Source of the DNA: Streptomyces sp. NBC_01353
GTDB taxonomy: Bacteria; Actinomycetota; Actinomycetes; Streptomycetales; Streptomycetaceae
Direction: 5' to 3'
Length of the DNA stretch: 64,000 bases
Assembly (NCBI RefSeq): GCF_036237275.1
Contig: NZ_CP108352.1
Coordinates: forward strand, 2,232,001-2,296,000
Shown here: positions 1-64,000 of the stretch, piece after piece
Numbering within the stretch: position 1 is the first letter of the stretch
Layout: each line of letters starts with the position of its first letter
Position numbers and translations under genes: made by a program
The notes under the pieces: model-generated
The model's input: only the letters and a program-made list of their open reading frames with translations
Database searches by the model: none
What the model was told of the DNA's origin: nothing

Positions 1-3000
1 TCGTACTGGAACGTGGTTCCGGCGCCCTTGACGGTCTGGCTGATGACGTTGGCGTTGTCGTCGTGGATGTACGTCTCCGTGCCGGCGCCGTTGCCCGTCT
101 TGACCGACTTGGTGAGCCGGTCGGCCGGGTCGTAGGTGAAGTCGGTCGTGGAGTCGAGGTACGCCGAGCGGTTGTCGGCGTTCATCTTCTTCGCGACGTC
201 CTGCGCCTTGTTGCCGTTGGCGTCGTAGGCGTAGGTGTGGGAGGCGACCAGTGTGGTGCCGTCGGCCTTCTTCTCCGTCGTCGACTTCAGCGCGGCGTCG
301 AGGAAGTAGGTGTAGTCGATGGTGTTGCCGTTGGCCTTGGTCTCCTTCAGCTTCTGACCGCGGTCCGTGTACGTGTACGAGGTGACCTTGGGGGTGCTGT
401 CCGTCGCGGACTTGCCGACGGACACCGTCTTGACCTTCTCCCGCAGGTCGTAGGTGTACTTGGAGAACTGGCTGGGGTGGGCGACCGTCTCCGACTGCCC
501 ATTGGCGTCGTACGTGTACGACGTCGCCTTCTTCTCCACGCCGGACAGCGACTCCGTCACCTTCCGGACCTGGTTGAGGTCGGTGTAGGCGATGGCGTAG
601 GCGTCGACCTTCGCCCCGGACGACGTGTCGTCGATCGACGTCAGGTTGCCGTTGACGTCGTAGACGTAGGTGAAGGTCCGCTTCTCGGTGTCGGTCTCCG
701 CGGAGTTGTCACGGACCAGCTTGACACCGTCCGCGACCACGACGCCGGAGCTGTTCTGCTCCAGCTTCACCTTGGTGTCCTCGCCCTGCTTGAGGGCGTA
801 GTTGCCGAGGCTGACCCAGGTGCCGCTGCCGGCGTTCTGGTCCTTCGTGACCGCCGGTTCGGTGGTCGTGCCGTGCGAGAGCGTGTACTTCGCGGCCGTG
901 GCGGCCCCGGTCACCTTCGGGTACCTCACGTACGCGGTGTACGTGCCGTCCTTCGGGATGTCGAGCGTCCACGTGAAGGTGTCCGTGCCCGTGCCGGCCG
1001 CGTGGGTGCGGTGGTCGTAGCCCTGCTGCCCGGTGATGTCCCCGGTGGCCCAGGTGCCCGTGGCGGAGGTGTGCTGGGTGTCGGAGTTGTCCACCAGGGC
1101 GACCGACTTGCCCACCGGAACACCGTCGTCGGAGCGGGACTTGACCTTTCCGTCGGGGTGGAACGACCACGTCATCGTGCGGTTGGAGGAGCCGCCCGCC
1201 GACGTCAGAGTCCTGACCGTCTGCTGGCCCACGTCGTTGTAGTCGTAGGTGGCGGAGATGTCCCACGGGTCCGTGGAGCTCTTCGTCCAGCCGTTGTCGA
1301 AGTAGGTGAACTCCGTGTCGTTGCGGACCGTCTGCCCCTCGGAGGGCGGCATCGAGGTCTTCGCGACCCGGCCCGCGGCGTCGTACACGGTCTCGGTGTA
1401 GACGTTGGGGTCGTTGTGGCGGGAGTCCGCCGGGTCGTACGGCTGGTACTGGCGCTTGGGCCGGTTCAGCGCGTCGTACTCGGTACGGGCGGTGAACGCC
1501 GTGGTCGTCCCCGCCTCGACGGCGCGCGGGGTGATCACCTTGGTGGTGTTGCCGACCTGGTCGTAGTCGTACCGGGTCGTGCGGTAGATGATCGGCGAGG
1601 TGCCGCTGCGCGGGACCTTGACCTCGGTCTGCTTGCCGCGCTCGTCGTAGCTGACGAGCGTCGTGTTGTTCTCGGCGTCCGTCGTGGAGACGACGAGGGA
1701 GTCCTTGTCGTAGGCCTTCCTGGTGGTCTTGCCGGCAGCGTCCGTGACCGTGGTGACCCGGTGGTTCAGGTCGTAGGCGGTCAGGGTGGTGTAGTCGGCC
1801 GTGTCGGCCGTGAGGTTCTTCTTCGGGTCGACGACCTTGGTCGTGTTGCCGACGTTGTCGTACTCGTAGCTGACCTTGTCCCCGTTCGCGTTGGTGACGG
1901 AGGTGAGCTGGTAGATCTCGTTGTAGTAGTTGGTCGTGACGAAGTCCGTCGCGTCCGCCGTGGTCAGCGTGCCCTTCGGCTCGGTCGTCGTCTTGAGGTT
2001 GCCGACCTTGTCGTAGGTGTACGTCGTCTTCCGCTCGTCCGGCGTCGTGGTGTACTTCGGGGTGGTCGCCGAGATCGTCTGGTCGGCAGCGTCGTACACC
2101 GCGGTGGACACCGCGCCGTTGGGCGCCGTCGACGTGGTGACGTTGTCGTTGGCGTCGTACACGGGCGCCGGTGCGCTGATCAGGTCACCTGTGGCCTGGT
2201 CCTTGGGCTCGGTCTTGACCAGCGGACGACCGAACGTGTCGTACGTCTGCGTGATCTTCTTGCCCAGCGCGTCGGTGATCTCGGTGACCTGACCACGCTC
2301 GTCGTAGACGAACGAGGACGACTTGGTCAGCGCGTCGGTCATCGTCCTCGGGAAGCCCGTAGGCCCGAAGTCGCTGTTCGTGTCCGTGTTGCCGTTGGCG
2401 TCGGTCGCCCTGGTCAGGTTGCCGTACGCGTCGTACTCGTACGACGTGGTGTAGTCACCGGCCGTCGTCGTGGCGACGCCCTTGGGGTCGGTGACCGTCT
2501 TCAGGTTGCCGAAGGTGTCATAGCCGAACTGCCACTTCCGGCCCTCGGGTGAGGTCTTGGTGAAGAGGTCGGCCGAGTAGCCGTCGGCACGCGTCTGGTA
2601 GGCGTACCGGGTGGAGTTCGCCGGGTAGGTGCCCGGGGCGCAGTCCGAGGTGGGCGGCACGCCCACCTTGTTGTTCTCCGCGTCACGCTTCCAGAGTGGG
2701 TAGCCCGTCCTCTGGTCGTAGCAGTACGCGGTCTTGGCGCCGTTGTTCTCCTCCATGTACGTGACGTTGTTGTCCGCGTCCCACGCCAGCTTCATCGACT
2801 GCGACTTGGCGTTCGTCGACTGGACGGCGCGGCCGAAGTCGTCGGTGACGTAGTCGGAGGCACGCGATTCGGCGTCGGTGACCTTCGTGTCGGTGAACTT
2901 GACGTTGCCGGCGTTCACCGCGTACGTGAAGCCCGTCGTGCCCTGGAGACGGTCGGTGATCGTCTTGGTCCACCAGTGGTACTTCGGGTCGTCCCCGGTC

Positions 3001-6000
3001 TGCGGGTAGTTGTACGCCAGCGACGTGGCGTTGCCGCGCGGGTCGGTGGCCTTGACGAGCTTGACGTTCTTGTTGCCCTGGGTGGCGTCGTACTCGAAGC
3101 CGAACACCTTCGGCTGGGCGGAGCCCGCACCGTCGGTGACCTTGGTCAGAAGACCCTTGTCGGAGTACTCGAAGGTGACCTTGCGGCCCGAGATGTCGGT
3201 CATCGACTTGATGTGGTCGATGATCTTCGGATTGGAGCTGTCGGCCTTGGAGTAGTACTCGACGGTCAGCGACTGGCGCCCGGCCGGGTCGGTGATGTAC
3301 TTGAGGAACTTGGTCGGCTTGTTGTTCGACTTCCGTTCCTCGTAGGTGTACGTCTGCGTGTTGCCGTTCTTCTCGACCAGCGACGTCAGGTAGCCGTCGC
3401 AGCCGAACACGAACCGGGTGCCGTCCGGACGGGTCATCGTCCAGGCGTCCGGGATCGGGTCCTTGAGCGGCGTGCAGTCCAGACCGGGCTTCGCCGCAAG
3501 CTTGTAGTGGACTCCCGCGGGGGCCTTCCAGGAGCCGTCGGGCTGCTCGCGGAAGACGTGGGTCGTGCCGTCGCCGTCCGGGAGCCTGATCTCGGTCGGG
3601 TGCGGCTTGGGGTGGAACTCCAGCGGCGCGCCGAGCCGGATGGGTCCGGCGGCCTGGAAGGACCAGCCGGGTCCGGAGACCGTGTCGGAGGTGTCGAGGC
3701 TGTTGTACGCGAACCGGGCGAACGTGGTGACACCGCGGCCGGGGTTGGTGAACGCGTTGTACTGCCAGACGGTGTTGCCGGCCGCCAGGTTGTTCATGAC
3801 GGTCGAGCCGGCGCCGGTGTTCTTGCCCGAGTAGACGTAGAACTTCTCCATGCCGAGCTGGTTGGAGGTCGGGTCCTCCACCGCCACGTTCTGCTTCAGG
3901 CCGGGGATTCCGGCCGTGCCCGACGTCCAGGTACCGGCCGTCTTGTTGTAGACGTCCCAGGTCAGGACGTAGTCGGTGCGCTTGTTGCCGTTGTCCGAGT
4001 TGATCGGGGTCCTGACGACCGCCTGGAGGTTCGCCGAGGCACCCGGGGCGACATTGCCGGGCAGCGCCGTCTGGACCTGGTTGCCGCCGTTGGTGACGTC
4101 CGTACCGTCGGGCAGGGCCCACTTGTAGGTGAGGACGTGATCGGCCGCGTTCCAGGAGGAAGCGGTGGTGTTGGTGAGGGTGAAGTCGACCGTGTAGTCG
4201 GTGTTCGGGGTCATGCGCGCAGGCGTCTGCGGCGCGTAGTACGTCGACTCGGTCGTCGAGTCGATGTAGGTGACCACGATCCTGGGCCGGAGGCGCTGCT
4301 CGGTGCCCTCGGAGGACAGGAACAGGGTCCGCTCCTGCGAGGCTGCCTCGTCCGCCATCTTGACGACCACGCCCTGCTGGGAGGACGGGGTGGTCACCCA
4401 GGACTGCGCGAGCGAGGTGACGTTCCAGTCGTGGCGGGCCGGGTCGTTGGTCTTCGCCCCGGTGTCGGCCGTCACCGCGCCGAAGTCACCGCCCGCGGTG
4501 GTCCAGTTCGTGCTCGCGTTGGCCTTGACCCAGGTCGCGGTGGCCTCGTCGAAGTCGCGCGTCAGCGGCCGCAGCTGGTAGACGGCCCCCGTGGTGTCCT
4601 GGGCGGTCTGCGTGCTCCACAGCCGCACGTTCGCATCCAGCACCCGGGCCGTGGCGGGGATGCCGAGGGCCGGGAACTTCAGCAGGGCGCGGGTGTCGCC
4701 GTAGGTCGCGGAGTTGTTGCCGACCGACAGCCAGTTCTTCGGGCCGCCGTCGTCGATCGTGTCGTGCGTGAGCGTGGTGCGGGCCGAGGACAGGGTGGTG
4801 TCCTGCGACGCGGCGAACACCTTCGTCGTACGGCCCGCCTTCGGCAGCCGTACCAGCTGCGTCGGCGCACCGACGACCTGCCCGTCCTTCGTCTTGACCG
4901 CGACCATGTAGTAGTACGCGCGGCCGAACGGATCGGGGTCGTCCGCCTTCGTCGGCACGCCCGTGGTGTCCGTGAACGCCGTCACTGTGGAAGCGACGGG
5001 CGAGACGAGCGTGGCGGCGGAAGGAGTGAAGGTCTGGTTGATGGAGCGGTGGACCTGGTACTCGACGATGTCGTCGGCGGTCCCGATCGGGTCCCGGTCC
5101 TGGTACGCCGACCAGGACAGCTCCGCGCCCGTGTCGTGGATCGTGGTCGGGGCGGCGAGGTCGACGCCCTGGCGGCCGAAGGTCAGCACCAGACGGGGGT
5201 AGTTGGCCGTCTCGCCGCCGTACCCGAACTCGCTGCCCTCGTAGCGCGGACCGCCCTTGGGGCCGTTCGCGCTCTCGTCGCCGGCCTTGATCACGAAGCC
5301 GTTGTTGACGTACGCGCCGTCGATCCAGGACTGGACGGTCTTGGTCACCGGGAAGGAGTGCCAGGTGTTCAGCTCGCCCGGCTGCTTGGTGACCACGCCG
5401 CCCTTGGTGAACCGGACCGCGTCCGCGATCACCGAGGTGGTCGTCGACGCAGGACCGTCACCGAGGACGATCTTGCCCAGGGTGCCCGCCTTGAACGGGT
5501 GGGAGCCCAGCGTCTTCCACACGCCGCCCGTGCCCGCCTGCTGATTGACCGTGTACGCCTTCGTCCCGCCGTCGTACGTGACGGTGTACGGGGCGTTGGT
5601 GGCGCGGTCCGAGGCCGGGACGTTGTGCGTCTCGACCTGATAGGTGCCGTCCTCGGGGAGGCTCGGCTGCCAGGTGTACGTGTCACCTGTGACCGAGTCC
5701 TTGTTGTACAGGTAGTCCTGGTTGACCGCGTACTGCGTGTACGCCGTGTTCCCCGACGCGGGCCAGGCGCCGACCGCGGCCGTCCGCCCGGCGTCGCCGT
5801 CGTCGACCACGACCGCCGTGCCCGACAGCTCGCCGGTGATGGCATTGGCGCTGTTCCAGGTGGCCTGGTCCTCGGTCCAGGACTGGGTCGCGCGGTGCGC
5901 CTCCAGCTGGACCTCGGTGTCGCCGGTGGTGTGGGTCTGGTCGTAGTACAGCTTCAGATCGGCCGAGTCCAGCTTGGTGCCGGTCGGGACGCCGGTGATC

Positions 6001-7091
6001 GGGAACCTCAGCAGGGCGCGCGAGGCCCCGGTGCTGGTGTTGCCGACCGACAGCCGCCAGTTGTCGTCGTAGTTCGTGCTCGGACCGTCCGACGAGATCA
6101 TGACGTCCTGCGCCGTCGTCGGCGTCGGAGCGATCGAGATCGTCGGATCGACCGTCACGGGGTACTGCCGCTCCGGCGCGGCCAGCCACTTCGCGTCGGG
6201 CGTGACCGTCAGCTTCCAGCCCTTGCCGGCCCTGGTGAGCTTCTGGGTGACCGTCTTGCTGTACGCGAACCCGTACGGCGACCGGGCGTCCTTCTGGGCG
6301 TCCGTCATGAACGCCGCGGGGATCACCAGTACCGGATTCGCAGCCTCGCCGTAGAAGGAGACCGAACCGTCCTTGCCCGGCTTCGGCGTCAGCCCGCCGG
6401 CGTCCAGCGTGAAGGTGAAGGAGACCGGGCCCGTGGGCCTCCGGTCCAGGACTATGTTCTCCTTCACCCGGCCCGGACCGACCTGGTACGAAAGGTCCGC
6501 ACCGGCCACGGCGTCCTTGTACGTGACGGTGTCGCCCTTGGCGACGGGGGCGAGCTTTCCCGCACCCTCGAGACCCAGGGTCACGGCATGCCCGTCACCG
6601 GCCTCGAACCGCAGCAGCTTGCGAGCGTCCGACCCGAACCAACTACGGGCGGCATTCGTCGTGTTGACGAAATCGAAGCCTTCGGCGCCGGTCGGGGTGA
6701 CCGTCGGGTCGATGTCCTTCCAGGACTTCCCCGCCCGATACCCGGTCGGCACCGCTGACACCTCGGCCTGCACCCGGCCGTCGGAGAGTTTCCAGTACCG
6801 GGCGTTCGCCGTGCGACTGCCCGTCAGTTCGGCAACGCGCTTCGCTTTTCCGGCCGCTGTGCCCTTCGGCAACTTCTCGCGGCTCGGCAGCACCGGAGTT
6901 CCCCCGGTCGACGGCTCGTCCGGCCCGTCCGACTCGCCCTCGTCCTCCGAGAACCAGCCCGCGAAGGCATCGACGATACCCTCGCCGCTATCACTTGAAG
7001 CCGGTGCCGCATAAGCGACTTGTGGCAGCATGGTTCCGACGACCGCCGAAACCACGAGGCAGGCTATCGCCCGCCCGTATCTCGCTTTCAC
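1..7091 (-). CDS. Giant secreted RHS/YD-repeat protein, C-terminus beyond the window
   Basis: The reading frame is open from a GTG at 7091 to the left edge (about 2,363 residues), so stop and C-terminus are not seen. The GTG follows an AAGGGA ribosome site and begins a signal peptide ending near AYAAP (residues 1-30). From N to C I read: a low-complexity linker; two DNRLRE-type domains (about residues 340-415 and 760-945) separated by a golvesin/xanthan-lyase-like beta domain (about 447-560) and an FN3-like stretch (about 650-740); then YD repeats (motifs such as YDANGN, YDAAGR, YDERG) from about residue 1230 onward. A second golvesin-like domain (about 2000-2130) interrupts the YD repeats. 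RHS proteins form a shell around a C-terminal toxin or other effector; that part lies outside the window, so toxin activity is inferred only from the family. Confidence 0.9.
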   Translation of the reverse strand, partial: MKARYGRAIACLVVSAVVGTMLPQVAYAAPASSDSGEGIVDAFAGWFSEDEGESDGPDEPSTGGTPVLPSREKLPKGTAAGKAKRVAELTGSRTANARYWKLSDGRVQAEVSAVPTGYRAGKSWKDIDPTVTPTGAEGFDFVNTTNAARSWFGSDARKLLRFEAGDGHAVTLGLEGAGKLAPVAKGDTVTYKDAVAGADLSYQVGPGRVKENIVLDRRPTGPVSFTFTLDAGGLTPKPGKDGSVSFYGEAANPVLVIPAAFMTDAQKDARSPYGFAYSKTVTQKLTRAGKGWKLTVTPDAKWLAAPERQYPVTVDPTISIAPTPTTAQDVMISSDGPSTNYDDNWRLSVGNTSTGASRALLRFPITGVPTGTKLDSADLKLYYDQTHTTGDTEVQLEAHRATQSWTEDQATWNSANAITGELSGTAVVVDDGDAGRTAAVGAWPASGNTAYTQYAVNQDYLYNKDSVTGDTYTWQPSLPEDGTYQVETHNVPASDRATNAPYTVTYDGGTKAYTVNQQAGTGGVWKTLGSHPFKAGTLGKIVLGDGPASTTTSVIADAVRFTKGGVVTKQPGELNTWHSFPVTKTVQSWIDGAYVNNGFVIKAGDESANGPKGGPRYEGSEFGYGGETANYPRLVLTFGRQGVDLAAPTTIHDTGAELSWSAYQDRDPIGTADDIVEYQVHRSINQTFTPSAATLVSPVASTVTAFTDTTGVPTKADDPDPFGRAYYYMVAVKTKDGQVVGAPTQLVRLPKAGRTTKVFAASQDTTLSSARTTLTHDTIDDGGPKNWLSVGNNSATYGDTRALLKFPALGIPATARVLDANVRLWSTQTAQDTTGAVYQLRPLTRDFDEATATWVKANASTNWTTAGGDFGAVTADTGAKTNDPARHDWNVTSLAQSWVTTPSSQQGVVVKMADEAASQERTLFLSSEGTEQRLRPRIVVTYIDSTTESTYYAPQTPARMTPNTDYTVDFTLTNTTASSWNAADHVLTYKWALPDGTDVTNGGNQVQTALPGNVAPGASANLQAVVRTPINSDNGNKRTDYVLTWDVYNKTAGTWTSGTAGIPGLKQNVAVEDPTSNQLGMEKFYVYSGKNTGAGSTVMNNLAAGNTVWQYNAFTNPGRGVTTFARFAYNSLDTSDTVSGPGWSFQAAGPIRLGAPLEFHPKPHPTEIRLPDGDGTTHVFREQPDGSWKAPAGVHYKLAAKPGLDCTPLKDPIPDAWTMTRPDGTRFVFGCDGYLTSLVEKNGNTQTYTYEERKSNNKPTKFLKYITDPAGRQSLTVEYYSKADSSNPKIIDHIKSMTDISGRKVTFEYSDKGLLTKVTDGAGSAQPKVFGFEYDATQGNKNVKLVKATDPRGNATSLAYNYPQTGDDPKYHWWTKTITDRLQGTTGFTYAVNAGNVKFTDTKVTDAESRASDYVTDDFGRAVQSTNAKSQSMKLAWDADNNVTYMEENNGAKTAYCYDQRTGYPLWKRDAENNKVGVPPTSDCAPGTYPANSTRYAYQTRADGYSADLFTKTSPEGRKWQFGYDTFGNLKTVTDPKGVATTTAGDYTTSYEYDAYGNLTRATDANGNTDTNSDFGPTGFPRTMTDALTKSSSFVYDERGQVTEITDALGKKITQTYDTFGRPLVKTEPKDQATGDLISAPAPVYDANDNVTTSTAPNGAVSTAVYDAADQTISATTPKYTTTPDERKTTYTYDKVGNLKTTTEPKGTLTTADATDFVTTNYYNEIYQLTSVTNANGDKVSYEYDNVGNTTKVVDPKKNLTADTADYTTLTAYDLNHRVTTVTDAAGKTTRKAYDKDSLVVSTTDAENNTTLVSYDERGKQTEVKVPRSGTSPIIYRTTRYDYDQVGNTTKVITPRAVEAGTTTAFTARTEYDALNRPKRQYQPYDPADSRHNDPNVYTETVYDAAGRVAKTSMPPSEGQTVRNDTEFTYFDNGWTKSSTDPWDISATYDYNDVGQQTVRTLTSAGGSSNRTMTWSFHPDGKVKSRSDDGVPVGKSVALVDNSDTQHTSATGTWATGDITGQQGYDHRTHAAGTGTDTFTWTLDIPKDGTYTAYVRYPKVTGAATAAKYTLSHGTTTEPAVTKDQNAGSGTWVSLGNYALKQGEDTKVKLEQNSSGVVVADGVKLVRDNSAETDTEKRTFTYVYDVNGNLTSIDDTSSGAKVDAYAIAYTDLNQVRKVTESLSGVEKKATSYTYDANGQSETVAHPSQFSKYTYDLREKVKTVSVGKSATDSTPKVTSYTYTDRGQKLKETKANGNTIDYTYFLDAALKSTTEKKADGTTLVASHTYAYDANGNKAQDVAKKMNADNRSAYLDSTTDFTYDPADRLTKSVKTGNGAGTETYIHDDNANVISQTVKGAGTTFQY

Positions 7092-7202
7092 GCCATTCCC
7101 TTCATCGGCACCCATCCCGCGCGAGGCGGAAAAGGCGCACCGACGCGCGCCGGCGCGGGTACTCCGTCGCCGGTCACGGTGGACCTGACCTCGACCGGAG
7201 CA

Positions 7203-7545
7203 CCTCAGGACACGCCAAACCAGGCCACCTTCCACATACGGAAGGGTGGCCTCGCCGGAGGTGAGCCGATCGTGGCGGGAGGATCTTCAACACGGAGTTG
7301 ATGGTTCGTCAATCGATCACATATATAGGGCATTTCGCTGGGCCGGTTGTTGGCGATTGGCGGGCATCTCGCCCAACTTCTCCGTCGGCTGGCGTCCGTC
7401 GGATCCGATGGTGTGTGGCCCAGGCGAATTCGCGTCGACCGAAAGCGCGGCCATTCCGACGACAGCAGCGTCCGAGTGCCGGTACGTCCAACGCACCACC
7501 GTCACCGGGGCCTTCGGCCCGGCACGCGGCTCGGGGCACAGGCCG
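7203..7545 (+). pseudogene. Duplicated leader plus deleted remnant of the MmpS-like gene
   Basis: This stretch matches the upstream region and both ends of the gene at 10050-10562. The leader shares CAAACCAGGCCACC, CTCGCC.GAGGTGAGCCGATC and GGAGTTGATG with 9801-9900. Then comes the peptide GEFASTESAAIPTT, against GEFASTESAAMPTT in the intact copy. The frame then jumps directly to YVQRTTVTGAFG, the counterpart of HVQRATATGAFG near the C-terminus of the intact protein. About 130 codons, including the membrane anchor, are therefore missing, and the start ATG has become ATT. The rest of 7092-7699 shows no gene; it also carries the divergent promoter of the RHS gene. Confidence 0.7.
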
Positions 7546-7699
7546 CGGCCTCGGCGGACGGAAGAGCGCCCCTTGCCTCGGGTCGGCCACCCCCTCCCGT
7601 GACCGGCATCACACGTTCGGGCCGTGATGGATCCGGCACGAGAACCGCTTGATCATCCGGAGTACGTGGCCAGATCCAGGTAGGAGAAGGTGATGACGC

Positions 7700-8215
7700 A
7701 TGGACCGCGAAAACCGGAAGCTGTGTGCGGCCGACATGGGGCGCCACGCGTCCGAGTTCGTCGAGCGCGCCGCGGTCAGGTCTCGCCTGCCGCTGGACTA
7801 CAGCGTGACCAGCCTGCGTATCGTGGACCGGCTCATCGACGGGCTACGCCAGGGCGGCGGCGGCCGGGAGCGCGTGAACGGCGCGCTGACGGCGATCGGC
7901 GCGTATGTCGGTGAGGTGCTGGTGCGTGAGGCCGGAGCGGTGTGGGTGGATCTGCCACCGGAGCACCTCCTGCGTTCCGTCTTCGGCCACCCTGTCGGGG
8001 TGCGGATGCCTGACGGCCGGATGTGGAACCCGCTCGGCCGAACTGTGAATCGCTTCGAGGTCGGCCCGCAGGAATCTCTTCATACGTACTTCCTCACCCT
8101 GCACGGTCGGAGATCGCCCCGCACCCGAAGACGTGAGGGGGCATCGCCCACGGGGTGCCGACGACGACGAACTGACGGTCTGACAGGATTGCCGTACCCC
8201 GGTTCACGTCTATGA
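7700..8215 (+). CDS. Hypothetical protein, 171 aa
   Basis: I do not recognise the family. The ATG sits about 12 bases after a GGAGAAGG ribosome site. The first 130 residues look like a normal soluble globular protein, with a helical core around GAYVGEVLVREAGAVW and a block ending in ESLHTYFLTLHG. The last 35 residues are Arg-rich and low-complexity, so a frameshift near 8105 is possible: another frame there reads a short GEIAPHPKT followed by a stop. No signal peptide or membrane segment is seen. It precedes the sigma factor gene by 39 bases and may share its transcript. Confidence 0.6.
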   Translation: MDRENRKLCAADMGRHASEFVERAAVRSRLPLDYSVTSLRIVDRLIDGLRQGGGGRERVNGALTAIGAYVGEVLVREAGAVWVDLPPEHLLRSVFGHPVGVRMPDGRMWNPLGRTVNRFEVGPQESLHTYFLTLHGRRSPRTRRREGASPTGCRRRRTDGLTGLPYPGSRL

Positions 8216-8254
8216 CCGGGGGTTAGTTGTGCGTACGCAGGCCAAGGGGATCGT

Positions 8255-8836
8255 GTGGGCGAGGGGACGAGGCAGGCGTCCACTACGGCACTCGACTCGG
8301 AACTCGGCTTGGCAGTCGAGCGGGCGCAGGACGGCGATGAAGCAGCGTTCGCGAACGCCTACCGGATCGTCAACCCAGGGCTGCTCGGCTACCTGAGAGG
8401 AATCGTCGGCGAGGACGCCGAGGACGTGGCCTCCGAGGCGTGGCTGGAGATCGCCCGGGACCTCGGTCGGTTCCACGGTGACGGGCACGGCTTTCGCGGC
8501 TGGACCGTGACCATCGCCAGACACCGGGCGCTGGACCACCTCCGGCGGATGCGGTCACGGCCCCGCCCGGCCCGTCTCGACCCTGACGTCCTGTCACTGC
8601 CCGCCACCGGTGACACCGCCTCCGAGGCACTCGAGGCCCTCTCGACGGACCAGGTCCTCGCGCTCATCGAGGAGCTGCCGCGGGACCAGGCCGAAGCCGT
8701 GCTGTTGCGGGTCGTCGTAGGCCTCGACGGACCGACGGCCGCCCGGGTCCTCGGCAAACGTCCCGGTGCGGTACGGTCCGCCGCACACAGAGGACTGAGG
8801 CGGCTCGCGAAAGAACTGACGGAAAGAGGGAGGTAG
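8255..8836 (+). CDS. ECF-type RNA polymerase sigma factor
   Basis: This is a 193-residue sigma-70 family protein. Region 2 is visible at about residues 30-95 (AYRIVNPGLLGYLRGIVG, then DAEDVASEAWLEIARDL and FRGWTVTIARHRALDHLRR). Region 4 with its helix-turn-helix is at about 130-190 (ALIEELPRDQAEAVLLR through GKRPGAVRSAAHRGLRRL). It would direct RNA polymerase to a small regulon. The next gene begins 4 bases after its stop and encodes a single-pass membrane protein, the usual layout of a sigma/anti-sigma pair. The start is a GTG; no clear ribosome site precedes it, so the N-terminus is less certain. Confidence 0.9.
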   Translation: MGEGTRQASTTALDSELGLAVERAQDGDEAAFANAYRIVNPGLLGYLRGIVGEDAEDVASEAWLEIARDLGRFHGDGHGFRGWTVTIARHRALDHLRRMRSRPRPARLDPDVLSLPATGDTASEALEALSTDQVLALIEELPRDQAEAVLLRVVVGLDGPTAARVLGKRPGAVRSAAHRGLRRLAKELTERGR

Positions 8837-8840
8837 AGGA

Positions 8841-9557
8841 ATGACCGATGAACAGCGCGACGCCGCGCTGAAGCGATCCCTGCGCGCTACCCTGCTCGCG
8901 AGCTCGGCGGCCACGAGCGATGAGCCCGCAGGCCGGGAGGCTGAAGCGGGAGCCCTCGCCGCCTTCCGCGCCGCACGTGACGCCGGCCTGCATGGGTCCG
9001 GGCGAACGAGCCCCCGCGACGACTGGACTCCTTCCGCGCGACAGAGGAACCGCAGACATCCGTTGAAGACAGCCGTGGCCGCGCTGCTCGCGAGTGTGAC
9101 CCTGGGCGGCGTGGCGATCGCCGCAGGGGATCTGCCCGGCCCCTTCCCAGGCGCCCCCGCCCCGGCCCCGGAACCGCGCCGCAGCAGCTTCGCGCCTTCC
9201 ACGTCGCCCGCCATTCCGGAGAACGAGTCGACACTCGGAATCCCTGACCGAACCGACGGTCCTGTCGCGCCACCCACCTCGAAGGACCGCGACGTGCTGT
9301 GCCACGCAAATGAGAAGTCGGCGCACAAGGACAAGACAGGGGAGTCGAAGTCCTGGCGACGCCTTGTGAGAGCGGCCGGCGGCGAGGAGCATGTGCCCGC
9401 CTACTGCGGACAGGCCCACGGGCCGGGGCATGAAGCAGGCGCTGGGATCGCGTCCGAGAAGGGCAAGCGAGCCGCTTCTCCCCAGATCGATGCGAACAGT
9501 TCCGAACAGCCCAAACCGGCCCACCCTTTGGGAAAGCCGCGCCCCGACAAGCCCTGA
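8841..9557 (+). CDS. Membrane-anchored putative anti-sigma factor
   Basis: This 238-residue protein begins with a charged, likely cytoplasmic region (residues 1-72). One hydrophobic segment follows (about 73-95, KTAVAALLASVTLGGVAIAA), then a Pro/Ala-rich, presumably extracellular tail of about 140 residues. No HxxxCxxC zinc motif is seen. The role as the partner that holds the preceding sigma factor inactive is inferred from adjacency (4-base gap) and topology, not from a recognised domain. Two Cys residues in the outer part (DVLCHANE, PAYCGQ) could form a disulfide. Confidence 0.6.
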   Translation: MTDEQRDAALKRSLRATLLASSAATSDEPAGREAEAGALAAFRAARDAGLHGSGRTSPRDDWTPSARQRNRRHPLKTAVAALLASVTLGGVAIAAGDLPGPFPGAPAPAPEPRRSSFAPSTSPAIPENESTLGIPDRTDGPVAPPTSKDRDVLCHANEKSAHKDKTGESKSWRRLVRAAGGEEHVPAYCGQAHGPGHEAGAGIASEKGKRAASPQIDANSSEQPKPAHPLGKPRPDKP

Positions 9558-9800
9558 AGCCCCACGTGCGAAGTCGACCACCCGTCGCACCACGCGGGAG
9601 ATCCGCCTCACTCAAGCGCCTTCGGCGACCTTCGGATTGACGGCGTCGACAACCATGACCCCGGTTACGGGCTACCAGATGGCACCTCGCGGTGCCGTTT
9701 CCCACGTCTTCCCGTGTTCCAGGCACGATCCGGGTGTGCGATCCGGGTGTGCGATCCGCGACATCGTTCATAACGAGCTGAGCTCGTACTCGACCTGAAT

Positions 9801-10049
9801 TCCTCAGGGCATGGCAAACCAGGCCACCACCCATGCGTGGGAAGCGACCTCGCCAGAGGTGAGCCGATCACAGCCGGGGATTCTTGTTTCATGGAGTTGA
9901 TGCGTCGTCAACTGCACACGCAATTAGGGCATTCCGCTGACCGGACTGCGACGAATGGACTCGACTCGACCGATTTGACCGGTGTCTGGCATCGGTCGAT
10001 TCCGGTGGTGTATAACCCAGGCGAATTTGCGTCGACCGAAAGCGCGGCC
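9801..10049 (+). repeat. Second copy of the duplicated leader region
   Basis: This 250-base untranslated region upstream of the MmpS-like gene is a diverged copy of 7203-7440. Conserved blocks include CAAACCAGGCCACC, GAGGTGAGCCGATC, GGAGTTGATG, TAGGGCATT.CGCTG and GGCGAATT.GCGTCGACC. Such conservation outside the coding part suggests a duplicated promoter or leader. An open frame from 9837 runs into the gene, but I place the gene start at 10050. The remainder of 9558-9800 shows no gene. Confidence 0.6.
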
Positions 10050-10562
10050 ATGCCCACGACAGAAAAGCCGGTAGGCTCAGGAGAGTCGGAAATCCCGGAC
10101 ACCACGAAGGCTTCCCCGTCCCGGCACGACCGCGGCGCAGACCGCCGAGGCATCGCCGTCGCGGCGGCGTTGCTGCTCGCGTGCGGCGCGTTCGTGGCGT
10201 ACGGCGTCCTCGACTCCGATGACGCGCCGGCGCCCCAGCAGGCCGCGCCCGCCGCCGGCGTGACGTACGAGGTGCTCGGCGAGGGCACCGCCGACATCTC
10301 CTACCGCGGTCCGAGTGGCGACAAGGCGACCGTGGTCACGAACGCCCGTCTCCCGTGGAAGAAGACCGTGAGCGTCCCGCTCGGAGCTTCCCCGATCGTC
10401 AACGTCACCCTCGGCGAAAAGGGCGGCACGGCCAGCTGCACCCTCGCCGTCCGCGGCCGGCACGTCCAACGCGCCACCGCCACCGGCGCCTTCGGTCGAA
10501 CCACATGCAGCAGTGAACTTCCCGCACCCGAAGCATCCGCAGCCTCTGAAGGAGCCCAGTGA
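10050..10562 (+). CDS. MmpS-like single-pass membrane protein
   Basis: A 170-residue protein with a cytoplasmic N-terminus, one membrane segment (about residues 35-52, GIAVAAALLLACGAFVAYG) and an outer beta-rich domain starting VTYEVLGEGTADISYRG and ending with a Cys pair (SCTLAVRG, RTTCSS). This domain pattern is that of the actinobacterial MmpS / transport accessory family; MmpS proteins in mycobacteria assist RND exporters, but no RND gene is nearby. ATG 10050 is preceded by GAAAG. The stop overlaps the GTG of the next gene (GTGA), so the two are translationally coupled. The leader and both protein ends are duplicated as a remnant at 7.2-7.5 kb. Confidence 0.7.
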   Translation: MPTTEKPVGSGESEIPDTTKASPSRHDRGADRRGIAVAAALLLACGAFVAYGVLDSDDAPAPQQAAPAAGVTYEVLGEGTADISYRGPSGDKATVVTNARLPWKKTVSVPLGASPIVNVTLGEKGGTASCTLAVRGRHVQRATATGAFGRTTCSSELPAPEASAASEGAQ

Positions 10563-11713
10563 CCGAGCAGTTCCCCGTCCGTCGTACCGCCAGGGTCGCG
10601 GCCGCCACCGCCGTCGCCCTCGCGTCCCTCGGCCTCACTTTCCCAGCCCAGGCCGCCGCGGAGATCTCGACCGCCGACGGCGTGCGGAGCATCGCGTTGC
10701 ACGGAGCCGATCCCATGCGGCGGGCGTTGTCCGCGCGTCCCACCGAACCCTTCAGCATGCTGGGCGTCACCTGGGACGACCCGCGTGCCCAGCTCGGCGG
10801 TACGGCTCAGGTCCGCACCCGCTCCAGCGTCACCGGCGTCTGGTCGGGCTGGCGTGAGCTCGACCTCGATGTGCGTACGCCCGAGGTGGGGTCCGACAGC
10901 GACAGGGCAGGCGTGCGCGCCGGTACGCAGCCGCTGTGGACGGGGCCGTCCGACGGTGTGCAGGTGCGGGTGACCGGGCAGCACGGCACGCTGTCGAAGC
11001 TGCCGGGTGGGCTCCGCGTGGAGCTGGTGGACCCCGCCGACGCGGAGGCCGAGGCCCTCGCCCGGTCGGCCCCGTCGGCCCCGTCGGCCCCGTCGGCCGT
11101 GGTGAACACCGCTCCGCAGCCCGTTGTCATCCCACGTTCCGGCTGGAACTCCGACGAGTCGCTGGTGAAGGACCCGGCGACGTACACGACCGACACCAAG
11201 GTGGTGTTCGCCCACCACACCGCCGGCACCAATGACTACACCTGCGACCAGTCCCCGGACATCATCCGCGCGATCTTCCTGTACCACGTGCAGAGCCAGG
11301 GTTGGAACGACATCGGCTACCAGTTCCTCGTCGACAAGTGCGGCACCGTATTCGAGGGCCGCGCGGGCGGCATCGACAAGCCCGTCCTCGGCGCACAGAC
11401 CTACGGTTTCAACACGGACACCACGGGCGTCGCGGTCCTCGGCAACTACAACGACGCGATCTCCTCCCAGCCCGTGCTCGACGCGGTGGCCGCCGTCGCC
11501 GCATGGAAGCTCGGTACGTACGGCTACGACGCCGCCGGCACCGTCCAGCTCACCGCGGCCGCCGACAACGGCAAGTACACCAAGGGCCAGAAGGTCACCC
11601 TGAACCGGATCTCCGGCCACCGCGACGGCTACCCGACCGAGTGCCCCGGCAACAACCTGTACGCCGACCTGGCGACCATCCGCGCGCTCGCCTCTGCGAA
11701 GCAGACGGGTTGA
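10559..11713 (+). CDS. Secreted N-acetylmuramoyl-L-alanine amidase, PGRP type
   Basis: A 384-residue exported protein that should cleave the amide bond between muramic acid and the stem peptide of peptidoglycan. The signal peptide covers residues 1-37 (ending QAAAEIS). A beta-rich linker region is followed by the Amidase_2/PGRP domain at about residues 190-375. Zinc ligands are visible: the first His of AHHTAGT, and the His and Cys of SGHRDGYPTECPG. A run of repeated SAP tripeptides (residues 170-180) forms the hinge. It overlaps the MmpS-like gene by 4 bases and starts with GTG. Likely roles are wall turnover or bacteriolysis. Confidence 0.92.
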   Translation: MTEQFPVRRTARVAAATAVALASLGLTFPAQAAAEISTADGVRSIALHGADPMRRALSARPTEPFSMLGVTWDDPRAQLGGTAQVRTRSSVTGVWSGWRELDLDVRTPEVGSDSDRAGVRAGTQPLWTGPSDGVQVRVTGQHGTLSKLPGGLRVELVDPADAEAEALARSAPSAPSAPSAVVNTAPQPVVIPRSGWNSDESLVKDPATYTTDTKVVFAHHTAGTNDYTCDQSPDIIRAIFLYHVQSQGWNDIGYQFLVDKCGTVFEGRAGGIDKPVLGAQTYGFNTDTTGVAVLGNYNDAISSQPVLDAVAAVAAWKLGTYGYDAAGTVQLTAAADNGKYTKGQKVTLNRISGHRDGYPTECPGNNLYADLATIRALASAKQTG

Positions 11714-11802
11714 CCACGCACCTCGGGCCGAGGCCCATGCCAACCCTCCAGGGCGCACACGAGATCCGATCGCACGTCGGACGCAGAAATGGGGAGACGG
11801 AT

Positions 11803-12327
11803 ATGCACAGCAGGAAGAACATGTCGGTCCGCGCCAAGATGAGCGGGGCCGTCACGGCGATCGCCGCATGCGTCGGGCTGCTGGCCACGGCCACCCCGGC
11901 TCACGCCGCCGAGTTCAAGGTCACGGACAATTGCGATGTTCCGTGGATCAACTGCTCCTACGGCGACCTCTGGCTGCTGTACAACTCCAAGGAGTTGGCC
12001 ATCCAGGACGGCCGATACACCACCAGCTGGGCCACGTTCTACGGGAACGTCTCCGACTACTACGGAACGAGCCAGTACCAGGGGTCGACTCTGACGACGT
12101 ACCGCTATGTGTTCAACGGCAATGGCAACGGCGCGGGGCAGTACGTGAAGAACAATGCGGCCTCGGTTCAGAACTGCTCCTATTCCGACAACTACCGCGT
12201 GTACTACAACTCGGGGTACGGCGGCACCTCGCAGTATTTCGCCCACAACGAGCCCTGGGGCGACTGCAATCTCACGAACCTGATATCGGCCCTCAAGAAC
12301 GAAAACGCATCGCAGCACTTCGCCTGA
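11803..12327 (+). CDS. Small secreted protein, peptidase inhibitor I36-like
   Basis: A 174-residue protein with a clear signal peptide (cleavage about ATPAHAAE, residue 35) after ATG 11803, which follows a GGGGAG ribosome site. The mature part is rich in Tyr, Asn and Gly and has a crystallin-like repeated pattern (LWLLYNS, then VYYNSGYGGTSQYF) with paired Cys residues (DNCDVPWINCSY, QNCSY, GDCNL). This resembles the Streptomyces beta/gamma-crystallin-like proteins often labelled peptidase inhibitor family I36. The assignment rests on pattern only; the target is unknown. It follows the amidase gene by 89 bases. Confidence 0.6.
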   Translation: MHSRKNMSVRAKMSGAVTAIAACVGLLATATPAHAAEFKVTDNCDVPWINCSYGDLWLLYNSKELAIQDGRYTTSWATFYGNVSDYYGTSQYQGSTLTTYRYVFNGNGNGAGQYVKNNAASVQNCSYSDNYRVYYNSGYGGTSQYFAHNEPWGDCNLTNLISALKNENASQHFA

Positions 12328-12355
12328 GCCGGCGCCACCGCAGAGAGGGAACCTC

Positions 12356-13348
12356 ATGATGAACATGAACAAGCGCACGGGCGTTGCTGTGGCGATGGCG
12401 GCAGCAGCAGCCGCACTGATCACCGGATGCGGCGCGGGGACCGCGACCGACACCCCGGGAACCACGCCGGTGGCGGAGAACAAGCCGATGGTGAACAAGG
12501 AGAACTGGCCCAAGGCGACTCCGGAACGGGGACTGGCCAAGGGCCTGTCCCTGCCGCTGGAGGCCTACATGCAGACCTACCAGGACACCGTGACCCTGGA
12601 CCAGGCGTCGCGGAAGCTCCAAGAGAAGTGCATGGCCGATTACGGCTTCTCCATAGAGCTGCCGCTGGCAGGGACGACCCCGCCGCCGAACGACAACGAC
12701 GCCAACATGGAGCGCCGATACGGCCTCACCGACCGGGAGGCTGCCGCTCGGTACGGTTACGGCCTGCCCGAAGCCCTGACCAACCAGGTGCGGCAGAAGA
12801 TGCCCGAGCTGACCGACGAACAGGTCCAGGTGCTGATCGGACACTCCAAGCCCACGAAACCGACCGCGCCCGGTGCGGCCCCGGCTGCCGAACCCGCCCC
12901 CGAGTCCTACAAGGGCAAGAAGATCCACGAGGGAGGCTGCTCCGGGTGGGCGAAGGACAGGCTGAAGCAGCCCACGCCCGAGGGCCTGGCGTTCGTCTCC
13001 GAGCTGAACGGCAACAGCTTCACCGAGTCCATGCGGGTCCCGGCCGTCAAGCAGGCCATGGCTTCCTGGTCGCAGTGCATGAAGGCCGAGGGCTACGCGG
13101 CCGCCACCCCGTTCGAGGCGACTGAGATCGCGCCGCATGCGGAAGGCGGGACGGCGTCGAAGGAGGAGATCGCCGTGGCGCTGGCGGAGATCGACTGCAA
13201 GAAGAAGACGGATCTGGTGGCCGTGTGGTTCACCGAGGAGTCGAAGATCCAGAAGGCGCAGATCGCCGAGCACCAGGGCAGGCTGAACGGTGCCCGCACG
13301 CAGAACAGCAGCGCGGTGGCTGTGGCCGACGCAGAACTGGCCGGCTGA
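12356..13348 (+). CDS. Hypothetical lipoprotein, 330 aa
   Basis: The N-terminus has a lipoprotein signal with lipobox ITGC (Cys about residue 25), so the protein should be tethered to the outer face of the membrane. The start is ATG 12356 or 12359, after AGAGAGGGAA. The mature protein is helical and charged, with few Cys residues (EKCMADYGF, GGCSGW, SQCMKAEGY, IDCKKKTD). Evenly spaced Cys residues of this kind are common in uncharacterised actinobacterial lipoproteins. No catalytic motif was recognised. It follows the secreted I36-like gene by 28 bases and probably shares its transcript. Confidence 0.75.
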   Translation: MMNMNKRTGVAVAMAAAAAALITGCGAGTATDTPGTTPVAENKPMVNKENWPKATPERGLAKGLSLPLEAYMQTYQDTVTLDQASRKLQEKCMADYGFSIELPLAGTTPPPNDNDANMERRYGLTDREAAARYGYGLPEALTNQVRQKMPELTDEQVQVLIGHSKPTKPTAPGAAPAAEPAPESYKGKKIHEGGCSGWAKDRLKQPTPEGLAFVSELNGNSFTESMRVPAVKQAMASWSQCMKAEGYAAATPFEATEIAPHAEGGTASKEEIAVALAEIDCKKKTDLVAVWFTEESKIQKAQIAEHQGRLNGARTQNSSAVAVADAELAG

Positions 13349-13603
13349 TGCCGAGCGCGGACGAGGATCTCGCGCGTGGCTTCCACCCGCACCCGTCCGC
13401 ATCCGCGCCGTCCGCAACACCCGGTGGAGATCAGGATCAGGGCGGCAGCGACTGAGCCCAAGGTGTCGACAGGCAACTGAAGTCCGCAGCAGAACCGCTG
13501 TCTCCGGCGACGAGTGAGCACTACGCCGGAGACAGCGGCCTCCCGAGGTTCCGGGGAGCCGACAGGACCGACCGGCGGGAGTTCCTCCCACTGCGCCGGC
13601 GCG

Positions 13604-13680
13604 AAACCGCAGGTCAGGCGTCCTTCTTCACCGGCTCCAGAATCGCCACACACTCCACATGATGCGTCATCGCAAACATG
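13604..13680 (-). pseudogene. Displaced 3' end of an RNA methyltransferase gene
   Basis: Read on the minus strand, the end of this stretch encodes MFAMTHHVECVAILEP, then VKKDA and a stop (13614-13616). The intact methyltransferase at 57171-58499 ends with FPMTHHVECVAILES, then AEKGR and a stop. The bases just past the stop also match (AAACCGCAGGTCA here, AAACGCCAGGTCA at 57161-57173). Homology stops abruptly at about 13680, so only about 22 codons remain. I interpret this as the original 3' end of the target gene, displaced when an element integrated there and supplied a new one. The preceding 13349-13600 shows no gene. Confidence 0.75.
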
Positions 13681-13702
13681 TAAAGCCGAAAACAGGTTAA
13701 AG

Positions 13703-13866
13703 AGAACCGCAGGTCAGCAGCGCGTCGATCACAAAACGGACTCAAGATCAATGTGCATTACGTGCAATATGGGCGCTACGGGCGCCCTCTGACGCACGTC
13801 CGAAGGGCATCTGGGGCATCGCGCAGCCGAGAATCGCGCAGTGTGGCATTCAAAATGCCCACTTGA
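13703..13866. repeat. Att-like repeat, left copy (core plus right arm)
   Basis: The sequence matches 34243-34410: core GAACCGCAGGTCAGC (34243 copy AAAACCGCAGGTCAGC), then at an identical 30-base spacing CTCAAGATCAATGTGC (13741-13756 and 34281-34296), then TGGGCGCTA and GACGCAC blocks. It ends in a dyad GGCATTCAAAATGCC (13845-13859). The counterpart of that dyad at 34393-34405 lies just upstream of the VapB gene. No toxin-antitoxin gene follows here, so this looks like the residue of an element end. Confidence 0.65.
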
Positions 13867-13900
13867 AGCTGTTCCACACGAGCGGCGTGAGTGCTGATGG

Positions 13901-15298
13901 TCAGCGGGCGTGGAGGAAATAGCGGTCCGCATCAGTGAGGGCCTGCCCCAGCAGATCGACGATGTGGTCGAGTTCGTCGCGGGTGGAGATCAGGGGTGGT
14001 GCGATCTGCACGACCGGGTCGCCGCGGTCGTCCGCGCGGGCCAGGAGTCCGAGGCCGCGCATGCGTGCGGGAAGGAACTGCTTGACGAGTTCGTCCTGGC
14101 GCTCAGGGGTGAAGCGTCGGCCGTCTGCTCCGGCGACGAGTTCGAGGGACCAGAAGAAGCCGTCGCCGCGTACGTCGCCCACGATGCTCAGATCGGTCAG
14201 TTCGGCGAGCCGCTTGTGGAGGTGGCCGGTCAGGCCGCGGACGTTGTCCAGGACGCCGTCTCGTTCGAAGATGTCGAGGTTGGTCAGGGCAGTGGCGGCT
14301 GCGACCGGATGCCCGGCGAAGGTCAGCCCGTGCAGGAGGGTCACGCCGTCGTTGAAGAAGGGCGCGGAGACCTTGTCGGACACCAGGACGGCGCCGAGCG
14401 TGGCGTAGGACGAGGTGAGGCCCTTGGCTGTGGTGATCATGTCGGGGATCGCACCGTACTTGGTCACGGCGAAGTATTCGCCGATGCGGCCGAAACCGGT
14501 GATGACCTCGTCGGCGACCAGGAGGAAGCCGTACTGGTCCGCCATCGCCCGTAGCCCTGCCCAGTAGCCCGCCGGAGGCGTGAGGCAGCCTCCGGAGTTC
14601 TGCACGGGTTCGGCGATGAGCATGGCCACGTTCTCCGGGCCGGCCTCCAGCACCGCCGCTTCGGTCTCGGCCAGCAGCCGCCGGGTGAAGGCGTCCTCAT
14701 CGGTGTCGGTGGTGCGGTAGCGGTTGGTGTTGGGTGCGTGGGTGACCTCGAAGGCTGGTGCGCCGAAGGGTTCCTTGAGCGCCGGGATTCCCGTGAGCGC
14801 GAGGGCGCCCATGGTCAGGCCGTGGTAGGCGGTGCGGCGGGCGATGGCCTTGGTGCGCTGAGGCTGGCCTTGGGCGACGTGGTACATGCGGGCGAGCTTC
14901 CACGCGGACTCAACGGACTCCGAGCCGCCGGAGGTGAAGAACACGCGGTTGATGCCGTCGGGTGCCAGAGCGGCAAGTCGCTCGGCCAGCTCGATGGCGG
15001 CGGGGTGCGCGGTGTTCCACAGGGTGCTGAACGGCAGGCGGTTGAGCTGCTGTTCGGCCGCCTTGGCGAACTCGGGGCCGTAGGAGAAGCCGAGCTGTGC
15101 GCAGAACAGGGCGGACAGGCCGTCGATATAGCGGGTTCCGGTCGTGTCGTAGACGTAGACGCCGTCGGCCCGGTCGGGCAGGAACATTCCCTGACCGTTG
15201 CGCAGGCTCGCGTGTTGGCCGAAGTGCAGGAGCAGGTGTTTGCCGGCTGCTTCGCGCAGCCGATCGGCCTGGTGTGTGGTGGCGGGGTGGTCGGGCAT
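13901..15298 (-). CDS. Class III PLP-dependent aminotransferase
   Basis: A 465-residue fold-type I aminotransferase of the omega-transaminase / aspartate aminotransferase-like class III family. Visible features are TSGGSESVESAWK (cofactor phosphate loop), AYHGLTMGAL, LIAEPVQNSGG, VADEVITGFGRIG (Asp that contacts the pyridine nitrogen) and TTAKGLTSSYATLG with the Schiff-base Lys at about residue 290. ATG 15298 follows GGAGAACACC at good spacing. It lies 234 bases downstream of the amidase gene in the same direction, behind the ABC transporter operon. A plausible job is transamination of an amine or beta-amino acid released from an imported amide. The substrate is not deducible from sequence. 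Confidence 0.9.
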   Translation of the reverse strand: MPDHPATTHQADRLREAAGKHLLLHFGQHASLRNGQGMFLPDRADGVYVYDTTGTRYIDGLSALFCAQLGFSYGPEFAKAAEQQLNRLPFSTLWNTAHPAAIELAERLAALAPDGINRVFFTSGGSESVESAWKLARMYHVAQGQPQRTKAIARRTAYHGLTMGALALTGIPALKEPFGAPAFEVTHAPNTNRYRTTDTDEDAFTRRLLAETEAAVLEAGPENVAMLIAEPVQNSGGCLTPPAGYWAGLRAMADQYGFLLVADEVITGFGRIGEYFAVTKYGAIPDMITTAKGLTSSYATLGAVLVSDKVSAPFFNDGVTLLHGLTFAGHPVAAATALTNLDIFERDGVLDNVRGLTGHLHKRLAELTDLSIVGDVRGDGFFWSLELVAGADGRRFTPERQDELVKQFLPARMRGLGLLARADDRGDPVVQIAPPLISTRDELDHIVDLLGQALTDADRYFLHAR

Positions 15299-15532
15299 GG
15301 TGTTCTCCGGGGAGGTCAGCGGGCACATGAGGGGCAGACGGGAGGCCCGGCTGGGCGAGTGGGCGGACCCAGGCGCAATGGGCGGCCACATCTCGTGAGC
15401 AGCTGCCGACCGCTGGAGCGGTATCTGAACGGCGGCTCCGAGAGGGCTCGGCGGCGGAAACCCGGCGCCCGCTACCGAGCCAGGGCGTCAGGTGCCGGGC
15501 TGTCGGTCGCGACCGCGGGACCGCTGGGTGTC

Positions 15533-16438
15533 TCAGGCTCCTGTCGATCCGGCCCGGGCGGGATGCAGCGAGCCGAGGCCGCTCATGATCTGGCCCTTGT
15601 CGTAGCCCTCGGTGGCGGGCGGGAAGGGGGGCGGGGCGTCGCGCAGCTGCTTCCACAGGGGGTTCAGGCCGAGGGTGCCGCGTTCCCGGGTGGTGGCCAC
15701 GAGGTCGAGGTCGAGGTGGAAGGTGAGGAACTCCTCGCCTGCGCCGCCCTGGGCCAGCACGCGGCCTTCGGGGTCGGTGGCGATGCTGCGGCCGGTGCCG
15801 AAGAGGCCGCCGATGTTCGGGTTGAGAACGTACACCTGGTTGGTGATGGCGTTGGCGCGGGCGAGGACCAGTTCCTGCTCGCGGTCGGAGGTGCGGGTGT
15901 AGGTGGGCTGGATGATGACCTCGGCGCCCATCCAGGCGAGGGTGCGGGAGATCTCCGGCACCCAGCCGTCGTAGCAGATCGCCAGGCCGAAGCGGCCCAC
16001 CCGGGGGATGTCGAAGGTGACGTAGGTGTCGCCGGGCACGGAGGTCTCGTACGGCATCCAGGGGAAGATCTTGCGGTACGAGGCCACCACTTCGCCCTGC
16101 GGGGAGATGGCGACGGCCGTGTTGTGGACGCCCTTGGCCGACCCCTCCGGGATGCTGCCGGGGACGATCCACAGCCCGGTGTCGGCCGCGAGCCGGCATA
16201 CCGCGTCGGTGGTGGGGCCCGGGATCGGTTCGGCGAGGCGGTCGAGGTAGCCGGCCGGGTGGCGGGCGTCGAAGCTGCCGAAGGCACTCAGGTAGAGCTC
16301 GGGGAAGACGACCAGGTCGATGGACGGGGAGAGGGCTTTGAGGGAGCGCACCTCGCGGCTGAACTTCGCGAATGTGGCCTGGGGGTCGCCGGTTACGGGT
16401 GCGACCTGGGCGAGGGCGACGCCGAGGATTCGGCTCAC
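15533..16438 (-). CDS. Nitrilase-superfamily carbon-nitrogen hydrolase
   Basis: A 301-residue cytoplasmic amidase with the Glu-Lys-Cys triad of the nitrilase superfamily: Glu in VFPELYL (about residue 46), Lys in YRKIFPW (about 122) and Cys in AICYDGWVPE (about 154). The GTG start at 16438 overlaps the stop of the ABC ATPase gene (GTGA). Together with the downstream aminotransferase and upstream peptide-type transporter, it suggests uptake and hydrolysis of an amide. It is paralogous to the enzyme at 30014-30892; both share PWMPYET/PWRPYET and ANAITNQV. Confidence 0.92.
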   Translation of the reverse strand: MSRILGVALAQVAPVTGDPQATFAKFSREVRSLKALSPSIDLVVFPELYLSAFGSFDARHPAGYLDRLAEPIPGPTTDAVCRLAADTGLWIVPGSIPEGSAKGVHNTAVAISPQGEVVASYRKIFPWMPYETSVPGDTYVTFDIPRVGRFGLAICYDGWVPEISRTLAWMGAEVIIQPTYTRTSDREQELVLARANAITNQVYVLNPNIGGLFGTGRSIATDPEGRVLAQGGAGEEFLTFHLDLDLVATTRERGTLGLNPLWKQLRDAPPPFPPATEGYDKGQIMSGLGSLHPARAGSTGA

Positions 16439-17229
16439 TGGAGAGCTCCTTGTGCGGTGGCGGCTGCGGGTGTGCTCGGCGGGGTGTCGTCCGGTGGGCG
16501 GAGCCCGGGGACGGCGTCGAGCAGCCTGCGGGTGTAGGGGTGCTGGGGGGAGTCCAGGACCTGGGCGGTGGGCCCGGTCTCGACGAGTTCGCCGTGCAGC
16601 ATGACGCTGACCCGGTCCGCGATGTGCCGGACCACGCCCAGGTCGTGGGTGATGAGGAGGAAGGCGAGGTCGCTGTGCTCGCGCAAGTCGAGCAGCAGGT
16701 TGAGGATCTGGGCCTGGACGGAGACGTCGAGGGCGGAGGTGGGTTCGTCAAGGACCAGCAGCGAGGGCCCGACGGCGAGGGCGCGGGCGAGGGCGACGCG
16801 CTGGCACTGGCCGCCGGAGAGCTGGTGGGGGTAGCGGGTGAGGACGGTCGCGGGCAGGCCGACGCGCGCCAGTTCCGCGGTGGTGTCGGTCACGGGGCGG
16901 CCGGCCTCGCGCAGTGGCTCGGCGATGAGTTGCCGGACGGTCATCCGGGGGTTGAGGGCGGCGTAGGGGTTCTGGAAGACGATCTGCACCTGGTGGCGCA
17001 GCCGCCGCAACTCCTTGCGGCGCAGCCCGGTGAGCGGGCGGCCCGCGATGTGGACGGTGCCGGAGGTGGGCGGGATCAGGCCCAGCACGCAGCGCGCGAG
17101 GGTGGTCTTGCCCGAGCCCGACTCGCCTACCAGCGCGTGTACTTCTCCTGCGGTGATGTCGAGGTCGACGCCGGCGACGGCGGTGTGCGAGCCGAAGGTC
17201 TTGACGAGCTGCTGTACGTCGAGGATCAC
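16435..17229 (-). CDS. Oligopeptide-type ABC transporter ATP-binding protein (OppF/DppF-like)
   Basis: A 264-residue ABC ATPase. Walker A is GESGSGKTT (about residues 40-48), the signature is LSGGQCQRVALARAL, Walker B is LLVLDEPTSALD, and the H-loop is LLITHDLGVV. The C-terminal part PTAQVLDSPQHPYTRRLL is the tail typical of the Opp/Dpp family. GTG 17229 overlaps the stop of the fused permease/ATPase gene by GTGA; a longer upstream open frame has no ribosome site. It energises import with the ATPase half of the preceding fusion. Confidence 0.93.
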   Translation of the reverse strand: MILDVQQLVKTFGSHTAVAGVDLDITAGEVHALVGESGSGKTTLARCVLGLIPPTSGTVHIAGRPLTGLRRKELRRLRHQVQIVFQNPYAALNPRMTVRQLIAEPLREAGRPVTDTTAELARVGLPATVLTRYPHQLSGGQCQRVALARALAVGPSLLVLDEPTSALDVSVQAQILNLLLDLREHSDLAFLLITHDLGVVRHIADRVSVMLHGELVETGPTAQVLDSPQHPYTRRLLDAVPGLRPPDDTPPSTPAAATAQGALQ

Positions 17230-19202
17230 GCGGGGACTCCCTTCGGCTGGGTGAGGTGGCAGGCGCTTGCCCGCGCTCCGGCGGTGTTGAGAGGCAGCGG
17301 GGTGGCGCATGCCTCGGTGGTGTGGGCACAGCGGTCGGCGAAGGGGCAGCCGGTGAGCAGGTCGGGGCGGTCAGGCACGTTGCCGGGGATGGAGGGCAGC
17401 GCTTTTCCGGGGGCGGCCCGGTCGGGGAGGGCGGCGAGCAGGGCGCGGGTGTAGGGGTGGTCCGGGGTGTCCAGTACGTCGGCCACCGGGCCTGATTCGA
17501 CGACCTGACCGGCGTAGAGCACGTACATCCGGGTGCACAGTTCGCGGACCTCGCCCAGGTTGTGGGTGATGTACAGGACTCCGAAGCCGTGCTCGGCCTG
17601 CAGACGGCGCAGCAGGGAGCGGAACTCCTTGGCCACGGTGACGTCCAGGGCGGTGGTCGGTTCGTCGGCGATGAGCAGATCGGGCCGGCACAGCAGAGCG
17701 GCGGCGATCATGACGCGCTGCAGCATGCCGCCGGAGAGCTGGTGGGGGTAGGAGCGTGTGACGCGCTCGGCGTCCAGGCCCACTTCCGTCAGTGCGGTGC
17801 TCACCTGCTGGGCCGCTTCGCTCCGGGTGCCGCCCTGGTGGAGGCGTACCAGGCGGTCGAGTTGGCGGCCGAGCGGGGTGACGGGGTCGAATGAGGCGGC
17901 GGGGTTCTGGAAGACCATGGCCACCTTCCGGCCGCGGATCGTGTGGAAGCCGGCGGCCCGCAGGTCCTGGCCCTGGAGCCGGATGCCGCCGGAGGTTTCG
18001 GCTCCGGCGGGGAGCATGCCGAGGACACTGAGGGCGGTCAGGGACTTGCCGCAGCCGCTCTCGCCGACCACCCCCACGACCTCGCCCGCGCGCACGCGGA
18101 GGGAGACGTCGCGTACGACGGCGGCGTCGCCGATGGTGACGCGCAGCCGGGAGATCTCCAGCAGGGCTGCAGTCTGACCGTCTGCGCGCTGCTTGCCCGG
18201 GCCGGGCGCGGTCTCGTCCTCAGTGGCGGGCAGGGGGCTCGCCGCGTCGGTGTCCTTCCCCTCCGGCCGGCGCCGCAACAGAGCGGCGGCCTGCCCGGCC
18301 AGTGTGCGCAGGCCACGGCGCGCGGCGGCGGAGCGGGCTTCCGTGCGTGGGTCGAACACGTCACGCAGAGCGTCGCCGAAGAGGTTGAAGGCCAGCACGG
18401 TGAGGAGGATGGCCAGGCCCGGGAAGAGCGCCGCCCACCAGTGGGTCTGGAGGTCGCCGCGGGCCTCGGCGACCATCAGGCCCCAGTCCGCCTGCGGCGG
18501 GCGGGTGCCCAGGCCGAGGAAGGCCAGTGATCCGGCGGCCAGGATCACCGTGCCGATGTCGACGGTGGCCTGCACCAGAATCGGTGAGACGGCGTTGCGC
18601 AGGATATGCCGGACCATGACGACTCGGTCCTTGAGCCCCAGGGCGCGCGCTCCCTCGACGAAGGGCCGCTCACGCATGGATGCGGTGATGCCCTGGACCA
18701 GCCGGGTGTACCAGGGCCACCAGGCGATGGCCAGCGCGAGGGCGGCGTGCTCCAGGCCGGGGCCGAGGGTGGCCACGATGGCCATGGCGAGCAGCAGGGG
18801 CGGGAAGGCCAGGAACATGTCGCACAGCCGCATGATCGCCTCGCCCACGCGCCCGCCGCGGAAGCCTGCGATCAGTCCCAGCGGGACGCCCACCAGCACG
18901 GCGAGCCCGACCACGAGGAGCGGGACGGTCAGCGCCGGCCGGGCACCGTAGATGATGCGGCTGAGCACGTCGCGGCCGAGGTTGTCGGTGCCGAGCAGGT
19001 GGCCGGCGCCGGGTGGCAGGTGGCGGGCTGCGACCTCGGCGGCTCCGGCGCCCTGATCAGGGTGCGGGGCGAGCCAGGGGGTGAGCAGGGCGGCGGCGAC
19101 CAGGGCCGCGAGCAGCACCAGGCCGAGGACGGCGAGCGGGTCGCGGAGCAGGGCGGTGAAGCGGGCGCTGCGCGGTGGGATGGTCTGCGGGCTGTGGCTC
19201 AT
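17226..19202 (-). CDS. Fused ABC permease and ATP-binding protein (DppC-DppD type)
   Basis: A 658-residue fusion. Residues 1-290 form a DppC-like permease: N-terminal membrane helix, HLLGTDNLGRDVLSRIIYG, and the EAA-like loop VEGARALGLKDRVVMVRHIL. A charged, Ala-rich linker (about 290-345) leads into an ABC ATPase with Walker A VGESGCGKSLT, signature LSGGMLQRVMIAAAL, Walker B LLIADEPTTALD and the C-terminal oligopeptide-binding-protein tail with the Cys cluster GCPFADRCAHTTEAC. These are normally two genes; here one chain carries both. The ATG overlaps the upstream permease stop (ATGA). Confidence 0.92.
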   Translation of the reverse strand: MSHSPQTIPPRSARFTALLRDPLAVLGLVLLAALVAAALLTPWLAPHPDQGAGAAEVAARHLPPGAGHLLGTDNLGRDVLSRIIYGARPALTVPLLVVGLAVLVGVPLGLIAGFRGGRVGEAIMRLCDMFLAFPPLLLAMAIVATLGPGLEHAALALAIAWWPWYTRLVQGITASMRERPFVEGARALGLKDRVVMVRHILRNAVSPILVQATVDIGTVILAAGSLAFLGLGTRPPQADWGLMVAEARGDLQTHWWAALFPGLAILLTVLAFNLFGDALRDVFDPRTEARSAAARRGLRTLAGQAAALLRRRPEGKDTDAASPLPATEDETAPGPGKQRADGQTAALLEISRLRVTIGDAAVVRDVSLRVRAGEVVGVVGESGCGKSLTALSVLGMLPAGAETSGGIRLQGQDLRAAGFHTIRGRKVAMVFQNPAASFDPVTPLGRQLDRLVRLHQGGTRSEAAQQVSTALTEVGLDAERVTRSYPHQLSGGMLQRVMIAAALLCRPDLLIADEPTTALDVTVAKEFRSLLRRLQAEHGFGVLYITHNLGEVRELCTRMYVLYAGQVVESGPVADVLDTPDHPYTRALLAALPDRAAPGKALPSIPGNVPDRPDLLTGCPFADRCAHTTEACATPLPLNTAGARASACHLTQPKGVPA

Positions 19203-20215
19203 GCCGGCCTCACTCGCGGGTCGAGGCGCGCGTGGACGAGGTCCACCGCGAGGTTGACGAGGACGTAGGCGACGGCGCCGATGAGGGTGACGCCCATGAC
19301 CGCCGGGTAGTCCAGGCTCAGCAGGCCGGAGGAGGCGTACTGGCCGAGGCCCGGCCAGTCGAAGACCACTTCGACGAAGAACGCGCCGGTCAGGGCGTAG
19401 GCGGCGGTCAGGCCGAGCACCGTGACGGTGGGTGGGAGGGCGTTGCGCAGGGCGACGCGCCAGACGAGGGTGCGTTCGGGGACGCCGTAGGCGCGGCCGA
19501 CGCGGATGTGGTCTTGCTGGAGCGCCTCCAGCATGCTGGTGCGGGTCATGCGGGCCACGACGCCGAGCGGGTAGGCGGCCAGTGTGAGGGCTGGCAGGAT
19601 CAGGTGCGCCGAGGCGCTCGCCAGCGCCGCCCCGTTGCCGGTAAGCAGCGCGTCCACCGTGTTCAGTCCGGTGATCGAGTGGATCGGCGCGGTGAACTCC
19701 AGATCGCTGTCGATGCGTCCGGTGGGCGGCAGCAGTCCCAGGCGGCCGAAGACCAGCAGCTGGAGCAGCAGCCCGAGCCAGAAGGCGGGCACCGATACGC
19801 CCGCGATGGACAGCAGCCGCACCGCCTGGTCGATCAGCCTGCCGGGCCGCACCGCGGCTATGCAGCCGAGCGTGACGCCCAGCACCAGCGCCACCGCCAT
19901 GGCGGCGCCGACTAGTTCGAGGGTGGCGGGCAGCCGGTCGCCGAGCTCGCCGAGGACCGGCTGCTTGGTGGCGATGGAGGTGCCCCAGTCCCCGGTCAGC
20001 ACATTGCGCAGATACGACAGGTACTGCACCGGCAGCGGCTGGTCGAGGCCGAGTGCGTGTGTCACCCGTTCTACTTCCTCGGGCGTCGCCTTGGCGCCGA
20101 CGTAGGTGAGGGCGGGGTTGGAGGGGATCACCCGAGCTATGACGAAGGTGATCGCGCTGACCCCGAGCAGGACGAGCAGGGAGCCCCGCAGTCGGCGCAG
20201 TAGGAAGCGCGGCAT
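19199..20215 (-). CDS. Oligopeptide-type ABC transporter permease (DppB-like)
   Basis: A 338-residue inner-membrane permease with about six hydrophobic segments. It begins MPRFLLRRLRGSLLVLLGVS, has the family N-terminal pattern VIPSNPALTYVG and DWGTSIATKQPV, and the EAA-like cytoplasmic loop (DHIRVGRAYGVPERTLVWRV). ATG 20215 overlaps the stop of the solute-binding protein gene by ATGA, and its own stop overlaps the next ATG. An open frame extends upstream within the binding-protein gene but is a shadow. Confidence 0.94.
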   Translation of the reverse strand: MPRFLLRRLRGSLLVLLGVSAITFVIARVIPSNPALTYVGAKATPEEVERVTHALGLDQPLPVQYLSYLRNVLTGDWGTSIATKQPVLGELGDRLPATLELVGAAMAVALVLGVTLGCIAAVRPGRLIDQAVRLLSIAGVSVPAFWLGLLLQLLVFGRLGLLPPTGRIDSDLEFTAPIHSITGLNTVDALLTGNGAALASASAHLILPALTLAAYPLGVVARMTRTSMLEALQQDHIRVGRAYGVPERTLVWRVALRNALPPTVTVLGLTAAYALTGAFFVEVVFDWPGLGQYASSGLLSLDYPAVMGVTLIGAVAYVLVNLAVDLVHARLDPRVRPA

Positions 20216-21801
20216 CAGCTGGCTCCGCGGTGCAGCTGGTGGAAGGGGATGGAGAAGGAGTAGTTCGGGTTGCAGGCGAAGCCCTTGACCTCGCTGTTCA
20301 TCACGACAGGGGTGCGCATGTCGTAGAGGAACGCGCCGGGGGCCTGCTCCAGCAGCCGGCGCTGCGCCTTGCCGTACAGAGCGGCGGCCTTGTCCTGGTC
20401 GGTGGCGGTGTGGGTGCCGGCCTCGTCGACGAGCTTGTCGTACGTGGCGTCCTTCCAATAGCTGAGGTTGAAGAACGGCTTGTCGCTGCTGCGGAAGAGC
20501 GAGACCAGGTTGTCCGAGCCGGCGTCGGAATAGGTCGGCCAGTACATCAGCAGGAAGATGTCCTGCGCCTTGGCCGGGTCCGCCTTGGCCTTCTCCCACT
20601 GCTGGTTGAACAGGATCGGCTGCAGTTCGACCGACACGCCGACCTTGGCGAAGGTGTCCTTGATCAGCGGGGCGTACTTGGCCTGCTGTGCGTTCTCCGC
20701 CGCGTAGCTGAGGGTCAGCTTCAGGCCCTTGCCGCCCTCGTATCCGGCCTCTGTGAGCAGCCGACGGGCGGCCTCCAGGTCGTACGGCGTCTGCGGCAGC
20801 TGCTCGTCGTAGGGGAAGGCGCCGGTCGGTACGGCACCGCGAGCGCGGGCGCCGAAGCCTTCGGCGCCCACCTTGACAATGTCGTCGTACGGGATTGCCT
20901 GCGCCAGCGCCTGGCGTACCTTCACGTTCTTCAGCGGGCCCTTGGTGGTGTTGAAGAAGGCCGTGTGGCTCTGGAAGGTGGGACACTCGGTGACGGTGTA
21001 GCGCTTGTCCTTCTTGAACCGGGCGACGTTCTCCAGTGGCAGCGCGGCGGCGTAGTCGACCTGGCCGGACTGGAGCATCTGCTCCTGCGCGGTCGGCTCG
21101 GCGGTGATCCTGGCGACGACCGTGCGGTAGCGCTCGCCCTTCCAGCCGCCCCAGTACTTGTCGTACGCCTTGAGTACGACCCTCTTCTTGGCCTGGTACT
21201 CCGAGACCCGGTACGGGCCGGTGCCTGCGTCAACGCCCTTGGCGAAGTAGTCCTCGCCCCTGGCCAGGGCCTTGGGGCTGACGATCCACGCCCCGTACAT
21301 GGACGAGGCGATCATGTCGACCGGGGCAGCGCTCTTCAGCTTGAGCACGACCGTGTGCTCGTCCGGTGTCTCGATGGTGTCCAGCGCCGACCAGATGAAG
21401 GCTGCACCGCCGTCCTTGGCAGAGGCTTCCAGGGACGCCTTGACCGCCGCGGCGTTCATCGGCTCGCCGTCGTGAAAGGTGACCCCCTTGCGCAAATGGA
21501 AGGTCCACGTCTTGGCGTCGGCGGAGGACGCCCAGCGCTCGGCGAGGGCGGGGCGGAAGCGCTCCTTCGAGCCGGGCGGGTTCATCCACAGCAGCGGCTC
21601 GTAGACGTTGCTGAGGTAGTAGACCTCGGTGGAGAAGGACTTCACCGGATTCCAGGTCGTCACCTCGGCGGTGGTCGCCACATTGAGGATCTGCCCGGTG
21701 CCGCTGTCGGTGCCGCTGCCGGCGGTACCGCTGCAGGCGGACGCGAGCAGACCGCAGGCCACCAGAGCGGCGGCGGCGGGTGTTCTTCGGGACGTGGCCA
21801 T
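20215..21801 (-). CDS. Extracellular solute-binding lipoprotein, family 5
   Basis: A 528-residue SBP_bac_5 protein, first gene of the operon. It has a lipoprotein signal with lipobox LASAC (Cys about 23). Family marks include VYEPLLWMNP, LAERWASSADAKTWTFHLRKGVTFHDGEP, GTGPYRVSEY and AAAL/YAENAQQAK segments. It captures a peptide-like or amide solute outside the membrane and delivers it to the downstream permeases. The upstream intergenic region carries the LysR-type operator shared with the second nitrilase module. Confidence 0.94.
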   Translation of the reverse strand: MATSRRTPAAAALVACGLLASACSGTAGSGTDSGTGQILNVATTAEVTTWNPVKSFSTEVYYLSNVYEPLLWMNPPGSKERFRPALAERWASSADAKTWTFHLRKGVTFHDGEPMNAAAVKASLEASAKDGGAAFIWSALDTIETPDEHTVVLKLKSAAPVDMIASSMYGAWIVSPKALARGEDYFAKGVDAGTGPYRVSEYQAKKRVVLKAYDKYWGGWKGERYRTVVARITAEPTAQEQMLQSGQVDYAAALPLENVARFKKDKRYTVTECPTFQSHTAFFNTTKGPLKNVKVRQALAQAIPYDDIVKVGAEGFGARARGAVPTGAFPYDEQLPQTPYDLEAARRLLTEAGYEGGKGLKLTLSYAAENAQQAKYAPLIKDTFAKVGVSVELQPILFNQQWEKAKADPAKAQDIFLLMYWPTYSDAGSDNLVSLFRSSDKPFFNLSYWKDATYDKLVDEAGTHTATDQDKAAALYGKAQRRLLEQAPGAFLYDMRTPVVMNSEVKGFACNPNYSFSIPFHQLHRGAS

Positions 21802-21873
21802 GAGTTCGCTCCTCGGGAAGGCGCATTCGCCGGCTGTTCACAGTGAGGCAACAATGGGCCGGGTGAGCTATAA

Positions 21874-21917
21874 CCTCAAATACTTGATGGGATTGACTTT
21901 CATGCCTGCGAGGCATG
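21874..21917. promoter_or_regulatory. LysR-type operator in the divergent promoter region
   Basis: Two elements are visible: CCTCAAATACTTG (21874-21886) and the perfect dyad CATGCCTGCGAGGCATG (21901-21917), which contains a T-N11-A LysR box. The same two elements, at the same 27-base spacing, lie at 31005-31048 ahead of the second nitrilase module. The dyad is 16 bases from the LysR start codon, as expected for autoregulation. Confidence 0.75.
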
Positions 21918-21932
21918 GGTTGGAGGTTCGCT

Positions 21933-22826
21933 GTGGAGCTGAGGGTGCTGCGCTACTTCCTGGCGGTCGTCGAGAGCGGCTCGGTGACCAGGGCAGCAGC
22001 CGAAGTCCATATCGCCCAGCCCTCGCTCTCCCGCCAACTGCGGGGACTTGAGGCGTCCCTGGGAGTGCCACTGTTCGACCGCACGGGAAATCGGATGGAA
22101 CTCACGGCGGCCGGCCGCCGATTCCTGCCCCTCGCGCGGGACTTGGTGACCCGCGCCGACACCGCCCTCGCCGCCGCCAGCTCGCTGGCGTCCGGGCGGG
22201 CGATGCGGCTCACCGTGGCGGCCCCCGCCACCACCATCACCGATGTGATCGCCCCGTTCCTGGCCACCTGGGGTCCAGAGGATCCCCTGGTCACGGTGCA
22301 GGCGGAGAACCCCGTACGCGCCTACCAGGCCCTCACCCGGGGCGCCGACGTGGCGATCTCCTCAGCCCCGCCGCGCCACCGCTACGCCGGGCTGCCCGTA
22401 GCCCGGCTGCCGCTGTGGGCCTACGTGCCGCCCTCACACCCCTGGGCAGGCCGGGACCGGGTCACCATCCAGGAGTTGACCGGTGAGCCGCTGATCGTCC
22501 TCACCCTCGCGCACGGCACCCGCCGCATCCTGGACCAGGCGGTACAGGACGCGGGCAGTGCTCTTGACATCGTCCTGGAGTGCGACACCCCGCAGGTCGC
22601 CCAGGCGATGACCGCCTCCGGTCACGGCATCGCCGTCGTCTCCGACGACCCCCGCTTCGGGCTGCACCCACTGCTGATCCTCGACCAGCACGGGGAGCCC
22701 CTGCAGATCCGGCTGCACGCGGCCTGGGACGCCGGCCACTACGCGCTGCGCACCATCGAGTCCTTCGCCGCCGGCCTGGCCCGTTTCTGCGTCGAGCAGT
22801 ACGGGCCGCAGGCAGCGGGGAGCTGA
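21933..22826 (+). CDS. LysR-family transcriptional regulator
   Basis: A 297-residue LysR protein. The N-terminal helix-turn-helix (RVLRYFLAVVESGSVTRAAA, IAQPSLSRQLRGLE, LFDRTG) is followed by an effector-binding domain (about residues 85-290). I chose GTG 21933 over ATG 21915 because a TGGAGG ribosome site lies 6 bases before it and LysR proteins begin close to ELRVLRYF. It is divergent from the ABC/amidase operon and is the likely regulator of it. The identical operator at 31 kb, where the local LysR gene is broken, suggests that it also controls that locus. Confidence 0.93.
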   Translation: MELRVLRYFLAVVESGSVTRAAAEVHIAQPSLSRQLRGLEASLGVPLFDRTGNRMELTAAGRRFLPLARDLVTRADTALAAASSLASGRAMRLTVAAPATTITDVIAPFLATWGPEDPLVTVQAENPVRAYQALTRGADVAISSAPPRHRYAGLPVARLPLWAYVPPSHPWAGRDRVTIQELTGEPLIVLTLAHGTRRILDQAVQDAGSALDIVLECDTPQVAQAMTASGHGIAVVSDDPRFGLHPLLILDQHGEPLQIRLHAAWDAGHYALRTIESFAAGLARFCVEQYGPQAAGS

Positions 22827-23624
22827 ACCTGCCGGCATTGGGCCGTTCTGGTGCGAAAGTTGTTCAGGAGTCGTGGTCGGCTCGGGACGGCGTCTGGTCC
22901 AGCTGGCCCCGCGACAGAGGGAGACGGCCGATCCGGAACACGGCGCGCTGTTCGCAGACCCATCGCTCGACCTGATCAACGGATTCCGGCACGCGCTGGT
23001 CCGTGGTGTCGAGCAGGTGGGCGCGACATCGCCGGTCGTCGGCGCTCCACTCCGTCCAGCGGTGCCGGGCCCATACGGAGCCGGCTGCCGTCGATGACGG
23101 CGTCGGTTCGGCATCGGGAATCCTCCGCCTGCTTGCTGTGCCAGGCGGCCCAGCCGAGGACGGCACCAACCACCGGAACGTCCCCGCAACCCTCGCACGG
23201 TGAGCCTGCTCAGGAGGTCGACTTCCCGGGCCTGGTACTCCAGCGCACGACGCACCCGCCTCTCGGTCATGCGGTTGCGCCACCGGCGATCGGCACCTTC
23301 CGGTACATCGAGCTCGTCGAAGACATGCACGGCGAGCCGCCCAGCCGCTTGCCGACCCCGTAGGCCGGCGTGGTCTCGCCCGGACAGCTGGACCCGGCGA
23401 TTCGAGCAGCATCCGACCTGAGTGGCAGGTTAGCTGTGGCGTTCTCGGCAAGTTCACGCAGACCTGGCTTCTCGTCTACCGACCCGCGATGCGGCGCACT
23501 CAGCCGGAGAACCTGCCCCGATGCTTTTAAGACACCGTGGCCAGTCCTGAAAGGCATTGGACAGCTCTCGCTGCGCGCACCCACCATGCCGCAACAACAG
23601 ACCCCGCCCGGAAGAGGGACATCC
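22827..23624. other. Gene-poor, decayed stretch
   Basis: No intact gene is seen. On the minus strand, protein-like pieces are scattered over different frames (for example NRMTERRVRRALEYQAREVD near 23220-23280 and GAVLGWAAWHSKQAEDS near 23110-23160). This is what a frameshifted old gene or transposase would leave. I could not assign the family. The last 30 bases hold the ribosome site of the serine hydrolase. Confidence 0.4.
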
Positions 23625-25502
23625 ATGACCTCCAGTCCGCCCACCCGCCGCCCACGCGGTATGCGATGTCTTGCGACGGCCACGGCACTGCTCACCGTGC
23701 TGCTCGCCGGCGTGTTCACCGCTCCATCCTCCGCGCTCGCCGAAAGCGCGGCCCCCGTGCCGGGCGACCCGCTCACCGGCAATGGCGCAGTGCCCCGTAC
23801 GGTCCTCACCGCGGCTCAGCTCTCCAGCGCCACCCCCACAGACACCGTGGTAGACAGCGCCTTCGCTCTGCCCGCCGAGGCGGCCCCGCCCGCACACACC
23901 TTCGAGGGCACTCTGACCCTCAACGGCACCGCCACGGCCGGCGGCTACCGCAAGCTGAAGGACCCCAACGGATACTCCCGCACCGAGGCCACCAAACACC
24001 TCCCCCCGTTCAGCGCCACCCTCGTACAGAACGGCAGCCACCTCATCCCCACCGTGCGTGGGCTGCGCTACACCGGGAACATCTCCTGGAACCTCGCCGT
24101 GGGAGCCGGCCGGGCCTGGCAGGAAGACGGCGACGGCGGCCGCACGCGCGCCGCGCTGCCCTTCGCACTGGTCGAACGGAACGCCAACTGCGTGCACAAC
24201 GGGGTGCTCTCCTTCCTCTTCGACGCATCCTCCATCTCCCAGCTCCGCTACCAGATCACCGCGGAAACCTGCGCCTACCACCAGTTCGACATGTGGGGCC
24301 AGGTGGCCGCCACCTACCAGCCCCAAGCCGTCCCCGGTGGCGAAGCCACGCGCGACGCCTACGCGGCCGAGGTCGCAGGCCGGCTGCCCACCAAGCCCAT
24401 CGCGCAGCTCGCCACCGACCACCCCGGCGCCGGCGTGGACACCTCGAAGTTCGGCGCGGGGATCACCCCCACCGCGCTCAGCACCTACGGCTTCTACTAC
24501 GACGGTGTGAACTACGTCGGCGGCTGCCAGACCAGGCGGGGCCAGTACCCGTTCTGCGGGCAGATGCTGCTGCCCTCCTACTCCACCGCCAAGTCCGCCT
24601 TCGCCGGCACCGCCCTGCTCCGGCTCGCCCAGCGCTACGGCACCGGTGTCGCGGACCAGCGCCTGACCGACCTGATACCGGAAACCGCCGGGAAGAGCGC
24701 CTGGTCGGATGTCACCGTCGGCCACGCCCTGGACATGACCACCGGCAACTACACCTCGGCGCGCTACGAGACCGACGAGGCGGGCAGCACCATGACCGAC
24801 TTCTTCCTCGCCGAGCCCTACGCCACCAAGATGAACAAGGCGCTGTCCTTCCCACGCAAGTCCACCCCGGGCAGCAAGTGGGTCTACCACTCCTCCGACA
24901 CCTTCCTGGCGGCCCGCGCCATGAACAACTACTACCGGAACAAGGGAGGTTCTGGCGCGGACCTGTTCCACATGCTCCGCGACGAGGTCCTCACCCCGAT
25001 CGGCATCAGCCCGGACGCCCGCGCTTCCTCCCGTACGGACAACAGCGCGGCCGGTGCCCCCTTCGGCGGGTACGGGATGTTCTGGACCAAGGACGATGTC
25101 GCCAAGTTCGCCAAGTTCCTGAACAACGATGCCGGCGCGGTGGCCGGCACCCAGGTGCTGCACCCGGGCCTGCTGGCTGACTCCATGCAGCAGAACCCGT
25201 CAGAACGCGGCGCCACCACCACAGGCAGCACACCGATGCGCTACCAGAACGGTTTCTGGGGCCGGGAGTTCACGGCCGCAGACAACCCCGCCTACACCCA
25301 GCCGTTCCACGTACCGTTCATGTCCGGATACGGAGGCATCACCGTCGCGATGATGCCCAACGGCTCCACGTACTACTACTTCAGCGACAACAACGAATTC
25401 TCCTGGATCGCGGCAGTATCCGAGTCCAACAAGCTCGCCCCCATGGCCTCCGATCTGCAGAGTTCCTTCCTGATCGACGACGCCACTGTCCGCGTGAACT
25501 GA
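23625..25502 (+). CDS. Secreted serine hydrolase, beta-lactamase/penicillin-binding-protein fold
   Basis: A 625-residue exported protein. ATG 23625 follows GAAGAGGGAC; the signal peptide runs to about residue 40 (SSALAES). The first 250 residues are a beta-rich domain I do not recognise. The C-terminal 370 residues are a serine beta-lactamase-like hydrolase: LLPSYSTAKSAFAGTALLRLA contains the SxxK motif (nucleophile Ser in STAK), and HALDMTTGNYTS and SGYGGITVAMM follow in the expected order. Cys pairs (NCVH/TCAYH, GCQTRRGQYPFCG) suggest disulfides. Substrate unknown: peptidoglycan-like peptides or esters are both possible. It is not in an operon. Confidence 0.82.
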   Translation: MTSSPPTRRPRGMRCLATATALLTVLLAGVFTAPSSALAESAAPVPGDPLTGNGAVPRTVLTAAQLSSATPTDTVVDSAFALPAEAAPPAHTFEGTLTLNGTATAGGYRKLKDPNGYSRTEATKHLPPFSATLVQNGSHLIPTVRGLRYTGNISWNLAVGAGRAWQEDGDGGRTRAALPFALVERNANCVHNGVLSFLFDASSISQLRYQITAETCAYHQFDMWGQVAATYQPQAVPGGEATRDAYAAEVAGRLPTKPIAQLATDHPGAGVDTSKFGAGITPTALSTYGFYYDGVNYVGGCQTRRGQYPFCGQMLLPSYSTAKSAFAGTALLRLAQRYGTGVADQRLTDLIPETAGKSAWSDVTVGHALDMTTGNYTSARYETDEAGSTMTDFFLAEPYATKMNKALSFPRKSTPGSKWVYHSSDTFLAARAMNNYYRNKGGSGADLFHMLRDEVLTPIGISPDARASSRTDNSAAGAPFGGYGMFWTKDDVAKFAKFLNNDAGAVAGTQVLHPGLLADSMQQNPSERGATTTGSTPMRYQNGFWGREFTAADNPAYTQPFHVPFMSGYGGITVAMMPNGSTYYYFSDNNEFSWIAAVSESNKLAPMASDLQSSFLIDDATVRVN

Positions 25503-25536
25503 CTGAACACCTCCGGTCGAGGGGCGGACGCCGAGC

Positions 25537-25935
25537 TCAGACATCCTTGATCGATACGCGGTCGCCGCACAGTTTCGACCAGTCGTCGCGGTCGGAGGTC
25601 AGTTCCAGTACGGGAGCGGAGCGCCATCGCGGCCACGAGAGCGTCGGTGGCGTACTTGTGGCCGTGCAGGCCGCCGGCATCACTCAGCAGCTGCACCGCG
25701 GTGAGGCTGTCCGCCTGGGTGCGTCGTGGACCTGCAGCCGGGAGACCACTCAGCGCAGCCGGGCGGTATCTGTCTTCCCGAAGACGGCCTCCACCACCGT
25801 CAGGGCCGACACGAGGACGGGCACGCCTGCGCGCCGGGCGTCGTGATGCCAGGCCAGCAAAACCCGCATACGGGTCCGCAAGCGGGGCGGGCTGCGGCTC
25901 ACGCCCGCCGAGGCCGGAGTTCTCGTCTTCTTCCG
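25537..25935 (-). pseudogene. Frameshifted VapC-like PIN-domain toxin remnant
   Basis: The pieces on the minus strand, in order, are VPVLVSALTVVEAVFGK, RLRWVVSRLQVHDAPR, then in another frame AVQLLSDAGGLHGHKYATDA and in a third LTSDRDDWSKLCGDRVSI with a stop at 25537. They line up with the intact PIN toxin at 34696-35094 (SRLRVEP, GLHGHKYAIDA, LASDVEDI). At least two frameshifts disrupt it, and its N-terminus has no clear start. No antitoxin gene is recognisable next to it. The adjoining 25936-26296 holds no gene that I can support. Confidence 0.65.
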
Positions 25936-26296
25936 AGCATCGTACCCATGGCAGGATCCCTCGCCAGCCAGTCTCAGCAGTCCGGTGAACCAATCGTGGA
26001 CCGAGGAACTCAGGCTCGGCGAGTACGACCTGGCAGTCTGAGCAGCGCCCCCGCCTCTCCCCGAGGCGGGGGCGCCTCTTCGTGCACGCCACCACTTGCA
26101 CATTGCACGATGGTTCACCTCCTGCCCGTCCGACATGCACCGGCGCATCGCGGACGACTCGTCGCCGACACGCGCGCATTCGCTCTGGTCATACCGCGTC
26201 GCAGCATCGCCCGGGCCTGGCCGCCCATGCGTGCAAGGCGGTTCACGCCAACGCGGCCCGCCACGCAGGTGGCCGTACCGATTCCGAGGAGGACCA

Positions 26297-27274
26297 ATGA
26301 GGATCCTGACCGCCCGGCCGGATCGCGTGGCGACGTCACGGGCAAACGTGAACTTCTGCCCACCGCTGACGCGTTCTTCACCGAACGCGGTCAGGGCTTA
26401 GCCGACGTGATTGGCGATGGCACGGACCTGCTCCTGTTGTCGACTACCACGGCTCCGCTCGGCTGGCACCTCACCGAGGCCACGGGCACACCGAGCCTCG
26501 ATGTGTACCTCCAACCCACCGCACCGACCGGCGACTTCCCGCCCGTCGTCACAGGCTCCCGCTCACTGGGCCGTCTCGCCAACCGGGCAACCGGACGCTT
26601 CGCACTGCGGATGGTCGACCACGTCAACGAACAGGCTGGCGAATTGGCCCCTCCTGCACGGCTTCAGCACGGCCCTGATGCCTCGTCCTCCGGCTGGCGC
26701 TCTGGTCTGGAGGTCGTGGGCAACTGGTGGCCCCATCACGAGGCGGCCGCACGGCTGCCTACCGATCTGAGGACTTCCTGCGCGCCGGACCCCCGGCCCG
26801 CCCTCATCGGCTTCGGGAGCATGGCGTCCCGTGACGGGGAGCGGCTGAGCGAGATCGCTGTGCGAGCCCTGCTCCGCGCCGGGCTGCGCGGCATCCTGCA
26901 AGCCGGCAGTGCCGGGCTGGCCGCCGATGGGGACGACGTGCTCACGATCGGGGACTTACCGCACGCCTTGCTGTTTCCACGGCTGGCCGCGGTGGTCCAC
27001 CATGGCGGGGCCGGCACCTCGGCCGCGGCGTTGCGCCCTGGAGCGCCCGTGGTCACCGTACCGGTGACCACGGACCAGCCGTTCTGGGCGGGGCGACTTG
27101 CCGCCATCGGCGCCGCCACCGACCCGATCCCTCACCGCCGAACGGCTTGCCGACTCACTTCACCAAGCAGTGAAGCAGCAGGCACACAGTCGAGCCGCCG
27201 CAAGAGCGGCGCAAGACCTCGTGACCGAGGACGGAGCGGGTCAGGTGCTCAAGGCTTGGGCACCGATCGGGTGA
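26297..27274 (+). pseudogene. Broken family 1 glycosyltransferase
   Basis: ATG 26297 follows a good GGAGGACCA ribosome site and starts MRILTA, the usual first strand of macrolide- and glycopeptide-type GT1 enzymes. The expected GSRGDV is then in another frame. The main frame carries the GT1 C-terminal hallmarks: VGNWWP, ALIGFGSMASRD, VVHHGGAGTSAAALRPGAP and VPVTTDQPFWAGRLAAIGAA. After about 27125 the frame shifts again into LTAERLADSLHQAV and ends KAWAPIG, stop 27274. The acceptor-binding N-terminal half is also shortened. At least two frameshifts and deletions mean it cannot be functional. Confidence 0.8.
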
Positions 27275-27369
27275 CCGCCCGCGAGGCGGACGGGAATCTC
27301 CCCCTGAGTGGTGGACACGCTGATACTGGATCTGCTTGATCCGGAGGAAGCGAGAAGACCACCGATAGC

Positions 27370-28045
27370 GATTGAAGGACGACTCGGACGAGTTCAGGTC
27401 CGGTGCCGGGGCCCTGTACGAGTCCACGCCCGGGGCGACTTACAAGATCATCGCCGCCGACCTGGGCGTCAACCGGGCCACCCTGCGTGAGTGAGTGCCG
27501 CGTGACCGGGAACGGCCGCGGGGTCGCCGCCGTTGCCCCGTCCGCGGCCGGGACGGCGGCCGGCCGGGCTCGCTCTCCGGCAGGAACGCGAGGGCGTCCC
27601 GGCAGAGCGAGGACCGGCTCCGGGCCGAGCGGATCCGCGAAGTCCACGGCGAGTCCCGGCGGCGCCTACGGCTCCCCACGGGTGACCGCCGAGCTCCGCG
27701 AGGGGGGCCTGCGGGTCAACGAGAAGCGGGTCGCCCGCGTTATGCGGACGTTCTCTATCACTGGCATCCGCCTGCGTAGACGCGTCCGCACCACCGTCGC
27801 GGACCCGGCAGCCTCACAGGTTCCGGACCTGTTCCAGCGGGACTTCACCGTCACCGATCCGGGGCGGAAATACATGGGCGACATCACGTATCTCCCGCTC
27901 GCGGGCTGGAGTTCCTCCATCTCGCGACCGTACTGGAGTGCCTCAGCCGCAGGGTCGTCGGCTGGTCCATCGTCGACCACATGCGCACCAGCCTGGTCGC
28001 CGACTCACCGCAGATGGCGGCCTCGACCCGTGGCGGGCTGCCGAT
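27370..28045 (+). mobile_element. IS3-family insertion sequence remnant
   Basis: An orfA-like piece reads ALYESTPGATYKIIAADLGV with NRATLRE (helix-turn-helix) and hits a stop at about 27494. An orfB-like integrase piece follows in fragments: AYGSPRVTAELREGGLRVN, KRVARVMRTFSITGIR, DFTVTDPGRKYMGDITYLPL. After a frameshift it continues FLHLATVLECLSRRVVGWS and IVDHMRTSLVADSPQMAAS. The rve core is truncated after that point, and no terminal inverted repeats were found. The transposase is therefore dead. Confidence 0.8.
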
Positions 28046-28160
28046 GCCGTCGACATCTGGTCGATCGCGGTGCCCAGGTAGCGGTCATGCGGACCGAAGT
28101 CCCCGGAATCCAAAACGTAGAGGTCCAGTTCCTCCACGTAGGGGGTCTCCTCGAGAGCGG

Positions 28161-28619
28161 TCATCGACGACGGCCTGCCGGAAGGGTGAGGATGGCGATG
28201 ACGATCTTCCCGTTCTCGGTTTCCTCGACCGACCAGGCACTGGCGAGGCTGTCCACGATGAACAGGCCGCGCCCGCTTGCAGCCACCGCCCCTTCGTCAA
28301 CAGATGAGTTCGAAGGTCGCACAGGGACGGCAGTGATGTCGTCCCCCCGGTCAACGACGCCCAACGCCGCACCGAACTCGTAGACCTCAACCCTTATGAG
28401 GACCGCACCGCTGCTGTGCTTGATGGCGTTGGCGATGAGCTCGCTGGCCACGAGCATGGCGTCGAAGAGCTGATCCTCCGCCTTGCCGTCCAGGACGTCC
28501 GCCAGGACGGTACGGGCGGCGCTCTGCGGAGCATCGAGTCCGTCGAGCACCACATCACGGTGGAGCAACAGGTCTCCGAGGCTCCGGTCATGCACCATTT
28601 CAGCAGTTGTCGTGGACAT
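28161..28619 (-). CDS. HATPase_c_2 ATP-binding regulatory protein (anti-sigma-factor-kinase-like)
   Basis: A 152-residue GHKL-fold protein of the type common in Streptomyces. The N-box-like DAMLVASELIANAIKHSS, the G1-like VVDRGDD and the G2-like ASGRGLFIVDSLAS are visible. ATG 28619 follows GGAG. Family members act as serine kinases of anti-anti-sigma proteins or as stand-alone ATP-binding regulators; no sigma or STAS partner is nearby. It lies between the IS3 remnant and the permease gene, which is on the same strand; transcription from its own promoter seems likely. Confidence 0.85.
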   Translation of the reverse strand: MSTTTAEMVHDRSLGDLLLHRDVVLDGLDAPQSAARTVLADVLDGKAEDQLFDAMLVASELIANAIKHSSGAVLIRVEVYEFGAALGVVDRGDDITAVPVRPSNSSVDEGAVAASGRGLFIVDSLASAWSVEETENGKIVIAILTLPAGRRR

Positions 28620-28658
28620 CCTCGTCTCCTCACATCGGGAGGGGAGCTACGCGGTGAC

Positions 28659-30017
28659 TCAGTCCGTGGCCGCGGCGTCGTCGTCGAAGGTCGTCTCCGG
28701 TGCGGGCCGGCGGAAGCCCCTGGTCAGGACGGCCAGGTAGACGACGCCGATCGCCAGCCAGACGCCGCCGATCTGGAGTGCGACGTCACCGAGCCTCGTG
28801 AGCAGGTAGAGGGAAACGCCGACGCCGATGGCCGGCATCACCAGGTACGAGAAGAGGTTGGGGGTGCGGCCGTGTCTGCGCTCTCGGACCAGATGGGCGA
28901 TCACGCAGACGTTCACCAGGGCGAAGCCGAGGAAGGCACCGAAGTTGATGAACGAGGTGGCTGTGGTCAGGTCGAGTTTCATGGCGATGACACCGGCGGC
29001 CGCGGTCAGCAGCAGGTTCAGGACGGGCATGCCGGTCTTCCCCGACAGCTTGCCGAAGACGGCCTTGGGCAGTGCGCCGTCGCGTCCCATGACGTACATG
29101 AGGCGGGCGGCGGACGCTTGCAGGGCGATACAGGAGGCGATGGATCCGGCGATGGTGACGAAGTTGATGATCTCGGCGTACGTCTCGCCGCCGACCTGGA
29201 CCTTCAGGTGATATGCGGCCGCGTCGACGTCGACGAACTTCGCGCCGGGGTGGACCAGCTGCATCACGAAGGACAGCACGATGAAGATCGCTCCGGCGGC
29301 GATGACGCAGCCGATGATGCCGCGGCCGATCGTCCTCGCCCCGCCCCTGGCCTCCTCGCCCAGCGTGGAGACGGCGTCGAAGCCGAGGAAGGAGTACGCG
29401 GCGATGGCGGCGGCCGCAGTGACCGCGCCGATCGAAGTTCCGGAGTTCCACAGGGCGTCCGTGGCGGGGGCGGAGGAGCCGTGCTTGCCGAGGAAGACGA
29501 CACACAGGGTGGCGAAGAGGACCAGCGACCCCAGAGCGATGAACATCAGGACCTTGTTGACGCGGTCCGCGAGCTTCATGCCGAAGACGTTGATGGCGGT
29601 GGTGATGCCCACCGAGACGATCAGCCAGACCCACTTGGGTATCTCAGGAAACTGGGCGTTGAAGTAGATCGCCGTGATCAGCCAGCCGACCATCGGGATG
29701 AAGAAGTAGTCGAGCAGCATCACCCAGCCGGACAGGAAACCGATGCGGCTGTCGAGCATCTTGCGGGCGTAGGTGTAGACCGACCCCGCGCCGGGGACAG
29801 CGCGCGCCATCTTCGCGTAACTCAGCCCGGTGAGCAGCATCGCGAGGGTGGCGAGGGCGAACGCGGTCGGGGCCACGCCGCCGCTGGTGGCGGCGACCAC
29901 GCCGAAGATTGTGACGACGATGCCAGGGGAGATGTAGGCCAGGCCGAACAGGACGACGGAGAAGAGGCTCAGGTCGCCCTTCAGTCTCACGGTCTTCCCA
30001 GTTGTCGCGCTGTTCAT
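28659..30017 (-). CDS. APC-superfamily amino acid/amine permease
   Basis: A 452-residue membrane protein with about 12 hydrophobic helices. It begins LKGDLSLFSVVLFGLAYISP and contains the APC marks SYAKMARAVPGAGSVYTYAR and YSFLGFDAVSTLGEEARGG. ATG 30017 follows AGGAG with 8 bases between and overlaps the amidase stop (ATGA). The gene is thus co-translated with the nitrilase-type enzyme, and the pair probably imports and hydrolyses one amide or amine compound. The C-terminus is acidic (ETTFDDDAAATD). Confidence 0.92.
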   Translation of the reverse strand: MNSATTGKTVRLKGDLSLFSVVLFGLAYISPGIVVTIFGVVAATSGGVAPTAFALATLAMLLTGLSYAKMARAVPGAGSVYTYARKMLDSRIGFLSGWVMLLDYFFIPMVGWLITAIYFNAQFPEIPKWVWLIVSVGITTAINVFGMKLADRVNKVLMFIALGSLVLFATLCVVFLGKHGSSAPATDALWNSGTSIGAVTAAAAIAAYSFLGFDAVSTLGEEARGGARTIGRGIIGCVIAAGAIFIVLSFVMQLVHPGAKFVDVDAAAYHLKVQVGGETYAEIINFVTIAGSIASCIALQASAARLMYVMGRDGALPKAVFGKLSGKTGMPVLNLLLTAAAGVIAMKLDLTTATSFINFGAFLGFALVNVCVIAHLVRERRHGRTPNLFSYLVMPAIGVGVSLYLLTRLGDVALQIGGVWLAIGVVYLAVLTRGFRRPAPETTFDDDAAATD

Positions 30018-30892
30018 CGTCGTGGCTCCTCGGTGGTGCGGGCGGCGTTCCAGGTGGCGGGGTCGATGCGGCCCCCGTACAGCGGGAGCTCGAGGGCGGG
30101 GTCGCCGGGGAGGAATTGGTCCCAGATCCGGTTGAGACCGGCGGTGCCGTAGCGGCGGACGTTGCTGACCTCGTCGAGGTCGATCACGTCGGTGAGGGTG
30201 CAGTCGCCGGCATCGACGGTTTCGGCGCGTACCGTGCCCTGTGGATCGATGACGAGGCTGCGGCCGATCCCGGATGGGGCAGCGGAATTGACGCTCGCGA
30301 CAAAGACCTGATTGGTGATGGCGTTGGCGCGGCTGAGGACGACTTCCTGCGCGCGGTCGCTCGTCGACGTGCGGACCACGTTGACGATCAGCTCTGCGCC
30401 CATCCAGGCGAGATGGCGGGAGATCTCCGGGAACCAGGTGTCGTAGCAGATGGACAGTCCGATGCGGCCGACCCCAGCGAGGTCGACGACCTCGAACCGG
30501 TTGCCGGGTGTGGTCGTCTCGTACGGGCGCCACGGACAGATCTTGCGGTACGCGGCGAGGCGCTCACCCCGTGGTGAATAGACCGGTGTCGTGTTGTGGA
30601 CGCGGTCGCCGGTGCCTCGCTCGTAGACGCTGCCAGGTACCAGCCAGATGCCTAGATCCCCCGCGAGCTCGGCGAAAGCCGCATCACGTTTGCCGTCGAG
30701 CGGCTCGGCCCCCTCCTCCGGGGAGGCCGGGACGCCGGGGGCGGTCTCGCCGAGGTGAAGTTCGGGGTAGACGACGAGGGCGCCGGGTGCGCGCAGTTTC
30801 ACGCGCCGCTCCACGTCGGCGGCAAAGCCTGCGAGGTCGTCGGCCGGGCGGCCGGGCGCCTGGGCGAGGATCAGGGGCAGGGGGCGGGCCAT
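30014..30892 (-). CDS. Second nitrilase-superfamily carbon-nitrogen hydrolase
   Basis: About 292 residues. The Glu-Lys-Cys triad is present: VVYPELHL, YRKICPW and SICYDTWFPE. I prefer ATG 30892 (MARPLPLILAQAPG), which aligns with the start of the paralogue at 15.5-16.4 kb (MSRILGVALAQ). A GTG at 30919 would add 9 residues, and neither start has a strong ribosome site. It is coupled to the APC permease gene. The LysR-type operator at 31005-31048 lies about 110 bases upstream. Confidence 0.9.
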   Translation of the reverse strand: MARPLPLILAQAPGRPADDLAGFAADVERRVKLRAPGALVVYPELHLGETAPGVPASPEEGAEPLDGKRDAAFAELAGDLGIWLVPGSVYERGTGDRVHNTTPVYSPRGERLAAYRKICPWRPYETTTPGNRFEVVDLAGVGRIGLSICYDTWFPEISRHLAWMGAELIVNVVRTSTSDRAQEVVLSRANAITNQVFVASVNSAAPSGIGRSLVIDPQGTVRAETVDAGDCTLTDVIDLDEVSNVRRYGTAGLNRIWDQFLPGDPALELPLYGGRIDPATWNAARTTEEPRR

Positions 30893-31004
30893 GGGGGAAC
30901 ACCAGCCAATCGAAGGCACGATTTTACGAGGAGAAGTCGACGGAGATTCGGGCGTCGGTAACCAAAAATTCCTGTGAAATAAGAATGCAACCAGTCAGCC
31001 ATAG

Positions 31005-31048
31005 CCTCAAATACTTGGAAGGGCTGATTACCATGCCTTTGAGGCATG
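31005..31048. promoter_or_regulatory. LysR-type operator, second copy
   Basis: CCTCAAATACTTG (31005-31017) and the perfect dyad CATGCCTTTGAGGCATG (31032-31048) repeat the arrangement at 21874-21917 with identical 27-base spacing. Only the two central bases of the dyad differ. It sits between the nitrilase/permease genes and the broken LysR gene. Confidence 0.75.
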
Positions 31049-31088
31049 AAGGCGTCATACCTCCTCTGCCTCCCGAGGGACCACCGCC

Positions 31089-31463
31089 ATGGAAATCCGA
31101 GTGCTGCGCTACTTCCTGACCATCGCGGAGACCGGTTCCGTCACCAGGGCGGCTGAGGTGGTCCGCGTCGCCCAGCCCTCGCTGTCGCGTCGACTGCCCG
31201 CAGCCTGGAAAGGGCCTGGGGGATGACGCTCTTCGACCGCGGCGGCAAGCAGATGCTCCTTGACTGCGGCAGGCCAGCGCTGCCTTCCCCTGGCCACGAC
31301 CCGGTCGCCCGCGCGAATGCCGCCGAGGGCGCAGTCGGTGCGCTGGCTGCCGGTCGTCCCATGCGGATCACCGTGGCGGCGCCGCCCGCCACCATCACCG
31401 ACGTGATCGCGCCGTTCCTGGCCATCCGGGGCCGGGTGCACGTGTCTCATCGTACCGGCAGGT
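31089..31463 (+). pseudogene. Truncated, frameshifted LysR-family regulator
   Basis: Starts MEIRVLRYFLTIAETGSVTR and continues to AQPSLSRRL, a close paralogue of the LysR protein at 21.9 kb. At about 31198 the frame is lost; SLERAWGMTLFDRGGKQ follows in another frame, then a degraded hinge and PMRITVAAPPATITDVIAPF. Homology ends at about 31440, so the whole effector-binding domain is absent. The protein cannot be made as a working regulator, although its operator is intact. Confidence 0.85.
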
Positions 31464-31544
31464 AACGGCTAGATTGCGGGGTGTAATCGGTAACGATCTC
31501 GGTGCACACCTTGCGTCACGGCTCGTAACCTCTAGCCTCCGTGC

Positions 31545-32501
31545 ATGGCATTTCTCTCAAGTCGCCGCAGACGGGCACGTCTCGCCCTGGAGCTCGACGA
31601 CGCTACCCTCAGCCGACTGCTGAAGTCCCTCCAGGCGACGACAAGTACGGGCGCGATCGCGACAACGGACCTGTACATGGCCCAGATATCCCGTTTCCTG
31701 GACCAGAGCCGGGCCGACTGGGATCGCCGCACCCATCAGCTCTCCGTGCTGGCGTACCACCTGTCCGAGTCGCACGGGCCCCGCGCCTGGGCCACTCGTG
31801 AGCCGCGCAACGCGAGCGCGCTCGTCCTCTCCGCATGGGCGCAGCTCGAACGCGGACGCTCCCGGGGGCGTCTGGAGGACGCCGCCGGCATCGCCGACAG
31901 CTGTCGGCGCGCCGCCGAACTGGCGCCGGAGGACCCCACTCCCTGGGTGGTCCTGTTGGGTCTGTCACGGTTGGAGCGCCGCAATCAGCCGGAGGTGTTC
32001 GGCCTGTGGAACGAGGTACTGACCCGCGACCGCTGGAACCGCGAGGCGTATCTGAACATGCTGCGCTATCTGGGGCCGGAGGAGATGGGATCGCGCGCCC
32101 AGGTTCTGGACTTCGTCGACGCGGTCCGCGCCCACATACCCGCGAACGCGCCCTGCGCGGCCACCGAGCTCACCGCCCAGGTTCTGCAGTACCACTCCGT
32201 CCTCACCCGGGGCGGAGTCGAGGCGCTTATGGCACGCAACCACTGGTCCCACGCATCGGCCGCCCAGGCCCTCGACCGTGCGGCACACGCCTGGGCCCAG
32301 CCCGGGTTCTTCCACCACGCGGCGGCCCTCGCCGACCTGAACGTGCTGGCCTACGCGCTGATGGCCGCCGAGCGGCGGGGCGAGGCCCGTCCGGTCTTCG
32401 AGGCGATCAACGGTACGGTCGCGGCCTGGCCCTGGAGCGTCGGAGGCGACCCGGTGTCCGAGTTCGAGAAGGCGCGGAGCAGGAGCGGGACCGGCGCGTG
32501 A
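31545..32501 (+). CDS. Hypothetical helical-repeat protein, 318 aa
   Basis: A soluble, Ala- and Leu-rich all-helical protein without a signal peptide. Segments such as ASALVLSAWAQLERG, DSCRRAAELAPEDPTPWVVL and NREAYLNMLRYLGPEE have the look of degenerate TPR repeats (about residues 80-210). The C-terminal part continues with ALADLNVLAYALMAAERRGE. The family is not recognised, but an intact frame with normal Streptomyces codon bias supports a real gene. It stands alone, 80 bases downstream of the LysR remnant, and is followed by a hairpin at 32564. Confidence 0.75.
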   Translation: MAFLSSRRRRARLALELDDATLSRLLKSLQATTSTGAIATTDLYMAQISRFLDQSRADWDRRTHQLSVLAYHLSESHGPRAWATREPRNASALVLSAWAQLERGRSRGRLEDAAGIADSCRRAAELAPEDPTPWVVLLGLSRLERRNQPEVFGLWNEVLTRDRWNREAYLNMLRYLGPEEMGSRAQVLDFVDAVRAHIPANAPCAATELTAQVLQYHSVLTRGGVEALMARNHWSHASAAQALDRAAHAWAQPGFFHHAAALADLNVLAYALMAAERRGEARPVFEAINGTVAAWPWSVGGDPVSEFEKARSRSGTGA

Positions 32502-32563
32502 GCTGCGGGGACCCCCGCCCTCTGCAAGGCGGGCGGACAGCTCTTGACGGCAGAGAAACGTGA

Positions 32564-32593
32564 GAGGGGGCCCGGCATCTGCCGAGCCCCCTC
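32564..32593. terminator. Intrinsic terminator hairpin
   Basis: GAGGGGGC (32564-32571) pairs with GCCCCCTC (32586-32593) and an inner CGGCA/TGCCG extends the stem. It ends the 318-aa gene, or originally the cold-shock gene remnant that lies on the other side. Confidence 0.7.
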
Positions 32594-32615
32594 CTACGAG
32601 TCGCCACGGGGGACG

Positions 32616-32690
32616 TCAACCGCGGATGATGTTCCCGGCCTTGGGGGTCCTTCTGGCCATGGGTGACGTCGAACGTGACGTCACGGTGCC
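32616..32690 (-). pseudogene. C-terminal remnant of a cold-shock protein gene
   Basis: Read on the minus strand it gives VTFDVTHGQKDP and, one frame over, KAGNIIRG with a stop at 32616. Streptomyces Csp proteins end VTFDVT.GQKGPQAENI, so this is the tail of such a gene with a one-base frameshift. The nucleic-acid-binding first strands are absent. Confidence 0.6.
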
Positions 32691-32908
32691 GCTGGCCGTC
32701 CTGCGTCCTTCGATCTCGCCGGGAGTGCCGACAGAAGTTGAGTAGCGGGATCTTCCATTGCTGGGAGACACCCGGCGCCGTTCTCCCCTGCATCGGCCGC
32801 TACCGCGGCCTTGCCATGCTGTGGCACGACCAGACCAGGTCGGCCACTGCAACGAGGGCATCCGCATCTCCGAGCCCGCGTACCAGCGTCTCGACGCCTG
32901 CCGCACTG

Positions 32909-33042
32909 CTCGGCAGCCAGTGCCACAGCCACTTCAAGGTGCCCACCGCGATCCAGCTGAGGGCTCCGCCGAGTATTCGCCAATCACGCATGCCGACCCA
33001 TCAGAAACCGCGCCGTCCGTGCGTCAAACGTGCGTCACGTGC
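32909..33042. repeat. Partial left arm of the att-like repeat
   Basis: About 134 bases match 56965-57099: CTCGGCAGCCAG, CAGCCACTT, AGGTGCCC, GAGGGCTCC, GACCCATCAG and the two heptamers in GTGCGTCAAACGTGCGTCA. Homology ends at 33042, before the inverted TAACGCA heptamers and the core. A short membrane-protein-like frame (minus strand, 32800-32991, starting MRDWRILGGALSWIAVG) overlaps it; its counterpart at 57 kb is interrupted by a stop, so I do not call it a gene. Confidence 0.7.
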
Positions 33043-33098
33043 CCACAGCAACTCACGCTGGACGACCTCAGGGAAGCAACCTCAATGAGACATCACAA

Positions 33099-33527
33099 CT
33101 AGCGAGGGTCAGGAAAGCCATCGAGGCCCAGTGGGCAGGGGATGAGCGGCATACCGTCGTCGGGTGAGTCGGTCAGGAACATTCTGCAGTGCTCACCCCT
33201 GGCGGGGCGCAGCACGACGGTCGCCTCCGGCACGAGGCCGCTGCGGAGTGACTCGAGGACGGTGGGCCCGTCGTCGGCTGTGACTTCCGTATGGAAGATG
33301 CAGACGGAGCCGAGGTTGAGAAGGTGCCCTGCGATCGTGATCCCGTACTCGGAGCTTGTGACGCGTAGCGACTGTGGTCGGCCGCTGAGCAGCTCCCTTG
33401 TGTTCGCCTCGTCGATCCAGGTAAGTGTGATCGTCAGCTGAGGAATCGGCGCCGGCCTCGCGGGTCGCGCACCACCAGCAGGCGGGTCGTCGGCCGGATT
33501 CGCCAAGGCCGAGCCTGGGTCCTTCAT
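33099..33527 (-). CDS. Hypothetical soluble protein, 142 aa
   Basis: ATG 33527 overlaps the stop of the upstream membrane-protein gene as ATGA, so the two are coupled. After a Pro/Ala-rich N-terminus (residues 1-30) there is a compact alpha/beta domain (TITLTWIDEANTRELLSG through GDPVVLRPARGEHCRM-like strands), ending PLIPCPLGLDGFPDPR. No family was recognised and no catalytic motif is evident. It lies just inside the accessory zone between two att-like repeats. Confidence 0.55.
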   Translation of the reverse strand: MKDPGSALANPADDPPAGGARPARPAPIPQLTITLTWIDEANTRELLSGRPQSLRVTSSEYGITIAGHLLNLGSVCIFHTEVTADDGPTVLESLRSGLVPEATVVLRPARGEHCRMFLTDSPDDGMPLIPCPLGLDGFPDPR

Positions 33528-33805
33528 TCCCTGCAGTTGAGGGCGCGCGTCAGCTGCCGGTTCGCCGCGCGCGCCGCTTCGAGCTCGGCTTCCCTTTCTG
33601 CAACCCGCACCTTGTGCTCGGTGGACAGCGACACCGTCATCAGCCAGCTCATGGTGGGCTTGTGCCACTGGACCTTGTCCGTGGCGAGGCCGCGGAACGC
33701 AACCGCCGCGCAGACGAGCAAGCCCAGGAGGCAGCACAGCAGTAATGGGAAAGCGCCGTGCACAAAGCCCACGCCGCATACACCCACGCCTATCGCGTAA
33801 AGCAC
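33524..33805 (-). CDS. Small two-helix membrane protein with coiled-coil tail, 93 aa
   Basis: GTG 33805 opens a frame with two hydrophobic segments (LYAIGVGVCGVGFVHGAF and PLLLCCLLGLLVCAAVAF, about residues 2-40). A charged helix follows (KVRVAEREAELEAARAANRQ) that should form a coiled coil. The stop overlaps the next ATG. Family unknown. Translational coupling and topology suggest that it anchors or partners the 142-aa protein downstream. Its first 50 bases lie opposite a plus-strand remnant, so the exact start is uncertain. Confidence 0.55.
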   Translation of the reverse strand: MLYAIGVGVCGVGFVHGAFPLLLCCLLGLLVCAAVAFRGLATDKVQWHKPTMSWLMTVSLSTEHKVRVAEREAELEAARAANRQLTRALNCRE

Positions 33806-34177
33806 CTCGAAGAACCGTCAGACGCCTGGCACCAGGCCAAGCGTCTGACCAGCCGTGCGCGAGCACGCAACCTCACTGCCACCCGGACAGAAAAGAACCG
33901 AGATCGAGACGTGGCTCGCGTTCGCAGACGCCCACCTTCAACAGCTCACCGAGTCCACCTGGACACCGAAACTACCCACACCGCCACAGCCCAGCAGCGC
34001 AGATCTAGAGCCATTCCTCGACCACCGAAGCCCCCACGGACCTCACCCCTACTGAGCCCCAAACCAGGCCATAACCGACATGACTTCACCAAGAGAAGAC
34101 AAAGAAGGAGCAGCACTGACAGGCGGCACCCCATGCACCGCCACCTGCAAGAACACGCACCTGACACCCCATCAGAA
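33806..34177 (+). other. Remnant coding pieces before the internal att-like site
   Basis: Plus-strand peptide pieces in successive frames (AYTHAYRVKHLEEPSDAWHQ, beginning near 33770, then GQKRTEIETWLAFADAHLQQ) look like the C-terminus of a broken helical protein. No start and no recognised family. The rest shows no gene. Confidence 0.35.
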
Positions 34178-34296
34178 CGAGCGTCATTCCAGCGTCAGGA
34201 TATCGCCCGTAACGCACACAATGCCCATAATGCACACTCGACAAAACCGCAGGTCAGCGGCGCGTGCGACGCAAATCGGGCTCAAGATCAATGTGC
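34178..34296. repeat. Internal att-like repeat (left arm, core, right arm)
   Basis: Its left part GCGTCAGGATATCGCCCGTA and CCCATAATGCACACTCG match 57109-57156. The core AAAACCGCAGGTCAGC (34243-34258) matches the left and right copies. Its right part CTCAAGATCAATGTGC (34281-34296) matches 13741-13756. It is the only copy with both arms, as expected for a junction between two tandem elements or for a restored element att site. Confidence 0.65.
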
Positions 34297-34392
34297 CTTG
34301 TGGGCGCTATGGACGCTACGTGCCACCTTTCGACGCACACATATGGCCCTGAGGGCTGCGAAGCCGACTTGCCGCAAGGGTCTCGCCGTATA

Positions 34393-34405
34393 GCATTCGA
34401 AATGC
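34393..34405. promoter_or_regulatory. Dyad upstream of vapB, likely antitoxin operator
   Basis: GCATTCGAAATGC is a near-palindrome 12 bases before the VapB start. A similar dyad (GGCATTCAAAATGCC) survives at 13845-13859 without the toxin-antitoxin genes. VapB-type antitoxins usually repress their own operon from such sites; the link here is inferred. Confidence 0.45.
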
Positions 34406-34417
34406 CATACTCGTCTC

Positions 34418-34699
34418 ATGGCTGAAGAAGGCACCGACTTCCCGCCCGGCGACGGCCCCAGCAGCGGCATCTCCGTCTCCCTGACCGCCGGCACCCTGCA
34501 AGCGATCCGCGAGAGGGTCGGCAAGCGGGGAGTGTCCGCGTACCTGGAGAAGGCCGCGCAACGGCAGATCGAGCGCGACAACCTGGATGAACTGATCGCC
34601 GACTTCGACAGGACCAACGGCCCCGCCGACCCGGAAGCCGTGGCTGCCAAACGAGCCAAGCTCACGGGCAGCTCCTCCGAGGCCGAGGCGGCCGCGTGA
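34418..34699 (+). CDS. VapB-like antitoxin
   Basis: A 93-residue acidic protein with an N-terminal ribbon-helix-helix-like segment (GISVSLTAGTLQAIRERVGK, about residues 23-42) and a helical tail (QIERDNLDELIADFD) for toxin binding. The gene ends with TGA overlapping the GTG of the toxin gene, as is standard for VapBC pairs. It would bind and neutralise the toxin and repress the operon. Confidence 0.8.
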   Translation: MAEEGTDFPPGDGPSSGISVSLTAGTLQAIRERVGKRGVSAYLEKAAQRQIERDNLDELIADFDRTNGPADPEAVAAKRAKLTGSSSEAEAAA

Positions 34700-35094
34700 G
34701 CGGCGCGCTCATCTTGGACAGCGAGGGCCTGGCCAAGGCCGTGCACCGCGACCGCGAGGTCCACGAATGGCTCACCGCCGCCCGCGATGCCGACCTTCCG
34801 GTGATCACCTCTGCCGCAGTGCTCGTCGAGGTGATCCACCCCAGGATCAACGAGGCAGCGCTGAAGTGGACGCTGTCCCGGTTGCGGGTCGAGCCGGTTA
34901 CCCAGGCCCTCGCCCAGTCCGCCGCCACTCTGCTGCGCTCGGCCGGGCTGCACGGCCACAAGTACGCCATCGACGCCATGCTCTGCGCCACAGCCCTCAC
35001 CCAGCCCGGCCGCATCACAATCCTGGCCTCCGACGTCGAGGACATCACCATGCTCACCGCCGACCACCCCCGCGTCGCCGCCGAGAAGATCTGA
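34696..35094 (+). CDS. VapC-like PIN-domain ribonuclease toxin
   Basis: A 132-residue PIN protein. The conserved acidic residues are visible as Asp in LILDSEG, Glu in VLVEVIHP, Asp in KYAIDAMLCA and Asp in ILASDVEDI. PIN toxins of this kind cut tRNA or rRNA when freed from antitoxin. GTG 34696 overlaps the antitoxin stop. The pair lies right beside the internal att-like site, where it could stabilise the element in the chromosome. A decayed relative is at 25.5 kb. Confidence 0.85.
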   Translation: MSGALILDSEGLAKAVHRDREVHEWLTAARDADLPVITSAAVLVEVIHPRINEAALKWTLSRLRVEPVTQALAQSAATLLRSAGLHGHKYAIDAMLCATALTQPGRITILASDVEDITMLTADHPRVAAEKI

Positions 35095-35263
35095 TTCGTG
35101 CCGTTACGCCGTGCTCGCGGTGGCTCTCCTCTGCGACGGACACGCCTGTGGGCGGCTTTGGAGTGCCAGGCATTCCCTGAGCTCTCGCGGCCCAACATGT
35201 GACGAGCCAGGGCTTCGAGCACGGGCGCACTGAACACGTCGGCCGTGGTTCGCGCTGCGTGTG

Positions 35264-37090
35264 TCATGGGGTTTGTCGGTTCGTGTGATGGGCTCGGGGG
35301 AGTTTGATGGTAAATACGCAGCCGTTGCCGGGCTCGCTTTCGACGGTGACGGTTCCTTCGTGTGCCTCGACGAGCTGGCGGGCTATGGACAGGCCCAGGC
35401 CGCTGCCGCCGGTGCGTCTGCTGCGGGACTTCTCGGCCCGCCAGAAGCGTTCGAAGATGTGGGGGAGGTCGTCGGTGGCGATGCCGCTGCCGGTGTCCTC
35501 CACGGTGAGGAGGGCCAAGTCGCCGGCTTGTCGGGCAGTGAGTGTGACGGTGCCGCCGGCAGGGGTGTGGCGGAGGGCGTTGGAGGTCAGGTTGCCCAGG
35601 ACCTGCCGCATCCTCACCGGGTCGGCGTCCAGGTGGAGGTCGGGATCAGATCGGGTGCTCAGGCGGATCTCGGAGGACTCCGCCCGGGCGTGGTGGGCCG
35701 ACACCGTCTGGGCGACGAGGTCGTCCGCGCGTACGGGTTCGCGGTGCAGTGTCAGGGTGCCGGCGTCGGCGGCTGCGAGGTCCTGCAGATCGTCGATGAT
35801 GTGCTGCAGGAGCAGTGCCTCGTCGTGCAGGGAGGCGATGAGGTCCGGGTCCGGCTCGAGCAGCCCGTCACGGGTGACCTCCAGCCAGCCGCGGATATTG
35901 GTCAGGGGGGTCCGTAGCTCGTGGGCGATGTCGCTGATCATGGCCTTGCGCTGTGCCTCCAGCTGTTGGCGGCGTGCGGTGAGGTCGTTGAAGGCGGCGG
36001 CCAGGTAGCCGGTCTCGTCCTTGGTGGTGATGGCGACGCGTGTGTGCTGTTGCGGCGGCTGTTGGGCCGCGGCCGTCAGGGCTCGCAGGGGACGGACGAG
36101 GCGGATCGCGACCCCTGCGGTCATGGCGATGGTGACGAGGAGGACCAGCCCGGCAACACCGATGATCCTTGCCTTGTTGGCGGGGGTGAGGTCGAAGCCC
36201 GCGGGCTGTTGGCCGAGGGCGCCCAGGTAGAGCTTCGCCCTGGGAGCGACGTACGGATCGAGTTGTGCGCGGCGTGCGTCGTCGACGCAGTTCTGTGTCT
36301 GCCGGCTGCCGCCGAACCCGCGGCCGGGGTCGTCGGCTGCGGCAGTGGCGCCGGGTACGAAGTCGGTTCCGATTCCGGCCGGCGGGATTGCCGCCCGCTC
36401 TTTCCCGCCGTCCAGGTTGAGGCAGGGGGCGGTCAGGGAGCTGAGGTGGTCCAGTGCCTTCTGCTCGGTGTGGGTGGGGGTGTTGAGCGCTCCGTCGGCG
36501 CACTCCGAGGGCACGGATGCTTCTCCGCCGTCGGCGATGACGAGGGAGCGGCCGCTGGGAAGCTGTCGGATGCTGCCGTCGCTCATGTTCGCGCGCATGC
36601 ATGTCAGTCGCTTTCCGGCGAGCGCCTTCACCCGTGCTCGTTCTGCCGCTGGGAGGAGATACGGTCCGACCGCCCGCGGGTCGATCCCGGCGAGCTGGGC
36701 GCCTGGTTCGGTGTAGGTGTCGGTGTTCTGTGGGTCGACGGTTGCCGAGGCGCGCGCGGGCAGGGCGGTGCCGGGGGTGGCGGAGTCGGCGATGGTGCGG
36801 CCGTCCTCTGTCGCCAGGGCTATGCGCCGTCCCATGGTGCGGGAGAGGGAGTGCACCGAGGTCTGCACGCCGCTCCAGTCGGCGTGGGTCGCGGCGAAGC
36901 CACTGAGCTGCCGCAGGATCTCGGTGTCGTCGGAGAGCACCTGGCCGCGCTCCTCCTGGATGGCCCGCGTCGTGGTCTGCACGGCCAGCCAGGCGGTGGC
37001 GCCCACGGAGAGTACGGCGATGGCGATGGAAGTGAGCAGCAGCCGCACCAGCAGGCTCTTGCGCCAGGGCATGCGGGGACGCGGTGTCAT
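35264..37090 (-). CDS. Membrane sensor histidine kinase
   Basis: A 608-residue kinase. The first membrane helix is at residues 13-35, a long extracytoplasmic sensor region covers about 36-300 and contains four Cys (LTCMRAN, SECADG, APCLNLD, QNCVDD), and the second helix is IGVAGLVLLVTIAMTAGVAI. A HAMP domain follows. The phospho-acceptor His is in ISDIAHELRTPLTN, the N box is GNLTSNALRHTP, and the G boxes are VEDTGSGI and GGSGLGLSIA. ATG 37090 overlaps the response regulator stop (ATGA), so the two proteins are made together. The four Cys in the sensor part suggest a disulfide-linked or redox-sensitive fold. The target may be the divergent cell-envelope genes at 38-42 kb. Confidence 0.93.
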   Translation of the reverse strand: MTPRPRMPWRKSLLVRLLLTSIAIAVLSVGATAWLAVQTTTRAIQEERGQVLSDDTEILRQLSGFAATHADWSGVQTSVHSLSRTMGRRIALATEDGRTIADSATPGTALPARASATVDPQNTDTYTEPGAQLAGIDPRAVGPYLLPAAERARVKALAGKRLTCMRANMSDGSIRQLPSGRSLVIADGGEASVPSECADGALNTPTHTEQKALDHLSSLTAPCLNLDGGKERAAIPPAGIGTDFVPGATAAADDPGRGFGGSRQTQNCVDDARRAQLDPYVAPRAKLYLGALGQQPAGFDLTPANKARIIGVAGLVLLVTIAMTAGVAIRLVRPLRALTAAAQQPPQQHTRVAITTKDETGYLAAAFNDLTARRQQLEAQRKAMISDIAHELRTPLTNIRGWLEVTRDGLLEPDPDLIASLHDEALLLQHIIDDLQDLAAADAGTLTLHREPVRADDLVAQTVSAHHARAESSEIRLSTRSDPDLHLDADPVRMRQVLGNLTSNALRHTPAGGTVTLTARQAGDLALLTVEDTGSGIATDDLPHIFERFWRAEKSRSRRTGGSGLGLSIARQLVEAHEGTVTVESEPGNGCVFTIKLPRAHHTNRQTP

Positions 37091-37776
37091 GACGGCTGTC
37101 CGGTGAGTTTGTAGCCGATACCGAAGACGGTCAGCAGCCGGACGGGCCTGCGTGGGTCGCCCTCGATCTTCTTGCGCAGGTTCATGATGTGTACGTCGAT
37201 GGCACGCTCGGTGGAGGCGCGGTCATGGCCCCGGGTGTGCTCCAGCAGCTGGCGGCGCGAGAAGACCCGGTCCGGCGCCTCGGTCATGGCATGGAGGATG
37301 GCGAATTCGCCAGGTGTGCACGGGACGGGGACGCCGTCGCACGTGACCTCGTGCCGTGCGGGATCGACGGTGACGCCTCCCGCGCGGAGCACAGGGGATT
37401 CGTCGGCAGGGCGGAGAGTGCGACGTAGCACGGTCCGAATGCGGGCCATCAGTTCCCGTGGACTGTAGGGCTTGGTCATGTAGTCGTCCGCACCGACCTC
37501 GAGGCCGAGCAGCACGTCGTCCTCGGTGGAGCGGGCGGTGAGCATGAGAACGGGTACGTCCCCGTTCTGTCGCAGCACGCGGCAGACGCCGAGTCCGTCG
37601 ACCTTGGGCAGCATCAGGTCCAGGACGACCAGGTCGGGTCTGCGGTTCGTGGCCTCGTCGATCGCGGCCCGCCCGTCAGAGACGACGACGGCGGTGTGAC
37701 CCTCCCGAAGCAGCAGCCGTCGTATGAGCTCGGCCTGCATGGTGTCGTCTTCCGCGACCAGAATATGTGCGCACAC
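37087..37776 (-). CDS. OmpR-family response regulator
   Basis: A 229-residue regulator. The receiver domain has acidic AEDD, the phospho-Asp in VVLDLMLP, Thr in MLTARS and Lys in MTKPYSPRE. The C-terminal winged helix shows TPGEFAILHAM and RAIDVHIMNLRKKIE, then RLLTVFGIGYKL. I set the start at GTG 37776 (VCAHILVAEDD); the frame is open further upstream but without family similarity. It is the first gene of the two-gene operon and is divergent from the L,D-transpeptidase. The 290-base gap (37777-38067) shows nothing else recognisable. Confidence 0.92.
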   Translation of the reverse strand: MCAHILVAEDDTMQAELIRRLLLREGHTAVVVSDGRAAIDEATNRRPDLVVLDLMLPKVDGLGVCRVLRQNGDVPVLMLTARSTEDDVLLGLEVGADDYMTKPYSPRELMARIRTVLRRTLRPADESPVLRAGGVTVDPARHEVTCDGVPVPCTPGEFAILHAMTEAPDRVFSRRQLLEHTRGHDRASTERAIDVHIMNLRKKIEGDPRRPVRLLTVFGIGYKLTGQPS

Positions 37777-38067
37777 GCAGCTGACTCTAAGCGCGTGCGA
37801 TCGGTGTCCAGGACCGAGTGCGGGGCTTCCCACACCCTGACAACTTCCTGATATTCGCATGGCCGCGGTCGTTCAAGGCATCCCGTGCGGGGACCGCACG
37901 AACCAGTGACGCGCGTCCCGACACGCGCGACGAAGCTCTCGTCCACCGAAGCAACCCGGCCGTCTCGCCGCACCGCCGATCCCGGCCTGTCCGCCGATCG
38001 GCCACAGCTTCGGGCCGGGAGTCCGGAGCTGACGAGTTCCTCACACGTCTGCTCCAGCCTGACGACC

Positions 38068-38940
38068 ATGACTTCATCAATGCGCCGGTCCGCACGCCGG
38101 CGCCTTCGCGTCTGGGCCGGGAATCGACAAGCGACCATCTCTGCGACCCTCAGCGCGAGGCGTCTCGGGATACCGGCCGCCGGCCTGGCCCTGCTCGTCA
38201 TGCTCACCGGATGCGGCGGGATGGGGACGGGGGTCAGGGCGATCGACGACGACCCTTCGGCCGCCGAAGCGCATGACAGATCGGCCACCGCGCCGGCCCC
38301 CAGCACAACCCAGGCCAGGCCCGGCCGGCAGGCATCCTCGAACAGCAACAGCTCCGCGCGGCTGCCGGGCCTGGGCCCCCGGACGCTGGCCGAGATTCCC
38401 GACAACGCCCGCCAGGCCGTCCTGGTTGTCGGCCAAGGCAAGAACTCCTGGACCTCCCAGGTGGTGCTGTACCGGCGCACCGGCGCGGGCTGGCAGCCGG
38501 GAGCCACCTGGCCGGCCCACAACGGCCGCAATGGCTGGACGGACGACCATCATGCCGGCGATCTCCGCTCGCCCATCGGTGTGTTCGCCCTGACCGACGC
38601 CGGCGGGCTGCTCGCCGATCCCGGCACCAAGCTGCCTTACGACCAAGGGCGCGGATTCGTCATCAACGGCACGGGCTTCGAAGGCGAGCCGCTCGCGGGC
38701 TCCTTCGACCATGTCGTGGCGATCAACTACAACCGCAAGCCCGGCACCTCGCCTCTCGACTGGACCCGCCCGCTCGGCGCCGGCAAGGGCGGGGGCATCT
38801 GGCTGCACGTCGACCACGGCGGGCCCACTCAGGCCTGCGTGAGCGTGGCGAAGCAGCACATGCGGGAGCTGCTGCGCACCCTCGACCCCGCTCAGCACCC
38901 GGTGGTCGTCATGGGGGACGCCGCGTCTCTCGCACGCTGA
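38068..38940 (+). CDS. Lipoprotein L,D-transpeptidase-like (YkuD-type) enzyme
   Basis: About 290 residues. A long basic N-terminus precedes a lipobox MLTGC (Cys about residue 50), so the protein is membrane-tethered outside. After a Ser/Ala linker, the catalytic domain carries RSPIGVFAL, GIWLHVDHGGPTQACVSV with the His and the nucleophile Cys, and VVVMGD. Such enzymes cross-link peptidoglycan at meso-DAP or use related acyl transfers; this one belongs to the divergent L,D-peptidase/YkuD group without an evident LysM domain. ATG 38068 or 38080 may be the start. Its stop overlaps an ATG at 38940, but I place the next gene's start at 39021. Confidence 0.82.
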   Translation: MTSSMRRSARRRLRVWAGNRQATISATLSARRLGIPAAGLALLVMLTGCGGMGTGVRAIDDDPSAAEAHDRSATAPAPSTTQARPGRQASSNSNSSARLPGLGPRTLAEIPDNARQAVLVVGQGKNSWTSQVVLYRRTGAGWQPGATWPAHNGRNGWTDDHHAGDLRSPIGVFALTDAGGLLADPGTKLPYDQGRGFVINGTGFEGEPLAGSFDHVVAINYNRKPGTSPLDWTRPLGAGKGGGIWLHVDHGGPTQACVSVAKQHMRELLRTLDPAQHPVVVMGDAASLAR

Positions 38941-39020
38941 TGCGAGCGGTGAGGGATGACGGAGAGAAGCGTCCCGGAAATGCCGTGGCGCTCGACCAAG
39001 TACCAAGCAGGAGTGGACCT

Positions 39021-41792
39021 TTGATACGTACAAGACGCATGCTGATTGCCGCCGCGGCGGTACTCGCGACAGCGTTGGCACTGCCATGGCCGACCTCCGC
39101 CCAGGAGGCTGCCGGTCCCCGGCTGTCCGCGTCGCAGGTCAGCCGGGACGGCCGGCTTCCGTCCGGCTGGCAGATCACCGGTGGGGACGCCGGGAAGCAG
39201 CAGCTGGTCTGGCACTCGGCCGAACCGGTGCCGTTGACCGACGCCGGTGTCGCGTTCTACGCCGGGGACGATTTCCTCGGCCGGCCGGTGGCGGCGAAGG
39301 ACCGGCGCACGTTCCGGCTCGACCTCCCCGGTGTGGGGCTGGGACAGGCGGCGGACCTCCAGGCGCGGGCCGGGGTACGCCGTCTGGACGCATCCGGCAT
39401 CGCCGCGGGTACGCAGCGGCGACGCACCGCCCCGGCAGCCACGCAGCTGCCCGCGCTGCCGGCCAACCCCGTTGACCCCGGCAAGGCGGGCGGTTACGGG
39501 ACGGCCACCGGCGAATACACCTTGCCCTCGGTGCGGCTGCCGGGCCTTTCGGCCCCCGTGGAGATGCGGGCGGTCGTGGTGGCCCCGACCGGGGCCGTAG
39601 GCCGCCGGCCGCTTGCGCTCTTCCTGCACGGCCGCCACGACACCTGTTATACGGCGGACGGCGACCGCTCGGGCGTATGGCCCTGCCCGGCCGGCTCGAC
39701 GCCGGTGCCGAGCTACCGGGGTTACCTGCGCGACCAGGAACTCCTGGCCTCCCAGGGGTACGTGACGGTGTCCGTCTCGGCCAACGGCATCAACGCACAG
39801 GACGCACTGGAGGACGGCGGGGCCCAGGCCCGCTCCTCCCTGGTCCGGCTGCACCTCGCCCGATGGGCGGACTGGGCGGAGAACCGGGCTCCGGCACCGG
39901 CGATCGTGCGCACCGCACCGGCGGCCGACCTGTCCCGGGTACTGCTGGTCGGCCACTCACGCGGCGGGGAGGGCGTCAACCAGGCTGCCACGGACAGCAT
40001 CACCCCACCGCCCGCCGACCAGGACGGATACCGGGGGCCGGTGCGCTGGCACATCCGCGGCACCGCCCTGATCGGCCCCACTGCCTTCGGACAGAGCCCG
40101 GCCCCCGACGTGCCGTCCATGACCATCCTGCCCGGCTGCGACGGCGACGTCGCCGACCTGCAGGGCGAGACGTACGTGGACGGCACGCGCGGAGTCAGCC
40201 GAGGTGCCGCCCTGCACAGCGCGGTCTACATGGTCGGCGCGAACCACAACTTCTTCAACAGCGAGTGGACGCCGGGGCAGGCGAAGGCTCCGGCCGAAGA
40301 CGACTTCGCGGACGACGGCCGACCGGACCCGGTGTGCTCGCCGGGCAGCGAGACCCGGCTGACGGCAGTTCAGCAACAGGCCGCGGGCGCCACGTACGTC
40401 GCCGCGGCAGCCCGACTGTTCGTCGCGGGCGACGACCGCGTACGACCACTGCTGGACGGCTCGAACCTGCGAGCACCGTCCGCGGATCCTGCGCGGGTGC
40501 TCACCCACGCTGTCGGCGCGCGCCGCACCGCCGCCTTCGTACCGGACACTTCGCTCACCGTGAGCGGCGGACGGCTGTGTTCGGCGGTGGACGCCGACCC
40601 CGCGGTCGCCTGCCTGGACCCTGACGGGACCGGGACCTCGCCGCACTTCGCGGAATGGGAGCCGGGCCCCGAACCGGGCCGCCACGCGGTGGCCCTGAGC
40701 TGGCCGACACCTGGTTCCGCGGTACGGGTGCGCTCCGCCAAGCCGGTCTCCCTCTCCGGCGCCGAGGCGCTGACCCTGCGAGTGATCGTGCCGCCGGGCA
40801 CCACCGGAACCCAGCTGGACGTGTCGGTCGCCGACGCTTCCGGCCGCCGGGTCACCCTCGGCGGGGTCTCTGTCGACGGGTTGCCGGGGAGCGACCGTAC
40901 CGCCTCGTACTGGGGACAGGAGATCCGCGTGCCGCTGACCACCGCGACCCGGGCCGGGCTGGATCTGACGAGGGTCGAAAGCCTGGAACTGACCCCGCGC
41001 AGCAGCTCCGGACGGGCCTGGCTGATGGACGCCTGGGGCTGGCGCCCCGGCACGCCGGCCGTCCGGCCGGCCGCACTGCCCCGCGTCGACATCGGCCGAC
41101 TGAAGGTCGAGGAGGGGAACTCCGGAACCCGGACCTACCAGGTCCCGGTGCGGGTCTCCGGCCAGGGCAGCGGCCAGGTCCGGCTGTTCGTTCTGGACCC
41201 CATAACCGGACGGGCCACGACCCGACTGGTGATGGTGCGCCCTGGCAGCGACGTCGTCGACCTGCCGGTGGAGATAGAGGGCAACACGCGCTACTCCTAC
41301 AACGTTTCGCACGATGTCCTCGTGAAAGCGGTGCGGGGCGCGGTGGTCGGTTCCTACCACGGCGGCGTGACCGTGCAGAACGACGACCCGATGCCCGAGG
41401 TCACCGTGACACCGGTCGCCGACCGGGTCACCGAGGGGCAGAGCCTTACCTGGCGAGTGTCCCTGTCCGAGGCCGCTGACACCGAGATGCTCGTCCCTTT
41501 CAGCGTCCTTCCGCCGGGCGACGGCACGGAGCTGTCCAGTACTGACGTGGACCCGCGGTGGCTGATGGAGAACTACGGCGAATCGCCGCTCCCGGCGCGC
41601 CCCCTGTCCAAGGTGGCCGGCATGTCCCTGCTGTCCAGCGTCCCCGCTGGTCAGCTGAGCACCGAGGTGGCCATACCCACGATCGCGGACGGGGTGACCG
41701 AACAGGAGGAAGCGGTGCGGATCCAGCTGTTCGGCTTCGAAGAGCCACCAGTCGGCCCGATCTTCGCGGGAAGGGTCGCCGACGGCTCCTGA
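39021..41792 (+). CDS. Large secreted alpha/beta hydrolase with beta-rich C-terminus
   Basis: The open frame begins at 38940, but TTG 39021 has an AGGAG site 7 bases upstream and is directly followed by a signal peptide (IRTRRMLIAAAAVLATALAL to PTSAQEA), giving 923 residues. The N-terminal half contains a PET-hydrolase/dienelactone-type fold: LALFLHGRHDTCY (oxyanion strand), then LLVGHSRGGEGVNQA with nucleophile Ser, LPGCDGDVAD and GANHNFFNSEW, where the His could complete the triad. The C-terminal 400 residues are beta sandwiches, with a Calx-beta-like repeat (VTVTPVADRVTEGQSLTWRV). Substrate is unknown. A hairpin follows at 41807. Confidence 0.85.
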   Translation: MIRTRRMLIAAAAVLATALALPWPTSAQEAAGPRLSASQVSRDGRLPSGWQITGGDAGKQQLVWHSAEPVPLTDAGVAFYAGDDFLGRPVAAKDRRTFRLDLPGVGLGQAADLQARAGVRRLDASGIAAGTQRRRTAPAATQLPALPANPVDPGKAGGYGTATGEYTLPSVRLPGLSAPVEMRAVVVAPTGAVGRRPLALFLHGRHDTCYTADGDRSGVWPCPAGSTPVPSYRGYLRDQELLASQGYVTVSVSANGINAQDALEDGGAQARSSLVRLHLARWADWAENRAPAPAIVRTAPAADLSRVLLVGHSRGGEGVNQAATDSITPPPADQDGYRGPVRWHIRGTALIGPTAFGQSPAPDVPSMTILPGCDGDVADLQGETYVDGTRGVSRGAALHSAVYMVGANHNFFNSEWTPGQAKAPAEDDFADDGRPDPVCSPGSETRLTAVQQQAAGATYVAAAARLFVAGDDRVRPLLDGSNLRAPSADPARVLTHAVGARRTAAFVPDTSLTVSGGRLCSAVDADPAVACLDPDGTGTSPHFAEWEPGPEPGRHAVALSWPTPGSAVRVRSAKPVSLSGAEALTLRVIVPPGTTGTQLDVSVADASGRRVTLGGVSVDGLPGSDRTASYWGQEIRVPLTTATRAGLDLTRVESLELTPRSSSGRAWLMDAWGWRPGTPAVRPAALPRVDIGRLKVEEGNSGTRTYQVPVRVSGQGSGQVRLFVLDPITGRATTRLVMVRPGSDVVDLPVEIEGNTRYSYNVSHDVLVKAVRGAVVGSYHGGVTVQNDDPMPEVTVTPVADRVTEGQSLTWRVSLSEAADTEMLVPFSVLPPGDGTELSSTDVDPRWLMENYGESPLPARPLSKVAGMSLLSSVPAGQLSTEVAIPTIADGVTEQEEAVRIQLFGFEEPPVGPIFAGRVADGS

Positions 41793-41806
41793 GCGACGCC
41801 GTACGT

Positions 41807-41841
41807 CACGGGCCGGGCCCCCGGGGACGGCCCGGCCCGTG
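41807..41841. terminator. Bidirectional terminator hairpin
   Basis: CACGGGCCGGGCC (41807-41819) pairs perfectly with GGCCCGGCCCGTG (41829-41841) around a 9-base loop. It lies between the convergent hydrolase and MarR genes. Confidence 0.85.
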
Positions 41842-41914
41842 GCGTGTCCGTCAGGTGACCCAGACCGTGGCCGAACCACACCGGGGAGGCCGGCCATGGC
41901 TTGGGGCGCCGCAG

Positions 41915-42376
41915 TCATTCACCGAGGGCATCGGTCATGGTGTCGAGGTCGGCAAGAAGCGCGGCGAGGCGCCGGGGAGGGATGGCTTTGATCATGCGTT
42001 CTTCGATGGCGTAGACGGCGCTGCGGGCCGCGTGCAGTCGCTGTCGGCCGGCGGGGGTGAGGTGGACGGGCAGGGCGCGGCCGTGATCGGCACTGGTGGG
42101 CCGGGTGATGAGACCGGCGTCTTTGAGTCCGCGCAGGACCACGTTGGCCGACTGCCGGGTGACGAAGGTGCCGCGTGCCAGATCGGCGTTGGACAGGCCC
42201 GGCTGTTCGTCGAGGAGTTCCAGACAGGAGTACTGCGGAACGGTGAGGTCATGCTCGCGCAGGACCTTGTCCATGGCGGTCCGCAGGGCGACTGAAGCGC
42301 GCTTGAGGCGGTACCCCACGTGCTCGGTGACGTCTTCGGCGGGGTGGGGCGAGGGCACAGGCACACGGTCTTCCAT
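41915..42376 (-). CDS. MarR-family transcriptional regulator
   Basis: A 153-residue winged-helix protein (EHDLTVPQYSCLELLDEQPG, LSNADLARGTFVTRQSANVV, LITRPTSADHGRALPVHLT). The first base upstream of its ATG (42376) is already part of an operator-like 16-mer, so it very probably represses itself and the divergent VOC gene. Ligand unknown; family members often respond to phenolics or oxidants. Confidence 0.92.
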   Translation of the reverse strand: MEDRVPVPSPHPAEDVTEHVGYRLKRASVALRTAMDKVLREHDLTVPQYSCLELLDEQPGLSNADLARGTFVTRQSANVVLRGLKDAGLITRPTSADHGRALPVHLTPAGRQRLHAARSAVYAIEERMIKAIPPRRLAALLADLDTMTDALGE

Positions 42377-42436
42377 GTCAGCATTTTGACATACGCGACA
42401 GGCGACACCTACAGTCACACATGTCAAAATCCTGAC
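42377..42436. promoter_or_regulatory. Pair of inverted MarR-type operators
   Basis: GTCAGCATTTTGACAT (42377-42392) and ATGTCAAAATCCTGAC (42421-42436) are reverse complements with 15 of 16 bases matching. They flank the divergent promoter region between the MarR and VOC genes. Confidence 0.75.
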
Positions 42437-42469
42437 ATCACGTCCTGGCATCCCAGTTCCGGAGGAACC

Positions 42470-42841
42470 ATGCCCGCCACCGTCGAAGGTCCCGATTTCA
42501 TCGCTCTGCAGGTGAAGGACGTGCCCGCCGCGGCCGCCTTCTTCGAGGAGCACCTCGGTATGCGCCGCGCACCCTCTTCGCCCCCCGGCGCGGTCGTGTT
42601 CACCACAAACCCGATCCCGTTCGCCGTCCGCGAGCCGCTCCCGGGCGTCGACCTGGACGGCGATACCCTCCTCGGCCTGGGAGTGGCTCTGTGGCTGCGG
42701 ACTGCGAACGCCGCACAGCTGCGCGAGCAGCTCGTGGCTGCCGGCGTTGCGGCCGTCACCCCCGTGCAGGACAGCCCGTTCGGCCCCACGTTCACCTTCA
42801 CCGGCCCCGGCGGCTACCTGCTCACCGTGCACGGAGGCTGA
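42470..42841 (+). CDS. VOC-family (glyoxalase/bleomycin-resistance-like) protein
   Basis: A 123-residue protein beginning IALQVKDVPAAAAFFEEHLG, the classical start of a glyoxalase-fold beta-alpha-beta-beta-beta unit. The second unit ends FGPTFTFTGPGGYLLTVHGG. ATG 42470 follows GGAGGAACC. The metal-ligand positions are incomplete (His and Glu at the usual first-strand sites are not both present), so a ligand-binding or resistance role is as likely as catalysis. It is divergent from, and probably repressed by, the MarR protein. Confidence 0.88.
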   Translation: MPATVEGPDFIALQVKDVPAAAAFFEEHLGMRRAPSSPPGAVVFTTNPIPFAVREPLPGVDLDGDTLLGLGVALWLRTANAAQLREQLVAAGVAAVTPVQDSPFGPTFTFTGPGGYLLTVHGG

Positions 42842-42844
42842 CCA

Positions 42845-43110
42845 CGGCAACCGTGTCCACGGTCGCCGCGCGACCGACGACGGGTGCCTCGGCGTCGATG
42901 ACATCGGTCTTGCCTCGACGGCGTCGGGCTGCCTTGTCCGGCTGGTTGACCTCGGTCACCTCGATGCCCTCGGCACGAAGGTGTCGGGCCCGGCGGCTCC
43001 GTAGGAACCGGTGCATTCAACGCCGGCCCGCCGCAGCACGCCGAATGATCGTGCCCAGTCGAGGAGTTGTCGATAGCCGTCGGTGGTCGCCAGGGGCGGT
43101 CAAGACTGTG
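42845..43110 (-). mobile_element. IS110-family transposase remnant
   Basis: The minus strand gives TDGYRQLLDWARSFGVLRRA, then VECTGSYGA, and in another frame RHLRAEGIEVTEVNQPDKAA and RRRRGKTDVIDAEA. These are the DEDD-domain marks of IS110 transposases. The frame is broken, and the C-terminal transposase_20 part is missing. Confidence 0.8.
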
Positions 43111-43230
43111 ACGGTGCCTGCCGCGAAGGCCCCTATCGGGACACATCCCCCTGCCCGGCGGCAGCAAGTACCGCCCCAAGCAGCGGCCGACAGATCAAAG
43201 GCAAGGCACCAGGGCCGGTCGTAGCGCCAG

Positions 43231-43505
43231 TCAGACCACCGCCCGGAGCGGCACCCGAACATCCTCACAGTCGTAGCGGGTGGCGATGTCGCGCCATTGT
43301 TTGAGGCGGTGGAAGCAGCGTTCGACGACGTTGCGTCGCCGGTAGGCGACGTGGTCGAGCCGGCACAGGCGGCGCGGATCTTCCGGGCGGAGTAGCCCTT
43401 GTCCGCGCCGACGCGGTCGGGCCGGGTCCGGATGAGCGAGGCCGCGTGGTGGGTGTTCGATCCGATGCGTGCGCTTGCCGCACGCGACCGCGCTGCGGTC
43501 ATCAC
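43231..43505 (-). mobile_element. IS5-family transposase C-terminal remnant
   Basis: Pieces read PDRVGADKGYSARKIRAAC and, in the other frame, YRRRNVVERCFHRLKQWRDI with ATRYD, which is the C-terminal DDE-domain end of actinobacterial IS5 transposases. The stretch between the two pieces is deleted. It lies next to the IS110 remnant, marking a recombination-prone spot. Confidence 0.8.
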
Positions 43506-43580
43506 CCCCTATGTGTACTCGGGCCCGGGTATCAGCCCCTCGCTGCCACAGCCGTGTCCCGGTCCGGTGGCCCGATCCAG

Positions 43581-44156
43581 TTACCGTCTCGGGCCCGCGA
43601 CCGCGTAGGCCGCGGTGCCGGCGACCGCGAGGACCAGGGCCGTCCAGGTGCCCGCTGCCGTGCCGGGTGGCAGCAGCATCCAGGTCGCCACCTGCATCGG
43701 CGCACTCGTCGGGGCCGGGGCGAAGAGCGAGAACGACAGCCAGGCGATCGGCAGCGTCCACGCGTACTGCGCCCCGCCCACCGTCGCCCCGATGGCGACG
43801 AGCCCCATCAGCCCCGCGCTGTTCCGGACGACGAACGCGGTGGTGGCCAGGTCCTCGCCCATCACCTGCACCGCCAGCAGCACCGCGCCGACGACCGCGC
43901 CGATGAGCAGCACATGCGCCGCCCTGCGGAGCACCCAGCGGATCGCGGCCGTCCGGTCCAGTGCGACGTCCTGCCCGCCGAGCCCGGTCGAAGCCGCCGT
44001 CGCCCCCGCGACGATCACGAGCGCGGGCATCCGCGGATCGCCGGGCCCCCCGCTGCCGTCCCGGGCAAGTGCCCACACCACCACCGCGCCGATCACCACC
44101 ACGGCGAGTGACGCGGGCACCTGCCGCGAGCGCGCGTACAGCGTCAGCCACCTCAC
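43581..44156 (-). CDS. Hydrophobic membrane protein of the ABC cluster, 191 aa
   Basis: GTG 44156 overlaps the stop of the preceding permease gene (GTGA). About five to six membrane segments are seen (SLAVVVIGAVVVWALA, ALVIVAGATAASTG, VLLIGAVVGAVLLAVQV, GLVAIGATVGGAQYAW, TWTALVLAVAGTAAYAVAG). No family is recognised; by position it is a second membrane subunit of the exporter. The C-terminus borders the IS5 remnant, so a shortened tail cannot be excluded. Confidence 0.7.
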   Translation of the reverse strand: MRWLTLYARSRQVPASLAVVVIGAVVVWALARDGSGGPGDPRMPALVIVAGATAASTGLGGQDVALDRTAAIRWVLRRAAHVLLIGAVVGAVLLAVQVMGEDLATTAFVVRNSAGLMGLVAIGATVGGAQYAWTLPIAWLSFSLFAPAPTSAPMQVATWMLLPPGTAAGTWTALVLAVAGTAAYAVAGPRR

Positions 44157-45550
44157 CGGGACGCACCGCCCTTCAGCGCGTCGAACGCGTCGCCCTTGCA
44201 GGAGAGCGCGGCAGCGCGCATCGCGTCGATCCGCGACAGCTGCTCGGCCCGCGGCAGCACCTTGAGTTCCGTCCACACCGGGCGGGCCTCGGCGTCGATC
44301 TTGCGGCGCAAACTTTCTGCTCCTGTGCCGGGCAGCGACCGAAGGTCCCCGAGAACCCAGCCCACCGCGACCGGCTGCGCGAACTCATCTCCCCCGAAGC
44401 TGCTCCAGCCGACGGGGGCGCACCCTGGCACCATGCCTTTGGCGATCAGGGCCCAGGTCAGCTCCTCGCCCTTCGCGGCGGCGATGATGTCGTCGTCGAA
44501 GTCGAAGAGAACGGTCTTGCGGGACCACTGCGGCGTGGAGCCGTTCGGCAGTACGGCGGTGTTCTCCCGGACCGAGACCGGCGCCTGGCTGCCCAGGGCG
44601 CCGTGCAGCAGGTGGAGAGCCTCCTTACCGGGACCCGCGAGGTCGGCGAGTCGTGCCTGGTGCGTCTTCGTCACGCACACCGGGCCGTCGCACACCAGCT
44701 CCGCGGCGGCCTCATCGACGACATACATCCGGCGCGGGTCGGAGGGGAGGACGAGCAGGGCGAGCACCGCGCCCGCCAGGACGGGCGTCAGGGCGATCAG
44801 CCGGGCGCGGGGGGTCGCGGCGACCAGCAGCGCGAAGCCGGTCGCGGCCATGCCGAGCAGCCAGATCGTCTGCCCGACGTGCACGGAGGCGGAGAGCGTG
44901 ACGAGCGCCTCGCGCACCTCTTCCACCGCCGGTGACAGCAAGGAGACCCGGTTCGGCTCCGTGCTCGGGAACCCCGTCGCCGTGATCGTCTCCGTCCGGC
45001 CCAACGACATGTGCATGAGCGTCGTGAACACGAGGGCGCCCATGGCCAGCGCGGGCGGGGTGAGCGCGGACGGCAGGGCCCGCCCGACCCCCATGCCCAG
45101 CACGGCCCCCGCGACGAGAGCGAGTGCCCCCACCAGCGAGATCGGCAGCCACCCGAGGTGCGTGTAGTCGGTGTTGGCGAGCACCGGGACCGCGCCCACG
45201 AGGACGAGGAGCGCGAAGGCCGAGGCCAGCGTGATCGCCGTCGTGCCCGCCCCCTTGGCCGCGCGGTGCCAGGCGGGACGCGGTGTGGTCGTCAGCAGCT
45301 CGGACATCTTCGAGCGGTGGTCACGCAGGCCCTGGAGCGCCCCGAACCCCACGGCGAGCGGCCACAGGTAGAACAGCAGGGAGCGGGTCCACAGGGCCAT
45401 GGACGTCCACTGGGCCGTCCACGCGGTGGTGCCCCTCCAGTGCTGTCCGGGAATCAGGTACAGGAACGCCAGCGCCGTCGTCAGGACCACGGCGCCGGCC
45501 CACGGGGCGATGGAGCGCTTCAGCTCGATGCGCAGGACGCGGATGTTCAC
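44153..45550 (-). CDS. ABC-2-like membrane protein, 465 aa
   Basis: The start MNIRVLRIELKRSIAPWAGA is typical of ABC-2 type exporters. About seven membrane helices occupy residues 15-290. A C-terminal hydrophilic domain of about 170 residues follows, with two Cys at VCDGPVCVTK. The ATG overlaps the ATPase gene stop. It would form the channel part for the ATPase encoded immediately upstream. Confidence 0.8.
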   Translation of the reverse strand: MNIRVLRIELKRSIAPWAGAVVLTTALAFLYLIPGQHWRGTTAWTAQWTSMALWTRSLLFYLWPLAVGFGALQGLRDHRSKMSELLTTTPRPAWHRAAKGAGTTAITLASAFALLVLVGAVPVLANTDYTHLGWLPISLVGALALVAGAVLGMGVGRALPSALTPPALAMGALVFTTLMHMSLGRTETITATGFPSTEPNRVSLLSPAVEEVREALVTLSASVHVGQTIWLLGMAATGFALLVAATPRARLIALTPVLAGAVLALLVLPSDPRRMYVVDEAAAELVCDGPVCVTKTHQARLADLAGPGKEALHLLHGALGSQAPVSVRENTAVLPNGSTPQWSRKTVLFDFDDDIIAAAKGEELTWALIAKGMVPGCAPVGWSSFGGDEFAQPVAVGWVLGDLRSLPGTGAESLRRKIDAEARPVWTELKVLPRAEQLSRIDAMRAAALSCKGDAFDALKGGASR

Positions 45551-46356
45551 CAGGCGCCCCTTGCCTGCTCGGGGCCCTGCAGCAGCGCCGAGTAGCCGCG
45601 CTCCAGCGGGCTGTCGCCCACGTGTTCGGGGCCGCCTATCGAGGCCAACTCGTCTGGAGGGCCCTGGAAGACCAGCTTGCCCTCGGCGAAGAGCACCACG
45701 TCGGTGCAGGCGGCGGCGACGTCCTCCACCAGGTGGGTCGAGACGAGCACGCAGGTGTCCTTGCCCAGCTCCTGCAGCAGCTCGCGGAAGCGCAGCCGCT
45801 GCGCCGGGTCCAGGCCGACCGTCGGCTCGTCCAGCAGCAGGATCGTCGGGTCGTTGACGATGGCCTGGGCGATACCGACCCTGCGCACCATGCCGCCCGA
45901 CAGGGCCTTCATCTTCTCGTCGGCGCGGTCCGCCAGACCCACCCGCTCCACGGCGCGCTGCACCGCCCCGGGGATGTCCGCCTTGGGCACCTCCTTCAAC
46001 CAGGCCATGTACTCGACGAACTCGCGCACCGTGAAGCGCTTGTAGTAGCCGAACTCCTGCGGCAGGTAACCGATCCGGCGGCGCAGCGCACGGTGCTCGC
46101 CCATGCCGCCCGTGGACTGGCCGAGCAGCTCCAGGGTGCCCTCGGTGGGGCGCAGTACGGTGGCCAGTGTCCGGATGAGGGTGGTCTTGCCCGCCCCGTT
46201 GGGGCCGAGGAGTCCGTGTACGCCGGTGCCCAGCGACAGGTCGAGCCCGTCGACGGCCATCCGGTTCCTGCCGACTCTGACCTTCAGCCCGGTGGCCTGG
46301 ATCTCCCAGGCGTAGGCCGTCGGCGCGACGTCGGCCGCGCTCACCGCGGTCATCAT
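45547..46356 (-). CDS. ABC transporter ATP-binding protein
   Basis: A 269-residue ATPase: Walker A LLGPNGAGKTTLIR, Q-loop GYLPQEFGYY, signature LSGGMVRRVGIAQAI, Walker B ILLLDEPTVGLD, H-loop LVSTHLVEDVA. This is the drug/bacitracin-exporter-like (ABC-2) subtype. It overlaps the membrane-protein gene and is preceded by a 149-base gap (46357-46505) in which I see no gene. Confidence 0.93.
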   Translation of the reverse strand: MMTAVSAADVAPTAYAWEIQATGLKVRVGRNRMAVDGLDLSLGTGVHGLLGPNGAGKTTLIRTLATVLRPTEGTLELLGQSTGGMGEHRALRRRIGYLPQEFGYYKRFTVREFVEYMAWLKEVPKADIPGAVQRAVERVGLADRADEKMKALSGGMVRRVGIAQAIVNDPTILLLDEPTVGLDPAQRLRFRELLQELGKDTCVLVSTHLVEDVAAACTDVVLFAEGKLVFQGPPDELASIGGPEHVGDSPLERGYSALLQGPEQARGAW

Positions 46357-46505
46357 GTGGGTTCCTTACGTTGTTGGTGGGTTGATTCCGGTCACTCGTA
46401 GGACCGGGAGACCCAGGGATGCCGGTGTGGCTGTGGTGTTTCAGCCACCCATCGGGATGCGCGCGACAAGATCGCCAGGTAAGGACACACCGGCGAGGCC
46501 GATGG

Positions 46506-47324
46506 TCATCGATGGGCTCCCAGCACGGAGTACGCGCCCCTGCGGGCGATCACGACACCGATGCCGAGCGCGAGGATCAGCCCCCACACGGGCAGACCGT
46601 CCGTCTGCAGGGCGAAGGCCGTGCGGCCGGCGGCCAGGGTCGGCGCCACGACTACGGCGGCCCACACCGCCACCAGCGCAACGGCCGCACGGGTCACGCC
46701 GACGACACCGCCGAGCGCCAGGGTCGCCGAGGTGAAGGCCAGACAGGGCAGCAGCCACTGCGCGGCCGTCATCCCCGTCACCCATCCGGCCACCAGCAGC
46801 ACGGGGACGACCACAGCGAGCACGGAGGCGGTGCGCCGCAGTACCAGGTACAGCCCGGCTCTGGGCGCCGAGGCCGTCAGTTCGTACGCCGGGTCGAGCC
46901 CGCGCGCCCACGACGCCGCGACGCCGAGCACGGGCAGGACCGGGGCGAGCAGAAGTACCAGTGACACCTCGCTGGATCCGGTGCCGACCAGGTCGAGCAG
47001 GAGCGCGAGCAGTGTCACGCTCACGACCATGGCCAGCCACGGCACCATCACCGGCGTCATCCACGCGGACAGCCACGCCGACCAGCGCGGCCGGCGCGGC
47101 ATCGTGGCGGTGACGGTCAACTGGGGGCCGAGGCCGGACCACACCGTGTCGACCAGTGCCGCCACGGCGGGCGCCTGCGCCGTGACGGCGGCCGACAGCC
47201 GGTCACGGCACACCCGACACGCTTCCAGGTGGGCCTCCAGGGCCCACACTTCGTCGGCGGCGATGTCGGTGTCGCCGCGCGCGTAACCGTCGATGATCTG
47301 CATCGACGCGTGTTCCACGCTCAT
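46506..47324 (-). CDS. Zinc-finger anti-sigma factor with multispan membrane domain
   Basis: A 272-residue protein. The cytoplasmic N-terminus has the zinc anti-sigma motif HLEACRVC (HxxxCxxC, about residues 33-40) in EVWALEAHLEACRVCRDRLS. Five to six membrane helices follow from about residue 90. ATG 47324 overlaps the sigma gene stop (ATGA). It should bind and silence the adjacent sigma factor until a signal acts on the membrane part; release may switch on the ABC genes downstream. Confidence 0.88.
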   Translation of the reverse strand: MSVEHASMQIIDGYARGDTDIAADEVWALEAHLEACRVCRDRLSAAVTAQAPAVAALVDTVWSGLGPQLTVTATMPRRPRWSAWLSAWMTPVMVPWLAMVVSVTLLALLLDLVGTGSSEVSLVLLLAPVLPVLGVAASWARGLDPAYELTASAPRAGLYLVLRRTASVLAVVVPVLLVAGWVTGMTAAQWLLPCLAFTSATLALGGVVGVTRAAVALVAVWAAVVVAPTLAAGRTAFALQTDGLPVWGLILALGIGVVIARRGAYSVLGAHR

Positions 47325-47872
47325 GCCAGCGTCCTCCGCATCGCGATCCTGGCCCGGCGGGCACGGGTCTTGACCGTGCCCTCGGGCAGCCCGAGCAGGA
47401 CCGCGGTCTCCCTGACAGACAGTCCGTCGAGCACCATGGCCTGCAGTACTTGTCTGAGCTCCGGCGCGAGGCGCCGCAGCGCGTCGCCGACGTCCCCGCC
47501 GACGGTTGCCGCGAGCGCCTCCTCCTCGGCGGCGGGCGCCAGGGACTGCGGGGCGGCCGCGGGCGGCGGCTCCGCGTGGTGGGCCCTGCGCCGGAACGCG
47601 TCGACGAGGCGGCGCGCCGCGATCGTCCACAGCCATCCGACGGCCGTTCCTCCGGCCGCGGCCCCGGCGAACGCACCCGCCGCACGCCACACCGCCAGAT
47701 ACGTCTCCTGCATGACCTCGGCGACGATCTGCTCGTCCGCGCAGCGGCGGCGCAGCCGCAGGGCCATCCACGGCGACGTACGCCGGTACAACTCCTCGAA
47801 CGCGGCACGGTCGCCCTTGGCCACCAGCCGGACGAGACGTTCCTCGTCCAACTCGTGCAGCGCTGCTCTCAC
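47321..47872 (-). CDS. ECF-type RNA polymerase sigma factor
   Basis: 183 residues from GTG 47872, which has AGGGGG about 10 bases upstream; GTG 47881 is the alternative. Region 2: DRAAFEELYRRTSPWMALRL, EVMQETYLAVWRAAGAF, TAVGWLWTIAARRLVDAFRR. Region 4: LAPELRQVLQAMVLDGLSVR and GLPEGTVKTRARRARIAMRR. It is coupled to its anti-sigma factor and is the first gene of the cluster running to 43.6 kb. Confidence 0.92.
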   Translation of the reverse strand: MRAALHELDEERLVRLVAKGDRAAFEELYRRTSPWMALRLRRRCADEQIVAEVMQETYLAVWRAAGAFAGAAAGGTAVGWLWTIAARRLVDAFRRRAHHAEPPPAAAPQSLAPAAEEEALAATVGGDVGDALRRLAPELRQVLQAMVLDGLSVRETAVLLGLPEGTVKTRARRARIAMRRTLA

Positions 47873-48195
47873 TGATCTCACACCCCCTAGACGCCCGAGC
47901 CGGGCCGCAGGTTTTCCCCCCGACGTGATCCCCGCCACATGCCACGTGAGGGAGAGGCTTCTTGCCGCGTGGGCCGGGTCAAGCGGGGCCGGTGTGCTCT
48001 TACACCGGGTGATCCAGCCGGGGGTGAAGGCGCCCCAGCCCGGGTGGACGGCGGCCTTCCCCAGTCGCTGCGGGAGGTACTGATGGAGCAGCACGGCCGA
48101 CCGACCGCCCCCTCGTGACGGCGGTCAACACCACGGCTCGCGTCGACTCGCCCCGGCTCGCCCCAACCCATGCGGGGCAGGGGCGGTACGGCCGG
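47873..48195. other. Intergenic region between the sigma and MerR genes
   Basis: No gene, repeat or hairpin that I can support. It must hold the promoter of the sigma/anti-sigma operon. Confidence 0.5.
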
Positions 48196-49107
48196 TCAGG
48201 CTTGATCCGCCGCACGCAGGGCTCGCGCCAGCCACTCCAGCTCCTCGGACGCGTCGGGAGACGAATACTGTCCGCGCACGCGGGCGACGAGCCTGCGGTA
48301 GCGTTCCGCCCCTGCCTCGATCCCGGCCTCCAGGCACGACAGCACGGCGGCCCGATCGGCGTCGCCGAACAGCTCGGACAGCACCACGGCCGCTGCCGGT
48401 CCCTCAGGGGCGATCCCACGTTTCCTGACCTCCGCGACGGTCTGCACGACCTGCCTGGCCCACCAGATGGACGCCCCGGGGGCACGACTCTGCCCGGGGA
48501 CCGGGGTGCTCAGCTCCAGCATGGTGCGCATCCGGGCGCGGAAACCGGGGTCCCGCACCAGCTCGGCCAGTTCGATCCAGGCGTCGACCTGCTCGGGGCT
48601 GGGGTCGTCGGGCAGTTCGATGCTGAACGTGCGCATGTGGTCACGCACGCGTGGGTCGACGTCGAGACCCCCGAACACCTCCTCCTTGAACTCGTCGATG
48701 ATCTGCTTGCGTTCGGCAGCGGAAAGCCGTGCCAACCGGTTCATCAGCGCTGTCTCCTCAGCGGTCGAACCACGTTTCGATACGGTGGACAGGACGGCCC
48801 GGCTCACCTTGAGGGAGCGGATCTGCGCGTCGAGCGCGGCCACGTGCGCGTCGGCGACCTCGACGACCGTGGTGCGGCCGCTCAGGACGCGGCACACGTC
48901 GTCGAGCCCGAGGCCCAGCTCCCGCAGGGTGCGGACCAGCTCGACACGGGCCACGGACTCGGCGTCGTACAGCCGGTAGCCGCTCGCGGAGCGGGCCACG
49001 GGCGGCACCGCTCCCTCGTCCGACCAGAAGCGCAGGGTGCGCACCGGAATGCCGGTGCGGAGCGCGAGCCGGCCGATGGTGAGCACGTCGGGGCGTTCGT
49101 CTTCCAT
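48196..49107 (-). CDS. MerR-family transcriptional regulator
   Basis: 303 residues. The N-terminal MerR helix-turn-helix reads LTIGRLALRTGIPVRTLRFW, followed by SDEGAVPP, SGYRLYD and ELGLGLDDVCRVL. The C-terminal 190 residues are helical and of no family that I recognise, so the ligand is unknown; there is no Cys metal site. ATG 49107 lies only 8 bases from a MerR-type -10 box, so the mRNA is probably leaderless. No target gene besides itself is adjacent. Confidence 0.9.
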   Translation of the reverse strand: MEDERPDVLTIGRLALRTGIPVRTLRFWSDEGAVPPVARSASGYRLYDAESVARVELVRTLRELGLGLDDVCRVLSGRTTVVEVADAHVAALDAQIRSLKVSRAVLSTVSKRGSTAEETALMNRLARLSAAERKQIIDEFKEEVFGGLDVDPRVRDHMRTFSIELPDDPSPEQVDAWIELAELVRDPGFRARMRTMLELSTPVPGQSRAPGASIWWARQVVQTVAEVRKRGIAPEGPAAAVVLSELFGDADRAAVLSCLEAGIEAGAERYRRLVARVRGQYSSPDASEELEWLARALRAADQA

Positions 49108-49114
49108 GGGCGAG

Positions 49115-49145
49115 ATCCTGGACCCTCCAGCCGCTGGAGACTCAA
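49115..49145 (-). promoter_or_regulatory. MerR-type promoter with 19-base spacer and dyad
   Basis: On the minus strand, TTGAGT (49145-49140) and CAGGAT (49120-49115) are separated by 19 bases. The spacer contains the dyad CTCCAGCGGCTGGAG (49139-49125). Overlong spacers with a central dyad are the hallmark of MerR-controlled promoters. Confidence 0.75.
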
Positions 49146-49543
49146 GCACCCGGACGCGCGAGCCGGTGGATCTTGACGACGAGGGGCTTTCCGCCGCTTG
49201 CCGTGGCAGTCATGCAGGTCCACCTGAGCCCGTGAGGACCAGGCACACGACGGGGCTCAGCGAAGGCGCATCAGTACTGGCAACACCACCTCCTCTGCGT
49301 CGGAGGTTCCGGACGGGTTCCATGACGTGCCGAGCAGGAGGGGTCATCGGCGATGTACACGGTGAAAGGGACACCCGGCCCGGCACGCTCCTCCAGGTCG
49401 TGCCCGCGCTCCTGCTGCAGCCCTCTCCCCGTACGCACTCAGCGGACCATGCCCACCTTGCCCAGCCCCGCGGCCGTGCCGCCCGCCCGAGAAGGCGCAC
49501 CATGACCACCAGCCCGTCCACCGCAAGCGGTACCGCTCTACAG
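49146..49543. other. Intergenic region
   Basis: No gene that I can support. Open frames on both strands are short shadows without ribosome sites. Confidence 0.4.
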
Positions 49544-49597
49544 CAGAAAGCCGCCCTCCAACCGAGATGTCGCACCGGTGAGGAGGGCGGCTTTCTG
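49544..49597. terminator. Long perfect hairpin downstream of the GH74 gene
   Basis: CAGAAAGCCGCCCTCC (49544-49559) pairs perfectly over 16 bases with GGAGGGCGGCTTTCTG (49582-49597) around a 22-base loop. It lies 55 bases past the stop of the GH74 gene and can terminate transcription from either side. Confidence 0.75.
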
Positions 49598-49652
49598 TTG
49601 CTGATAGCGCGTCAGCTCATACGTCGAACGCGCGTCCGCTCCGGCGTCGGAG

Positions 49653-52277
49653 TCAGGACGGGTCGCCGTACTGGAGGCCGCGTCCGTTGGTGCCGACGTA
49701 CACGCGGCCGAAGGTGTCGGGGTCGCCGGTGATGACGCCGACGCCACCGATGCTGCCCCACTGGCGGGCGTCATCGTTGACGCGGAGCCAGGTGGCGCCC
49801 TTGTCCGTCGAGCGGAACACTCCGGTGACGTCCTTGACCGTGCCGATCAGGTACAGGGCCTGGTAGGAGGTGCCGGGTGCGGCCTTGCCGAAGCCGAGGG
49901 CGGAGACGGACTGAACCGTGGTGAGCGTGGTGAACGTGCGGCCGCCGTCGGTGGAGTGCAGCAACCCCTTGGCGCTGCCGGCGATCCACAGGTCTCCGGC
50001 GACGCCGGGGACGGCAGTGAGCCGGCCGGTGGGCAGGTTGGTGGCGCGGGCGGTGAAGGTCGCGCCGCCGTCGGTGCTGGCGTAGAGCGTGCCGCCAACC
50101 AGTGAGTAGAAGGTCTTGGCCGAGGAGCGGTCGGCGACGACCACGGCGTCGGTGCGCAGGCCGCTGACCTTCGACCAGCTCGCCCCCTTGTCGGTCGAGC
50201 GGTACGGGACCTGGCCGGACTCGGTCCAGACGATGGCGGAGCCGTCCGCCGCGAGCGCGACACGGCCATCCTGGGCGCCGGCCACCGGCTCTGACGTGAA
50301 GCCGCTCCAGCTGACGCCGCCGTCGGTGGAGTAGGCGCCGTCCTGCGCGCCGCCACGGCCGACACGGACCATCATCGAGGGGTTGGCCTGAGCGAAGTCG
50401 ATGTCGGTGCTGTTGGTCATCATCGGGTTGTTCAGCCGCCCGGCGTGCACCTTGGTCAGGTCGTCGTGGCGGAAGCCGCCTTGGTCGCCCATGGCCGTGA
50501 TGACGGTGGCACCGCCGGGCGGGGCGATCGCGTCCATCAGCGCGGTCTCCTCAAGGCCCCGCGCTCCGACGGTCCAGTGGCTGGTGCCGCCGCTGTCGGT
50601 GGCGGTGGCGTCCTTGCTGCGCCAGATGCCGTTGCCGGTGCCGTACAGCACGTGCCCGGAGTCGAATGGGTCGATGGCCAGGGCGGTCATCCAGTGCCCG
50701 GTGTGGGTGCCGACGTACGGAGCGGAGGAGGCGTTCCGCACCGACTTGTCCGCCAGTGCCTTCCAGGTCGTGCCGCCGTCGGTGGTGCGGTAGATCTCGT
50801 CCTCGGGCCACCAGCGGTCGAGGGTGGTGACCATCACCGTGGACGGCTTGCGCGGGTCGACGGCCAGCCCGGAGAACCCGTACGAGCCGCGGGACGGGGT
50901 GATGTCCTTCCAAGTCCCACCGGACGGCGTGTGCTTCCAGACCGAGCCCGCCGTCACGCCGTTGGGTCCGAGGGCGTTGGTGTACGTCAGGTACAGCGAG
51001 CCGTCACCGGAGAGCACGCCGTGCTGCGGCAACTGGCCCGTGGGCTGGCCGGGGACGGCCTGCCAGGTGCTGCCGCCATCGGTGGAGCGGTAGAGAGAGG
51101 TGGACCTGTCGGCGACTCCGACGTAGATCGTCTTGCTGCCGGCCGGACCGTACGTCACGAAGGAGATGCCCGCGCCGCTGCTCGCTCCGTCCCTGACGGG
51201 GAACGAAGAGACCTGCCTCCATGTCGCGCCGTGGTCGGTGCTGCGCCACAGGCCGTTCTTGCGGGTGCCCAGCAGCAGGATGCGGTTGTCCGAGGGGTCT
51301 ATCACGAGCCGTTCGCCCGCCCCGCGGCCGTCCTCGTTGCCGCCCAGCTTGAACGGCAGGTCGGTGCGCTGGAAGGTGCGGCCCCGGTCGGTGGAGCGCA
51401 GGAGTGCGCCGTTGCCGGCCCACTCGTTGGTGTAGGTGCCCGCCGCCAGGTAGAGCCGACCCGGGTCAACGGGGTCGGTGGCCACCCCGTCGATGCCCAG
51501 CAGGTTCCAGTCCTTCTCACCGACCCAGTCCGTCAGCGGGATCCACTGCTCGGCACCGGTGTCCCAGCGATAGGCGCCACCCATGTCGGTACGCGCGTAC
51601 AGCAGGCCCTTCTCCCGCGGGTGGAACACCAGCCCGGTGACGTAACCGCCGCCCACCACCTGGGCGTTCCGCCACGTATACGGGCCGGCCTCAGCCGTCT
51701 GGGCGTCGGTCACCTTCACCAGCTTCCACTGCTGGTTGGTGCTGCCCCTGTCGGGATACTGGATGATCGCCGCGCCCTGGGCCGTGGAACCACCTGAGAC
51801 ATCCAGGACCAGGCCGCTCGCGCGGGAGGTGAAGGTGACGGCGTCGGAACCGCTCACGTCGTCGATCCGCCACTCCTGGGAGGCGGAGGAGCTGTCGGTC
51901 TGCTGCTCGGCGGCAGCCGCCTGCGCGGTCGAATCGCCCGCTATGCCGAGCGCTTTGCCGCTGTTGCGGTTCACCAGCTCGTAGTAGCCGTCCCCGGTGG
52001 ACCTCAGCCTCCACTGCTGGTTGGCGGTGGTCTGATCAGTCCACTGCTGGATGCGGGTGCCGTCGGCGGTGGAGAAGGCGTTGACGTCCAGCACCTTGCC
52101 GCTGCGCACCGAGACCAGCTTGTAGTAGGCACTGTCGTCGACCGTCGCGGCCTGCGAGTCGTCCTGCACGAACAGGAGGTACGGCACGACGGTGGCGGGC
52201 ACACCGAGCAGCAGAGCGGTGGCGGTCCTGCGACGGCGGTGACGTCCGCGGCGCCCGGCGTTGGTGGGGTTGTTCAT
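49653..52277 (-). CDS. Secreted xyloglucanase (GH74) with N-terminal RICIN domain
   Basis: An 874-residue exported enzyme expected to cut the beta-1,4-glucan backbone of xyloglucan. A basic N-terminus and signal segment (residues 17-43) lead into a RICIN/CBM13-type trefoil (about 45-190: QWTDQTTANQQWRL, NRNSGKALGIAG, GSTNQQWKLV). The GH74 twin beta-propeller (about 195-874) follows. It begins WRNAQVVGGGYVTGLVFHP and TDMGGAYRWD (with the family Asp) and has repeated RSTDGG/STDKGATW Asp-box-like blades and GLEETALMDAIAPPGG. The downstream hairpin is at 49544. It runs in the same direction as the xylanase gene 39 bases upstream, so they may be co-transcribed. Confidence 0.92.
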   Translation of the reverse strand: MNNPTNAGRRGRHRRRRTATALLLGVPATVVPYLLFVQDDSQAATVDDSAYYKLVSVRSGKVLDVNAFSTADGTRIQQWTDQTTANQQWRLRSTGDGYYELVNRNSGKALGIAGDSTAQAAAAEQQTDSSSASQEWRIDDVSGSDAVTFTSRASGLVLDVSGGSTAQGAAIIQYPDRGSTNQQWKLVKVTDAQTAEAGPYTWRNAQVVGGGYVTGLVFHPREKGLLYARTDMGGAYRWDTGAEQWIPLTDWVGEKDWNLLGIDGVATDPVDPGRLYLAAGTYTNEWAGNGALLRSTDRGRTFQRTDLPFKLGGNEDGRGAGERLVIDPSDNRILLLGTRKNGLWRSTDHGATWRQVSSFPVRDGASSGAGISFVTYGPAGSKTIYVGVADRSTSLYRSTDGGSTWQAVPGQPTGQLPQHGVLSGDGSLYLTYTNALGPNGVTAGSVWKHTPSGGTWKDITPSRGSYGFSGLAVDPRKPSTVMVTTLDRWWPEDEIYRTTDGGTTWKALADKSVRNASSAPYVGTHTGHWMTALAIDPFDSGHVLYGTGNGIWRSKDATATDSGGTSHWTVGARGLEETALMDAIAPPGGATVITAMGDQGGFRHDDLTKVHAGRLNNPMMTNSTDIDFAQANPSMMVRVGRGGAQDGAYSTDGGVSWSGFTSEPVAGAQDGRVALAADGSAIVWTESGQVPYRSTDKGASWSKVSGLRTDAVVVADRSSAKTFYSLVGGTLYASTDGGATFTARATNLPTGRLTAVPGVAGDLWIAGSAKGLLHSTDGGRTFTTLTTVQSVSALGFGKAAPGTSYQALYLIGTVKDVTGVFRSTDKGATWLRVNDDARQWGSIGGVGVITGDPDTFGRVYVGTNGRGLQYGDPS

Positions 52278-52316
52278 GGGGGGTGCTTCTCCTTGTGCAA
52301 CCGTGGATAGGGCAGG

Positions 52317-55085
<2,769 letters not shown>

Positions 55086-56651
55086 TCAGGCCCCGGGGCT
55101 GCGCACGATGAAGGAAGCCTGGCCGGCGAAGGCCCGCGTGCCGTCGGAGCCGTCGAGCCAGATGCCGCCGTCGCGGTGGCGGAGGACCGATCCCGGATAG
55201 TTGTGCGCGTGCAGGGTCACGGACCCGGCGACCGCCCCGGGACGGGGACAGAAGGTGGCGTCTTCACGGAACAGTGCGCTGCCGTCGTCAGTGCTCAGCC
55301 GCAGCCGCAGGTAGTGGTGGCGAAGATACCGGCCGTCTGCGGCGCGGAAGGTGACGCACCGCATGTCGGCCAGTCCCCCGACGACCGTGAAGGTGACCCG
55401 CTGACGTGCCTGCGCGCTGCTGGACGCGGCGACGCTGCCGAGCGCCGCGAAGTCGCCCGTGTACGTGACGAACAGGCCGGGACTGTCCGCGGACTCCAGC
55501 GACTGTGCGCCCAGCGGAACGGTGCCCGCGACGGCGGACGGGCCGACCGAGGGAGGGCTCACCGGGGACGGTCCCGCCGAGGTGGTGGTGCGCGAGGGAA
55601 GGGGCGTGGGAGTGCCGACCGTGGGAGCGGCAGTGGCGCCGGGCAAACGAGGCGCCGGTTCGGGCCAGGTCGCATAGGTGGCGGTCCCGGCGATGAGTAC
55701 CGCGCCGGTCGCGAGGCTCACCAGCGGATGAGCGGTCACCGCCTGGAGTTTGCCGATCAGAGCGCCGTGCAGACCGCCTCCCCCCGTCGCCGTGCCGACG
55801 GCGACGGGGGCCGCGGCCAGCCCGGCGGCGCTCGCTGCCGTACCCGACAGCAAGCCCTTGGCGGCCAGCGCGGCGATCAGTGCGGCCGGGACGGCCAGCG
55901 TCGTGAGGCTGAGGGGCAGCAGTTCGGCCGGAACCCGTTCCGCCGACGTCGCCATGCAGACCGGGCAGTCACGTGTGTGCCGCGCGATCCGCTTGCGCCA
56001 CACCGATGCACGGTGACCGTCCCATGCGACGACGGTCTCCCCCAGCTGCGGACAGCGCGGGTCGGCCTCCAGCGCGGCGACGATCGTCCGGCACAGTTCC
56101 AGCTGCTCCCGCATGCGTTGGAGGCGCACTCCGACGTGCGCAACCGTGAGCCCCGTCGCGGCGGCCATGTCCTCCCGGCTGAGCAGGCCGGCGCATTCCT
56201 GCCACCACAGCGACAGCAGCACCCGGTGGTCCGGGTCGAGCCACCGGCCGGCTTCGACGACCCGGCGCCGCTCGTCCGACACGTGCAGCCGCAGGATCGT
56301 CACGTCCACGGGCTCGGCGCCGGCGTCCGGTATCCGGCGTGCCTCGTCGATGACCGTGGTCCGGTCGGCGAGGGCGTGCTGCCGGTGCCAGTGGGTGTTG
56401 ATCTGGCGGAGCGTGATCGACACCAGCCAGGACCGAAAGCTCTCCGGGGCACGCAGGGCGGGCAGGTCACGCACCACGCGCAGCAGGGTCTCCTGGACGA
56501 CGTCGTCGACGTCGGCATGTCCGCTCAGCGCTCGCCCGACGATGTTGTACAGCAACGGCAGGTACGCGGCGATCAGCTCCTCGCGCGCCCGATCGTCACC
56601 GGCCTGCGCCGCGACAACCAGCCCCGCGTGGTCTGCGTCCTTGAGCCCCAT
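55086..56651 (-). CDS. Single-chain ECF sigma factor / zinc finger / membrane / AbfB sensor protein
   Basis: 521 residues from ATG 56651 (GGTGGGA site). Residues 10-185 are an ECF sigma factor: AREELIAAYLPLLYNIVGRA, DVDDVVQETLLRVVRDL, FRSWLVSITLRQINTHWHRQ, then region 4 with LSREDMAAATGLTVAHVGVR. About residues 225-232 carry HTRDCPVC, an HxxxCxxC motif like that of zinc anti-sigma domains. One or two hydrophobic segments follow (about 245-285 and 315-330), then a Pro/Ser/Thr-rich linker. The C-terminal 140 residues form an AbfB (CBM42-like) beta-trefoil: GRYLRHHYLRLRL, DDGSALFREDATFCPRPG, LHAHNYPGSVLRHRDGGIWL. The C-terminus should be outside and bind arabinose-type side chains. The neighbouring arabinoxylanase suggests that it senses that substrate. 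C-terminally extended ECF factors are known in Actinobacteria; this exact domain set I have inferred. Confidence 0.88.
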   Translation of the reverse strand: MGLKDADHAGLVVAAQAGDDRAREELIAAYLPLLYNIVGRALSGHADVDDVVQETLLRVVRDLPALRAPESFRSWLVSITLRQINTHWHRQHALADRTTVIDEARRIPDAGAEPVDVTILRLHVSDERRRVVEAGRWLDPDHRVLLSLWWQECAGLLSREDMAAATGLTVAHVGVRLQRMREQLELCRTIVAALEADPRCPQLGETVVAWDGHRASVWRKRIARHTRDCPVCMATSAERVPAELLPLSLTTLAVPAALIAALAAKGLLSGTAASAAGLAAAPVAVGTATGGGGLHGALIGKLQAVTAHPLVSLATGAVLIAGTATYATWPEPAPRLPGATAAPTVGTPTPLPSRTTTSAGPSPVSPPSVGPSAVAGTVPLGAQSLESADSPGLFVTYTGDFAALGSVAASSSAQARQRVTFTVVGGLADMRCVTFRAADGRYLRHHYLRLRLSTDDGSALFREDATFCPRPGAVAGSVTLHAHNYPGSVLRHRDGGIWLDGSDGTRAFAGQASFIVRSPGA

Positions 56652-56964
56652 TCCCACCTTCTTCAGGGGAGCGATCCGCCGAGTACGGCGGCACACCCTA
56701 GCCTCGACGAAGGCATACGGCCAAAGCCTGCGCCTCGGGCGGACGGTCTGCCCGTGCCGACATGGAAGGCCCGGCGCCCGGGGGGTGTGTCCGGTCCCAC
56801 TCGGCCAACTTGCTGACGGCCCATTCAAGCCGATGATCTCGGAAGGCCACGCGCGGTGGGGCTCCACGCTCCAAAGAACCCCTGACACAACACGCATCGG
56901 ACGCCCCACCTAGCGTCACGGAACGTCACTCTCGAGAAGCGGATGGGGCAGGGGCAGCCAACAG
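56652..56964. other. Region upstream of the membrane sigma factor gene
   Basis: No gene that I can support. It includes the TTCTTCAGGGGA motif at 56659-56670 next to the sigma gene start. Confidence 0.4.
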
Positions 56965-57175
56965 CTCGGCAGCCAGCGCCCCAGCCACTTCGAGGTGCCC
57001 CACCGCCACACAGCCGAGGGCTCCCGCCGGCGGTCACCCACCACGCATGACGACCCATCAGGAACCGCGCCGTTCGTGCGTCAAACGTGCGTCACGTGCG
57101 TCGAATATGCGTCAAGATATCGCACCTAACGCACGTAACGCCCATAACGCACACTCGGAGAAACGCCAGGTCAGC
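56965..57175. repeat. Right att-like repeat with heptamer arrays and core
   Basis: Left arm 56965-57099 matches 32909-33042. Then heptamers TGCGTCA occur at 57077, 57088, 57097 (TGCGTCG) and 57108, followed in inverted orientation by TAACGCA at 57127, 57136 (TAACGCC) and 57145. The core AAACGCCAGGTCAGC (57161-57175) overlaps the methyltransferase stop codon. Spaced heptamers in two orientations beside a core at a gene's 3' end resemble arm and core sites of a tyrosine integrase; this is inference. Confidence 0.65.
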
Positions 57176-58499
57176 GGCCCTTTTCGGCAGACTCAAGGAT
57201 CGCGACGCACTCGACATGATGGGTCATCGGGAACAGGTCGAACGCCCGCAGCGTGCGTACCCGGTAGCCGCCCTCCTTGAAGTACGCGATGTCCCGGGCC
57301 AGGGCCGCCGGGTCGCAGGCGACGTACGCGATCCTCCGCGCCCCCAGGCTCGCGAGGTGCTTGACCGTCTGCTTGCCGGCGCCTGCGCGAGGCGGGTCCA
57401 GGACGATGAGGTCGACCTCGGTGATGCGGGTGCGCGGGAGGACCTGGTCGACCTTGCCCTGTTCGATGCGGACGCGGTCGTAGGCCTCGAGGTTGTGGCG
57501 GGCGTCCTCGACCGCGCGCTTGCCCGACTCGATGCCGAGCACCGCGCCCTGGTCGCCCACGCGGTCGGCGATCGCGCCCGCGAAGAGGCCGACGCCGCAG
57601 TAGAGGTCGAGGGCGGTGTCGCCCTTGCGGGGCATCAGGCCCTGCATCACGGCGAGGACCAGCGTCTGCGCGGCCTTCGGGTGGACCTGCCAGAAGCCGC
57701 CGTTGCCGACGCGGTACGTGCGGTCGTCGGCGCGCTCGCGGACGAACGGGCGGCCGTGGACGCGGTGGACGCCGCCGTCCTTCTCGTCGACGCGGAGGAC
57801 CGAGACCGGCTTGTCCAGTTCCACCAGGGGAAGGCGCGCGCCGGGGCGCGGGGTCAGGACGACCTGGCGGTCGCCGGAGCCCGAGGCGGCGATCGCCTCG
57901 ATCGAGGCCATGCCCTCCCAGGTCCGCTTCTCGATACCGAGCTCGGAGACACCCTCGGCCGCGATCATGCAGTGGTCGATCACCTCGACCTCGTGCGAGC
58001 GGTGCCGGCGCAGGCCCGCGTGGCCCTCGGTGTCCACGGCGTACTGGACGCGCGTACGCCACTGCGGGACCTCGCCCGCCGGGAGCTTGTCGCCCTCGGC
58101 CGGCATGACGGTGCCGTCCCAGCCGGCCTCCTCGGGGGTGAGCCCGGCCAGGCGCTGCAGCTGCTCGGCGATGACCTCGCCCTTGAGACGGCGCTGGGCG
58201 CCCGGCTTGGCGTGCTGCCAGTCGCAGCCGCCGCACTTGCCCGGGCCCGCGAAGGGGCAGGGCGCCTCCACGCGGTCCTTCGAGGCCTCCAGGACCGTGA
58301 CCGCGTCGGCGCGCAGGAAGCGGGACGTCTCCTCGCCCTCCGTCACACGAGCGACGACCCGCTCGCCCGGCAGTGCGTGGCGGACGAAGAGGACGCGGCC
58401 CTCCTCGGTGCGGGCGATGCAGTGGCCTCCGTGTGCCACGGGCCCGACCTCGACCTCGTACTCTTCCCCGACCAACGAAGGAACAGGTGCGTTCTGCAT
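57171..58499 (-). CDS. TrmA/RlmD-like RNA uracil-C5 methyltransferase with TRAM domain
   Basis: 442 residues. An N-terminal TRAM domain (EEYEVEVGPVAHGGHCIAR) is followed by Cys residues typical of the [4Fe-4S] group (CPFAGPGKCGGCDWQH). The SAM-binding fold has LDLYCGVGLFAGAIADRVG, LDPPRAGAGK and the nucleophile Cys in VACDPAALARD. It methylates a uracil of tRNA or rRNA. Its neighbours on the left of the figure (APC permease, ceoB, ceoC, DUF3159, OB-fold) match the conserved actinobacterial block, so this is the native gene. Its last codons are the integration target; a diverged second copy of them is at 13.6 kb. Confidence 0.92.
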   Translation of the reverse strand: MQNAPVPSLVGEEYEVEVGPVAHGGHCIARTEEGRVLFVRHALPGERVVARVTEGEETSRFLRADAVTVLEASKDRVEAPCPFAGPGKCGGCDWQHAKPGAQRRLKGEVIAEQLQRLAGLTPEEAGWDGTVMPAEGDKLPAGEVPQWRTRVQYAVDTEGHAGLRRHRSHEVEVIDHCMIAAEGVSELGIEKRTWEGMASIEAIAASGSGDRQVVLTPRPGARLPLVELDKPVSVLRVDEKDGGVHRVHGRPFVRERADDRTYRVGNGGFWQVHPKAAQTLVLAVMQGLMPRKGDTALDLYCGVGLFAGAIADRVGDQGAVLGIESGKRAVEDARHNLEAYDRVRIEQGKVDQVLPRTRITEVDLIVLDPPRAGAGKQTVKHLASLGARRIAYVACDPAALARDIAYFKEGGYRVRTLRAFDLFPMTHHVECVAILESAEKGR

Positions 58500-58586
58500 G
58501 ACGGGGGAACTCCAGAGAATGAGAGAGGTGGGCCGCCGCAGCGCGGCAGCCCACCAGTCTACGTGTCCGCGACGACGCGGGACGCC

Positions 58587-60635
58587 TCAGCTCTTGGCCG
58601 CGGGCTCCTTCGAGCGCTTCTCGACCGGACCGCGGCGCACCGAACCCGGCGCGTTCCAGTCCTGACGCTTCCTGGCCCGCTTCTTCGCGGCCTCGGAGGA
58701 CTGCAGCTGGTACGGGACGGACGTCACCATCACGCCGGGCGTGAACAGCAGGCGGCCCTTGAGCCGCAGCGCGCTCTGGTTGTGCAGCAGGTGCTCGTAC
58801 CAGTGGCCGACGACGTACTCCGGGATGTAGACGGAGACGGCATCGCGCGGGCTCTCGCGGCGGATGTTCTTCACGTACTCGATCACCGGCCGGGTGATCT
58901 CGCGGTACGGCGAGTCGAGGATCTTGAGCGGTACGTTGATCCCGCGGCGCTCCCACTCCTCCTTGAGCGCCTTGGTCTCGGCCGGGTCGACGTTGACGCT
59001 CAGCGCCTCCAGCTCGTTCGCGTGCAGCAGCTTGGCGTAGGCGAGCGCCCGCAGCGTCGGCTTGTGCAGCTTGGAGACGAGGACGACGGAGCGGACGCGC
59101 GAGGGGCGTACGTACTCGTCGGGGCGCTCCTCCGCTGCGGCGATCTCCTCCGCCACGGAGTCGTAGTGGCGGCGGATCGCGGTCATCGTCCCGTAGAAGA
59201 TCACCATGCCGAGCAGCGCGACCCAGGCGCCGTGGGTGAACTTGGTGGCGAGGACGACGACCAGGACCAGGCCGGTGAAGAAGGCGCCGAAGGTGTTGAT
59301 CGCGCGGGAGCGGATCATGTGGCGGCGCTTGGCCGGGTCCCTCTCGGTCTTCAGGTGCCGGTTCCAGTGCCGGACCATGCCGGTCTGGCTGAGGGTGAAG
59401 GAGACGAAGACGCCGACGATGTACAGCTGGATCAGCTTCGTCGAGTCGGCCCCGTAGACCCAGACGAGGAGGGCGGCGGCGCCCGCGAGGAGCACGATGC
59501 CGTTGGAGAAGGTGAGCCGGTCGCCGCGGGTGTGCAGCTGGCGCGGAAGGTACCGGTCCTGGGCGAGGATCGAGCCGAGGAGCGGGAAGCCGTTGTACGC
59601 CGTGTTGGCGGCCAGGAAGAGGACGAGCGCGGTGGCCGCGGCGAGGAGCACGAAGAAGAACGTTCCGTCGCCGAACACGGCGGCCGCGACCTGCGAGATG
59701 ACCGGGTCCTGGACGTAGCTCGCGCCGACCGGCACACCGTTGAGCAGCAGGTCGTCGGCGGGCTTCTCGGCCATCCGTACGTCGGTGGCCAGCGCCAGGA
59801 AGATGATGCCGCAGAACATCGTGACGGCCAGGCCGCCCATGAGGAGCAGCGTGGTGGCCGCGTTCTTCGACTTCGGCTTCCGGAAGGCGGGAACGCCGTT
59901 GGAGATCGCCTCGACGCCGGTGAGGGCGGCACAACCGGAGGAGAAGGCACGCAGCAGCAGGAAGAACAGCGCGAAGCCGGCCAGGCCCTGGTGCTCCGGC
60001 TTGATCTCGAAGTCGGCGGTGGGGGCCTTCATGGTCTCGTCGAGGACGATCCCCTTGTAGGCGCCCCAGGCGATCATGATGAAGACGCCGGCGACGAAGA
60101 CGTACGTCGGGATGGCGAAGAGGCTGCCCGACTCCTTCACCCCGCGCAGGTTCATCAGCGTCAGCAGAATGATGACGGCGACCGCGCAGAGGACCTTGTT
60201 CTCGACGACGAACGGGACGGCCGAGCCGAGGTTCTCGATTCCGGAGGAGATCGAGACCGCGACCGTCAGGACGTAGTCGACGAGCAGGGCGCTGGCGACG
60301 GTCAGTCCGGCCTTCGGGCCGAGGTTGGTGTTGGCGACCTCGTAGTCGCCGCCGCCGCTCGGGTAGGCATGGACGTTCTGCCGGTAGGAGGCGACGACCG
60401 TGAACATCAGGACGACGACGGCCAGCGCGATCCACGGGCTGAAGTGGTAGGCCGACAGACCCGCGATCGACAGGACGAGCAGCACCTCGCCGGGTGCGTA
60501 CGCCACCGAGGACAGCGGGTCGGAGGCGAAGACGGGGAGAGCGATGCGCTTCGGGAGAAGGGTCTCCCCGAGCTTGTCGCTGCGCAGAGCCCGTCCGATC
60601 AAGATCCGTTTGGGCAGGTCGGTCAGTTTGGACAC
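58587..60635 (-). CDS. KimA-like potassium permease of the APC superfamily
   Basis: 682 residues from GTG 60635 (VSKLTDLPKRILIGRALRSD). Twelve or so membrane helices (about residues 45-470) include the conserved start FASDPLSSVAYAPGEVLLVL. A cytoplasmic C-terminal domain of about 190 residues follows (VRSVVLVSKLHKPTLRALAY). This layout and N-terminal motif match KimA/YdaO, a K+/H+ symporter regulated by c-di-AMP in Bacillus. Divergent ceoB/ceoC and the KdpE-type regulator nearby fit a potassium role. It is 87 bases upstream of the methyltransferase gene, on the same strand. Confidence 0.88.
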   Translation of the reverse strand: MSKLTDLPKRILIGRALRSDKLGETLLPKRIALPVFASDPLSSVAYAPGEVLLVLSIAGLSAYHFSPWIALAVVVLMFTVVASYRQNVHAYPSGGGDYEVANTNLGPKAGLTVASALLVDYVLTVAVSISSGIENLGSAVPFVVENKVLCAVAVIILLTLMNLRGVKESGSLFAIPTYVFVAGVFIMIAWGAYKGIVLDETMKAPTADFEIKPEHQGLAGFALFFLLLRAFSSGCAALTGVEAISNGVPAFRKPKSKNAATTLLLMGGLAVTMFCGIIFLALATDVRMAEKPADDLLLNGVPVGASYVQDPVISQVAAAVFGDGTFFFVLLAAATALVLFLAANTAYNGFPLLGSILAQDRYLPRQLHTRGDRLTFSNGIVLLAGAAALLVWVYGADSTKLIQLYIVGVFVSFTLSQTGMVRHWNRHLKTERDPAKRRHMIRSRAINTFGAFFTGLVLVVVLATKFTHGAWVALLGMVIFYGTMTAIRRHYDSVAEEIAAAEERPDEYVRPSRVRSVVLVSKLHKPTLRALAYAKLLHANELEALSVNVDPAETKALKEEWERRGINVPLKILDSPYREITRPVIEYVKNIRRESPRDAVSVYIPEYVVGHWYEHLLHNQSALRLKGRLLFTPGVMVTSVPYQLQSSEAAKKRARKRQDWNAPGSVRRGPVEKRSKEPAAKS

Positions 60636-60869
60636 GGAGAGGATCGTAAGCGTTCGAAAAGAGCCATGCTCACCGCGACCCCCAATCCGCACGGAATCTC
60701 CGTGCCCACCACCTCGGATGCGGTCGCGCTCGGGGTTGCCGCATAAGCTCGGATCGGGCAGCACGGCAGGGCGTTGCCCGCCACGGCCCGGGCCAGTCGG
60801 GTGAGGAAAGTTGTGAGCAGGGTGTATTCGCAGGTCAGTAAGACGATCAGGAGTGCGGGGTAAGGGGAC

Positions 60870-61538
60870 GTGCACATCGTCATCATGGGCTGCGGGCGAG
60901 TGGGAGCCGCTCTCGCGCAGACCCTGGAGCAGCAGGGGCACACCGTCGCGGTCGTGGACCAGGACCCGACGGCTTTCCGCCGTCTGGGCTCGGGCTTCGG
61001 CGGACGCCGTGTCACCGGCGTCGGCTTCGATCAGGACACGCTGCGCGAGGCGGGGATCGAGGAGGCCGGCGCCTTCGCCGCGGTGAGCAGCGGCGACAAC
61101 TCGAACATCATCGCGGCGCGGGTCGCGCGCGAGATGTTCGGCATCGAGAACGTGGCCGCCCGGATCTACGACCCGAGGCGCGCCGAGGTCTACCAGCGGC
61201 TCGGCATCCCCACGGTCGCCACGGTCCGCTGGACCGCGGACCAGATGCTGCGGCGGCTGCTGCCGTCCGGCGCGGAGCCGCTGTGGACCGACCCCAGCGG
61301 TGGCGTGCAACTCGCCGAGGTGCACACCTCCGCGGCGTGGATCGGCCACAAGATCAGCAAGCTGCAGGACGAGACGGGCGTGCGCGTGGCGTTCCTCACC
61401 CGGCTCGGCGAGTCGATCATCCCCACGTCGCAGACCGTGCTGCAGGAGGGCGACCTCGTGCACGTGATGATGCGTACGGACGAGATCGCGAAGGTCGAGG
61501 CGGCCTTCGCCGAGGGTCCTGAGGAGGGCGGTCACTGA
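60870..61538 (+). CDS. ceoB: RCK-type TrkA potassium regulatory protein
   Basis: 222 residues: a Rossmann NAD-binding N-terminal domain (HIVIMGCGRVGAALAQTLEQ, VVDQDP, GVGFDQDTLREAG) and a C-terminal TrkA-C domain (HKISKLQDETGVRVAFLTRL). GTG 60870 follows AGGGGAC. It binds NAD(H) and likely gates a partner K+ transporter, either a Trk protein elsewhere or the KimA-like permease encoded divergently. The stop overlaps the start of the next gene (TGATG). Confidence 0.9.
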   Translation: MHIVIMGCGRVGAALAQTLEQQGHTVAVVDQDPTAFRRLGSGFGGRRVTGVGFDQDTLREAGIEEAGAFAAVSSGDNSNIIAARVAREMFGIENVAARIYDPRRAEVYQRLGIPTVATVRWTADQMLRRLLPSGAEPLWTDPSGGVQLAEVHTSAAWIGHKISKLQDETGVRVAFLTRLGESIIPTSQTVLQEGDLVHVMMRTDEIAKVEAAFAEGPEEGGH

Positions 61539-62218
61539 TGCGTGTCGCTATTGCGGGCGCGGGTGCGGTGGGCCGTTCCATCGCGGGCGAGCTCCTGGAG
61601 AACGGGCACGAGGTGCTGCTGATCGACAAGGCGCCGACCGCCATCTCCGTGGAGCGAGTTCCGCAGGCGGAGTGGCTGCTCGCCGACGCCTGTGAGATCA
61701 CCTCGCTCGACGAGGCTGCGCTGCAGCGCTGCAACGTCGTGATCGCGGCCACGGGTGACGACAAGGTGAACCTGGTCGTCTCGCTGCTCGCGAAGACCGA
61801 GTACGGCGTGCCGCGCGTGGTTGCCCGGGTGAACAACCCGAAGAACGAGTGGCTCTTCAACGAGTCCTGGGGTGTGGACGTCGCCGTGTCGACGCCGCGT
61901 CTGATGTCGGCCCTGGTGGAGGAGGCGGTGAGCGTCGGCGACCTGGTCCGGCTGCTGCGCTTCAGCCACGGTGACGCGAACCTCGTGGAGCTGACCCTCC
62001 CGCCGGAGTCCGCGATCGCGGGTACGGCGGTGGGCGATGTGGCCTGGCCGCAGGACACCTCCCTGGTGACGATCATCCGCGGCTCCCGGGTGCTGACCCC
62101 GAGCCCGGAGGAGACCCTGGAGGCGGGCGACGAGCTCCTCTTCGTGGCCGCCCAGGCGCGCGAGGAGCAGCTGGAGGACCTGCTGTCGGTCCGCCGCGAC
62201 ACGTCGTCGGCGAGCTGA
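61538..62218 (+). CDS. ceoC: RCK-type TrkA potassium regulatory protein, second copy
   Basis: 226 residues, paralogous to the preceding gene: VAIAGAGAVGRSIAGELLEN, LIDKAP, ADACEITSLDEA (Rossmann) and a TrkA-C domain ending EAGDELLFVAAQAREEQ. The ATG overlaps the ceoB stop. Pairs of TrkA proteins work as hetero-oligomers in several actinobacteria. A strong terminator follows. Confidence 0.9.
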   Translation: MRVAIAGAGAVGRSIAGELLENGHEVLLIDKAPTAISVERVPQAEWLLADACEITSLDEAALQRCNVVIAATGDDKVNLVVSLLAKTEYGVPRVVARVNNPKNEWLFNESWGVDVAVSTPRLMSALVEEAVSVGDLVRLLRFSHGDANLVELTLPPESAIAGTAVGDVAWPQDTSLVTIIRGSRVLTPSPEETLEAGDELLFVAAQAREEQLEDLLSVRRDTSSAS

Positions 62219-62241
62219 TCCAAGCCGACGGGCTGTGACGT

Positions 62242-62279
62242 GGAAGGGCCCGGGACCTTGAGAGGTCCCGGGCCCTTCC
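62242..62279. terminator. Strong bidirectional terminator
   Basis: GGAAGGGCCCGGGACCT (62242-62258) pairs perfectly over 17 bases with 62263-62279 around the loop TGAG. It separates convergent ceoC and the DUF3159 gene. Confidence 0.92.
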
Positions 62280-62302
62280 GTCTGCGCTACGCGCTCTGTG
62301 CC

Positions 62303-63046
62303 TTACGCCTCCGGCTGCCGCGCCGCGGCAGCCTTGCGGGCCTTCTCGGCCTCTTCCTCGGCCTCCATCTCGGCGAAGACGTCGATCGGCGGCGGCGCCT
62401 TCGCGAGGAAGACCCACGTCAGGTACACCGCGAGCAGGAAGGGCGGGATCTTCAGCGCGATCAGGACCCAGCCGAACTTGGTCGTGTCGGCCCACCAGTA
62501 CATCGGGAAGAGGATCGCGCACTTGCCGAGCAGGATCAGGCCCCAGGCCCAGCTCGCCTTGGTGTAAGCCTTCTTGCGGCCGGGGTTACGGGTCCGCCAG
62601 GAGAGGTTCTCCTTGAAGACCGGGCCGAGGATCAGGCCGATCAGCGGGACGCCTGCGAGCGCGGTGACGATGTACGCGAGGGCGAGGCCCAGCGTGTACA
62701 GCATGCCCGGCAGATAGAAGTCCTTGGCGTTGCCGGTCATCATCGCGAAGACCACGCCGAACGCCACGCCGAAGACACCGCTGAACGCGTGCTTGACGGT
62801 GTCCCGGCGGATCAGCCGGACGGCGACGAGGACCAGGGAGACCGCGAGTGCCGCGATCGCCGAGATGTGCAGGTCCTTGTTGATCGTGAAGATCGTGACG
62901 AAGAGAAGGCCGGGCAGGACCGTCTCGACCATGCCCCGCAGGCCGCCGAAGGCCTCGAACAGAGCGGCCTCGGTGACCTCCTTCGCGGCCTGGGAATCAG
63001 TGTCCTGGGCGTCCTGATCCGTCGTCGGCTTGTCGAACGACGTCAC
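62303..63046 (-). CDS. DUF3159 membrane protein
   Basis: 247 residues from GTG 63046, three bases after the OB-fold gene stop. The hydrophilic N-terminus is followed by about six membrane helices (FGGLRGMVETVLPGLLFVT, VFGVAFGVVFAMMTGNAKDF, YTLGLALAYIVTALAGVPLI) and a charged C-terminal helix (EMEAEEEAEKARKAAAARQ). DUF3159 proteins are conserved next to ceoBC in Actinobacteria; function unknown. Confidence 0.88.
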   Translation of the reverse strand: MTSFDKPTTDQDAQDTDSQAAKEVTEAALFEAFGGLRGMVETVLPGLLFVTIFTINKDLHISAIAALAVSLVLVAVRLIRRDTVKHAFSGVFGVAFGVVFAMMTGNAKDFYLPGMLYTLGLALAYIVTALAGVPLIGLILGPVFKENLSWRTRNPGRKKAYTKASWAWGLILLGKCAILFPMYWWADTTKFGWVLIALKIPPFLLAVYLTWVFLAKAPPPIDVFAEMEAEEEAEKARKAAAARQPEA

Positions 63047-63049
63047 CGG

Positions 63050-63448
63050 CTACTCCTGTCCGAGCGGTCGGAGCTCGTATTTGGGGTTGAAGAGGACCCG
63101 CCGGCCGTGGCTCATCGAGATGCGACCGGAGGCGATCAGCTTGCGGCCCGGTTCGATGCCCACGATGGACCGCCGGCCGAGCCACACCACGTCCAGCGGG
63201 GCCGTGCCGTCGAACAGCTCGGCCTCGAGGGCCGGCACACCGGCCCGAGGACGCAGGGTGACCGTGCGCAAGGTACCAGTCACCTTGACTATCTGGCGGT
63301 CGGAGCAGTCGCAGATTCGGGTGCAGCCCGACGCCTCGGCGTCCTCCTGGAGCTCTTCGGACTCCAGCTCCTCCTGCGAGGTGGACAGCCGGTCGAGCAT
63401 CCGGCGGAAGCGCCCGGCCGGCTTCTCTGTACGCGGTGCAGCACTCAT
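63050..63448 (-). CDS. OB-fold nucleic-acid-binding protein
   Basis: 132 residues. The N-terminal helix GRFRRMLDRLSTSQEELESE leads into an OB-fold (QIVKVTGTLRTVTLRPRAGV, ALEAELFDGTAPLDVVWLGR, LIASGRISMSHGRRVLFNPK). The motif CTRICDCSD gives three Cys near residue 42. Homologues in the same position are known in Actinobacteria (Rv2694c type). Probably DNA- or RNA-binding; role not established. ATG 63448 has a weak ribosome site. Confidence 0.85.
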   Translation of the reverse strand: MSAAPRTEKPAGRFRRMLDRLSTSQEELESEELQEDAEASGCTRICDCSDRQIVKVTGTLRTVTLRPRAGVPALEAELFDGTAPLDVVWLGRRSIVGIEPGRKLIASGRISMSHGRRVLFNPKYELRPLGQE

Positions 63449-63573
63449 ACAGAAAGCGTACCGGCCCCGGCCGACTGGGGAACCAGCCGTCCTCACCGAC
63501 TCTTCCGACACCCCTGGAGCCCGTCTCCGTGCCGGCCTCGGCGCCCTTCGCAGCCCACCTCTCGGCGCACCTC

Positions 63574-64000
63574 TCAGCGCTCGAAGCGGTAGCCCATGCC
63601 CGGTTCGGTGACGAAGTGCCGCGGGTGCGAGGGGTCGGCCTCCAGCTTGCGCCGCAGCTGCGCCATGTACACCCGCAGATAGTTGGTCTCGGTGCCGTAC
63701 GAGGGGCCCCAGACCTCCTGGAGGAGCTGCTTCTGGCTCACCAGGCGGCCGCTGTTGCGGACGAGGACTTCGAGCAGGTGCCACTCGGTGGGAGTGAGGC
63801 GGACGTCGCGCCCGTTCCGGTGGACCTTCTTCGCGGCCAGGTCGACCGTGAAGCCCTCGGTCTCGACGACCACGACGCCGTCCTCGCCGCCGCCGACCGG
63901 CTCGGCCCGGCGGACCGCGGCGCGCAGCCGGGCCAGGAGCTCGTCCATCCCGAACGGCTTGGTGACGTAGTCGTCGGCGCCCGCGTCCAGCGCCTCGACC
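63574..64000 (-). CDS. kdpE: KdpE-type response regulator, N-terminal part beyond the window
   Basis: Only the C-terminal 142 or so residues are seen. The end of the receiver domain (EALDAGADDYVTKPFGMDE with the conserved Lys) and the whole winged helix (VRLTPTEWHLLEVLVRNSGR, LLQEVWGPSYGTETNYLRVY and MAQLRRKLEADPSHPRHFVT, ending GMGYRFER) match KdpE, the regulator of the high-affinity Kdp K+ pump. The kdpFABC and kdpD genes would lie to the right. Confidence 0.88.
   Translation of the reverse strand, partial: VEALDAGADDYVTKPFGMDELLARLRAAVRRAEPVGGGEDGVVVVETEGFTVDLAAKKVHRNGRDVRLTPTEWHLLEVLVRNSGRLVSQKQLLQEVWGPSYGTETNYLRVYMAQLRRKLEADPSHPRHFVTEPGMGYRFER

Follow-up and report, generated by a model that had tools for sequence, protein, structure and literature searches.

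The one-chain protein P0002, encoded in the 64,000-nucleotide stretch of Streptomyces sp. NBC_01353 DNA analysed here (the window), is probably a self-contained switch that senses arabinofuranose and acts on transcription from one promoter. In the mechanism we propose, the sigma part would be kept against the cytoplasmic side of the membrane by the zinc anti-sigma domain C-terminal to it in the same chain and by the membrane helix, while the AbfB/CBM42 domain, carried on a Pro/Ser/Thr stalk, would sample arabinofuranosyl side chains outside the cell. Binding of ligand or cleavage of the stalk would free the sigma part, most likely by regulated proteolysis. The freed sigma part would direct RNA polymerase to the bipartite element TTTCTGTTAC-N19-CCTCC (54837-54870), from which the GH10-GH62 arabinoxylanase gene, and then the GH74 gene behind it, would be expressed. 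The proposal is built on features read from sequence, namely the domains, the conserved ligand residues, the linkage and a promoter-like element common to the family. From these we infer that AbfB lies outside, that ligand is answered, that proteolysis takes place and that this sigma factor recognises the element. The interpretation offered by an earlier, sequence-only reading, of a sigma factor released when arabinose side chains are bound or the chain is cut, is partly supported. The features are collected in Table 1.

Table 1. Features of the sigma gene and its neighbourhood (positions in the window; residues are those of P0002)
Feature	Position	Strand	Basis or remark
One-chain ECF sigma/zinc anti-sigma/membrane/AbfB protein (P0002)	55086..56651	minus	521 aa; stop codon included
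Sigma-70 region 2, residues 26-91	56379..56576	minus	Pfam PF04542, E 4e-13
Sigma region 4, residues about 126-190	56082..56276	minus	TIGR02937 match 22-185; helices in AF2 model
Zinc anti-sigma motif, C200 ... H225xxxC229xxC232	55956..56054	minus	Ligand conservation
Hydrophobic segment 1, residues 245-268	55848..55919	minus	Taken to belong to the anti-sigma domain, not to be a membrane span
Probable transmembrane helix, residues 309-329	55665..55727	minus	Insertion-scale score
Pro/Ser/Thr-rich linker, residues 333-378	55518..55655	minus	Sequence and alignment
AbfB/CBM42 beta-trefoil, residues 384-516	55104..55502	minus	Pfam PF05270, E 1e-38
Candidate vegetative (HrdB-like) promoter of the sigma gene, TTTGGCC..TAGGGT	56695..56725	minus	TARGGT counts
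Conserved 31-bp block CATAACGCTTTCTGCCTGCGAGATGCATCAC / CRTAACRCTTTYNGCCNGCGAGATGCATCAC	54897..54927	minus	Alignment of relatives
Predicted sigma-dependent promoter TTTCTGTTAC-N19-CCTCC	54837..54870	minus	Conservation, family-wide occurrence
GH10-CBM13 (ricin-B)-GH62 arabinoxylanase frame	52317..54905	minus	Pfam; likely true start ATG 54680
Ricin-B lectin and GH74 xyloglucanase	49653..52277	minus	39 bp after the GH10-GH62 gene

The sequence-only reading had described ECF regions 2 and 4, the motif HTRDCPVC, hydrophobic segments, a Pro/Ser/Thr linker and an AbfB trefoil in one chain, and Pfam, NCBIfam and alignment agree with it, the profile match of the C-terminus to AbfB/CBM42, which covers the complete domain, included. 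The gene starts with the ATG at 56651 on the minus strand. The matches to PF04542, to TIGR02937 and, in the PDB, to SigE/RpoE identify P0002 as an ECF sigma factor with regions 2 and 4 only; a separate Pfam match to region 4 is absent, and TIGR02937, the NCBIfam sigma70-ECF model, spans both sigma regions. The domain matches far exceed chance. An AF2 model of residues 1-275 reached a pTM of 0.80, and that of the full-length protein was poor (pTM 0.36).

Zinc anti-sigma (ZAS) domains carry an HxxxCxxC pattern together with an upstream Cys or His ligand. The HTRDCPVC of P0002 corresponds to H225-x3-C229-x2-C232, and with C200 it makes up a four-ligand zinc set that is kept in all 65 aligned sequences (64 related loci and the window protein) and is invariant in 60 aligned members of the wider sigma-module family. 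The assignment of the middle of the chain to a ZAS domain is thus upheld by motif and ligands, but not by the Pfam zinc-finger models, which gave no match to P0002 at E ≤ 1. The zinc domain is predicted to serve as an anti-sigma factor that holds the sigma part of its own chain.

The closest structures to the AbfB domain in the PDB include 2D43/1WD3 and that of RsgI5 (9FNK). Two cysteines, C432 and C468, are both present in 63/65 sequences and align with two cysteines of the fungal AkAbfB, which presumably form a disulfide there. In the beta pocket, H445 is kept in 64 and D464 in 63 of the 65 aligned sequences, with the same spacing as H70 and D89 of the AtAbf43C CBM42, residues that contact arabinose according to the published passages on that module (PMC12493170). 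Judged by motif spacing, the beta-pocket Tyr is replaced by Leu in P0002; by motif, Gln511 stands in the gamma pocket where Asp is expected, and the alpha pocket has no His. The gamma and alpha pockets therefore look degenerate, on a mapping made by motif and alignment and not by structure. Binding of arabinofuranose by the domain is predicted. A search of the window's genome at E ≤ 0.001 returned no other AbfB domain.

The next genes on the same strand had been read as a GH10-GH62 arabinoxylanase and a GH74 xyloglucanase. Pfam agrees, and the C-terminal 495 residues of the GH74 gene product match GH74 xyloglucanases (2CN3, E 3e-128). The true start of the GH10-GH62 gene is likely to be the ATG at 54680, because of the signal peptide and the reading of the intergenic region. 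Immediately before it (54680-54739, minus strand), a short frame begins at an ATGAC start and at its end overlaps the enzyme's start through ATGA; the ATGAC motif is found in 58/61 intergenic regions, with a CCCCTGAAGAAAG-like stretch before it in most loci, and in some relatives the short frame seems to be joined, in the same reading frame, to the signal peptide of the enzyme. Read by eye, it is possibly a leader peptide.

The suggested co-occurrence of the sigma gene with arabinoxylanase genes was borne out among its relatives. A scan of a GTDB-based collection gave 103 matching stretches, the best 80 of which represent 76 loci; linkage was counted by tblastn in 69 loci (68 of these, L012-L079, and the window), L080-L087 being excluded as not orthologous to the AbfB-sigma over the full length. 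Within this sample from the best 80 of 103 stretches, GH10 and GH62 both lie downstream on the same strand, at most 3.5 kb away, in 61/69 loci, and GH62 does so in 62/69; the 61 are not independent events, because orthologues from related species share ancestry. GH74 comes next, within 6.5 kb, in 42 of the 69. When neighbours were clustered in the 65 loci with a called sigma frame (it was not called in L018, L056, L072 and L079), the two enzyme clusters appeared in 60 and 46 loci and any other neighbour in at most seven, so the unit was preserved as the genes around it were rearranged.

In 7/69 loci both GH10 and GH62 are missing from the vicinity; six of these are distant (L067, L070, L072, L073, L074 and L079), and the seventh is L029. 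In L029 the GH10-GH62 gene is missing and GH74 adjoins the sigma gene. A Pfam scan of 28 chosen neighbour proteins, together with the clusters, showed GH127 and GH62 beside the sigma gene in Phytomonospora (L069), an alpha-L-fucosidase and a LacI-type gene in Catellatospora (the latter by Pfam in L067 and by cluster in L074), and other genes in the Micromonospora loci.

The bipartite element follows the sigma gene closely. In its strict form, TTTYNGTTAY-N18/19-YCTCC, it lies between the sigma gene and GH10-GH62 in 60/61 loci, with a spacer of 19 in 59 of the 60; base-shuffled intergenic regions contain it 0.01 times per 61. Among the related loci from the best 80 of 103 stretches, 65/68 have the strict element at most 750 bp behind the sigma gene; elsewhere in the 1,394,960 bases of these 68 loci, both strands considered, it is absent. 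The remaining three are L028 and L070, which have variants, and L079, which has none. The element is kept before GH74 in L029, where GH10-GH62 is missing, and before GH127 in Phytomonospora; two of the three Micromonospora loci and both Catellatospora loci keep it before other genes. The window's whole genome contains the strict pattern at two sites, one ahead of GH10-GH62 and the other ahead of a paralogous sigma gene.

The region upstream of the AbfB-sigma gene itself (about 272 bp) gave a different picture. The strict and relaxed elements are found there in 0/69 loci and the most relaxed form in 1/69, and autoregulation of the AbfB-sigma gene was dropped on this ground. A vegetative promoter seems tentatively to take the place of the element: TARGGT lies within 110 bp of the sigma-gene start in 42/69 loci, and TTTGG..TARGGT in 24/69, the call being based on what we take to be the HrdB-like consensus. 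We read the bipartite element as the putative promoter of the whole family, placed in the AbfB lineage on the target enzyme and not on the sigma gene.

A second conserved feature of the same intergenic region, the 31-bp block, is matched in 59/61 loci with substitutions only (gapless search); in loci where both could be located, its start is 47-57 nt ahead of the TTTYNGTTACG element. Its right half resembles what we take to be a CRP-type palindrome. The combination of CRTAACG and GCGAGATGCATCAC, presumably CRP-like as well, was considered as the sigma promoter and rejected, since among the seven Micromonosporaceae loci L069 matches in part and the other six have no good match.

The sigma module is not confined to the AbfB lineage, being found at 125 places in 80 of the 101 family genomes searched. 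Ectodomains were read at 60 of the 125 places: 32 are CAP, 21 Glyco_hydro_cc, five AbfB and two GH99-like, all on a conserved chassis, in proportions that may be biased because mostly the best-scoring places were read. On the tree of the family the AbfB ectodomain needs two changes. The odd one out is L186, which sits on a long branch with an unsure position; this second AbfB-sigma lineage has no element and, with neighbours read by eye, no recognisable arabinan gene in 9.8 kb. A Kineosporia relative (L080:9950-11923) carries an Lcl_C ectodomain on the same sigma chassis.

Among the 55 non-AbfB members, 28 have the strict element in the 300 bp that precede the sigma gene, as compared with one on the opposite strand and none when the pattern was run backwards. 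Other genes in the same loci, leaving out same-strand genes that start within 700 bp of the sigma start, have it in 8/278 cases (Fisher p about 1e-18, ignoring relatedness). Two relaxed forms precede 37 and 43 of the 55 sister sigma genes, versus 10 and 11 of the 278 other genes. Thus 27/55 sister genes are without the strict form and 12/55 without the most relaxed one. The window's genome has three paralogues; the element stands before two of them, once in shortened form, and the third has a variant seen by eye.

Genes other than the sigma genes bear the element as well. All eight such control genes adjoin CAP-type sigmas, and the six scanned with Pfam are all CAP proteins. Counted with a CAP profile built in this analysis, CAP neighbours of CAP-sigmas have the strict element in 8/15 cases versus 0/199 for other neighbours (p about 7e-11). 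Separate CAP-protein genes bearing the element adjoin CAP-sigmas at L161, L146, L164, L170, L148 and L184. At the five AbfB loci of the survey, the element precedes 3/29 neighbours, and all three encode a GH10-type enzyme. For CAP, and by substrate for AbfB, ectodomain and target therefore match. For Glyco_hydro_cc members the strict element stands only before the sigma gene and before 0/121 neighbours, and in L186 a match between ectodomain and target was looked for and not seen.

Across 41 genomes the strict pattern occurs at 29 sites, with 18/41 genomes having one, and the backwards control occurs once. The 28 sites that were scanned include 16 before family sigma genes, three before CAP genes and one before the present GH10-GH62 gene. 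Two of the other nine of the 29 sites lead to secreted alginate-lyase-like proteins and one to a similar-looking Tat protein; two lead to proteins with sub-threshold matches only (sortase-anchor and peptidase models) and for the last four the target is unclear; two of them are one identical sequence, present in two genomes, after which no gene is called on that strand. The element-bearing secreted proteins, two alginate-lyase-like and the third similar, come from other Streptomycetaceae (L203, L212, L213).

Taken together, we give even chances to the view that this family of one-chain sigma factors shares one promoter type (GTTAY-N18/19-YCTCC) and that the ectodomain matches the secreted protein turned on. 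CAP-sigmas would then turn on themselves and the neighbouring CAP gene, and the AbfB-sigma, non-autoregulated and near single-target, the arabinofuranosidase/xylanase, the ectodomain having been exchanged several times on one chassis. With a sensor, a likely ligand, a likely target operon and a specific promoter named together, the mechanism becomes testable. If it is true, the target of a sigma factor of this kind can be predicted from its ectodomain, and a modular polysaccharide sensor could be built on the chassis.

Two other explanations of the locus were weighed. AbfB could be an anchor or adhesin on the substrate, with the sigma part answering another cue such as envelope stress or wall damage. 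Some weight is lent to this by the 32/60 family members whose ectodomain is CAP and not a carbohydrate-active domain, which shows that sugars are not the family's only concern; we nevertheless consider it unlikely, given the linkage of the AbfB lineage to GH10/GH62 and the element-bearing CAP genes beside CAP-sigmas, in the counts given above. It is less probable again that the bipartite element is the site of another regulator and the sigma factor a mere passenger beside enzyme genes: the second conserved block (CATAACG...GCGAGATGCATCAC) does suggest that further factors act in the same intergenic region, but the element precedes sister sigma genes, stays beside the AbfB-sigma gene although the next gene changes, and has a near-fixed spacing that resembles a -35/-10 pair.

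The sensor reading also depends on the side of the membrane on which AbfB lies. A membrane anchor, as in the sequence-only reading, is predicted; there are two hydrophobic segments, and a single span is likely. In the window protein, residues 247-265 and 310-328 have insertion scores of 1.9 and 1.5, the means over the 65 aligned sequences being 2.7 and 1.9, on a scale used for comparing segments only. Because segment 1 scores so close to segment 2 in the window protein, a two-span hairpin is possible, which would put AbfB in the cytoplasm, sensing imported arabino-oligosaccharides. This is improbable in the light of the three CAP-bearing paralogues encoded in this genome, where segment 1 scores 3.5 to about 6, too weak for a span, and the later segment is clear (1.5 or less) and preceded by Arg-rich sequence in two and by LRR in the third. 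In addition, segment 1 is modelled as short helices (pLDDT 71-87, AF2 model of residues 1-275), and the Pro/Ser/Thr linker and the conserved cysteine pair fit an outside location. From the weak paralogue segment, the short helices and the cysteines, one membrane pass with AbfB outside is clearly favoured and likely to be correct.

Sigma factor, anti-sigma factor and receptor had been taken to be normally separate proteins, and the fusion to be unusual. Put in this way the view is not supported, and a categorically new design is rejected, since ECF52 and ECF53 have already been described as combining sigma factor, zinc finger, membrane segment and carbohydrate-active extension (PMC8999054, PMC10766802, PMC5826349). 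According to passages of one review, experimental validation of the carbohydrate-active one-chain versions is yet to come (PMC10766802). Our literature search, which did not extend to the published ECF classification, found no report of an ECF sigma factor with AbfB; the AbfB member or its promoter may already be listed in that classification.

Assignment of P0002 to ECF52 was rejected: it gave no blastp match at E ≤ 10 to L193, the NPCBM protein of the same genome (not SCO4117 itself), whose N-terminal part was read by eye as a sigma factor, and it has AbfB instead of NPCBM. The smart00776 module of SCO4117, the ECF52 protein of Streptomyces coelicolor, is presumably NPCBM. As far as the published passages go, SCO4117 is alike in joining an ECF sigma factor, zinc finger, transmembrane segment, Pro-rich extension and carbohydrate-binding domain in one chain, from which a protease is proposed to cut out the sigma part, and differs in its smart00776 binding module and in its pleiotropic effects on differentiation and antibiotics (PMC5826349). 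The features described for ECF53, a fused zinc-finger anti-sigma, one to two membrane helices and predicted glycosyl hydrolase or carbohydrate-binding domains, are all found in P0002, compared by description only; the Glyco_hydro_cc and GH99-like sister proteins fit the description too, and proteolysis is expected (PMC8999054, PMC10766802). The published passages on ECF53 mention neither AbfB nor a promoter nor an arabinoxylanase as dedicated target (PMC8999054, PMC10766802), and in these points P0002, as proposed here, differs.

Two further systems share parts of the proposed mechanism, in the passages that describe them. In Clostridium thermocellum RsgI5 (PDB 9FNK), an arabinose-binding CBM42 senses on a membrane anti-sigma factor; SigI/RsgI sensor domains vary between paralogues, and RseP cleaves RsgI in its membrane helix (PMC4711584, PMC12203970). 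There, however, sigma and anti-sigma are separate and RsgI undergoes autocleavage of its periplasmic domain (PMC4711584, PMC12203970), whereas P0002 is a single chain with no RsgI_N Pfam match and no separate SigI. IutY, the ECF243 protein of Pseudomonas putida, is likewise a sigma factor fused to a membrane anti-sigma and released by Prc and RseP, but it serves iron-siderophore signalling, and the passages on it name no carbohydrate-binding domain (PMC8999054). The fused architecture and a CBM42 on an anti-sigma factor (RsgI5) are thus already known, and what the analysis adds is a member with an AbfB ectodomain, together with its proposed promoter and target.
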